A stretch of DNA of 64,000 nt, taken from positions 15,201,713-15,265,712 of the forward strand of contig NC_092574.1 of assembly GCF_037975245.1 (NCBI RefSeq), read 5' to 3'. The position numbers and the translations under genes are program-made. Each line of letters opens with the position of its first letter. Position 1 is the first letter of the stretch. Positions 1-64,000 of the stretch are shown in pieces. The notes beneath the pieces were generated by a model, which was given only the letters and a program-made list of their open reading frames with translations, searched no databases and was not told the DNA's origin. Source of the DNA: Apostichopus japonicus. Lineage: Eukaryota; Echinodermata; Holothuroidea; Aspidochirotida; Stichopodidae.

Positions 1-6574
<6,574 letters not shown>

Positions 6575-7061
6575 GAAATTAGCATTAGCCTACAGTGCAC
6601 TAAATAATATCAATGTTTTCAACGCCGGTTGCTCACCCGGCAAGGTGGGTAGAGCTCTACAATTAAGTTGCTTTTAGTTGCTTGCTCCAATCTTACAGAT
6701 GTGTAGTCTGTGAGTACGTATGGCTACTGTGCACTTTATTTGCAGAACACGCACAGTTACTATCACTATACGTGTACAATATACTGCTTGTACTGTATTC
6801 GTGTTTTGACAAGTCAAACATTTTTTTGCCAGTGCAATGTAATTGTCATGTGATCAGTCAGGTGATAAGGTCATTGAACTTTTATAGTGGCCGATCACAT
6901 TTGAATGTGTGATATTCTGTGGCCAACTGTATTACTTACGCTGTTTGCTTTAACGTTTCTTGTTGCAACTAAGTCCGATATTTAAAAAAGATGGAAAAAT
7001 AAAAAAATTATACAGAACCTAAGATGATTGCCGTACACATTCCACAAGCTTGATCATATAG
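6575..7061. other. presumed RECQL5 5' flank and intergenic DNA
   Basis: Lies upstream of the RECQL5 start codon. No coding segment is convincing. A short GC-richer stretch near 6625-6660 holds an imperfect hairpin. A promoter would be expected here, but I see no clear core element. Confidence 0.4.
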
Positions 7062-7499
7062 CTAAAAACCAGGGTTCGGTTTCTTCCGGCGGGAAGAACA
7101 TATTTCTTCCGGGGACGTGGAAGAAACTGGAAGAAACGGGTTTCTTCCGGAAGAAACTGAAAATTGGCATATACGAAGCACAACCCACTTACATGATAAA
7201 GAGACAAATAGTTTAGGATACCACCATCTCACTGAAATGAATACCATTGAATTAAACCATCAAAATATTGGATTTTTGTTTTGTTGAATTTTGGGTTGTT
7301 TTTTCTACACCAAAAAATGTTTGCTTATAAACCACAATATTGAAGGACTATCATCTCGTGATCCCCCCATCCCAGTTTATCAGCTCCATTGTAACTGTAA
7401 CAATTCAGGCTTCAGGAGTAGGATTGAAGCATATGGTCATAGTGGTCAATGTAATCGTAGCAATGAGTGTGCGTTGTACTAGGCCTACACTTTTTTTTT

Positions 7500-7700
7500 A
7501 AAGGAAAAGTCGCCCAAGAAAGAACCTGGGCACGAAAACCAAACTACCAAACGACTGATCCGCTCTCAGCCCGTCCCCTTGCATCGGGACTGTGACTGTG
7601 TCATCACCGTCGGTTGTGCATCGCCATTCCCCTCGAAAGGGAACAGATACTACACTAGTTTCCAGGGAACATTTGCCCCTCCACTCAGAAACTATAGTTT
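7500..7700. other. GC-richer unique block of unknown nature
   Basis: About 200 bp with higher GC than its surroundings, lying between the outer element end and the inner one. It could be a fragment of the outer hAT-like element's interior. I see no coding or RNA feature. Confidence 0.3.
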
Positions 7701-7855
7701 TTAACTAAGAACTGAGCTTTAATCAGGACCATTCTGGTCTGCAAAATATTGCTTGTTCTCTGAATTGTCCGATGCTAGTAGCCTAGTACTAAATTGTGTA
7801 CAGTATACAGGTGCGTATCCAGGGGGGGGGGGCGTTGGGGGCGCGCCCCCCGGGT

Positions 7856-7977
7856 AAGGAAAAGAGGAGAGAAAAAAAGAGAAGGGAAAAGGGAAAAGGA
7901 GGGGGAAAAAGAAAAGGAGGAGAGAAAGGAAGGGAAAAGAAAAAGAAAAAAGAGAGAAAAGGGAGAAAAGGAGGGAG
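7856..7977 (+). repeat. 122-nt uninterrupted purine tract
   Basis: Every base from 7856 to 7977 is A or G, in irregular GAAAGGG-type patterns. Open frames on either strand here are by-products of the composition (Lys/Arg/Glu on plus, Phe/Leu/Ser/Pro on minus). Confidence 0.9.
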
Positions 7978-8269
7978 TAGAAGAGAGCCAAGACCTCGGG
8001 AAGAGAAAGAGGAACAGTCATAGTTAAAGCGCTGATCCCTATTATATACACAGGGTAGCCAGTGACAGATCAAGGATTACGGAGGGGGTGTGCGCCTCAC
8101 CCTACCCCTTACACCGACAACTCCATTTTTGACGTTTTCACTTTTCCTCTTTCACTAATGTATCTATATAAATACTACATATGGTCTATCATAACGCGTG
8201 TGTGTGTATGGACGCCTTAAACAATTGTACATATTGTAGTACAATTGTGTTATATGGAACCAACTGTGG

Positions 8270-8556
8270 CTGGTCTTGAACTCGACCGAGTCGTCGGGGA
8301 ACATGACGCATTTCGGGAAGGGGGCGACCGCCCCCCCCCCCGAGCAAATTTTCTTTATGACATCGCTAGTAATTTCAAATAGACAATGCTTAGATGCAAC
8401 TTACATGGCCTGGGAAGTGTCATTTCCAGCGATCTGGGAGGTATTTTCGGCCAAAATTTTTCTTGTACGCTTCGCGCCAACTCATGGTGGCGCTTCGCTT
8501 AGATAGTTTGCCTAAAGGCTTCGCCCCTCCCTTGGCAATTACTCGCTACACGCCTG
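8270..8556. repeat. subterminal repeat shared with other transposon ends
   Basis: Contains TTCTTGTACGC, GCGCCAACtcatggtGGCGC and CGCTTAGATAGT, also found at 13546-13590 and, inverted, at 38553-38593 and 38880-38920. It ends GCTACACGCCTG, which looks like a hAT-type terminus on the minus strand, but no partner end was found. Confidence 0.5.
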
Positions 8557-8786
8557 TTCGAATTTGTAAAGCAAAGAGCAGATATGTACATCATATCAGT
8601 GAGCTTTGAAATGCATGTTCCACGATGAACAGCCTCAAAAAACTGTCTATGTGTGTAGTCAAAGGCGTAGGAGCCCAATTGGATTTGGGGCTGTAACGAC
8701 TTGCCCGAAAAAAGCCGAAATTTTTCGCGCGCGAAGCGCGCGTTCAACATATCGATGCCAATATCATATAAGCAAGCATCGGTCAT

Positions 8787-9528
8787 TTAGTCAGGTGGCT
8801 TAGCAAATTTAACGTTACCGGCCGGACAAAAGTACCAAATTTGGCATGGAGTTTCTTTTCGACCTATCTATTGATTTTATCCGTGGAACCCACTTACTCG
8901 GCTCCGATTTTCCAAGATGGCGGCCAAAATCCAAGATGGCCGCCAGAAAAAAAGGAAATGTCATATATCTGGCTGTAAAAATCAGAAATGAACAAATGAG
9001 GGGTCAATTCAGGTGTTTCCGGGCTCACTGAAACAGATGATGATCATGGCATGTTGCTTGAGTAACCCACTTCCAAGATGGCGGCCAAAATCCAAGATGG
9101 CCGCCAGAAGAAAAGGAAATGTCATATATCTGGCTGTAAAAATCGGAGATGAACAAATGAGGGGTCAATTCAGGTGTTTCCGGGCTCACTGAAACAGATG
9201 ATGGTCATGGTATGTTGCTTGAGCCACCCACTTCCAAGATGGCGGCCAGAATCCAAGATGGCCGCCTGGAAAAAAAAGGAAGTTCATATATATTTATTCC
9301 CCAGACCCCTGTGCCCTTAACTGATCAGGACCATCAAACCTTCCATCCTCAAACGTGTAAATGAAACCGGGCTAGCACCCTGACTATATGTTATGGCTGG
9401 TATTCTAATTGTGTCCTTTTGGCTCAGAAAGCCACTTAGGACTTATTGTGGAACTTTGAGGTGTGATCGACCGTGGATACACACTGTCGCAAAGCCCGTT
9501 ATAACATGGGAGTTACGAGTGTCATGTA
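8787..9528 (+). repeat. left arm of long inverted repeat
   Basis: About 740 bp matching the reverse complement of 11896-12649 with scattered substitutions and a few indels. It contains three units of about 162 bp, each with two opposed CAAGATGGCGGCC-type motifs, then about 230 bp of non-repeated sequence. The match stops sharply at about 9528, where the left side jumps to LINE sequence. Confidence 0.9.
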
Positions 9529-9530
9529 CG

Positions 9531-9752
9531 ATGCTTGGGTTTTCGACCCTTCAATGTACCGGGTGGGGCTAGAGTTAAATGCGTGCAATATGCCGATGAC
9601 GTCACTTGTATTGTGTCGGACCTCGCCTCCTTCAAGCCTTTATTGAAGGTTTTTGCCACCTTCCAAGAGGCTAATGGTGCCAGACTTAACAAGACCAAAG
9701 GGCTGCATTTAGGAGGTTGGCATGGCCAACCCCTCCCGTTTTGCGAACAACA
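9531..9752 (+). mobile_element. LINE reverse-transcriptase fragment, plus orientation
   Basis: Translates to FNVPGGARVKCVQYADDVTC and on through ARLNKTKGLHLGG, matching the YADD region of the minus-strand LINE at about 10715-10930. It is an inverted partial copy, so the palindrome continues into the LINE. The left side lacks what corresponds to about 10940-11895. Confidence 0.85.
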
Positions 9753-9779
9753 CACGCTAATTTGGTTAGGTCAATAGTC

Positions 9780-11735
9780 ATCTAAGGTCAACCAATAACA
9801 CTGATAACCAATAACACAACAATATCAACCAATAACACCAATAACGAAGGCATGAAACCATAATTCCCACACCAACCGGACAAAGGGACACTCCAGCAAA
9901 AGGTGTTGCATAGTCTCGATGGCTTTACAGCCCACACAGGGATAAATCCCATCACCTAATTGCCACCAGACTAGGCGAAAATGGTAAGTGATGACGACCC
10001 CATGTGTAATCCTCCTCGCCAAGTCCCGGAGACGGCTATCTAGTGACTTACAACACACAGACCGCCTCACATCTGGATGGATGGCTGTTTGGCAAGCCGA
10101 CGGGCACACAGGCGCCAGCATTGAACATAACACAGAGGGGGCCACGTTCAGCAGAACATCTGGCCCACCCTCCTCTTTGATTCTACGAAGTGAGTCACCA
10201 ATCTGAGTATACACCCCCCGAAGGGCGTGTCGCCTTTGGCCGGTTATTGGAAAAGGACCCGGGCCGGTGGTGGCGAAAAGGGAACCCACCCCAGAACCTC
10301 ACAAAAAAGGCAAACAAGGGATTCTCAAACGCAACGAAAAAAACTTTCAAAAGGAGAAAGCGCAGTTTAGATGGTAGGTGGACCAGACCATGCCCCCCGC
10401 TCAAGGGGGTCTTTTACAGAACGGTCCTTTTCACAAGGTTTGGTTTGCACTTTCCCCAAATGAAATAAAAAATGATCCTCTCCAATCGCACCAAGGCATA
10501 ATCCGGTGCAGCGATCACCGTACCAGGATACCAAAGGAGAGGAACAATAAAACGATTAACAACTGTAACCTTCCCAGGGAGGAAGAGCCACCTCCGACTG
10601 AATGTGTCGAGCCTTGCCTCTACCTGATCAGCCTTCTCGACCCAAGTTGTGGCCTCTGTGGCACCATAACCTAGCCAGATGCCATTTACCCTGATCATGA
10701 CATCTGACCAAGTAGCATCAAACGGGAGGGATTGGCTGCGCCAACCTCCGAAACGCAGCCCATTGGTCTTGTTAAGTCTGGCACCAGTAGCCTCTTGGAA
10801 GGTGGCCAAAACCTTCAATAAAGGCTTGAAGGAGGCGAGGTCCGACACAATACAAGTGACGTCATCGGCATATTGCACGTATTTAACTCTAGCCCCACCC
10901 GGTACATTGAAGGGTCGGGAACCCAAGCATCTGTCCAGCGAGGTACTGAGCATTTCGCTGAAGAGAACATACAACAACGGGGAGAGGGGACAACCCTGAC
11001 GGACTCCCCTTCGAAACGGGAAGGGACCAGAAGTAAATCCGTTAACAGTGACCATGCTCGTGTGGTCCTTATATAGTAACGAGACCCGACGAATAAACAC
11101 TGAGTTCAATCCGAAGGACTCTAAGGATCTGAACAGAAAGTCGTGATCTACCATGTCAAAGGCCTTCTCCTGCTGGTCCAAGGAGACCAGTGCACATGGC
11201 AAATCACGAACTTTAACAAACTCGATCAAGTTTCTCATCAACCAGAGGTTATGTTGAATACACTTGCCTCGCACAGCACAAGTCTGGAGAGGACCTACAA
11301 TATCAGGCATCACATCCGCTAAGCGATTTCCTAATGCTTTGGCCAGGATTTTGAAGTCCACATTTAACAGTGTTATTGGACGCCTATTAGGGTCCAAAGG
11401 GTCTTCCGACTTTGGGAGGAGAACAATATTTGTGATTGGTTCATGAAATTCAACTGGAAATCGGTAGCGAACACGTCTCTCAAGTCCCCACCGAGAACCT
11501 CCCAGACGGTCCTATAGAACTCAGCAGGGAAGCCATCGGGACCGGGAGACATTCCCTTCTTCATCGCTGCTACCGCTGTCCAGAGCTCACCAACGGAGAG
11601 ATTTGAACCCAAGCTATCGTTTTTACTCTGAGGGGGGGGGGGGCTTGTCTATACCAGACAACAAGTCTTCCTGGAGATCCTCGCTAACAGCTGCCCTGGA
11701 GTACAGGTTCGAAACGAACGACATAAATACCTCAG
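9780..11735 (-). mobile_element. degenerate LINE (L1/Tx1-like), reverse transcriptase to 3' end
   Basis: Minus-strand remnant of a non-LTR retrotransposon. Order: pre-RT segment near 11640-11735, RT start SPGPDGFPAEFYRTVW (about 11470-11560), a frameshift, RT core with RPITLLNVDFKILAKAL, RQGCPLSPLLY and YADD (10414-11397), a stop and frameshift at about 10400, then a C-terminal zinc-knuckle-like part, C-x2-C ending ETMQHLLLECPF (9825-10289). The 3' tail at 9775-9840 is made of GTTATTGGT-type repeats. No endonuclease ORF is preserved. RT wording favours the L1/Tx1 group. Confidence 0.85.
10414..11397 (-). pseudogene. LINE reverse transcriptase core, open for 327 codons but broken at both sides
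   Basis: Contains the LLNVDFKILAKALGNRL start of the RT fingers, a QQEKAFDMVDH segment where family members usually have DxxKAFDxVxH (an extra Gln is present), RRGVRQGCPLSPLLY and the catalytic YADD, then the thumb region with LPGKVTVVNRFIVPLLWYPG. Upstream and downstream parts of the ORF continue in other frames, so it is no longer a working gene. Confidence 0.85.
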
Positions 11736-11895
11736 ATGACTAGTGACCTGACTTAGCGTGTGTTGTTCGCACAATTGACGTTGTGTTTATGAAGGGTGAA
11801 CAATCGTACGAAATTTCCCAATGAGTCGGTATTTACATCTGGTCAGATTTCCCTCAAGTTACCCTATTATATAGTTGACTCAATGTTATCAGTCT

Positions 11896-12649
11896 TACAT
11901 GACACTCGTAACTCCCATGTTATAACGGGCTTTGCGACAGTGTGTATCCACGGTCGATCACACCTCAAAGTTCCACAATAAGTCCTAAGTGGCTTTCTGA
12001 GCCAAAGTGACACAATAAGAATACCAGTCATAACATATAGTCAGGGTGCTAGCCCGGTTTCATTTACACGTTTGAGGACGGAAGGTTTGATGGTCCCGAT
12101 CAGTAAAGGGCACAGGGGTTCTGGGGAATAAATATATATGAAATTTCCGTTTTTTTCCAGGCGGCCATCTTGGATTCTGGCCGCCATCTTGGAAGTGGGT
12201 GGCTCAAGCAACATACCATGACCATCATCTGTTTCAGTGAGCCCGGAAACACCTGAATTGACCCCTCATTTGTTCATCTCCGATTTTTACAGCCAGATAT
12301 ATGACATTTCCTTTTTTTCTGGCGGCCATCTTGGATTTTGGCCGCCATCTTGGAAGTGGGTTACTCAAGCAATATGCCATGATCATCATCTGTTTCAGTG
12401 ACCCCGGAAACACCTGAATTGACCCCTCATTTGTTCATTTCTGATTTTTACAGCCAGATATATGACAATTCCTTTTTTTCTGGCGGCCATCTTGGATTTT
12501 GGTCGCCATCTTGGAAAATCGGAGCCGAGTAAGTGGGTTCCACGGATAAAATCAATAGATGGGTCGAAAAGAAACTCCATGCCAAATTTGGTACTTTTGT
12601 CCGACCGGTAACGTTAAGGCTGAAAATTGTTGCTAAGCCACCTGACTAA
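11896..12649 (-). repeat. right arm of long inverted repeat
   Basis: Inverted partner of 8787-9528. It holds the same three 162-bp units (about 12130-12520) and ends at the shared TTGCTAAGCCACCTGACTAA boundary. About 14 extra bases lie next to the outer boundary compared with the left arm. Confidence 0.9.
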
Positions 12650-13902
12650 TTACATCGTATGGCATCGTGTACCGCACGGTCCGTCAAAGTTGCACAGTAT
12701 ACCGCCGGATGCTAATGTAAACAACCAAATGTCTTATGTAGATGGAGAAAAACCATACAGATCCATTTATGTCAAAACTCTCTTTTACAGGAGTAATGTC
12801 GGCCAAGCTTACAACTTTATTTTAATTACCAAGGAGATCATTTATAAGCTATTCATTGCTACTTAGTTTTCTTTCAGCAGGTGCCCGAAAAAAATTTGGT
12901 TACGGGGGGGGGGGGGGGGGCTGCAGCCCCCGCCTCCTACGGGACCTACGCCTATGTGTGTAGTGTTCGGTTTCGATATACCTGATATCGGAAATATCTG
13001 CTATTTTTCATTTCCTTCAACCAAGTTTTATAATAGTCATTATAAGAGGTTGCAATATTTCTACACCAATAAATTAACTGTGTCGGAATTTTCGAAAATT
13101 TCCTCACCAACATTCTTCATCATACTTTCTTCTACTCGTTCAATTTTGACCTGTCTATTAGGGGTTCAAGGAGGTTTTTCTATATTGGTTGTCCATAGAT
13201 TGAATTTTGTGCAACATTATGGGTATGTTTTGAAGTGATTTTTATTCACGAGAAATGTGAATTTTCAAATTCTTAACAAATAATGGGCTTAAAACCTTGA
13301 AAAGTGGGGCTTCCGGATATTGTGGGCCGTGACGTAGGATCACCTACAAAAGCAATGATCCATAGGACATGCAATGAGGTCGAACATGATGTGTGACTGG
13401 TTACAATCTTCAAAAAGGTTATGGATGAAAAAAAAACTTTTGGGAAATACTTGGTTCTCAGGCAAAAGTGTACATTTGCTTGGTCATTTTCAAGCCCGAG
13501 AAGTGACATTTCCGGTGATCTGGGGGGTATCAAAACCAGAAATTTTCTTGTACGCTGCGCGCCAACCGATGGTGGCGCTCCGCTTAGATGGTAATTCGCG
13601 CCCCCCGGGTTAGAAAATCCTGGATACGCGCCTGGTATATGCTGGAAGCAGGTCATGTGCTCCAAACCTAGGTATAGACTACCAAAATGACGCTGTATTG
13701 CTTCTTGTCCATTCATTACATATAGTTAGAAATCATTGCAGATTGTTACGAAACTTTATCAACAATTTTCGCCAAAAAATGAGTTTCTTCCATTTTGTCC
13801 GGAAGAAACTGGAAGAAACCTATTTCTTCCAAGTGGAAAAACCGCGGTTTTTCCACGGTTTTTTGTCCACCCCGGAAGAAACCTGCGAACCCTGCTATAA
13901 AC

Positions 13903-15533
13903 CTATAGGCTAATTCACAGGGGTATCGAGATCCAGGCCTGCCGGACCAATGTGTCACCGGTTCCCCGTTTTTGGATGTCTCTATTTGAAAATTCCTAGA
14001 AAGGGAAGGTTGAAACAACACGGTTGGTTGGGTATACAATTTTTATAACAATGGAAAGTACTATATAATATACCCTTTGTAATGCCGCGTGAACGGAAGT
14101 GACTGCTTGTTTGTGGAAATTGTTATACAGTTCATATTATTAGGGCTTTTCAAAAAGCGTTTTGTTATAGTATCTGCCATGCATTTCCAGGCTCGAACTT
14201 CCCTGTGTGTATCTCCCGCCCCACCCTCCAAGTACGATTTGGGTTATTGTTATTTTATTTTTAAGAGACTAAGAATTTAAGCGGAATCAATTTTGTTTCC
14301 CAAACACCCTTGAACCACTGAAATAATCGGCAGTAAAAAAGTTTTAGTTATCGCAGTAGAAAAATGTGCCTAGTGGCAAATACTGCAATTAATCCATGTG
14401 TAAATTACATAACTATAAATTACAGCTGTGGCAAACAATAAACTTGCTATGTAGGTCCACCATATGATGAGTACTGACAAAACCCATTGTTCTTGTAGAG
14501 GTCAAATGTCATTTGAAGTCAGCAGAAGGCAATGTCGTTTAGAACGTGACGTACGATATGTATATAGTGGATGACTGAGTTTGTAAAACCTTGAGGTTTT
14601 CTGTAAAGATCATAGGTCGATCATTTGAGGTCAACAGTCTCAAATCGACCGTGTTAACACGATCGATATATTCAAATCCGAAACTTGAACGAAGTTCCAA
14701 TTGTGGTATGTTAATCCACTTTCGTTCATTCATTCACTCATTCATTCATTCATTCATTCATGCATTCATTCATTCATTAATTCGTTTCTTTTTTCCCTTT
14801 CTTTTCTTTCTTGCTCTCCCGCGCCTTGAGCACCCTTCCGGGTGAATATGCGGGCGTTATTAATCACCATTGTTATGATTATTATTGTTTCTTACAATAT
14901 TTACTGATAAAGGGCCGAAGAAGAAATGGAAAATCAGCCATTCCAATTAATTTCAATTAAAATGTACGTTAACAATTATGTAGAAAGTAATATTATATAC
15001 TCGGCAAACAGAACAGGTGCTATACTAGGCTTCATTTTAAGTTTTCTCAAGTAACAATTGCCAAGGCGCTTTAGCAAATGTTTTGTATCGCGCAAATGGC
15101 GCAATAGATTCCAGACTCGTATCCTTATCCAACACAAGAATGTGACGCCATGATTCCTCGCGCACCGGTCCGTTTTTTCACAAGATTCCTTTACAGCGGT
15201 TCCTCCACAATTATACCGATGAAACTTTCTGCCGTATTTCTAAGATAGCGACCAAACCTGTGCTCGTGTTCGACGTACAGATATAAAGAAGCATGACAGA
15301 GACATAAAACAATGAGATATTCAAATTTTGTGGTGGTGGGGAGGGGGGGGGTGTCCCTGTCTACGTAATGTATGCCTTGAAGACCTTCAGAATAAACTTG
15401 GTCAGAGGTCAAAGGCGGTGAATGACACGAAAAGTCGCTTTTGGTTACGAATATAAACACAAGTGTTGAATAAATTTGTAACCTTCACAAGTTATATATT
15501 ACCAACATACATAGTTACAATGAGGACTGAAGT
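13903..15533. other. intergenic DNA with an ATTC microsatellite
   Basis: No gene recognised. An ATTC tetranucleotide repeat runs at 14724-14780. The rest is AT-rich and not obviously repetitive. Confidence 0.5.
14724..14780 (+). repeat. (ATTC)n microsatellite
   Basis: About 14 imperfect ATTC units interrupted by ACTC and ATGC variants. Confidence 0.9.
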
Positions 15534-15914
15534 GAAACCAGGGGCGGATCCAGGATTTTGAGAAAGGGGGGGCCGACATCCCGATGGTAGCACTTTAGTG
15601 ATCTGCGTCCTGGGGGAGGGGTCTAGGGGGAGGGGCCCCCTCCCCCTTGGAAATTTTTGGTTAATTGTGAGTGCTTAGATGCAAAATGGTGAAACATTTC
15701 GCCAAAAACTAGAAAAACCAGAAACGTTGCAGACACGCTTTTTTGTGCACATATTTTTGCTCGATAGACACATATTTAAGAACGCTCAACAGTGCATGTA
15801 CAATGGATACACTATTATTGCGTCGATTCGTTTTTTCTTTTGCGCGAAAATTATGACGCCAGATTCACCCCAAGAAAAAACATAAAACAAGATATGTTCA
15901 ATGAGATAATTATG

Positions 15915-16008
15915 ATATACTTATTAATGAAATGGGGGTGTAGGCGGTTCTACACTATCTAACGCAACGCAGTCGCCAAGAACCTGAAGTATTTTTAAGG
16001 GAGGGCCT
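15915..16008 (+). repeat. subterminal inverted repeat, left copy
   Basis: GATAATTATGATATACTT through GTAGGCGG, CGCAACG and TTTTTAAGGGAGGGCC. Its reverse complement lies at 17831-17940 with a few differences. Confidence 0.8.
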
Positions 16009-16121
16009 GATAATAAGCGGAAACGGATCACCGACCGAAAATATATCGGAATTTGTGGATTATTTCTTGCTTCCTATTCAGGGGCGTAGCGAAGGTTTTT
16101 TTGTTGGGGGGGGGGGTGGAG

Positions 16122-16803
16122 AATTTGATATGCCGACGGATCTGGAAGTGGTGACTGAAATGGGGGAGGGGGTGTCTCCTCCCCTTTGGAAAATTTTTAG
16201 TTTTGAAACGTCCTTAGATGCAATCTGGTGTATATTTTAAGTCAAATTTGATTTGCCGACGGATCTGGAAGTGGTGACTGAAACGGGGAGGGGTCTAAGG
16301 GGAGGGGGTTTACCCCTCCCCTTTGGAAAATTTTTAGTTTTGAAACGTCCTTAGATGCAATCTGGTGCATATTGTGAGTCAAATTTGATTTGCCGACGGA
16401 TCTGGAAGTGGTGACTGAAATGGGGGAGGGGTCTAAGGGGAGGGGGTGTCCCCTCCCCTTTGGAAGATTTTTAGTTTTGAAACGTCCTTAGATGCAATCT
16501 GGTGTATATTTTAAGTCAAATTTGATTTACCGACGGATCTGGAAGTGGTGACTGAAACGGGGAGGGGTCTAAGGGGAGGGGGTTTAACCCTCCCCTTTGG
16601 AAAATTTTTAGTTTTGAAACGTCCTTTGATGCAATCTGGTGCATATTTTAAGTCAAATTTGATTTGCCGACGGATCTGGAAGTGGTGACTGAAATGGGGG
16701 AGGGGTCTAAGGGGAGGGGGTGTCCCCCTCCCCTTTGGAAAATTTTTAGTTTTGAAACGTCCTTAGATGCAATCTGGTACATATTTTAAGTCAAATTTGG
16801 CAC
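16122..16803 (+). repeat. five tandem units of about 137 bp
   Basis: Units start at the GCCGACGGATCTGG motif at 16132, 16255, 16392, 16529 and 16666 (steps 123, 137, 137, 137). Each unit holds a hairpin of GGGGAGGGGG facing CCCCTCCCC, then TTGGAAAATTTTTAGTTTTG and TTAGATGCAATCTGGTG. Single diverged copies occur at about 15580-15690, 38125-38240 and 39580-39670. Confidence 0.92.
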
Positions 16804-17830
16804 CGTAGACTTTCCATTTCGATATTATTTTTATGGCAGTCGGCAGAAGAAGAATTAATTGGGACCAATTATCGAACTGTGTTTTCTCTTTCACCGATCG
16901 TTGAAATAGTGAAACTTCGTGATGAAAATGTTCAGAAAACTTTCCGGTAATGAGAATATATATATATATATATATTCATTGAGCGAGAAACGTTAAAAAT
17001 TGTGTACAATTCGTGAGCCGTGTCCTTAAGTTTTCCACGGAGAACGAATGACATCTGCGATGACGTCATTCTGAACAGAGGATAATAACAACACGTTGTC
17101 ACACGATAGCACGACTCATGGGCTACGGCCTATACGGAAGCCTTTAATTCCATTTCTTTCACTGAGTTGCCGGCGATTCTGGCACTCGTCTAGCTGAGCC
17201 TGGCTACAGTAGCTATACTGACGGCCGTGATATTATCAGTTATTTGCCGAGAGGTTTTTAACTTGCAGGCGTCGGGTGATTGGATTGGTGAATGAGTTTA
17301 TCAGATGAAGAACTGGAAAATCGAAATAACCGATAAAGACGCTCCCGTTTTCCTTTTCTCTATTCAGCTTTCCTTCTTTCTTCCCCTTCCGCTCTCTTCA
17401 CCTATTCTCCTTTTGCCGACAGACCCAAAATTTGCCGACAGCGACCAAATTATTATATATAATATAATAAATCAAAAAATAAAACCAAAATCTCAAAGGT
17501 TTACTTGTTAACTCAATGTTTCATACTAACGAAGAATCAGCTGACTCTCAAGGTTCACACGAAGCTCTTTTAGATGCTCTTATAGCTGCATTATGAGCCC
17601 ATAAAAACTCGTGCACAGAAAATAGATGCATTTTGAGAACGAGACGCCCAGGCCGAATATAAAATATTCAAAGGCTACTACTGATGAAGCTCCTATAAAG
17701 TTTGAGAGCAGAAACTGGTCTAGTTGGTCATAAGAACCTACACTAGTCTCTCCTACTATTAACAGTACACTCAATTCACCTAATAGGTGCAATTATGCTT
17801 CACCACGAGGAGCATGCTATAAGTTCATGT

Positions 17831-17940
17831 TCCTTGGGCCCTCCCTTAAAAATACTTCAGGTTCTTGGCGACTACGTTGCGTTAGATAGTGTAAAACCGC
17901 CTACACCCCGTTTCATTCAGATAATTATGATATACTTGCT
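17831..17940 (-). repeat. subterminal inverted repeat, right copy
   Basis: Inverted partner of 15915-16008, inside the same transposon. Confidence 0.8.
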
Positions 17941-18225
17941 AACTGTGCATTGATTTTCCATGACAGTAATAGTCAGCACTATAGTACTGAGCCGTATCTA
18001 ATTAATACGTGATGTCGCGTAGGCCTGGTAATTGCCTTAGTTTCAAATTTGGAATAAAAACGATCGCGTTTCAGGGAAGAACAGCTGGATATATATTAGG
18101 CTTTTCTTTCACCAAGTTATGCCTATTAGGAATTTAAAGTACTCCCACATAAAAAAACGCAACTGATTTCCAAAAAGGGGGGGCCGGGGCCGGGTCGGCC
18201 CCCCCCTGGATCCGCCCCTGGAAAC

Positions 18226-20443
18226 TCAAGCGATATAAGGACGAATACTGGTTTCTTTAATGAGGAAGTCTTGATAAGGTGTGAAGTATAAAAATTGTTA
18301 GCCCATAAGCCGGTATTCATTAAGGGTGTTTGTGATTCTGTATTTGCTCTCTTGTAATTTTTGTAGTCAAAAGTTTTGGGGCGAGGGGAGGAAGGGCGGG
18401 TTGGTGGTAATAGATTCTCACTCGTTGTCAATTCGTCAAATAATCTGAGGGGGAAAAAACTGACGTTGCAAAGCAACATTCACAACAATTTTTGTACCTT
18501 ATCATGTCAGTATTTCATTAATAATAATAATTATGATAACAATCAACAGTTATTTTAACAATGCTTAAGCGTTCACAAATGTGGGAGAAATCCGCAAGGG
18601 CTTATGGATTAAAACTTACACGTCGGATGGCTTCCAATTCAACATTTTAAACTCAAATTTGGGATCTTCTCAATTTCCAAAGTCATTTCAGATGGGAAAA
18701 CCGTAGATTGCTCTTGGATGAAAACCCACCTTACTATGACCTGGTCGGGAATCAAATCCAGATCCTCCGGATTGCTAAGCCTCATTGCTTCAAATGCCAC
18801 CACCTTTATCCAGTTCCGCCACATTACCGGACATAGTACAACACAGCATTAACATGTATGCAAAACCTCAAAATTACTTTGCAAAATATAAACAACAAAT
18901 TTTTCATTCAGACAAACTATCATTTTCGAGAAATACCAACACAGTAGGCACATTATTTAATAGCTTTTCAACAAATCTTTATTTTATATCTCAGGAATGT
19001 AAAACACATTATTATGAACCTGCCTCCTGAGCGGTATTGCAAAGTGTACAGTAGTAACCCACAATAATATACATAGAAATAGCATAAAATTATTTTATGA
19101 AAACGTATCGAACCATCTTTAACCTTCACCAATCTCAAAAAAGAAGGGGAAAAAAAGTCATTTTTTCAGTATTATTGTGCGTGTCTGGTTATTTCAAGGT
19201 TTACTGTACTACAAAGAAACAGTACAGTATGCTGAAATCAATTCAAAACAGTGCAGTGACAATTGCACTAAAAGCATCTACCATTAAAACCCAATCACAA
19301 AAGAGACATGAAGCTCCATGATCTCAGCTACATTCTAGTCCAGAGAGTCCAGATAATCCACAGTTTACTGTAATCAGTTTATAATTAAAATCAACTTTAA
19401 GTAAAAAAAAACAGTGCAGTGTCAATTGGAACTAAAGACCTCCACAAATAAACCCATCGGAACAAAGACACTGGGGTTTGGATGCTTCCCAATGACATGG
19501 TTACAGCCAAAATTACAAATAATAAATACACAATCCTTAGGAGGAAAGCAATTATCCAGGGCATTACTACGAGAGGGTGAAAATAAGTTTGCATCAACAA
19601 ACGGTAGGTTCATGAACAAACACAAACAGACAATTTTCAAAGAAGGTGACCATGGAAAGATTCACATGTCAAATCATGCACAGACAGATGGGAGGAGGAG
19701 GAGGGGGGGGGGGGTATGGAGGGGGCGGAGGTTAACTGTTTCAGTTCCAAATTGTCAAACAATTTCACAAAAAAAGCTTCAAATTAGGATATGAAAGATG
19801 ATTCTATAGCAAGGCAAAATAAGCCCATGACATATTTGTGCTTTACCATCATATAACACACAAGATGTAGGAATTTTAAAACAATAAACAAGTTATGCTC
19901 GCAAAGGAACTCATTACCTCAGGATACTATTAAGCTGAATAAAAATTCACAGTCATCAACTTCAACTTAATTCCAACTCTGCAAGGTAGTTTGAATCATT
20001 CTGTGAGTATTGTAACTTGACATAAAAAACATACAACATATATATTTATATATTGTTTAGCATGCATAACCTTTAAAATTGTCCGATAGAGGAACTTTTA
20101 TGACACAGAACTTGCTTTTGCTGTCTTTTTTCAATTTAGCCAACAATGGTATAATTATTTTACATTATTCAGAGCAAATCAAACAAAAGATGAATAAAAT
20201 GTAGCCAAGAGTCAAGACCATACCACTGCAATTGCTTGTCCTTGCACACAATAAATATGGCATATTAAAAAAAAAGTTGCAAAAATTGCTGAATCATTGT
20301 AATAAACGCAGTATTTAGATTGACAATACAGATAGTCATGATCAATGGAATTTCAAAAAGACATTACAATTATGATGAGGATCTGAAAGTTATGTACTAC
20401 ACTTGCTAAACATTATGCACATGAATAACATTAATATGTGGCT

Positions 20444-20485
<42 letters not shown>

Positions 20486-22685
20486 AATATTGGATTGTTA
20501 AATACACAGTGGCATGTATACAACCATGCATGAAACATTACTTGTATATATGTTCACAACATCCACATACCCTGTCCTTGTCTTGTGAGGCTCTGGTGTG
20601 TATGCTACCATGCCTCAAAATGCCCTCCATACGGTACATGAACATAGCATTCAGAACAATGTACACATTATCGCATTAAATGTGCCTTCCGATTTCACAG
20701 CAACAGGAACGGAGCTAAGCGACAGACACGGCTTATCAATACGACTGTAACTATAGAAACAGTAAATACCAAGACCGATCTAGATATAAGAATTAACGTA
20801 ATCTCTTGCTGATCCTAAGGGGGCAACTGACTTAAATTAACTACTTCATGAGGAACATCTGAATAACAGTCCTGTAGACATCAAAACTATTTCCAGCACT
20901 AACTTCCATTTAGAGCATAAAAGTTACTATGACTTCCTTTTACCAAGTGATATGAGCACACCACTCACCACCCCCCCCCCCCAGCCCCAAATCAATCAAG
21001 AAAAATATGCTGACCGTGCATTTTTTTGTGCAGCCTGCAAAATGATGCAAACTGCCATCAACTTTCTTGACACAGTTTTTGTTTTTCAGATTTTTTAAAG
21101 GTTTGCAATTTATTTTGGAGGCGGGCAAAATGTAATGTAGATGAGTTCACTAAAATTCATATAGCACACACTAGGTATGGGGGCTTTATGATGAGCAGGA
21201 ATTGTTCTACTGAATAAACAATTTTGTGCTGAAAACCTGTCTCTGTCCTGTGATAACATTCAAATAAAACACTACAGTGTACAAGTTAAAAAGTTTTTAA
21301 TATTGAATACAAGATCAAGGAATATTTGTATCAGACCAAATAATAAAATATGGTATCCCTCGACTAGTGCCATTTTATAGTCAAGAAAGTTTCTTGCTTT
21401 GGAAAGAAAGTTGCGATCTAACAAAATGATCCATTGTTGACACTCGAGTGAATTGAGAATTTTTATTCTTGGCAATGAATGCTCATCAAGTTAATTTAAA
21501 CCTTATAAGCAGCCATAAAACAGACTTTAAGAGTTGACGATGTTGGTATACAGTTCCGTTATGCATTCAACACACAGCAATACACATCATAAGCTGGCTG
21601 ACCAAGGTTCATTCCAAATGATAAAGGGAACAACTAGGACACTTTTCACCGAAACCGAAATATTACAATTGAGTATGGGTATAGGTAACATGCAAGAGAG
21701 AACATCTCTCTATAATTGCTTTATTAAATGGGCACAGAAGCAATTTGCAGAGACGAATATTTCACATAGTGTAAACCATTGACGTTTTTTTGTGTCATTT
21801 GGGGACAGAGTGGTTTGGGATAGGGACAAAAAGAATTGACTTGGGATCTTATACCCCTTTGAACCCCAATTTCTTGGACACATGTCCCTGTGGATATTGT
21901 CCCTAATCCTTCAAAGACCAATAAAATGTCAACTAGACTTAATAATAATTGGTTACTACATGTTTGGATGGAACACTGAATGACAAGAAATGAAGCACTA
22001 AATTGTGTCAGCTGCAAATTTATAGTTTGCAAGAAAAGCAGATTCAACTACTATTGCTCACATTCAGCAAAGCAAATGAAAAAATTTGCATATATTCATA
22101 AAACAAGAAAAAATTAACATGCATTAATGAATTCAACCTATGTTACATAAGTGTCCTGAGAAAGTTTCACAGCATTACATTATGTTTATCTCACAAATGT
22201 TTATCACTTTTATTGAATCAATTTCTTCAGAGTTGCCTTTAGATCACCATTAAAATGAGAAGCCATATCAATCAGCCAAGACCTGTTTCCTTTGAATAAA
22301 AAAGATCTGATGGATCTCAAAATTACTATCCAGACTTGTTGACAATTCCAAGAGTACTAATATATAACCCTAATCACCCCCTCTGCTTCACCACAACATC
22401 CTCTGTGCCCGATACGAGCAAACTGATGTCAGTGACCATTGAAATCCAGCTCATAACTTGCTGCATCTTTCGATGCTCAAACTGTAGCTTGGACTTATGG
22501 ACTTTGTGTTAAGAAAAAAACAAATTATCGATATCTGTCCAAATGCTCCGAAAACTGTTCATCAATTTTCTGAATTTCTGGAAAATTACAGAGACCAGCG
22601 AGAAAAATTGGGTCGTGCCCCATAGATTGCAGACTGTGGATGAACCAGTCAAAATGCCATCCTAATGTATCACTTTTTTTGCCAT
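18226..22685. other. intergenic DNA, no gene recognised
   Basis: AT-rich sequence with an AT microsatellite at 20446-20483 and several poly-C or poly-G runs (19704-19713, 20970-20982). Open frames here are short and unconvincing. It separates the second transposon from the 3' end of the folate-receptor gene. Confidence 0.45.
20446..20483 (+). repeat. (AT)n microsatellite
   Basis: About 18 uninterrupted AT units. Confidence 0.95.
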
Positions 22686-22691
22686 TTTATT
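22686..22691 (-). terminator. candidate AATAAA polyadenylation signal for the folate-receptor gene
   Basis: First AATAAA on the minus strand after the stop codon, about 780 bases downstream. Transcript evidence would be needed to confirm it. Confidence 0.3.
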
Positions 22692-23466
22692 AATCTTGAC
22701 TAATGTTGCTGAAGTGGTATGAAGGGGTGGGAGAGTGTTGTTACAACTTACAAGCAGTAAAAGAACTAGTTTGAAGATACCATGTTATATTGTGAAATTA
22801 TTAGTATTAAAGAGAGATACTTCTTTTGAATACAAACTAAACGTCACTGTTCTTTCAATGTAAGGCACCTCATTAGCACAACAGATTGAGATATTTTAAT
22901 TTTACTACAAGCAAGCAAAAAAATAAAGAAAAAAAAATACCCTTTAAAAGACTAAAAAGACAATTGAGCCTGTACAATTCTAAACAGTAATTCTCAGTGA
23001 AATTATTCCACCAAGGCGGCACTGAAGACAGCTGCAATGAAGACAGTTTGTTAGAGACAGCTTTCGTTCGCTTGTCTGTTTATATTTTTCGGCTGATTAA
23101 GAATTTGCGGGGTACAAACCCAGCAGGGTAACAGACCCAGGAGAGTCTAAAGTTTGTCCTGCCCTCTTTAAAGTTAAGCCTATCCAACCCTTATGTAGTG
23201 TACCTCCTATTTCTTAGCTGATTACCTTTCATCCCATTTCGACCATTGACCCTTAAATATGTCTTAAATATCATCCGGAAGATTTCTTCCCCAATTTTAT
23301 CACAGGTATTAAACCATCGCAGTTTCCAGTTGCTGTGTTACTAAAATCCTCCATCCCGCTTTTCCAAATGACTCCTTTGGCCGTAAGATTTCAAAACTTG
23401 TGGATGGTAAAGGCATGTAGTGTCCTATAGTACTATGTTCATACCAGTGATGCAGTGAGGCCTTCA

Positions 23467-23583
23467 TCAACTGATGAATAAAGACAAAAAGACTGTTGCT
23501 ATGCTCAACACCAGACAGGTCCAGCTCTCGATCCTTGACTGGCCTCCAGTTTCCAGTAGTTCCAAGGCTTTCCTTAGCGCCAC
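23467..23583 (-). CDS. folate-receptor-like exon 5 (hydrophobic GPI-signal tail, stop)
   Basis: Codes for residues 233-270, starting VALRKALELLETGGQSRIES and ending in the hydrophobic run CLVLSIATVFLSLFIS before TGA. Acceptor TTTTTTTGTAG ends at 23584. Phase 0 from exon 4 forces this frame, and the resulting NPNDEVAL junction matches NPNEEVA in vertebrate receptors, which supports it. Confidence 0.8.
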   Translation of the reverse strand: MALRKALELLETGGQSRIESWTCLVLSIATVFLSLFIS

Positions 23584-26500
23584 CTACAAAAAAACACGTC
23601 AAGAAATAAAGGACCCAAAGAACAGTTAACGTCTTCGATCTGCACCCCCTTGTTTCTAGTTTCAAAGCATTCAGACAAGCAAGAGATTGAATACGCTGGT
23701 ACCAGTGACCCTAAAACTTGCTAGTTTTAGCTAGGTCTTAAGAAACAACGATACTCATCTGTCCCATCTATCTGTATGCACTCTGATCTAGCAATTTAAA
23801 AACACTGGTAACAGTTTGGAACTCTCAGGTCAACACCACCCAGTCAACTTCACACAGCATCCTTCTATCTAGATCAACCATCCTGCATATCTTATAACCT
23901 ATTTCTAGCATGTTTTATTCCTTTTTTCATTTCAATCAACTTGAATCTTGTTACTCAGGGTCTTCATCAAAAAGAAACTCACCACTCTACAAAGTCACTT
24001 ATGTGGAATATTTATCTTCTGTTCTGCCTAGCCAGTAAGCTAGGTGTCTATAAGGCGATGCTTCTTGAGTGGTTGAAACTACATTTAGCGAAAAGATGAT
24101 TCTAGATGGATTCAAAGGGTCAATACTTTGGACAGGCTGCTTCCAAAACATAAAAAGGAACCAAAATTGGAGTGACTGCATTGTGTTGCGTCTTAGAGTG
24201 AATGATACAATTCATCATATCAGTGGAATATGATTTTATAACCTTGAATATTTTACGTTTTTATATTTTAAATACAGTGCCACCTCATAAAAGAAAATAA
24301 AGTTAATTTATAACGAATAACATGAAAAAGTTAAGTTCCACTCGCTCTGTGATGTCACTATTTGACTTGATAATTTTTTCAGTCTGATATATGAAGAAAC
24401 ACCAAAACCATATTTTGCCTACACTGAATAGCATTTTTTTATGCTTGGGGGAGAGGGGGAGAGGGGTGGGGTGTTTATATCAAGAACAACGTGGTATTAA
24501 TGACGCACAGTAAGTTACCAATGATGGTCGGGTGTGCTTCTCCAATGACAAAATATTGACTAGCAAAACAGGAGAAAACTGCTTATGCCACGAAACACCA
24601 TGGCAGCCAAACAACTACAGCCAACTATTTTCATCCAACCACGATCTTACCTCGTCGTTGGGGTTGACATCGCCACTAAACCAGAGGAACATACACTGCT
24701 CCTCGTCATCCACTACCTCAAACGAACCACCCCAAAGGTTCTGGCAGAAATTCTCTGCTGTCTCAAAAGTATCTTGGAACGTACTGCATTGGCTTCCTTC
24801 GGGGCACTTATTGGTTCCTAAAGGAATGAAGAAAAAATAAAAATATTGACCCTCTGGTAATCTCTGCAATATATTTTCCATATCAATTTATCAGAAAACT
24901 TTGTTCAAATTTATATGTCAACTGGTGGTCATCAGGGCATCTTTCTTTCAACCCCACCCCCCTATTTTGTTACTTTATTGCTTTAATATTTTCCCGTTCA
25001 TAGTTTAAATTTATTAGTTTTCTTGACACGTCATCGAATGGCTGTACAGTGGACATCTGGACAGGTTGCTGACCCGAGGCAAATTAACACTTGATATATC
25101 GTCAATCGAATACGGTCTAGAAAACCAACCCCACGAAGGGGGGGGGAGGGGTGAGTGAAAATCCACTAAATACGGAAGTAAACCCCAATACAACACAAAA
25201 CACTTAAGCAATATAAATATGCGAAAACCGTGTTTACGATATAACACACGTAGTGTGAGAAACAAAATGGTGAGAGCCAACGTGTAGTTCGCGGAACTGC
25301 TAACCCCGCAACCGCCAGAAGGAGAAACCTTCGTACAAAGGTCGCTTGCTAAAAACAGCCCCCAATCCCTCCCTAATACCAGAAAATGATATGTATTGGG
25401 CTGGAAAGGACGTCTAAGATATCCAAAATGGAAGAATATCCGATGGAAGAAAAAAATCCTGAAGCTTCTGCTACCGTAAGTTCTAAATCCAAAGGCAAAT
25501 TTCTGATCGAAAAGTGTGTGTAGGCACTTAAGATGGTAGAATGAGAAGGAGGGGAAGGAGGGGAAATGACCGGGGAGCCGGGTCATGGAGGGTGCACAGT
25601 GTTAAAGGGTTACCATGGACATTATGGGCACAGTAGAACGGGTGCTAAGGTTGTGAGGAGACAGGTAAGCGAGGAGTGAAGTAAATACCTGTTGTCCAGT
25701 TCCAGCCTTTGGACCAGTCATCTTTGCATGTGTAATCATTTTTGCAGGCACTAAACCAGAGATCACATTCACTCTTGCACAGTGGAACACCCACAAATCT
25801 CTCGTCTCGAATCGATATCCTATGCTGGAAGCCAAAGAAAAGTAAAAAACAGATGAGGATCCTGCAGGGTCTTCAAAGTGGTTATCATAATTTATATTCA
25901 TATTTACAGACAAAATATAGCACAAAAAGCCAAATAATAATGGGGTTCATGAATACATTTTCCGGGTCTAGAAATTTCACTACTTTAACCGCTTGCTAAA
26001 AATTAAAAATGCTTATGTACAGTCAAACTACTTCTGTCCTAAAACCTGCACGACTATTTTGAATTATGAATCAGTTCATTTGATTCATTACATTTTATCC
26101 ATAACACTTCCATAGATTTATAGATTGCAATAGTACAATAAATCCTGTGGAAAATCACGAATGATACTTGAATCCTTCTGAATGGCAGACATTGACAATG
26201 ACAGACTCCTTACTACATACAGTAATGACAGTGATTCCAGGGATTGAATTAGCCCGATCACCATCTGCTATAGATTTATACTTGACCTCGACGACACTTA
26301 TCGAGTCTTTCGCTGCGTGCAGAATTATGGATTCTACTTTAACATAAAACACAACGTTCTACTGAGTTCTAATCTGACTGATTTGATGAAGTTACAGTAC
26401 TGTATCGCCGGAGACATTCCTTGCGGTTTTAATGACCATTTCTATTTTGAGCCATCTACAACAAATTCAAATACTTTACAGGATACCAATGTTAACATTT

Positions 26501-29500
26501 CGCTTGCTCACTTTGCTCCCTTGACTAATTACTTGTAAACATTTCTACAAATCTGTTCAAGCATGACCAGTATATAGTAACTGAACAAAAACAAAGACAT
26601 AACTAAACTCAAAGAGAAAATGGAAGTCCTCCGAGAATTACCTCAACCAACCAGGGTGCAACATTCGGGGAACATTCGTAGAAGCAAAGATCTTGTACCA
26701 TCCACCTTTGACATGAGGCTGACAGTTCCTTCTCGCAGTGGTTCCAGTCAAAGTTATACCACGTCTCATGGGTGTGAAACTGAAAGGTAGTAACAGGATC
26801 ACAGCATGCTCTCTCTGCCCATGGGGCACACTGTTGTTGAGAAAATAAGAAAAATACAATAATTAGGACGAAGGTCAAGTCGCAGGCTCTGATCAGACAA
26901 ATCGAGACACATCTTCGTGAATCGACTGATGAAATTAAAGAAGACGATGCAACAACAAATCGTCATATTTTAATTACGAGAGAAGATTCACTGACATGAA
27001 GTTGGTAGATCCTTTCCACAGAGGTTCAGTAATTGTTGTTTGCTATAGTATTAATGATATTAAATTAATAATGTGAGTTTTTGCTGGTTTGATATTCCTG
27101 CTGTCTGTCTGTCTGTCTCTCTGTTATACAACAGAAGCCTACCTATACAACAGACAGTGCTTCAGTGCAGAGTTTTACCAGTTTTTCAAAAAATGAAATT
27201 AATTACTGTACTACTCACGTCAAAGTTATTAGAGGACTGGTAATTTTAAAACACTGGTGCGATTTGGTCAAAATTAATTGAGCATTAAACCTATCCGTAG
27301 TTATGAAGGGGCCATCAGAAATCATAATGATGTCAATATTAACTACATGTCTACAGTTCAGTAGATATTGAAAACAATACGTTACTGCAGACGAGCGGAC
27401 GGAAGGGACAGGGAGGATGAAACCAGGATGAACGTACAGTATGTGCATGTCGAACAGTTATAGACACAAGATTTGACTGCATGTACAGTACCTTTCCAAG
27501 AGAACCACAGAAAATGATATATTATACATATTATACTGTATAATATTTATAATATTATATATATAAAAATTTAATATCATACAGTATATAAAAATCAAGA
27601 CTATGCAGGTAGAAGGTAGCCCACACCTTTATTTCTTAAAAATATTCTTTTGACTGCTTGATACATTGCCCACCACTTTCATTCAGTACATTACTGTAGA
27701 AATTATCCTGTACAGTGAATCAAGAACCAGACTGAACTACTATTGTGGCATTAAATGTTCCCGGGCGGTAGTAAACATAATTTAGATGTTAATTTTCCTA
27801 CAGTGCAAGAATTTATACTGTATGTACCCATGTCGGGTCTTGGAGATATTCACCGTGTCAATTATCTCCTACTGTATTGTCTGGAAAGCTCCTGTTTAGC
27901 ATCTCGAGTATACATGTACTACAGTATTTCATGTAATTATTGTAAATGTTATTTAAGGCCACATAATTCTCGCTGTTTTTCTTTCGTCTGAGAGACTGAC
28001 CTACTGTAATGCTGCGTGCTTGACTACAGTACAGTTCTGTGTGGTATGTAGTCAAGCCACTTCTACCAGATGTGCTGATACTTGTAATTAATGAGAGGGT
28101 CATTTCCACCCAGTTGGGACCATTTTTTTCTATACTGTAGTGTCAAGTCCGGCTTCAGAGCACTACTATTGTCAGTATGAGCAGTATGAATATCATGTTT
28201 CTATCAAATCATGGTCACAAACTGTTTGAACTGTTAATACCAATGCTTTGAAGCATGATATTGGAGTACAGTTAAGAGAGGTATTAGCATTAGGAAATTG
28301 TCCCAACTGGCTGATCATTTCACACACACACACACAAGAGTGGGTACTGTACTTTATAAAGATGCCACCTATACTGCTCTGTAGTTTTTGACCTTGGCTC
28401 TACAACATACAGTATAAAGCTATACTGCTGTACACTGTCGACAGTCACTCTGAAAATACCCAAAAATGTAGTTAAGTAGGTAAGAAAAAATGTTTCACCA
28501 AAGTAATTCACATGACAGTTTTACAACAAAAAGGCAGCCCCCTACAGTAGTTGACACAACTTCTCAACCCATTTGCAAAACTACTGGGGAGTTGTTAATC
28601 AATAAATCAATCAATAACACTGAAGTGTGGCAGATAAGCCTGTACAGCATAGAACAGTAGTTGTAGCACTTGACATGTATACTATATTTTGCAGGGAACG
28701 AATACCTGACTGTATAAGGGCCTTGCATAGGCCCTAATACAGTGTAGTATACCTATACAGTTGACAGCCTTTATTTAATAAATGAATGATGCTCTTCTCT
28801 TTAATTACACATTACACTGTAGGTCTAGCCATACTGTTTTCAATTCCAACTCCCCCTGTCCTGTTACCCTTTTACTTAATTCATTTTGAAAGGGTAGGGA
28901 TCAGACTAATGACCTCTGAGAAGCATTTAAAGAGCCTACATAACAATATCACATCAAAAGGATTGACTTAACTGCTGCAATACTGATTCATTGTCCAGAG
29001 CACAACTGACTCTAAATACGAATTTGCAACTTGAGCACAATTTCTCCATCATAGGGACTTACAAAGAGTTCACCAGAGCAGAGAGGATAAATGGGGTACC
29101 TTACCTCACAGAACGATGCCAAAAGATTATCCTTATAAACAGTCTCTGTGGGTATCAAAACAACTCTATTATGATAACAGAATGAATCTACAAAGGCTAC
29201 ACTCATACACATACCAGAATCTGAGCAACAATGAGATGACCAGCCTCTCTCCATACATATACTGTGTATTAGTGTACAGGACATCACTGTAGTAGAGAAC
29301 TGTCCCATTGAAACATGAACATGTGAACTTGGTAATTCCCTACATGGATAATACTGTACATAGTACCAGAATATCATGCAGTAAGTTCATGCTCTTAGTT
29401 TGTGAAGTCTTATTAAGAATTGACTGAAAGACAAAAGCCATGAAAATAAGACCTGCTATGGGGAATTTTTTGGGGTTATAACACAAACTTGCTATGTACA

Positions 29501-30465
29501 TTAAGTAAGCACTGGATGTCTATACTGTACTGTAGGTACATGCTCTGCGCAGCATTTTGTCCATACATTATTTGAATAGCAATCTGCATTAAATTGCTCC
29601 AGATGTACAGTACCAGATGTAAAGTACCAGATGCTCCTCCCTTTATCGGTTAATTAACTACATACTCTTACATACTGTATGTATGGTACTTCATTAGTGC
29701 ATGCATTCCTTATTGTACTGACTTTGTATAGACCTACAGTACATTAAGAACAGTATATCGATATGCAAAAACATGGGTACATAGCAGGGGTTCTCAGTGA
29801 AATACACAAGTTGGAGCAAAGAGCCAGACTATTTCTGACTTCTGCATGTAGACCTACAGTACTATACTGTACTATTGTACAGTAGGTTGAGTAATCTGCA
29901 GGTGGGCTCATGCCATACTCAAACCTTAAGGCCTTTAAAGGTGGTTAACATGTAGTACAGTAGTACTGCAGATTAAGTTCTGAAAGTTTGTGGTACCACA
30001 CTGAAGTATTTCACCGGTCGACGGTCGTATTTACCCCACAGGCCGCCAAAAGGCGCCCCCCCCTCCCCCTGGTCTACGGTCTATTTAAGTGAAACCAAAT
30101 ATAAATCATCTCAAGAGTTGATGCATGGATATCGATATTTAAAAAATTTGACCTATGACTTTCTAAAGTTTCTGGTCAATACATTCTCCACAGTTGAAAA
30201 GTCTCTCATGTTCTTTTATCTCTGGAGATATCAGTACAAAACTACCTCAGATTGACCTCACCTGATCGTGTAGATTTGGTTCAGGGCCCGGGAAGTCTTT
30301 GTGCGAGATGCCTGCCATACACCGGTTCAGATATTTGTCCAGGGCTGTTTCATTGACATTTGAATCTATGGTGTAGTGTGTACTGTGGGTACCATGGGAG
30401 CTGATCGAAGCCAGATGGGACAAAACCAAGAAGACTGTTAGCGAGAGTTTCACCAGCAAAGCCAT
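23467..30465 (-). CDS. folate-receptor-like GPI-anchored protein, complete (five coding exons, 270 aa)
   Basis: Extracellular vitamin-binding protein of the folate receptor / riboflavin-binding family. Exons inferred: 30262-30465, 26642-26830, 25689-25824, 24651-24817, 23467-23583. Phases close exactly, giving 270 residues. Order: signal peptide (about 1-24), Cys-rich domain with 16 cysteines as in the eight-disulphide family fold, and a hydrophobic C-terminal tail (about 252-270) suggesting GPI anchoring. Diagnostic stretches are HDQCAPWAERACC, YNFDWNHC, QDLCFYECSPNVAPW, KGWNWTTGTNKC and NPNDE. The folate-contact Asp in QDxCxYE and the Trp residues of WSKGWNW are kept. The last exon is read in a different frame from the longest open frame there. 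An acceptor-like AG just before the ATG suggests a 5' UTR intron. Folate as ligand is inferred. Confidence 0.88.
24651..24817 (-). CDS. folate-receptor-like exon 4
   Basis: Codes for residues 178-232: TNKCPEGSQCSTFQ, AENFCQNLWGGSFEV, EEQCMFLWFSG, NPNDE. The Trp and Ser of LWGGS line up with two further folate contacts. Acceptor CCTTTAG, donor GTAAGA. Confidence 0.88.
25014..25586 (-). other. unexplained 190-codon open frame in folate-receptor intron 3
   Basis: An unusually long open stretch for this AT-rich region, rich in Phe, Leu and Ser, with no domain I recognise. On the plus strand the same DNA reads in pieces such as NTRSVRNKMVRANV, vaguely like a retroelement. Probably a transposon remnant or chance. 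Confidence 0.25.
25689..25824 (-). CDS. folate-receptor-like exon 3
   Basis: Codes for residues 132-176 plus one base: IRDERFVGVPLC, SECDLWFSAC, DYTCKDDWSKGWNWTTG. Acceptor CTTCCAG and donor GTATTT. Compared with human folate receptor, Trp before RxxR is Ile here and the His of WHKGWNW is Ser, while the Arg pair, Lys and the other Trp residues are kept. Confidence 0.88.
26642..26830 (-). CDS. folate-receptor-like exon 2
   Basis: Codes for residues 69-131, with seven cysteines: CAPWAERACCDP, FDWNHC, QDLCFYECSPN. Acceptor AACAACAG and donor GTAATT, both phase 0. The Asp of QDLCFYE corresponds to the residue that holds the pterin ring in mammalian folate receptors. Confidence 0.9.
30262..30465 (-). 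CDS. folate-receptor-like exon 1 (signal peptide)
   Basis: Codes for residues 1-68. MALLVKLSLTVFLVLSHLA is a clear signal peptide; the exon ends NLHDQ on a whole codon with donor GTGAGG. The first mature cysteine is in NRCMAG. The ATG follows TTTGACAG by a few bases, a probable acceptor of an upstream UTR intron. Confidence 0.85.
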
Positions 30466-31607
30466 TGCTACGTTCTGTCAAACAAATAATAACAAATTAA
30501 CAGATCTGTGAAATTCATAAATTAGGCGTAAATGGATTTGATATCCACACTCTTCACTTTCTGTGACATCTTTGATCATACATGCTGTACAGTACTGTAG
30601 GGTACTGTACAGTGCTTGCATTAAACTGAGGATTATTGAAATCCTCTCTTCCCTTTCGTCCCTATGTAGATACTGTGCTATTCTACTGTTGGTACAGTGT
30701 TGTAGTTGAGACCAGGGAGTTGTTATGGTTAGGACCAAGCCTGAGAGCTGCAATCTGTCCAGCCACCATGGCCAGTGTATGGGTCCTTGCAGAAAAGACA
30801 AAATTTAAGCATTAACTAAATGCATGCTCTACAGTGTACAGTACAGCTAGTGATGCATTCTCCATTAGGGGATGCTCTGGATCCAAAATGATTGGATCTG
30901 GCCAGAACCGGATTTGGCCGGATCCATCACTATGTCCAGCCGGATTTTATCCAGATAATTTTTGAGAGGATATGAAGTCAGAGACAACAATAATATTTAA
31001 CAGAAGAAAACTTCTCTACCTTTAACTTATGAAACAATGATCAGATAAACTAAAGAATGTTAGATAAATAAGTTCATTGTTTTACACTCTTTTGTATAAT
31101 TAGACAAGTTCATACCTGTTGGAAAAAGATACACCACGACCACAAATTTCAGTCTCTAATTTTGGGGCAGAAATCAGAAACGAATTGTTATATATGAGAA
31201 TGGAGGACGCATGCCACAAGGTTAAAGACTTTTTTGAGTATTAGATACTGCATTTGCTATTAAAAAATTGAAGGATGTCGTTTTTCCGTCATTAAGGTGT
31301 GACCAAGTGATTTGAATTCCATAAAACTTTAGCAGCGATTCAATTGTAGAGGGAGTCCCATTTGTATCAGTGAAAAAAACAAAGAAACACATTGGAAAGA
31401 CACTGTTTGAGGTACTCTATTGCCCCTTTATGACAATGATGGTTCTTCAAATTAAACTCTTCATTTTATTTTTGCTGGGAATAAAGTTCTTAAATGATCG
31501 TAATTGTAAGATAATTGGTTCCCACTATCAAGCAATTTACAGGTTACTGCGCACTCAAAAGACCGCAGTAGAAACTTGCATAACAAACAGATACATGTAT
31601 ATAAATT

Positions 31608-31621
31608 AATATATATATATA

Positions 31622-31654
<33 letters not shown>
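31608..31654 (+). repeat. (TA)n microsatellite
   Basis: Two TA runs separated by ACTG. Confidence 0.92.
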
Positions 31655-31655
<1 letters not shown>

Positions 31656-34600
31656 CAGTTAAGCTAAGTCTTTGAATTTGCAAAGTGAGCAGAATCAAGT
31701 CCTGCTCCAAGCCTCCAACATTAAACAGAGTAGAATGATAGATTCTGAATGAATTTAAATGCATGCTGCTTTATGAAATTGATATCGTTATTAAATTTCT
31801 TAAAGGTGATCTGATTCACATATACAGTATCCTCTATCACACACTGTGATGTCTCCTTTGTTTGTGACCCCAGAAAAGACATCATTGTGAATTAAATTTG
31901 ATCTTACAGGGATACATCAGAAATTGGTATATATAAGAAGAATATTGTCATTGTCCTCATCATTCAGAATTCTACGAAACATGCTACCTTCTTCCAGTAA
32001 GGACAAAGGTTAAACCATGGATACCAAACCTAGTTCTTGGGCTTCATACTTTTATATTACCACTTCGCATTCATTGGCTACATTATGTACAATATAGTAG
32101 ATAGGGCTTATTTTGTGTGGTGGTTACAAAAAATGCATGTGTAAAGGACTATTGCCAGTACTGTAGGTGAAGTGCCTAATTAAAGAAAGATTGCAAACCC
32201 ATCTGCCATTTTTAAGGATGACCTCAGGCCAAAAAATATTTTTAATTTCTTGAAGACCATGTAGAAAATATATCAGTCAAGGTTGTACAGTGTTATTATT
32301 ATAATTATTATTTAAAACAGTTTGTACTGTAGTTTTTGAGAGATTGGTCGTCCCTTTCATTTTAACAGGTTCATCAAGTATTGAAGTGACTGTACCATTA
32401 TACAGGGCTCCCTTTTTACACTGGTTCCTCAGACACAAAACTCAACTTACGGTTTGGCTTCAATTATGGTATTACATGTTTCATATCGTCAACTCAAGGA
32501 CGAATGTGACAAGATTATTCGTATCTTAATTGCAGAATGGGTTGGTACGAACTAACCAGTTTGCTGGATTCAGAGCATTTTGTGAAGGGTCCGATTGAAC
32601 TAACCGTTTTTTTGGACAGAGAGCGTTCTGTCCTCGACGTACTGTATAATATACGGATACAACACCCATACTTGTACTGAAGCTAGGTGAGAGTACTTTG
32701 ATGAGCACTGAGCAGGTGTCCAGCGCTTGAGCTTGACCTGTTGTTGGGTCAAGTTGTTATTGTGTATATACCTGTTTAATACATTACTGTGGAGAAGTGT
32801 ACGGTGAAAGGTACTGTATAGCAGGTGTCTACTTTACTGCAACCAGTCCATTTAGTAACTTGTTGTTCTGTACAGCTGTCTACTGTACTTGACCCGGTCC
32901 AAGCAGTAAGTTCATGATCTTTATGTACAGTAAAACATAATTGAAATTCTTGTAACTTACCTGGGGGACATTTATTAAAGCTGTTGGTACTTCACACAGA
33001 AATATGGTCACCCAAATTTTCAAGCAAACAAGCAAAAAACCACACTACAATATTGGCAGATCTGGTGCACACACGTAGTTGTGTAGAGTGGCAGTGAGCA
33101 CAGATGCAGATAATTGTTAGACCCAGCAAAGTCAACTCTAAGATTTCCCCTGATGAATAATTTGAGTCTAAGAATGCATTGTTTCACCAATCATTTTAAA
33201 ACTCTGCAGTACAATTTATATTACTAAGTATGGTATGAATAGATCTGAACTCCAGACATTTACAATTTCAGTAATTACATAATGTTCCATGGACAATCAC
33301 AGATCTCAATCTTGACTGCCTAGCCCAGGATGCATAAATTAAGGAAACTTTGTGAAGCGGAACTGCAAATTAGGAATCATGCCAAAAGGCTTTTCTTTAC
33401 AATGATTGAAGTACCGACAGGATTACCCCCACGTTTTGTCCAAAAAGTCGAAGAGCTGAAAATGTACAGCATATTAGCTCCCATGTGACACATACAGTAC
33501 TGTAGGCTGTAGTGTACTGCAATGCATCCCTTTTGTCCAGCATACATATCTTGTTTTCAGCCTTATATTACAGTCTGCATCATATGTTTGTGAACTAAAC
33601 ATTCATAAAAATATATAAATAAAAGAATGCATGGAAAGTATGTGTACAACCAAGAGGTGATTCATATGCATATGAATAGATATTAGATTTTTTTGATCAT
33701 GGGAAGTCAAAGTTAAACAACGATCACCAACTTGGAGGAAATAGTATAAACTTTCCAGTGAGCTATGAGTATATATATCCATCACGTCCTGTTGTCCTGT
33801 TGGCAGTACAGTACGCAGCAAGCGAGAAAGTGGAACAGCTTCTTAATACAGCTATTGAATGTACACCTAATGTACAGTATATTTCTATTAGTACATGCAA
33901 GAAGTTAAGAACAACAAAAATCGTTTTCCTTCTTTATCATAAGGAAGAAAATTAATACAATTCCTTTAATTACTAAACAGTTACAGAAGTTTCTTACATT
34001 GCAAACATTGACAAGCTAAAGAAAGAACCCATCTTCTGTGAAGCCTATACACGGGTGCTTTAAATGTGGACACCTATGGACACCTATGAACAACATTGTC
34101 CTAATCTCTCTAATAGGCATTAGAAATCATGATAATAGAGTCTGCAACTCCCATCAAAATCCATCAAAGATTGACCATTTTACAAGTCTTTTCTTAATTC
34201 TAGTTTTATTATATGACTAAACATGTATAGCTAATTGTACACATTGATGATGTAAAGAGAGTGACTGCCTTATTTTCTGTTCTGTTATTTCCTTGTTTCT
34301 ACAAGCTTCATTTCAAGGTCACTGAACACAGAGGTTTGTGGTCTGAGGCAATTGTTTGAAATATTTTGTCTTTTTTGAAAAGAGCAACGTTACATAAACA
34401 AAGATATATGTGGGCTTAAGGCCTAAAATAAGAAGTTTTGATGAGCACAACACTCCACGTCACAGTTTGCACATATTTAATGAGTTTCCCAGATTCATAA
34501 AAACTTGAAATGTGTACATCTTGGAACTGAAAAGAGCTTTTCGAAAAACTTCAAAAGATTTTAAATGAGATGATCACATGTACACAACAAATGTACTGAA

Positions 34601-36292
34601 TATGGGACAGTTTGGCTAGGTGTTCCCAGTACTTTAACAGCATGTGATAAATCTACAAACAAGGTGCATTTTCTGAACATTACCCACAATGGTGACTAAT
34701 AAAAATAGTATACTGCATCATAAACCCTTGATGGATTGCTTTTGGGACAATCAAAGCACTGGTAAGAACATAGACTTATTCCAAATACTGCATTGTTCAG
34801 CAAGTAAATAAACATACTGTAGGAATTACAGTATTTACTCAAGATGTTTACGACAGGCTATTTTTGATAACATTTAATGGGATGTACGGTACCGAATTCA
34901 GGCTTTTAATGACCAGTTCACGGGCCATTCCGAGTAAGTTACATGACACACTGTGTTCTATAAATTGCAGATCTGATTCACACACAGTTTAAATATTACA
35001 GTACAGTAACAGAGAGCTGATAATATTGTCAATTAATGTAACTCTACGACTGAGTGGTACAAACCGAGTGATATACAGACTTATGTTCCCTAACATGTTA
35101 GTGGAGATGGTACCACAGCATAGAATGTATGGATATGTAATTTTATATCCATGACTGAAGAATTCCATCTGTTACTGAAAATAAAAGTTTGGCCTCTTGT
35201 GAGATATATACTGCACCCACGGTGTCTTGCAAAGCTTTTTAAAGATGAGATGACAGAGTAAACTTTCATAAGTGTTGTTGGACCTTACCTTGGAGATTTC
35301 ATATTCAGTAATTCTATAGTTTATATCTGTAACACCTACCATGCCCACAATACCTCCCCTTTTTTTGTTTTGTATCACCACATATTACGGTTAGTTTTGT
35401 TCGTACCATGTGCTGTCATGCTCCCAAAGTAAGATGATAGAATTTCTGGACATGATATATAATAATATTTATAATAATATCTACAAGATAGTATTTATAT
35501 TGACTGTCATATAGGACAGTCATTTTTGCTTTACTGCATCACAGCTGTTGAAATAAATTCAAATGTACACACACTGAGATAAGAAATCAATTTGAACAAT
35601 GATAAAGCCATGTCATCAATAGGCTAACAGCTTTGACTAACGGCTTTACTTAGAGATAAGGTTTGATAAAGTACTGTACATAACCTTCAGCATTGGCTGT
35701 GTCTAGCACACAAAATAGGATTTAACACCAGACATAAATTGAAGCTGGTATCTGACCAAATGTCTACTTAACACATTTTAGCCCTTGATCAACCTAACCA
35801 GAACACATCCACTCAGAAAAAATGAATATTAAATCACATAAAATTTAACATAATTATCTGTCCAGGCACATATATTTCCTTTACTTCATTATTTATTGAG
35901 CTGAATTTCTGTTTCAATACAGTATCTTGTTACTTTCTTCTGAAGGACCACTTAAAAAAAGGAATTCAGGTTGGAATTTACTCTCAAATTCTCAAAGAGA
36001 AAAGAACAGTTCAGCAAATGAATTCTACTAAAAACATTTCCTTTAAGTCTGGACAGGCTATGAATCTGAGAAAATGAAGGGGAATACAGTGCTACATACA
36101 CTCAATTATTACTCACATACAAACATTTTGTAATTACAAGGTTTTCCTTCCTTATAACTGACATGATACAAAACACACACACATAAAAAAAATATTGCCA
36201 ACCATTGCAATATTACTGTATGCTGTACATGAAGATGCTGACTGTCTAAGATAGAGGTGACCATACATTTTGCTTTTGGTTTTTTTTTTTTT

Positions 36293-36322
36293 TGGGGGGG
36301 GCGGGGGGCGGGGGGTGGGGGT
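36293..36322 (+). repeat. poly-G tract with quadruplex pattern
   Basis: A run of T followed by GGGGGGGG, GGGGGG, GGGGGG and GGGGG blocks separated by single C or T bases. Four G-runs in 30 bases fit a G-quadruplex. Confidence 0.7.
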
Positions 36323-38502
36323 CTTGTAACATGATATCAATGTTGAACTTATCTTTGATAAACTTGACAACATTAATAACTTCATTTAAATATCTCATAA
36401 ATTAATTAATCTGACATCCCTTATCAGAGTGCCATATCATTTTCTTATCAGTACAGTGGAAAACAAGGTACAAATTAATAAATGGAAATTTTATCTGCAC
36501 AGAAAGTAGTTTTTGCTATTTCACAAAATAAATCAATATTCATAAGCCTCCCTGTGTTTCCATCCTTGTTCTGATGCTAACAAGGGCTAATGACATGAAT
36601 ATATTGCATTCATTCTATACCCTACACTGCAGGTATTGTAACATTATTAGTACACATATTGTTTCTATGCTGCAGGTGGAAACTGATAACCACACATGCA
36701 TATTTTAACCTAGCATAGGCATAGCCTGTGTTAAAATTTGTTACCCATGCTATTTTAACATTCTGTGTGACAATGCATGGGCATGTGTGTGAGCATGTGG
36801 GGGGAGGGGGAAAGGCCACAAACTGGAAGATACAGTAGTATACTATTTCAAAACAATATACTATACTGTATTGACATTGTAATTGCCATAGCACTGTGTA
36901 GTTTTTAGTCATAGCTTCAATATACAAAACTTTCCACTATTGAAATATTGTTACATAACTATTCACGATTTTGCAAAGCATTTGGCAATAGCCTAAGGTA
37001 GGCTAGGATTATGCAATATCAGTTACTACATGTAGTGTATGTAAGCACTACTACTGCCTATTTAGTATTTGCTGAACAGTTTTGTCTAGCCTAACTCTAT
37101 AGTAGGCCTGGGGGGATGAACGTATAGCTTACCTGGGGACTAATGTAGATGTCAAACTAGGCCTAGGGGCTAATATATATGAAATTAGTATCCATGGCCA
37201 ATATGAAAGTATCTGGGGTAACCCTTGCCAATACTTATGATTATGAATAGGATGGTATCATGTTGGCAACCTTCCACAATGTAATTATACTGCACCATAG
37301 TCTAGTTGTGCGACGTTAACAAGAACTCTTTTTTTGTTTCAAGTTTGATCGATGGTACTGTCTAAGCTGAAGGAAAACGTTCCTATATATTTGTGAAACC
37401 TTGCACATATTTATTCGATAACTAACAACAATATCTACTATTTGACTAACTGTTGATGGACTGTCAACAAAACTATGGTACCTTGACCAAGCACAAAGCA
37501 TCAGCTTTTTCCCGAATGCAGTATGCCAGTACCAGGACTGTTCACGGACCTTACACGTGCGAGAGCCGAATCTGGAGAGAGCGGGCAAGTTGGATGTAAA
37601 CAATAATATATTAAGTGCAACATTACGTTTCTACTACGGACGGAGGTCTACAGTATACTGGGAGCTGAGATGAGGCAGTGTCATTCAACAAAAAAAACAG
37701 TAGTTTGTTAAAACAAATTGTAAATTTTTCATAACAAATTAATATTTCGTAGCAATACAAACAAAAAGGAAGAAGAACAAATCCATATGTGGTAATTAAA
37801 TTGTAATACCAAATTTATAAATTTTCTTCCAATGGTACATATAAACCTCCGTAATTGATCGTCTGATTGGAAAATCTGGGCCGTAAATAATGTATGTTAG
37901 TTACGGAAGCGTATAAGGGATGTCTATGGAAAAAGTTAAGATGCCGTCAAAATGTTAAGAGTTTTCTCTGCAATTTTCTGATGTGGGCGTGATTCATCAG
38001 TTTGTTGTAAAGTGTTGAATGGACGAGATGATTAGGTGATTACTTTATGAATTTTTCGAATCTATTATTATTTCGCGAGTATTTACTGATTGTCATATCC
38101 ACTTGCGGATCCAGGGCCTTTGTTTGGGAGGGGCCAAAGTGGCATTAGAGTGATATGGGGGAGGGGTGTAAGGGGATGGGGGCCCCCCTCGCCTTTGGAA
38201 AATTTTCTATTGCTGAATGCCCTCAGATGCAATTTGGTGCGACAAAAGTGTACAATGGTGATGTTAATTTACTTCTAAAAGAAATGTTTCCCAGGTGTAG
38301 TTTTCTAAAATATTTATAAAACAAAGTTGGGATCATCTTTCTCAAGAAATTATATTTCTCATAGGTTATAAATTTCTTACAACCAGCCTGTAACTGCAAA
38401 AATTGTGTTAAACTGTAAATCCTCATGCTCATACATTTACATAGCTCCCAACTCTTGAGAAGGCAAATGCTGGTCCATGCCACGAATCGCCGTCCTGGGG
38501 GA

Positions 38503-39579
38503 CAGGCGCGGCGGAACGGAAAAATTATTGTGGGGGCTAATGTATGGAGACTATCTAAGCGGAGCGCCCTAACGGTTGGCGCGGAGCGTACAAGAAAATT
38601 TTGGGTTTTTTCAAACCCCCAGATGGCCGGAAACGGCACTTCCCGAGTGTTTTATGCTGCGAATACCTAGCCCTAAAATATGGGTCTCAAGTCTGCAGAT
38701 TGCACGTAAAAGTCTGTACAAACATTGTAATTTTGTATATTCGATGGTGCTTTAAGAGAGTAGCTATTACTCGTAGTGTACTCGCAAAGACGTTTTGAAT
38801 GTGGTAAGGGCAGTGGCGGAGCTTGGGGTATTGGTCAGGGGGGGGGGCAAGAATGGTCTGTAGGGGCGCTTTCAACACTATCTAAGCGGAGCGCCACCAC
38901 AGGTTGGCGCGGAGCGTACAGAAAAATTATGGATAAAGATACTCCCTAGATTGCAGGAAATGACCCTTTCCGGGCCTTGCTAATTTGCAGATAAACGGAG
39001 AATAAATAGGTGTCGTCGCCATTTTGTCGGAAAATTACACCAACAGAATATGACAAATGTCAATAGGTATATGAGAGCGCAATAAAATAGTCAATAATCG
39101 CGAATAAGTAAAAAGTAGTGAAAAGCTGCAAAGGGCGCCAGCAGTCCATTTGAGTCCGTCCGGGGGGGGGGGGCATCCGCCCCTGACTGTGTATATATAC
39201 GCTCCGCCGCTAAGTAAGGGGATGTTGGAGAACTGGCTGAAATGAGGCAAGTCATTGGCCTAAGACGAAGTTGTGTTACGCTTACCGGTACTCACACTCA
39301 CTGCTTCCACTTTTCACGGGGCGTGAAGACGCGGTTGGGGTGACAATGTGGTCTATAGCCAGGGGACGGGCCGAGGGTCCCCCAGCAATTACTAAAATTA
39401 TTACACCTATATAGTATACGTGTGCATCGGACAGATCGACAAGTATGCATTGAAAAATGGGCAGATGCATGTTTCGGAGTCTTGGTAAATATTGGAGGGC
39501 TTATCATGCATTTGCCCCCTCAACTTTTTCATTGGGGGCTGAGCCCCCCAAGCCCCCCCCCCCGGTTCCGCCGCCACTG
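38503..39579. mobile_element. middle hAT-like element, perfect 8-bp target duplication
   Basis: Left end CAGGCGCGGCGGAACGG; right end, minus strand, CAGTGGCGGCGGAACCGG. Flanked by CTGGGGGA on both sides (38495-38502 and 39580-39587). Removing it restores a CTGGGGGAGGGGTATAAGG stretch typical of the outer element's repeat, which confirms the insertion. Confidence 0.82.
38811..39212. mobile_element. inner hAT-like MITE, 402 bp, 8-bp target duplication (7/8)
   Basis: Left end CAGTGGCGGAGC; right end, minus strand, TAGCGGCGGAGC, with the first C changed to T. Flanks GGTAAGGG (38803-38810) and AGTAAGGG (39213-39220). Too short to code for a transposase. Confidence 0.75.
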
Positions 39580-40216
39580 CTGGGGGAGGGGTATAAGGGG
39601 AGGGGGTGTCCCCCTCCCCTTTTGATTTTTTTTTGGAATCCTGGTGATGCCTACATGTAAAATGGTGGCACTTAGAAAGGCTTTTGTCACCCAAAATTTT
39701 CTGACAAATATGCATTTTTTTGTGTGTAACATAAATAAATTGAATAGTAGGTGATAATTCATTCTTTCCCGTGGCATGAAAATGTTCGCTGCTCGCCCCA
39801 ATGAAAAGAATTATAGGCTAATTTGAGGTTCAAATGATGCTGTAAAGGAGGTTTTATACTCTATTATGCTAAATGCTAAAGAAATGATGGTTGCTAAGTC
39901 AAAATTTGATGCCAATTTTTTTATGTATACTTGACAATTACAATGCGGTTTTTTCGGACGCTTGTGCGGGTCAGCGGGTTTGGGTGTTAGAATGCGGGTC
40001 TAATTCCCACGAATTGCGGGTCAGTTGGGAGCTCTGCATTTAATTTTAAACCAGAAAACGAAAAGGTTAAGACTAGTCTACCACTGCTATTCCTCTCGAT
40101 TTTTTTAATTTCCAATCATATGATTTAGCGGATGTTCGGAAACACTTTTTGGCTCACCTTTGGGGGGCCATGGCCCCCCTTGCCCCCCCCCCCTTGGATC
40201 CGCCAGTGGTCATATC

Positions 40217-43200
40217 ACATTCACTTTCAGTGTTGCTATTAACACTGACGTGAAAAGGATAATAAAATATGGTGACGCTGGCTGATGGGGTACAAACTAC
40301 AAATACGAAATTATTCACGACTGTAACAAGCAGAGGCATGAACGTTGATGGACGGGCTGTATTAGGGGTATGGCTGTGCAGCGTCGTCAGAGGGCGGGGT
40401 TGTCTGGGGGACCTTCGCCGGGAAAATGAATAGAGGGCAAAGGGAGCTTTCTGAGGCAAATTTAAATGAGATGAGAAATAAGGTCTACAATTAGTTCTAA
40501 ACGCAAGGGTATACTAATAAATACTTGTTTTGATAAAATCTCCCAATTCTTCTTTCCTCGACTGACAATGGAGGATAATAGGTTCCCCTTACTTCGATTT
40601 TCGCACGCTACTGATCATTCGTACGACGGCTCGACAACTTAATGTTCTTATTTTCCTTGGTCGTGAACTAACTTATCATTATGATATGTTGACATTTACT
40701 TATCTTGACTTGTATGAAATAATACACACTTACAATTGATAAGTGAGTCTTTTCCACCCTCCATTATCAGTTCCTACTTGGTATTACTGAGTAGTAGCCT
40801 ATTGCTGTATCAGAAAATAACCTGTGACTTTATGACTTTCACAACAGTGACAAAACGGGAGAGCTGTCATATCTTCTCGCCACGCATCATAACAGGTTAT
40901 AAGAAGTAACATAACAGGTTCCACACCTTATATCGAACAAAATTACACCCATCTAGAAGGTAAGGTCAAATTTTTCAATGACATTCGGTGTTACCAAATA
41001 TTGAATGTTTGTATTGAAACCTTAAATATCTATTCGTGTAATTGCTTCATTCATACATATCTTCATCGTAGGGATTGCTTTTTCCATTCAACGGTGTGCA
41101 TGCAAATATTTTCGATAATAAAATATAGTGAGTATGAAAGAAGGAAATACACGAATAATTTTATGTAATGCATAATGCACCAGTTGATACAGTGACTCCC
41201 AGATTATTTCTTTCTGAAGGCAACATGTCCAATAGATATTATCTCCAGACGTTTTCTCTATATGAACAAACATGGCTAGACAGGTGACACATCGACCTGT
41301 TATGGCAATTTCGAGTTCCCTACAACATGATAAATTAACATTTTCAGCTACCAGTATATACCTGACGCTTGGCTTTAACCTGTCCGATGGTTTCACTAAC
41401 CAGGGAAGACGTTCCTTGTTGCCCATGAAAGGGGAAAATTTATACAGAATTGCCACACTTTACCGAAATATTGCTCTCCCCTCCCCTCAGGCCAGGATTG
41501 GTGCCTGAAGAAGATCAAAAGGTTTATCGACAATGGAAGGGTAGTAGGGGGTTAAGGGCGCAGTGGCTTTCTAGACAATTTAGCCTGTCGTGTTTCAGGA
41601 AACATTTAGATGTTAATTCTGTTCATAATTAGCTAATTCACCCTCAAACCCAGCCCAGGCCGCAAATCTACCCCCTCATTGAGACGTTTAATATGTCAAC
41701 TTCTGCCCTTCGCAATTGCTAAAAAAAAATTAATTACAGCACAAATCATGAAATACTCTATCGAAGTGATTAAGTAATTTAAATTCATCTGACAACTGAC
41801 ATTTTAGGCGGGTGGTGATACGCTTTTCAAGAAGTATGGACAAAGGTACCTCCCCTCACCCGTCCGACCCTATACTCCACCCAACATTTCCCCTATCATT
41901 GTCCAACCCTCACCACATCCATCCCACCCCTCCTAGTCCCCGTCCATCTCCAAAGGAGGACACTTCAAAAGAAAATTCAAAGACAAACAAATAAAGTATT
42001 CCATTGACTCAAAAAGATGACTGGAAAACGCAATTTTTGATAGCTTTAACATGATCACAAAATTTTATTACATAAAGATGTGATAAAATTGCATAATATT
42101 TTTTTCCCTTGAATAATGCACATTTAACAAGCACAACTACAGATCAATTTTGTTTATAATTAAAGCAAACTTTGTCGGCTGCCACTTTTGCAAAGATCAG
42201 CAACCAAATCCAAGTATGTTAGGTCCATTAAAACCTATACATCACTGCAAAACTGAAAGATATTTCCATTTTAGTACGAGAGATATCTTTACTAAGAGAA
42301 AATGTGAAAGTTAGGTGACAAACAAATGCGTATGATAAGTAACCTATTTTTGCTCCTTATTAATATGAACAAATTACCCCAAAAATTAGCTAATTTTGAA
42401 TTGAGAGCTTAAAAAAAAAAATGTTTGAACAAAATACTGTGCAGTAATCACATCAAGAAAGAGCTAGGAGATTTTAATACACAAATAGAAGGAAAGAATG
42501 GTCATTGTAGAAAAATGTGATAGGTATTGTTCAATCAATGCATTAAAAATATGACGTGACCATTTTGGTAGATTCTTGCAAATGCGAAAAATAATGCAAG
42601 CATTGGTGGCTTGCGTGCACTACACAGAATTTCAACAGACACCATTGCTGTATTTTTAATGTACCGCCTTTAAATCTAACAGTTTATTTACAAAAGTTGA
42701 TTCTCGGAGAAGAACAATTTGCTCAAGACCTGTGTATCGTGTTCCTTTATAACAGCCATCAAAAGAATTTTATGACTTTATTATTATATTATTTATTATT
42801 ATTATTTTATTATTAAGGAACAACTGTTCTTGTTGTTTACAGTGGTATATACCAAGCCACATATAAATAACAAATTACTAATTTAATAATAAGCATTATT
42901 TGACATACCTGTCAAATTTCTGATCACAACTGTACATATATTGTCTGTAATAAGGAGTAAAATAGTTTGCTACATATTCTTGCATTAGGTGACAAAACAA
43001 AAAGCTAGTGAATGTTGATATATATATTTTTCTTTTGCATGAAAAATGAATATTGACTAACTAACTAATGAAGACTCCACACATATTATTTCATTTTTGG
43101 GTGTATAATTAACGTCAGTTAGCATTTTCGAATGTCTGATGCTCTTTAATATCACCAAGGCTGATAGGACAGGAATGAAATAACATGTCTTCACAGGATT

Positions 43201-43728
43201 TTACTCCATCCCGCCCCCCTTTTTTCCCCCTACTGGTCTGAATTTTGGCAAATCTGTGTTAAAATACTTGAGTCATCTCTCTCAACCTATAGGAAGAATT
43301 AATTGTTTTTAATTGACTAACTTAATTATCCAGACTTTGCTTAACTTCAATGGAAGATCCTGGATTTCTTGATAGAGGAAGAGCGCTCGGGAGACAATTG
43401 TAGGTAGATACTAAACTAGAGGTGCTTATGAAATTTGTAAGAAATATAAATCTGAGAAACTGGTAAATGATTCCATCTTGTACCTTGTTTTGAGCAATAT
43501 TATGTTTGCAGCTATATTTTAGAGCCAAAAAAGCTTAATATGGGGTCTGCCTCAACCCACCTGCCCCCCCCTTGGGCTTGAGAAGAAGGCTCTGCCCCCT
43601 CCTCATCCCCTTCTTGGAATCTGCTCCTGTACTCTAAACTGCTGATGGGTATTTCATTCTACTTCACATATCACACCAGGTGGCATACACATCATTGATG
43701 GTACTAGTTAACATGACACAAAAGCATA
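40217..43728. other. intergenic DNA downstream of the KIF4 gene
   Basis: No gene recognised. A degenerate hAT-like end (minus strand CAGGAGCAGATTCCAAG) sits at about 43612-43630. An ATT-rich run lies at 42776-42815. The rest is AT-rich single-copy-looking sequence. Confidence 0.4.
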
Positions 43729-43734
43729 TTTATT
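43729..43734 (-). terminator. candidate AATAAA polyadenylation signal for KIF4
   Basis: First AATAAA on the minus strand after the KIF4 stop codon, about 410 bases downstream. Confidence 0.35.
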
Positions 43735-44145
43735 GTTCCAATGAGAGATATCTTCAAAAGCAAATCAAATATATGGAATTTTCAACTGTTTCTTTTTACA
43801 AAATTTGATTCATGCGGGCGGGGTCAATACGAAAGAACTTAAAGAGAGAGAAATATTTCTTTTTCTCACAAAGACAATTGAATTAAATTGACAATACCAA
43901 ATCTTATTCATTTAGTTATACTCGTAAACACAACTTAAACTTATTTAACATCCCAAAAGCTAGCTCCTTTAATATTCGCAAAGTACTGGCATTGAGAAAA
44001 CTTCCTCTGTCTGCATGGCAAATAATTCTGGCAGTTACGATTTAATCTAACAATTAAATCTTGCTTTCCACAAAAAAAAAAAAAGATAATTGTAATGTAC
44101 AATGTTTGATAGGAATGACCTTTTTGTCTTTTTGTTCAAACGGTT

Positions 44146-44448
44146 CTAATTTAGAGGCTTGAAAAAGCTTGCCCGTGAAGTAGAGAGCAATTTACGCTTT
44201 CTCTTGACGATTCCCTGGTTGGTGAGATTCGTAAACGAAGGTTTGGTGAGCGAGGCATCTTCCTTCTTCGCTACGACGTTTTGAGCAGTTGACACTGATA
44301 AGACGCTTTTCGGTTTCGGCAACTGGAAGTCCTTGAGACCGGGCGATACATTATCCGTACTGCTATCAATCACTATGGTCTGGTTCAGGGTGTTACTGCT
44401 GCTGTTGTTTGATAATGTGCTGTTAGTTAAAGAAGTATCCTCGGGATT
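44146..44448 (-). CDS. KIF4: KIF4 last exon, disordered tail and stop
   Basis: Codes for 100 residues, rich in Ser, Thr and Asn, then a basic patch KRKRKLL (possible nuclear signal) and the end RASFFKPLN. The FF-containing end recalls NTSFFSG near the end of human KIF4A. Acceptor CATTCAG ends at 44449; stop TAG at 44146-44148. Confidence 0.88.
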   Translation of the reverse strand, partial: NPEDTSLTNSTLSNNSSSNTLNQTIVIDSSTDNVSPGLKDFQLPKPKSVLSVSTAQNVVAKKEDASLTKPSFTNLTNQGIVKRKRKLLSTSRASFFKPLN

Positions 44449-47400
44449 CTGAATGGGAGAGAAGGACAAAAATAGCAGGATTGTTTCCTGAATGATGCAA
44501 ATAATTGGGAGATGTAAAGCTAACACAATTGGTCTTGGTATCAAGAACAATACACTGATGTTTATGCAGGAAACATCAGTAACCAAGCCTATTCCTGTCC
44601 ATGACATAAATATTCATGATCAATCTGTACTTTTACACAGACTCAATGAACGACCATAATGAGAGGTAGAAGTATCGCATATGATCCAGTATGACTATGT
44701 CGTCTTAGGACATTGCTGGCAGTAACCACGCCTTCTCCTGTCCATCTTATAAATATTCATGATCAGTCAGTACTTTTACACAGACTCAATGAACGACCAT
44801 AAAGAGAGGTAGAAGTATCGCATATGATCCAGTATGACTATGTCGTCTTAGGATATTGCTGGCAGTAACCACGCCTTCTCCTGTCCATCTTATAAATATT
44901 CATGATCAGTCAGTACTTTTACACAGACTCAATGAACGACCATAAAGAGAGGTAGAAGTATCGCATATGATCCAGTATGACTATGTCGTCTTAGGACATT
45001 GCTGGCAGTAACCGCCCCTTCTCCTGTCCATCTTATAAATATTCATGAACAGTCAGTACTTTTTCATAGCTTCAACGAAAAAGCTCTGCATGTAATTATG
45101 AAATATCAAATTCATCTGTATCTTCACAGTGGCATATATATTAGCATGCACTATTTAGTACTTGTTTCAAACTCTAACAGACCAACAGCCTTAAATACTG
45201 TACGAGCCTGTGTCCCTGTTAACCTCTAGATATGCAAATCTTCCATTTGTTCTTACTGTGCAAAAGGGCATCTGGCTGTAGGAAACAAAAAGCACCTCCT
45301 CATACCAAACGTGATTGTACTATCACCTGTCTAGACTGAAAGAGATGATAAACGCTACGAGACTTACACTAGAGTCCAACGATTTTACACCACGGTTTTG
45401 ACAGACCACATCACCGCAAGCACAGCCATGACCACATTCTTTATCGAGCCTCCTGCATACACATCGCTTTGTGTTACAGCTGGTCTTGCAGCCACAAGTC
45501 TTCCCCTGAAGAATGGAAAGAGGAATTAACAGTATTGTAATATTTCATGAAATTATGTCACAATGTATATCATCCATTGCATTAACTTCAACCATGGTCA
45601 CAGAGGTTCTAAAAACTTCATTGTTTCGCGTTGACTATTCTGAGCTGGTTAGTAGTCGACAATGTTTTGAGCTAACGATTTTCCAGGCTCGTAGTAAACT
45701 TTTACAGTCTGCATTCAAGCTACAGTACAATTAGAATCTCAGGCAATTTTTTGAAACCTAGCAGCATACCATCGATACTTTCATAGAAAATATGTTCATA
45801 TTTTAAATTGGGTTTGAGTAACTCTGAATCACTCCATGTAAATATTTTTACACATTATAAGGTACTTTTCCAATCTTACTAAGAGATCTATGTTGTTACA
45901 ACGATTTTAGCAACTCCTAATTGACAACAATTTACTAGCCACGGAATCCCAATACCGAATATTTTGTGTCCCACAGGCTTTCATTTCAAATAAAGTTGTA
46001 TTTTCGCTTGCAAACCGCTTTTAATATTATGCATACAATTATCATTTCCTGGTGCAATTTTTTGGGGGAATATAAGATACTTCTCTCAGGAACCGTACCG
46101 TTTCTTGAAAAGATGACTAAAGACAGAACTGTAGTCTTGATATGTCATAACCAAAGAAAAGCCAACACTGTGTAGGATCGTAAATGTTTCTATAACTATT
46201 CCAGTTTCCAAAATGTTCAACCTTTAGATTATGCTAAAATATCTGAAGTGCTCCTTTAAATGGGGGAAATGTACCGCCAAAGTGATAATCTCTGCTCCTC
46301 CGATCTAGGCCGACACGTTAAAGTTCATATGAACCAAGAGAGTACCCTTGGACAGACGACATATTTTGACAAATTTAATATCATGTTTATTTCAGGTGAC
46401 AAGAACTCCTACACTCTACTATAGAGGTCTGTTTTTCCTAATGAAGAACTCAACTAATGGTTTGTGTGTTAGACTAGGCACTCGAGCCACTTTCATTGAT
46501 GAGCCTCAGATGCTTAAAGGTTAAGAAGTACCCCAAATTAAATGTGGCTTAAAAACAAAATACATCCTGAACTGTGTTTCTAGTTGTCTGCAAACATCTC
46601 AAAATGCAAAAAAAAAAAGAAAAGGCTATTCTTTAATGAGTATGATAGAAAAGAGATTACGATAAATTCTATACACACTGCACCTGCATACCATCCTGGT
46701 TCACAATGCCTCTCACCTGTTTTATTTCTCTCTTGGGGTGACTCACTTGGGGTGTCGCCACCCAATCAGAATCATCGTCTGCGTCATCATCCTCGGTGTC
46801 TGAATCCCAAATTTCCTCTATTGTGTATCTTTCAGACGCCTTCAAAGAAGCAAAAAAATAAATTAGTAGAATTTATTATATTACAACAAGGGTATCGCAA
46901 AGGTGTTTACATTAAAGCGGCTCACATAAAGTCTCGCAGTTGTGACATCATTTCAACTTAGTTGTCCTTTAAGCAGCTTCCTTTTTTAGTTCAGTTTGAT
47001 AAATTGTGAAAAGAAGCTAAAGTTATTTTGACAGTCAAATTCATCAGATGCAGTTTCAGGTTCAAATCATGAAGAAGTTGACAATTCGGAAAGTTTGCAA
47101 TATTTGCTGTTCACAATGTTATTTATACCTAAATGAGAAGGGAAAAAAAAAGTGTCTCGGTAGCCAAAATGGTGAAAAAATTTATTCCAACTTATTAAAA
47201 GGTAGGAGGGAGGTACCATCTTAGATATACCTTCTATATCTCATAGCCTTTTTATATTTCTTCCAAAAAAAATGGGGGAAAAAAATCAATTTGTTGCCGT
47301 GATGCATTTTGTACACATATTGAATACTGGCATGTAAAAAAGTGTGATAAATTTACAAATAGTTTGGGCATTATTGGAAATGAGAGGTGTACTAGTGTCA

Positions 47401-50400
47401 AGCACATTATTGTAATATAGAATTTTAGTTACAAATAACTCTTAAAAATGGGCTAGCTATACCCAGAAGAAATATTCTAGCTGCTTTTATGATCTCCATT
47501 GCAGGGCACCATTTTAATATCATCTGATTTAAATATGGTAAAAGCATGTCATCTAAACAGTGTATCAAGGTTACATGTCCCTTCTTTAATCTTTCAGCTG
47601 AAATGTGTAACTTTTGAATCGATTGTTTTTACCCCTTTTCTTGTTTTCTTAGGTGGTTTTGGTCTCACTGGTTCTGGAGTGTTTTCTGGTGAAGTAATTG
47701 AAGGTAGCAGCGACATTCTTGATCCTTGAACGAGAGAGACTGTCAGTTTCTTGAACGAGAAGACAGAAAGAAGGTTAAAGTAAGACAGTTTACACAAACC
47801 CATAAAAGAGATGGATAAATTCTCTAGGGTACAGGTGAGCAAAGAACGACCCACACGCAGAGTCTCAGCAGCCATTTCGGGAGGTTTTCAAAACTCTCTT
47901 AAGGGCAATCCTATAAAATCAAAGCAATGTGTTCATGCAGCTGGAGGAACGTTTGATATTAGAGCAATGCTTGATCCCACCAAAAATCAGTTGAAAGAAC
48001 AAGTTCATTGCATGATCAAAATATGAAACTTTGGTAATTTATGACCAAAACCTACTTATGGAAGGAAACTTTAAACAAAACAGACACACCATGCAGAAAT
48101 AGAAGTACCCATTAATGTAATATTCGCTCATGTGTGCTGCACCCCACAGATTGGATGTGCAAGATTAATTTATACTATGAGAATAATAAATTTCCATCTA
48201 TACTTCATTCCTTAAGTAAGTTTTATATTCCATCAAAATGACCAAATGATTTTAGATCTGGTGAAAATGTATAGTGTTTGTTTGTACAATCATTTGTTAT
48301 CTTATGTAAGTGCAAGCTTCCACCCCCCCCCCCCCTTAAAGAAAAAAAGGTAGCTTGGAATGTGTTTAGTTTGTTCTTGAATATATTTAGAATATATTTT
48401 GTTTAAGAAGGTATTTAGAAAGTCTCACAAAAGTCCCATTATTACACAAAGAGTTCTCTCTCACCTTCTTCAACTCTGAGTTTTCTTCTTGAAGATCCTG
48501 TAACTGATCGTGGATACTTTGTAACTGAGTAATCTGTTCCTCCTTTGAAGAGAAAAAGAATGATATTGCTCAATTTGAAATCATAGATTTCATCAAACTT
48601 ACATGTGTAACAGTGTTCAGTTAAAAAAAAACATGTAATACAGTGCAGCAAGTATTAAGAACAGAGAAACTAGTCCAATCCACATCTTGAACTCTTGATA
48701 ACCTTGTTTTATTGCCATGGTATCAACGTTTGACAACAAAAATATTCAATTTAATTAATATAATAATGAGAAAGGTAGCTACCAAATATCTAACGCCATC
48801 AATATAAAAAAAAAACTGGATTCTGTTGAAAAGTTTTAACATTTCACAAAATTAATGGAAAAAAAAGGGGGACAAGCAGTCATAAAATGTTTTCATTTCA
48901 ATTGAAAATGAAGACCTACTTGGAAGTGAAGTCTTTGCTTCAACTCGTCATCACCGGCTTTTGTATCTGGCAACTCCTCACTGCTGACCTTTGAACCATC
49001 TTTAAAGGCTTGCTTGCTTTGTGAGAGCTGGTGTAACAGATACAGGATCTAAGATAGAGAGGGAAAAAGAATCAGAAATATGATTATTCATGTGATAAGA
49101 CCAACTTTTCACTAACCAATAACCAAATGGCAGGCAAGAATATTTCATATCAAGAGCACGACTCGGTCCTGATTGGAAACCAGGCAATGGTTATTTATGG
49201 TAGGACAAAGTACCATCAAAACTGCCAACGTTTAATTTATTGATTTATTAAACCTCATGAATATTCATGAAGTCAGCTAATATCCTCTCTGACAAATGAG
49301 ATAATGAATATGCATGTCAACATTGTGATATGTCAGCCAATTGGGACAGCTTCCAAATCATGATACCACTCTCCACTGTCCTCCCAAATATCATGCTTCA
49401 AAGCACTCTTACTGAGAGTAGGACTGATCATATCTTGTCAATACGAGTACCTTGAAGCGAGAAATAGGAGTACAAAACAGATCAACATTGTCCCAACTGA
49501 GTGAGGAATCTACGTTTAGGACACAACAATAGCTTACTGTATATACACTAGGCATAACAATTTGGTTCAAGGAAAGAAAATTTTGTGCAATAGAAATGCA
49601 AATCCATATCTTAAACTCCTCTAGCAGCAAGACAACTTTCTGGAGGTTTTTAGACTTAGGACTTTAGAGTTAGGACTCTTCCTCTTGTAATTTCTGTTTG
49701 GTTGAACAAGGGGGTGGGGGGAATGTTTCATAATTAACAATAAAATGCAAGTTTTGTTTTCCAACTTATTTTTTTGTGTTGCATGAGCAACTGACTTTAG
49801 CTGACAATGTATGCTGGAAAATGCAGTCATGACGTTAATGTGTCATGAGCCTTGGATTTTACAAGGTTAATACTACCTTCAGTTTATAATTGTTATTTAT
49901 ATATGTTGAAACAGTCATGCCCAGTACCCAAAGGTAATTTTTTTGGTTCCTTGGGGTCTACTATAATGTACAAAACATACATATATTGTGATGCATATTC
50001 AGTGATCCCTGAAAGATTGATGAAAGTATCCAAACAAACTTGGGGTGCCCAGTGTTCATGAAGGGGACACAAATTTCAAAGTCTGATGTAGCCCGCAAAT
50101 CTACCTTCTCTTCATGACCTCTTTGAAGCTCGACCACTCTCTGGTCACCTTCTCGAATTGTATCTTCCAAATTGGTTTGCAGGTCCTCTGTCTCCCGGTG
50201 CGCTTCGCTCAGGGATTGTCTGGCCTCCAACAGATCACTAGATCTCTGACCGGCATCGACCCTCGCAAGGACAGCCTGATCGGGTTCATTATAAAAGAGA
50301 GAGGGTTAGAACAACAACATGAACCATTGTGGTGGTGGCACATTCAGAAAGAGAAATGAAACCCATGAGGGACATGTTGTTGGGAAGAGAAAGATCACGG

Positions 50401-53400
50401 CTGACGTGAAGAAAGCTGCCTGCGAAGCAGTCGATGAATCAAAAGGTATTCTGCGTTCGATACAAGTTTCTCTCAAATGTCTTGCTCTGCTGCTACTAGA
50501 AATGTTATTCACGAGAGAGATACTGATAGAGAGAGAGAGTAGGGAAGAGGGCACAGGTAGGGGGCAGAGAGGCATTACGTAACAGTGCATAGTGATTGCG
50601 TGAAACACAGAGAGCGCAGCATTTACAGCCCAATACACAATTATAGAACGTAGAGGTCAAGACATCTTTTTGTGCATGTGTTTTGAGTTTGATTTTCAAA
50701 TGAACCATTGTTAAGTATATGCAGAAAACTTAACTTCCATGAACTCTCATTAAAGTCAGAGACAACAGGCTAAAATGGAGGCTGCCGTCTCCTTGTTTTG
50801 CTATATTTTTTTCATTCACGTGACCCAGGTACAGTACCATATTTAAGTTTTTAAGAAACAAAATTACCAAGATCAGTGGGCTTGCAATATGTAGAATTTT
50901 ACTCATAAATTTACAGAGCAAACAAATATGGACACCCACTGTCCATCTATCAACCAGCAGCTCACCTGTTCCATCAGCCATTGTAAGCCACATTTTGCCT
51001 CTGCCATGGAAGAAATGTTCTTCCAAATCTTTCTGCTATCTCCATCTGTTTAAAAAAACAGCACCAAATGTGAGCCCAAAATGGTTACAAAAATCAGGAT
51101 TAAAAAAAACATTTCAAAGTGTCAATTTTAGTTTATATTTTTCCCTAAAGACATTTGGTATCTTTCAATAATGTTTAATTTTTTTTTTATTATTTTACAG
51201 AAATTTTTCAAAATAATTTAGTTTATGTCATCATACAGTGATGGACAATCATCTCTCTGGGGTTTGCTATGAGACTGAATCCCGAGGTAAAGCATCTTGT
51301 TAATGTAATATCATCTGACCTTGATTTGCATCCATGATCTTCTGTTGTAGATCTTTGATCTGTAAGTTCCTCATGTCTAACTCTTGTTCCAACGCATCCA
51401 TCCTTTGTTGGATGGATGGATCTATCGAGGTTATTACTTTCTCTGGAGTAGCTCTCCTCTACAGGGAAAGAAAACAATTTAACAAAATTGTTACATTCAC
51501 AAAAATTGTGGGATACATTTTGCCACTTATCCAACACATGAAAGGCATTCTGCACTAGAATATAGAACTCATTTATTAAACCACTGTCCTTTAGAAAGGA
51601 GTCTAAAATTCTGAAATGAACCTCAAAATAAATTAAGAAAATATGCCAAATAAATAACAGTGACTATGCTTAGTCTTGATGTACACCATGTTAAGAAACA
51701 CTTGAAAACCGTGTCAATATGTATTCATTACATTATAATAGGATGCAGAGGAACTAAACTATTCACCTAATTACATATTTCTGTTGTGCTTTGGAATACT
51801 ACTTGTCAAACCACTACTTTAAAAAATAACATAAGGAGGTCAAGTCTTTCTCCTCTTCCTTTATTCCAATTTGTAATTTTGGAAACAACAATTTTGAGAA
51901 TAGAAAGAAATCTCATTGATTTTAATAATGAATGATAACAGGCCAAAACTTTCGAATACAGACAGTTAATGGGTGTTTGGCTGCATGATAGATAGCAGCT
52001 CGTCTGCAGTGAAAAATTTTGTACCAGTACTCCAGATTTTCAGCTGTAAAAGGAACTTACTTTGTTGGGCGGTTCCACATGTTTCTTCTCCTTCAGTTCG
52101 TTGAGCTCGCCGGTGATGGTTTTTCTGTCTTCCAGAAGTGAAGCGAGATGTCGTTTGGCTTCATTCACACTCACAAGAACATCCAGTTCTCTCTCTAGTA
52201 GGGTCTTCACCCGCTTACCCATCCCCTCCAGATGGTGGCCCTGATGTTGGGGTTTCTTACTCGTGTGAGCTTTGTGGCGTTCCATTGCATCACGTAGCCT
52301 CTTGTTGGCAGCCGCGGCCTAAACAAACGAGGGACGGAAATGACTTTATGATATGTATTTGTGAAACGTTTTTACTATCTTACCATAAAAAAATATTCCG
52401 AAGTTTCGTCCCTCAAGTCACTTGTTCATAATAGTTTAAATCACACGCAAGAAAACAAATTCCGAAATTTTCCAAACTTTTTGAATACCCACGCTAATGA
52501 ACTGCATCGCTATGAGACTTAATTATCAAAATTATATCAAAATCAACGCAAAAAGCAAAACTAAACACAAGATATGAACTTTTTTAACAGTTGGATGCAC
52601 TCACAGGATATCCATGGTACTGCTTCTTTCATGCAACTTACTCTCGGTCACAAACAGAATGGTAGGCTGTTTGCATTTTATTTTATAACCTAAAAAGAGT
52701 TGATAATTTAGCTTAGGTCGGCAATAGTTTGATAAAACTTTGATAAAAATCATAAAAGCACACTTGTAAGTTTGAACTGTATGGTAGGTACAACATCTCT
52801 AATCTACAAACATTTAATATTAGTACCTCTTCCATCTTCCTTCTCAGGACATTCTGCTGTTTCTCATATTTACGTTCCATCTTCGAGACGTCACATTGCC
52901 TTTTACGATCCTGCGTAACATTACAAAAATAAGAGGAGACCAATGTGACAAAAAGATTTTCACTTATTAAATATGAAATGCATTTAAAACAGTAAAAGTT
53001 GATGACATGTCTTCGTACCAATATTCCTTTACAGAGAGGTGAAGGCGCTTCCCATACCCCTGACTTGGCTCGCTGATACAAGTCAACCATTCAACAGAGG
53101 TAACTCAAGGCTTATGCATTTCATTTCTTCTCAAAATAATCCTCAAGTAAAGAAAATCTTTACCGTTGACAGCAGTCCAGTCATAAAAAACTTTTCACAG
53201 CCTGCCTTCATATATGACACATGGTTATAACCTAAGATCGATTGGTTTTCAAGAATGATGAATTTTTCAGCAAAATTCTTAATAAGCGTACATATGTACA
53301 GTTACCAAAAAGAAATGTGTTTCTTTCATTTTTAAGAATGAATATTCATGATATGATACAATATTTTGAGTATGACAAAAATTGTTTTTTATTTAATGAA

Positions 53401-56400
53401 ATTATATAAAAATATTAAAGGGTATGTAAAACATTAAATCCACACAATTAGCCTACAAATAATGCATTACTACACTTTGGAATTTTCTTTGGTATAATTA
53501 CTAAAACGAAATGAAAAAAAAATGAAAAAATCAAAAGTATGAATTACCTTAGCTTTCAATTGTAAGACTTCTTTGTCCTTGGCCATTTTCCATTGTCTGG
53601 TCTTCTCAGCGTCCTCCTTTATCTGTCTCATGAGACGGACTCTAGCCTGCTTCATCCCTTTGATATCAACGTTGAGTTTGTTCACGGTCTCGTCGCTCTT
53701 TGCCTTCAGCTTGATTATTTTGCTCTGTTCTTGGACTTTCTTCTTCAATTTAGACATCTCATCTTCTAATTCCTTCAGTCTTTTTCGTCTCTGTTCGCTG
53801 ATTCTAAGGTTTTGAAAAGAAAAAGTATTATTTGATTGGGTTTGCCAACTTTGCCTACATTGTTAAAAGTAGCTTATCTTTTCGATCACTTAAATCACTT
53901 TGATCTAGCAAAGTTTTTTTGCAATGTTTATTAGAAATAAACACAAACTATCGGGTGCGACCCAAAAATGGCTCGTGCATGAAGTTTTGGTTTTTACGGT
54001 ATTTAAGCAAATTTGTCTACAGTTTTCGGACGCTTGCCAGGGGAGACCGATTAAGATATTGTTTTTAACATTTAAGTCCATATTATGTAGTCAAAGCCAG
54101 CTGTCATGCATTCTCAGCATCAATTTTATGGGGGAGGAGGGGGAGTCTAGTGGGTCATGGCAAAGTCCTCAGTGATGATACTGGCTCATTGGCCAATAAG
54201 TTTGCGGTCCGCTGCATTAGCATATGCATCAGAACATCTGCATATACAATGAAGAGTTTGTACTGCCAATATTGAGTCTAATATGTAAAATTTTGGTAAC
54301 AAGACCATACACAACTTCAGCCCTGGTTATTTACTTGCAAAAGTAGGAAACTTGCCACAAAATAATTTATCCGTTAGTATACCATCACCGAATGCTATGC
54401 AAAACAAGTACAAAGAGTTTTTGTACATAGGAATCATTGTACTTTTTAAGAGACAAGTCTGCTTTAGTGCTTTACACATATTTTTACACTAAATCATTCT
54501 CTGAGTGTTTATGCCAGCTAGGCTAAAATCTTAACAGTGTTTCAAGAAGTAACATAAGGTCTCAAGGTATTAACATTTGTTTGTGACATTAATGCAACGA
54601 CAAAAACTACTACTACTATTGTACTACAGTAGCACAATATATATTTTTGTTCAGTATTTTCTGTGGTAGAGAAAGAAGATGCAAAGAAAAGCAAGTATCT
54701 TTTTTTGAGGTAAAATCATTTATTCCTTACTTGCTGGTGGCCGTCTGTGATTTATTAGTCTGCAGTGCTATGCTGAGTGTGTCCTTCTCTCTCTGCAAGG
54801 CATTTATCTGTGTCTCAAGACCCTTGATACTATCCTGGTAGTAACAAACATGTAGGCTAGATAACAGATACTTACAAAACATAGAACAGAAACATACAGC
54901 AGATGCCGGACAGAAACTTATCAAAGTTATCAGTATTGGCTCCTCAAGTTTTCAACAGTACTATATCAAAGGTTCTGACTTATTCTTAAATCTAGAAGAG
55001 AATTTGTTTAAGGAACAAAATGTTTTCAGAGAGAGGAAATGGCTTAATGATGATACTTAAATGCTTATTGAGAGTATGGGCAAGACTGCATGTGAGAACA
55101 TTAAATGACTTTTTAGCCTAATCAGAGCCAAAACAGAAGCAATTTGAAAGAGATTTAACATGCTCTAAAGGAGACAGATAAACCTAATCATTCATCACCT
55201 TTAAAATATAGATAAATCCTCTAAACAATAAAACAACAAAAAAATAATGATTTAAATATTTAAAACTTTAAAAGTTATGAGAGAGGGGTATACCATTTTG
55301 CCAAATGTATGTCATAATCATGGTGCCACCAAATCGTCTCTTATCTTTGTGCACTTTTGTAAAACAAGATGCAAACCTCAGCCAATGAAAATCAGGGCAC
55401 ATAATAATTACTCATCAGTTTACCTCATACTGTATTTTCATTATCTCCATCTTCTCTTCGCTCTGGACCATCGTGGAAGCCAACTCCTGCTTCTTAGCCA
55501 GAGCTTTATTCAGTTCTTGAAGCTCCCTTCCCAGTTGGGCCTGTCGTAGGGCTTGTTTGGTGAGATTGGGGCTGTTCGCATCAGATGGTTGTCCTGTATG
55601 GCTAGGACTTTCTTTGCCTTCAGGCCCTTCAGACTGCAGGAAGAAAACCAAAATGAGTCTATGTTTGAATTGTCGAACAGGGTTGTCCCATCATGGGATT
55701 TTGTGTATCTGATCGAAAGTATAAATTTGTTGTTTCTCCCCTAAAAATGATACCACGATATATGTTACGACAAGTAACAACTATTTTCTACTCAGATGAA
55801 TCCCATCACAATAATATAGTGCATAATGCTACATACACAAATTAATTAAATTGGCCAAATATCAGTATGAAAGAGATAGAAACATAGGAAACAACACAGT
55901 ACAAATGACATTATAACGCCAGCAACAAGATATTTAATCAGGTTTAATTTTGTTGTCGGTCGAATATGTGTAATCCATGGTATGAATGCCTACAACAAAA
56001 TTTCACTCTCTGTCCTAGTTAAAATTGTTTTGTTTTCTGGATAGTCAGTTACTCAGTCACAATATTGAAATATCATTCAGGATGGTTTTGACAAACAAAG
56101 ATTGGACCAACAAAAAAAAGTGAAGAAAATATTTCTTTCCAATAAAATCACAAACACAATGATATAAGGTGACATCCTAAACTGACAATGAGAAAAAGTA
56201 CCCGGTGCAAAAAGCTGTAAAGTGGATAATAGAATAGACGAAGGCCCGACCCTAATTTTACTTGAAATCACTCATCACCTAAGAAACACAAGAATGAATT
56301 AGCACTTTGAAGAAATAGTATTAGTTAATGATTAATCAATATAAAAACTAAAGAGGTTATGTAGAACAGATATGTTGCATAAAATTCAGGAAGGGCATGC

Positions 56401-59400
56401 TAAGAACAGAGAACAGGAAGACCAGATAAAGACCTACGGGTAAAGGAAAACAAAAGAGGTTACCGCTGGGGTGTCACTTGTCTCAGCTTCGTCGAGATGC
56501 ATATCGTAAAGGGCAGCAGCATCTTCTGTTTCCATAGGCTCTGATTTTAACTCCTCTATCTGCTTCTTGAGATCCTGAAGGACATTTAGTTGTTGAGGTT
56601 GGGAGTCCTGGTGCCCGCCCTCCACAACAGAAGTGTTAAATAGACTGATACTTAAGTCCGTCTTGGCCCTCAATTCATCCAATTTTTGTTTCAATTTATC
56701 TTTATGCATCTCAGCCTGTAATGTAAGGTGACGAAAACATCATTGACCTGCAATTTACATAGCAGTCTGGTACACGAGAACCATATATGTAGAATTATGT
56801 AGCCTTTTATGATATAATTTAGTATCGTATAGCCTATTATATTATAAACCTTCAAACTGCTACACAAAAATTATTATTTGTCAATACACAGGCTCAGTGT
56901 GCTATATACATTGGGGGTCTCTTGTGAACTATAAGGTTGTATGTTTCCACTGAACTGTCAGTCTTGTGGAACTTAAGAAGAAGGTAAATATATTACATGA
57001 TGCAAATCACCCAATGTATACTCCACTCTGTGATTCCTGATTCAATTGCACATTGACTGATATCATTGCAATTGACTGCACATTGACTGATTTGAATACA
57101 ATTGATTGTACATTGACTGATTTGAATACAATTGATTGTACATCGACTGGTTTGAATGCAATTGATTGTACATCAACTGGTTTGAATGCAATTGATTGCA
57201 AATTGACCAATCTGATTGCAATTGACAGATTTGAATGCAATTGATTACACATTGATTGAAAAGTTTCCAACAGAGATGCATGTATGATAGGAAAGAATTG
57301 AACTGCTACCCAGCTTGGTGACCCTCTCATGGTTTCAGGAAGTGTGGCAGGAGCCTGGACCTCTATATGGGAGATGTATATATGTGGGGTATGTAGATAG
57401 TTTCTCTTTCCTCTCCTATTATAAAGCAAAGGAATAAACTTACGAGGATGGCTTTTTCACACATTTGGGTTGTTTGATCTAAGGAAGCATGAAGTTCCTC
57501 TGACAACTTTTGGTTCTCTCTCTAAGACAGAAAAAGGTAGATACATTGGTTACAAAAGGCTGAAAATAAAACTCAAAAATGATATAAAAAAAAAAAACCC
57601 GATCAAAGATAAACAGTCCTACAGGCACTGTCTTTGGTTAATTTTTGGCTCTACAAAAAGGACAATAAATTCAATCCAGTTGAAATAGAAGGAAATTTCG
57701 CATGCAGTGGGTGAAGGAGTGAAAAGGTATTACAGAGGAAATTAGCTATGAATATGCATATTTTTAATGTATAGATAATTAGCAGCAATAAACCTGTATC
57801 AATACAGAAAGATGTTAAGGGGGGGGGGGGGAGGGTGGGGATTCAACAGTTGTTTGCAAAATTGTGAAATTGCTTTTAGGATTAAACATATAAACACTGA
57901 TATAAAAGAACAACTACATTTAAATGACACATTTTTTTTATGGCATGTAGTTCCTGAGATACGTTGTTTATGATAAGATTAACTACCACCGTACATTATT
58001 AAAGCCATGTCACACCAACAGAGTAAATACTGTACATAAACAAACAAAGGCTGTATGTGACGTCATCCAGTTTTGACATCACACTTGTTTGCTTCAAATT
58101 TTGCTTGAAAACATGACAACTTCCAAAACTCAAAAAGGGCATGAGAAAATTCGTTTTTATTAATCAAAACATGATTAACCTTCCTAATTGACATGCAAAG
58201 GAGGCAACGACATGAATTTAAATAATCAGTGAAGTAGATTCATCAAAAAATACCTCTAACTTCTTGTTCCTGTCCAGTATTTTCTTCATGCCCTCTGAAT
58301 CCTGAGGTTTTAATCTGTTTATAATAGCAATAATAATGATTAATCAGCCATTTCTTTAGAACATTTCTGTGATGACATCTCACTTGGTATACATATGAGA
58401 GCATGAGGAATGAAAGAAGGGGAGGGGGGGGGGGCATGGTTCAAAGACCTTGAGTCTAACAATATATATATATATATATATATAATTATTTATGTTATTT
58501 TGTTGTTATCGTGTGAAAACCTATTTCTTCTTTTGTTTACGCACCAAGTGGTCATTTTGATAAACAGGATTTTTCTTTCTAGTGTTCATTATGATCATAT
58601 GCCATCATTTCTCATGTTTCTTAAGTACTATACTTGTACCTCAATAATGTATGCCCTATGAGATATAAATTGGAATGTAAACAATTGGTGCATGTTGTCC
58701 TTTTTTGTAACTTTTCAAAGGCTGATCATTCAGACATTGACATGTCATGCCATTTTCACTTATCAAAGTTCAATCCTCATTAACATTAACACAAATATTC
58801 CCACCTGCTGGGGAACCTTTCAATAGACTGACCAGGGACCAATGCTCTTTAGTGCGGTACTTGAAATAAGGATAACACTGTACCAAGTTGGTGCCTCTCC
58901 TCTAATAAATGAATGCTGACAGAATTAACAAGTTTATGATATCCGTGAAAGGTAACTATAAAAATAATAAAATATTATATAATATTGAACTAGAAATAAT
59001 ACATAATTATGATGTCACGTTCACTATCAAGCTGCAATTCTTATTAGAGTGAAAATCAATACATGTTGACCACATGGCAGTGAGTCTGCCCAAAGGGCCA
59101 ATTAAACTAGCATTGGTGGTTGGCGGTCGCTAGTGTAACAAACTAAATAAGAAAACAATTACTGTTTTTACTAGGATGTATTCCAAAAACATAATGTTCA
59201 GAATTTTGTTTTCCTTTTATAACTTACCCTCCACTGATTGCAGGTGGAAGTGTACCTCCATTTGACATGAGTTGGTACTGTAGTTGTTGAACCTGTTAAA
59301 GACCAAAAGCAGGAAGATTGTAAAACTTGGTATCCTGCATTTTTAATCCTTTCATCTGATTCCAGAAATTTCTAAAAGATTAACGAAACATGGACTCAAT

Positions 59401-62400
59401 ACATTACAACTTTCTTTTATCTCTCACCAAGAGGTCCCCCTACCACATATCCGCAGGGAATCATTCTCAACTGTCAATTAAATGTTAAAATATTATTTAT
59501 CAATATGGTATCATATAAGTGACTGACAGTGGCGTACTAAGCGGGGGGTGATCAGAGAAGGGTGTCATGTCACAGCCCCCCCCCCCCCAAATATGAATAT
59601 TTTGAAAAATCAATAGGAAAAATTATGAAACATTCACTAAAGTATGAAAATTCCTAAACATGTACAGTGTAACCAGTTCAAAGCTTTGCCAAAGGTAGCA
59701 CCATTTTGCATCCAAGCCACCTTACATAAACAAAAATATCTCTGACACCTCCCCCAGGATGGCATCCCCTGCCAGGGGAGACCAAGGAAGGATCTGTTCT
59801 CCAGAGGTAAGCGTGTCAACTTTATCAAGAGTCAACATCATCAGTTCATTCAAGATATTTTTACTTATTTAAAGAAATTATAAAGCAGACACGCCTTCAG
59901 CGATAGAATCTTTAAAAAGTGTTAAAGGCTACCTATATTGCTAAAAAAAAATGGAAACAAAAATTCAATTTACGGGCAAAATTGCTTCATTCTATACTGC
60001 CTTTTTCTTCCCACTGGCCATCACTGAGATATTCTATTTTCTAACTGACCCTTCATGTAACCATATAACATGGAGGATCAGAACTTGCAGCCAGGGAAAA
60101 AAACTATTAAAATGTTGTAGCTACTGTTATTTGCTGTTAGAATTCCAAGCATACAGTAGAATGAACTTTGGTACCTGTTGTCTTAATCTAGACATTTCAG
60201 CCGCCTGTGGATCTCTGTTCACCACCGGTTTGTTCTTGATCTTGCGGGCCCTGTCTGCGTATCTCAATGTATTCAATGTCTCCTCCATGTTGGTATCAGC
60301 GGGGCTAACACAGGCTATCATCACCGTCTGGCTGTTCCCGCCCAAGGAGTCTATCAAAATATATGTTAAATTGACCAGAATATTCAGATCCTGCAACGAT
60401 TTTTTCTTCTTGTCATTTTCACCAAATGTTGTAAAGTTTTACGTCACACTCTTTCGGTGTGAATTAGTTTACTGGGACATCTTGTTTGTATTGGAAGATT
60501 TTTCATGGTACCTTCCCATTGCAAAGAGGAAAAGCTAACCAAGCTGTGACCTTTAGCTGATATGATAAAAATCTTTGTGATGAGCAATTCCCCCCCCCCC
60601 CCCACCAATGTCATGTGACAAAAATCTTTCACCTTTTTTGGTAAGTAGGGACAGGAGGCTGCCATTTGTACTAACAAGTTTATATCTGTTTTTCATGATG
60701 CTAGTGTAACAAAACTTTACCTAGAAATACATGAACTTAGATTATTTTCATCTCACAAAACTTACTTGAATAACATGGTGTACTCAGTGTTCCACACAAT
60801 GTAAACAATGCCTCCATTTCTATGTAAATGGAACCACAACTTTATGTTCAATTTCAAACCAGAAGTACATTATCTAATATCATCATTCTTTCATCTCTCT
60901 TGACGTTTGTAGTCCATTTATAGCTTTATTATTTATCAAATAACATCAGAGAGGTCACTAAACTTTGAAAATTCCTGATTTGCTCTACACATGTATGTCT
61001 TTAACAAAATATTATAAAAGAATGTCTGAGAGATGAATGTTTCAGCATGGAAGGGAACACCTTTAATTGCAGCTTCTTAATGAATTTTCTTTCAGGCAAA
61101 AACGAAAACAAAACATGGTCTTAGTTTTGATTAATTATGGACCTCAATTTGAGCAGCACCCTGAGGGTTTGGTATAAAACAATTTTTAAGAAATGATCTA
61201 ATCAACTTCAGAGACTGCTTTGCCATACCTTGCAATAACCTCGTCAGTTTTGAATCTCTGTATGGGATGTGCGACTTGCGCCCATTGTCGTCCCCTAGGG
61301 CACTGATGACGTTTCCGAGGGCCAGTAATCCTCGATTGATGTTTACACCTGCAGAGAAATAAAGGTATCTAACTTATCCAATGACTCAATATAAATTTAA
61401 ATGAAGAGAAAAAATATATGTTACAATGACGAAGCAGAAGAGCAAAGAATCTACAGAATAACTCAGTTTCTGTTATTATGTGTAAGAAACATGGAATTTT
61501 TTTTAGAGACATAATTTGATTTAATCAATATGGCCGCCAGTAAACCAAGATATTTCATTGAATTTTTTTTGCACTCATCAGATGAAAATGTTGACTAATA
61601 AGTAGAATACAGTACACTAAAGTGAATTTAGCCTTGTATAGGTTCAGGACTGTTACTATATACTGCACAGTGGTCACCAACATTTCAAAAGTGTGTAAAA
61701 TTCCTAGTTTTGTTCATAAAATGTAAGTAAGAACAAGGTACCAATGTTTCATTAGAAATTACACATTAGGCAGAAAAAACAAATTTTCAATGAAGAATTG
61801 AAGAAAAACATTCAAAATCCTGTGTTTATCAAATCTGGTGCTGACTAAGAAACCAGACTTAGCTACCTTAAATAGGTCGTACGGCCGATATTGCTGAATT
61901 CTTTTACAACTTTATTCCATCCCCCCACCAAGTATGCTTGCAGTCTTACCTTCTTTGAACCTATCGCCTTTGGCTTGAGTTCGTTTAGCTCTCTCGGATC
62001 CAGCCAGATCGACCAGATGAAATTTTGCTTGACAGGATGTCCCACTATCGGGAAAAATAAATAAATAAATAAATGTGAAAGTACTTTCAGGCTTTTACAT
62101 ATCTTCAGAAATTACATGATTGAGTTTGCTCTAATTTGAGCCACAAAGCTTGCTGCTATTTAAATTAGTAAAATTAAAACAGATTTTTGAGGTGATTCTA
62201 ATCAGTTTCTGTAATGCTATTAAGTGCTCAAAGTCTGCAAGATGTCAGTCTTGACTCTAAAAGTTCAAAGATTTAATTTCAAACAATGAAGTCTCACATT
62301 TTGAAACGAAAGAACAAAATGCCTATACTACATTTGTTTTTAAATGAAAAGAACTATGTTCATATTAAGATTTTGAAATGAATGGAATCAAATTCAAATA

Positions 62401-63529
62401 CTCTTATTTTCTTTATAAAAAGGAATGTTTTCAGAAGCTTTTGTCAACCATTAAATTACCTGTCCCCTTTACTGCACTGTTCAATGTGGATTGTGAAGAC
62501 AGCATGTGATCGACTCGACGTCATGTTCATTGCCGTGGAACCTGTTGTCCTTCCAGCAGAACCCTTCTCCAGCAAAGCGATCATTTCGTCACCCCTGGAT
62601 ACCGTGACTTCAGATAATCCAACAATCTACAAGATGATTAGAGAAATGTTTTGAGTCTATCAAAACTGATACTTTACAGCTTGTTTCTTATCCAACTTCA
62701 TGCTCTGAAAATTAGAAATTTGAAATAATAAAACAAAGCAACTTTATAGTTGGTTCAAATGGGATTCTAACCAATAACCTCTACCAACTGAGCTATTCAG
62801 CTCTAAGTTGAGGGTGATTCCTATACAGTCATTTCTCTGCTATATGGGCTGCCAACTAAATGCAGCAGTACCTTGCATACACAGAGTTTGCTGTATAACA
62901 TGGAATTACAACCCCATTCCGGTAAATTGGAGAAAAGTGCCAGGGAAGACCATTTGAACGATAACTATTTTCAATAATGTTCACAAATAAGAGTAGAAGA
63001 TGATCCTGCACTTTTTAAGCTTGATGATTGCTAAGGTGATATTAAAAATAATTGAAATGAGTTTAAAATTTAGCAGGCTTGTCATAGATGTAAAATTTAT
63101 GGGGAATTTCAATATCATCCCAGATTATTCTCACAGACCTGTGGGGCCAGCTTGCATAGAGCATTTGAAGGCTTGGGGTGGCCTGCGGACCCAGCTTGCA
63201 TAGAGCATTTGAAGGCTTGGAGTGGCAGCTGCTAACTATTGAGTCAGCCTCGCACTGCTGACCTAATTTTGCATTCATGTTACCAAAACAGAGTTGATGA
63301 CACATAAGACATTTTTTGCAGTGTGAGGGCATCAGTTTTAAGACTTTTAGTATTGACATTTTTCACATCAGTCAAGATTAATCTGGTCACGTTGGGTTAG
63401 GCAGTATGTTGGCAGCTCTCTTCTGGTGTTAAACTAGTAGACTACCTTGATTTCACCGTTGGTGTCCTCCCGAACGTTTAATGGGTCTTTTATCTCCTGC
63501 AGTAAATCCAGAATATCATCATTGTGCAA
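44146..63529 (-). CDS. KIF4: KIF4-type chromokinesin, C-terminal 1085 residues (motor N-terminus off window)
   Basis: Plus-end-directed kinesin-4 that binds chromatin and the spindle midzone and acts in chromosome condensation and cytokinesis. Twenty-three exons inferred, 5' to 3': 63446-63529, 62460-62626, 61950-62044, 61229-61348, 60175-60350, 59228-59292, 58254-58314, 57444-57521, 56464-56715, 55424-55633, 54731-54834, 53548-53803, 52827-52910, 52061-52318, 51320-51458, 50966-51045, 50105-50275, 48920-49048, 48465-48542, 47633-47749, 46747-46839, 45368-45505, 44146-44448. All phases close to 1086 codons including the stop. Motor half, neck, long coiled coil, Cys-rich domain and basic tail follow the animal KIF4 order. 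With about 145 missing residues the length would be near the 1232 of human KIF4A. Confidence 0.92.
44593..45062 (-). repeat. 143-bp tandem repeat in KIF4 intron 22, 3.3 copies
   Basis: CCTGTCCAT opens each unit at 44593, about 44736, about 44879 and 45022. Three full units and one partial, nearly identical. Each holds ATAAATATTCATGATCA and ACTCAATGAACGACC (44641, 44784, 44927). It lies between the Cys-rich exon and the last exon. Confidence 0.92.
45368..45505 (-). CDS. KIF4: KIF4 cysteine-rich domain exon
   Basis: Codes for 46 residues with nine cysteines in about 30: [30 protein letters not shown]. The spacing matches the CRD of vertebrate KIF4, which has been reported to bind an iron-sulphur cluster and to contact DNA. 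Acceptor CTTCAG ends at 45506; donor GTAAGT starts at 45367. Confidence 0.9.
46747..59292 (-). CDS. KIF4: KIF4 stalk: coiled coil and disordered linkers (exons 6-21 in window)
   Basis: Starts [19 protein letters not shown], a KIF4 hallmark. It continues with [20 protein letters not shown] and coiled-coil heptads, [60 protein letters not shown] and [12 protein letters not shown], all close to human KIF4A in order. Toward the end it becomes acidic ([12 protein letters not shown]). The most divergent parts are exons 9 and 10 (56464-56715 and 55424-55633), rich in Pro, Ser and Glu. Confidence 0.9.
57041..57260 (+). repeat. 30-bp minisatellite in KIF4 intron
   Basis: About seven imperfect 30-bp units built from CAATTGATTGTACAT and GACTGATTTGAAT blocks, in the intron between exons 56464-56715 and 57444-57521. 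Because 30 is a multiple of three, open frames with a ten-residue repeat appear on both strands; they are not genes. Confidence 0.92.
58461..58485 (+). repeat. (TA)n microsatellite in KIF4 intron
   Basis: About twelve TA units following a poly-G run at 58423-58433. Confidence 0.85.
59527..59595 (+). mobile_element. isolated hAT-like end in KIF4 intron
   Basis: CAGTGGCGTACTAAGCGGGG resembles the other hAT-type termini in the window and is followed by a poly-C run. No partner end or matching 8-bp flank was found within the next 400 bases. Confidence 0.4.
60175..63529 (-). CDS. KIF4: KIF4 motor domain, C-terminal half, and neck (exons 1-5 in window)
   Basis: Residues 1-214 of the visible part. 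Motifs: switch I region [15 protein letters not shown], switch [17 protein letters not shown], then [20 protein letters not shown], the microtubule-contact [29 protein letters not shown] and the neck start [20 protein letters not shown]. These are kinesin-4 in wording, close to human KIF4A. The P-loop lies beyond the right edge. Introns split switch I from switch II. Confidence 0.93.
62758..62815 (-). repeat. tRNA-like fragment in KIF4 intron
   Basis: On the minus strand, TAGCTCAGTTGGTAGAGG is a good box A, followed too closely by GGTTAGAATCCC, a box B-like element. A shortened tRNA or SINE head. Confidence 0.4.
63141..63230 (+). repeat. 44-bp tandem duplication in KIF4 intron
   Basis: CCAGCTTGCATAGAGCATTT followed by GAAGGCTTGG occurs at 63147 and again at 63191. 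Confidence 0.9.
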
Positions 63530-64000
63530 CTGTGGAGTAAAACAAATTAAGTGATGTTATGTCAACAATACAGGTTTACATAATGTTAGACAACAAACAA
63601 TGTTCAGTGAGCAAAATTGACAGATTCAGTAGTATAAACCAGACAACCCCACTGTAACGAAATTGGGAAACATGCAAACATGAAGTTACTTCCACCGATT
63701 GGATTGGGTGGAATATATCTTATCAGTGCTAGTCTTAATGCCCCACTAATTAACAGTCAGTTGCTGAATAACCTAGAGCTATAATCTGAGGATGTTCAGT
63801 TTGATAAACACTTTTGGCCATCTTTGTCTTCATTAATCTCACTGCATTTTCACAAACAAAAAATTCTGAAAACTGATAACCAAAGGAAAGATGCAAAGTT
63901 TCTAAGTATCCAAATTAAATTTGAAGGAAGCAAGGAAAATTTCCACTCTCAAAGTTTTTGACAGAAAAAATGACAGTTCGAAAATGATGATCATAAGTTA

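Follow-up and report, generated by a model that had tools for sequence, protein, structure and literature searches.

A nest of three TIR elements with a LINE at the centre of an inner palindrome in Apostichopus japonicus

How did a block arise in which paired inverted ends, direct repeats, a long palindrome and a LINE lie one within another? The block occupies part of the window, by which we mean the whole 64-kb stretch of Apostichopus japonicus DNA that was analyzed. Three TIR elements are genuinely nested in it, L1 enclosing L2 and L2 enclosing L3, with a LINE innermost, and a rule scan of the window recovered the three pairs of TIRs and duplications in strictly nested order (Table 1). An earlier note had proposed such an arrangement, and its nesting, layer order and two outer boundaries are borne out by the ends and duplications present in the letters. 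Its broader claim, that inverted ends and flanking repeats mark each boundary, holds for L1 and L2; the palindrome has only an ambiguous TA, and no target duplication of the LINE was seen by eye. We consider it quite likely that the block was built up as transposable elements inserted one into another, step by step, by the mechanism proposed below for L1, L2, L3, the LINE and a repair patch. For the most part, this is ordinary nesting of known kinds.

Table 1. Coordinates of the nested elements and of their parts within the window
Feature	Position	Strand	Remarks
L1 target-site duplication, left (CTAAAAAC)	7062-7069	.	7/8 match to 13895-13902
L1 element	7070-13894		TIR CAGGGTTCG 9/9, 8-bp duplication 7/8
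L1 left end	7070-7157	+	TIR CAGGGTTCG and five exact GTTTCTTCC, both orientations
L2 target-site duplication, left (GTATA)	7803-7807	.
L2 element	7808-13634		TIR CAGGYGCGTATCC 12/13, duplication GTATA
L2 left TIR CAGGTGCGTATCCAGG	7808-7823	+
Extra end-like stretch inside L2	8395-8556	+	resembles L2 right end (13481-13634); unpaired
L3 target-site duplication, left (TGTGTAGT)	8652-8659	.	part of 13-bp repeat 8647-8659
L3 element	8660-12956		TIR CAWAGGCGTAGG 11/12, exact 8-bp duplication TGTGTAGT
L3 left TIR CAAAGGCGTAGG	8660-8671	+
Palindrome left arm	8787-9529	+	flank at 8787-8909, then 161-bp tandem units (8910-9275) and an inner part (9276-9529)
Inverted 212-bp copy of LINE segment 10720-10931	9530-9741	+	left arm only; 94.3% identity
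Innermost arm segment C, left	9742-9788	+	inverted match 9739-9788 to 11729-11774
5'-truncated, frameshifted LINE of the L1 group, palindrome centre	about 9789-11728	-	boundaries set by eye, to within a few bases
LINE repeat-like 3' tail	from about 9789	-
LINE C-terminal ORF	9825-10298	-	zf-RVT 0.0015, below Pfam cut-off
LINE reverse transcriptase ORF	10414-11511	-	RVT_1 1.7e-26
Innermost arm segment C', right	11729-11771	-	40/43 aligned columns identical, 4 gap columns
Right-arm spacer, ~120 bp	11772-11894	.	without left-arm counterpart
Palindrome right arm	11895-12649	-
L3 right TIR, CATAGGCGTAGG on minus strand	12945-12956	-	11/12 match
L3 target-site duplication, right (TGTGTAGT)	12957-12964	.
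L2 right TIR, CAGGCGCGTATCCAGG on minus strand	13619-13634	-
L2 target-site duplication, right (GTATA)	13635-13639	.
L1 right end	13783-13894	-	four exact GTTTCTTCC, 24-bp self-palindrome 13833-13856, TIR CGAACCCTG
L1 target-site duplication, right (CTATAAAC)	13895-13902	.	7/8

The two outer layers

The letters confirm the previous reading of L1 as a CAGGGTTCG element flanked by an 8-bp duplication. The match between its ends resumes 3 bp beyond the TIR and continues inward, where 75 of the 80 aligned columns agree, although the alignment has 69 gap columns. All nine exact copies of GTTTCTTCC in the window fall within 7079-7157 or 13783-13882 and occur in both orientations, as had been claimed for motifs clustered at the outermost ends; 0.6 copies were expected, and none of 100 shuffles reached nine. 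The shorter TTTCTTCC is less confined, with 11 of its 22 occurrences falling within the L1 ends. Exact CAGGGTTCG is present in the window only at these two ends, and when one mismatch is allowed it occurs five times, not above shuffles (mean 6.3). The case named in the earlier note as refuting the nest, in which the two CAGGGTTCG ends belong to separate elements, was not found: the window holds no other exact CAGGGTTCG, and the subterminal repeats are common to both ends. Folded as single-stranded DNA, the right end (13762-13894, the only end folded) gave a z of -5.87.

An 8-bp target duplication is characteristic of hAT elements (PMC3942097), whose TIR length is given as 10-25 bp (PMC3942097) or as 5-27 bp (PMC10741241). 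L1 has such a duplication (CTAAAAAC/CTATAAAC, 7/8), and its TIR counts as short on the wider definition (5-27 bp) because its ungapped length is 9 bp. L1 resembles non-autonomous hAT elements with Buster-type ends (PMC4298943) in its short TIR starting with CAGGG, its 8-bp duplication and its subterminal repeats, whereas the Buster1 subterminal motif is TGGGTCGCG and that of L1 is GTTTCTTCC. A hAT-like L1 with subterminal GTTTCTTCC repeats would have inserted first, producing the 8-bp duplication.

Inside L1, the CAGGYGCGTATCC element with its GTATA duplication, also described previously, is found in the letters as GTATA / CAGGTGCGTATCC ... GGATACGCGCCTG / GTATA. A second complete element of this type lies at 15539-18220 (CAGGGGCGGATCC, 5-bp duplication GAAAC), and the window therefore contains two CAGGNGCGNATCC elements that agree in TIR type and duplication length. 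Allowing up to two mismatches, CAGGNGCGTANCC occurs 11 times in the window, above every one of 100 shuffles. L2, a CAGGYGCGTATCC element making 5-bp duplications, would have inserted into L1.

L2 also contains the unpaired end-like stretch at 8395-8556, which counts against the explanation we favor. Two partners for its end at 8556, namely 7808 and a CAGTGACAG start at 8060, were considered and dropped, as the flanks differ in both cases.

Might the outer ends be chance pairs, leaving only the palindrome and the LINE as real? Structural rules set after the elements had been seen (CA start, span 1-9 kb) were applied to random order-1 Markov windows of 64 kb. None of the three rules found a pair in a small run of six windows; among 200 windows, however, the TIR and duplication rules were satisfied in 33 for L1, 9 for L2 and 2 for L3, which speaks for chance. 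By themselves, TIR and duplication are weak support for L1, and since its rule is so common in random windows, L1 rests more on its subterminal repeats and end similarity. For L3, by contrast, the 11/12 TIR with its exact 8-bp duplication, a combination seen in 2 of the 200 windows, counts in favor of the nest. The clustering of GTTTCTTCC at both L1 ends, unequaled in the 100 shuffles, the second L2-type element with its equal duplication length, and the strict nesting of all three layers make chance pairing very improbable.

The inner element and its palindrome

The 13-bp direct repeat CTATGTGTGTAGT (8647-8659 and 12952-12964) had been described as flanking the palindromic block. Its letters agree at 13/13 positions, but a composite reading is preferable, in which it is probably the 8-bp duplication TGTGTAGT of the CAWAGGCGTAGG element joined to five TIR bases from the L3 right end. 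Parsing at 8 bp yields symmetric 11/12 TIRs, whereas parsing at 13 bp yields two asymmetric ends. A true 13-bp duplication, with the block inserted by a process that leaves long duplications of variable length (LINE-type nicking or break repair) and not by an 8-bp transposase, seems unlikely to us, even though the repeat is exact and another inverted-arm unit in the window (15923-17918) has an exact flanking 19-bp repeat.

The palindrome arms are 97.7% identical over 743 columns, with 12 gap columns, and each holds 2.4 copies of the 161-bp tandem unit. All 11 exact window copies of AAGATGGCSGCC lie within the arms; a YY1-type reading of this motif was considered but not adopted, and a literature search on it gave no result. 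Long inverted repeats are a known long-read artefact, and the inverted block could in that case be an error of assembly or sequencing, derived from a chimeric or adapter-missed palindromic read. We find this scarcely credible, given that the arms differ by 17 substitutions in addition to their gaps, that the two sides of the palindrome centre are not alike, and that the block is enclosed by matching duplications.

How the palindrome relates to L3 is less straightforward. The arms are set off from the L3 TIRs by 115 bp on the left and 295 bp on the right, stretches that align poorly as inverted repeats, and the palindrome may therefore be separate from L3; it may be the L3 body or a further element within it. 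In its most explicit form, the latter possibility is a fourth DNA element (8790-12646, starting GTCAGGTGGC) inserted at a TA in a small CAWAGGCGTAGG element. Inverted similarity indeed starts sharply at TTAGTCAGGTGGC (8787/12649), with poor alignment outside, and a symmetric TA stands on either side of GTCAGG...CCTGAC. Nevertheless, the TA is palindromic and so indistinguishable from the arm, the inverted match CGATGCC, though weak, is found immediately beyond the sharp edge, and Tetris of Drosophila virilis likewise has an outermost flank distinct from its repeats (PMC4079207). We regard a fourth element as a tentative reading that deserves consideration, although we lean against it.

In the same source (PMC4079207), Tetris is described as consisting of a flank, ~220-bp tandem repeats, an inner domain and a variable middle, with 8-10 bp duplications, and most foldbacks, Tetris tentatively among them, are placed in Mutator. 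L3 is comparable in arm plan and variable middle and, like Tetris, shows no transposase of its own in the ORFs scanned, the comparison being one of layout and not of letters. As in a foldback, its arms are long and inverted and carry tandem repeats (743-column arms, 161-bp units). The 8-bp TGTGTAGT flanks L3, but the poorly matching 115 and 295 bp come between its TIRs and the arms. It differs from what is described there in the length of its units (161 against ~220 bp) and in its middle, which is an L1-group LINE. On the foldback reading, L3, with TIR CAWAGGCGTAGG, an 8-bp duplication and long arms with 161-bp tandem units, would then have inserted into L2.

The LINE and its copy in one arm

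The LINE reported inside the palindromic block is present on the minus strand (RVT_1 1.7e-26). Judged by its sequence, its reverse transcriptase can be assigned to the L1 group: besides the RVT_1 match, the best solved structure is LINE-1 ORF2p (1e-29), ahead of R2 (5.7e-15). Proximity to LINE-1 ORF2p and a zf-RVT-like C-terminus, the latter below cut-off, liken it to L1/Tx1 LINEs, from which this copy differs in being frameshifted and 5'-truncated, ending before the apurinic-type endonuclease region. Such a truncated LINE would have come to occupy the palindrome centre, possibly by being captured where the palindrome tip had broken. It is quite improbable that this LINE belongs to a family which, in the manner of a target-specific LINE, recognizes palindromic (foldback) transposons precisely at their centre or gets captured there; if true, palindromic DNA transposons would be recurrent LINE landing sites, whose arms would stay similar and be patched with LINE sequence through template switching.

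A separate inverted LINE piece in one arm had gone unmentioned in the earlier note. This piece, whose RVT_1 match (4.8e-4) is below the Pfam cut-off, lies at the point where the right arm carries an unrelated spacer of ~120 bp, and its junctions have 0-2 bases in common with the alternative template (by eye). It is probably a templated repair patch: the repair of a later break in the left arm would have copied in 212 bp of LINE, inverted, at the expense of the spacer originally present in that arm. Its K2P divergence is 5.9% against 2.3% for the arms, and since it is the more diverged, it may come from another LINE copy. Twin priming was dropped as its source because the piece is a duplicate and not a displaced segment; the 47 bp of palindrome arm separating it from the LINE also argue against that origin.

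Searches for relatives and the record of events

Pfam scans covered 33 of the 52 stop-to-stop ORFs of at least 60 aa overlapping the block (one of them, 9505-9777, in part), and no transposase family was found in these. The two non-LINE matches, Nudc_N (0.016) and AvrRpt-cleavage (0.06), are below cut-off and have no bearing on transposition. Searches with the LINE reverse transcriptase protein returned 5 pattern stretches from viral_contigs and 17 from genome_contigs, with no relative confirmed, and three DNA patterns had 0 matches in viral_contigs. A pattern scan with CAGGYGCGTATCCAGG returned 33 stretches; blastn of the window against them (E 1e-3) gave nothing, and none resembles the continuation of either L2 end by eye over 25 bases each, so they are taken as chance. 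Rfam gave no match at the gathering threshold, and ARAGORN (bacterial settings) found no tRNA. As these scans found neither a transposase nor an outside copy, the superfamilies were named from the ends and duplications, not from protein, and we use these names as putative ones. L1, L2 and L3 look non-autonomous in the present copy, and their cut-and-paste moves would have depended on transposases encoded elsewhere.

In Xenopus, Tx1L lies inside Tx1D, an L1-group LINE within a tandem-repeat DNA transposon. The block offers a parallel in that its L1-group LINE, too, is housed by a DNA transposon carrying tandem repeats, here as a single copy only; a search on the Tx1L-in-Tx1D arrangement gave no relevant paper among the matches listed.

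The value of the block lies in its record of events, as the layers yield the order of insertion. The LINE at the palindrome centre and the LINE piece patched into one arm are its unusual details, and the innermost palindrome may preserve the traces that remain when a LINE sits in the middle of a hairpin and one arm has been broken. If LINEs recur at palindrome centres elsewhere, such loci would offer a natural system for studying the access of retrotransposons to unusual DNA structures.

Nested inverted-end elements

The earlier note had described transposons nested around a palindrome, and in substance this was correct: the TIR and duplication pairs of L1 (7070-13894), L2 (7808-13634) and L3 (8660-12956) lie one within another. 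Comparisons covered the window itself and collections other than the host genome. In L1, the exact sequence CAGGGTTCG has only two copies in the 64 kb, at 7070-7078 and, as complement, at 13886-13894; with one mismatch its frequency is no higher than in shuffles. The flanking duplications, CTAAAAAC and CTATAAAC, are 7/8 identical. Support from the bare TIR and duplication rule, written after the elements had been seen, is poor, because 33 of 200 random windows (64-kb order-1 Markov sequences) matched it in the larger run (0/6 at first). All nine exact copies of GTTTCTTCC in the window lie at most 88 bp from the left tip or 112 bp from the right tip (3 plus, 6 minus), against a mean of 0.6 and a maximum of 4 in 100 shuffles, which bears out the proposed clustering in both orientations at the outermost ends; the shorter TTTCTTCC has 11 of its 22 window copies there. 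Past the TIR, the two ends agree in 75/80 aligned columns but with 69 gap columns, and the right end, folded alone, forms several hairpins (z -5.87).

In the portions of the literature cited, hAT elements have 8-bp duplications and short TIRs (PMC3942097), and CAGGG-type TIRs with subterminal repeats are known for hAT (PMC4298943). L1 is alike in ends and duplication. No transposase was found by Pfam in the scanned ORFs (33 of the 52 stop-to-stop ORFs of >=60 aa overlapping the block), so L1 would fit hAT by structure alone. In its left part, 7492-7700 has a T run on the plus strand and by eye resembles a retroposed sequence whose poly-A tail would lie on minus; Rfam gives no match to it.

L2 starts with CAGGTGCGTATCCAGG and ends with CAGGCGCGTATCCAGG (minus), with an exact GTATA on both sides. 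Its rule, matched in 9/200 random windows, occurs twice in the real one; the second match, 15539-18220 (TIR CAGGGGCGGATCC, 13/13), has GAAAC on both sides, so the 5-bp duplication length is seen twice. Past their first 16 bp, the L2 ends share little similarity. Within L2, 8395-8556 matches 13481-13634 in 116/137 aligned columns (42 gap columns) and looks like a possible further right end of some related element, whose left partner was sought and not found; the same stretch recurs at 38550-38645 and 38877-38989.

Around L3, the 13-bp direct repeat reported at the palindromic block is exact (CTATGTGTGTAGT, 8647-8659 and 12952-12964), although the duplication is preferably its last 8 bp, TGTGTAGT. 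This parse gives symmetric L3 ends, CAAAGGCGTAGG and CATAGGCGTAGG (11/12), and the resulting rule was matched in 2/200 random windows. The symmetry makes a full 13-bp duplication improbable, even though the repeat is exact and the 8-bp parse leaves CTATG as right TIR end at one side and flank at the other, which chance would give, by simple arithmetic, about once in 1000 cases. We prefer the 8-bp parse.

The palindrome and its LINE

Identity between the left arm (8787-9529) and the right arm (11895-12649) is 97.7% across 743 aligned columns, plus 12 columns with gaps (96.2% over 757 by BLAST, gaps counted); by part it is 98.6% in the tandem part, 98.4% in the flank and 96.1% in the inner part. 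Each holds 2.4 copies of a 161-bp unit, and the palindrome is built on the plan of Tetris (PMC4079207). Because the stretches that separate the L3 TIRs from the arms match each other poorly in inverted orientation, the palindrome may be either L3's body or an additional element inside it. All 11 exact window copies of AAGATGGCSGCC, which we take to resemble a YY1 site, lie in the arms (8910-9275 and 12151-12516).

The LINE (about 9789-11728, minus) lacks its 5' part; its RT ORF matches LINE-1 ORF2p (1e-29) ahead of R2 (5.7e-15) among solved structures. Segments C (9742-9788) and C' (11729-11771), the parts of the arms nearest the centre, adjoin the LINE's repeat-like 3' tail and truncated 5' side, respectively, so the LINE sits at the palindrome centre to within a few bases, its boundaries being placed by eye. 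The claim that the block contains a LINE thus held, but flanking repeats at every boundary did not, no target duplication being seen around the LINE.

Between the left inner arm and C, 9530-9741 (212 bp) is an inverted copy of LINE 10720-10931 (94.3%), where the right arm instead has about 120 bp of unrelated spacer; by eye, its junctions have 0-2 bases in common with the alternative template. A break in the left arm was probably repaired from the nearby LINE or another LINE copy. The piece is more diverged (12/212) than the arms (17/743), so either another copy served as template or the arms would have become homogenised at a later time.

Other elements and host sequence

Features in the window
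Feature	Position	Strand	Detail
Helicase piece, DEAD domain	3511-4050	minus	4.1e-7
KIF21A-like domain	53470-53862	minus	8.7e-27
LINE RT ORF	10414-11511	minus	RVT_1 1.7e-26
LINE C-terminal ORF	9825-10298	minus	frame differs from RT ORF; zf-RVT 0.0015, sub-threshold
Unit inside 15539-18220	15923-17918		73-bp inverted arms (97%); bounded by an exact direct repeat of 19 bp, AGATAATTATGATATACTT
Third candidate TIR element	38100-40208		CACTTGCGGATC / CACTGGCGGATC; exact 8-bp duplication GTCATATC
Array, unit >100 bp	897-1156
Array, unit >100 bp	8910-9291
Array, unit >100 bp	12134-12516
Array, 137-bp unit	16163-16799		within the 15923-17918 unit
Array, unit >100 bp	44577-45063

For a DNA transposon, a flanking repeat of 19 bp is unusually long. 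The third candidate contains more end-like stretches, at 38811 (by eye) and 39173-39185. Five of 21 tandem arrays have units above 100 bp, all of 137-161 bp, close to nucleosome length; three of the five fall inside described transposons. The window looks eukaryotic because of the KIF21A-like domain and the helicase piece, which reads RecQ-like with its letters judged by eye; both are likely exons of host genes.

Order of events

L1 would have inserted first, L2 second and L3 third, bringing the palindrome if this is L3's body. The LINE may have been captured where the tip of the hairpin broke, before or after the palindrome grew, and the left-arm patch would postdate the LINE's presence there or elsewhere. 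Nesting of non-autonomous transposons is common, and the window has a second nest (15539-18220) besides the third candidate element. What appears unusual here is the LINE at the palindrome centre together with the LINE patch in one arm, each so far a single event.
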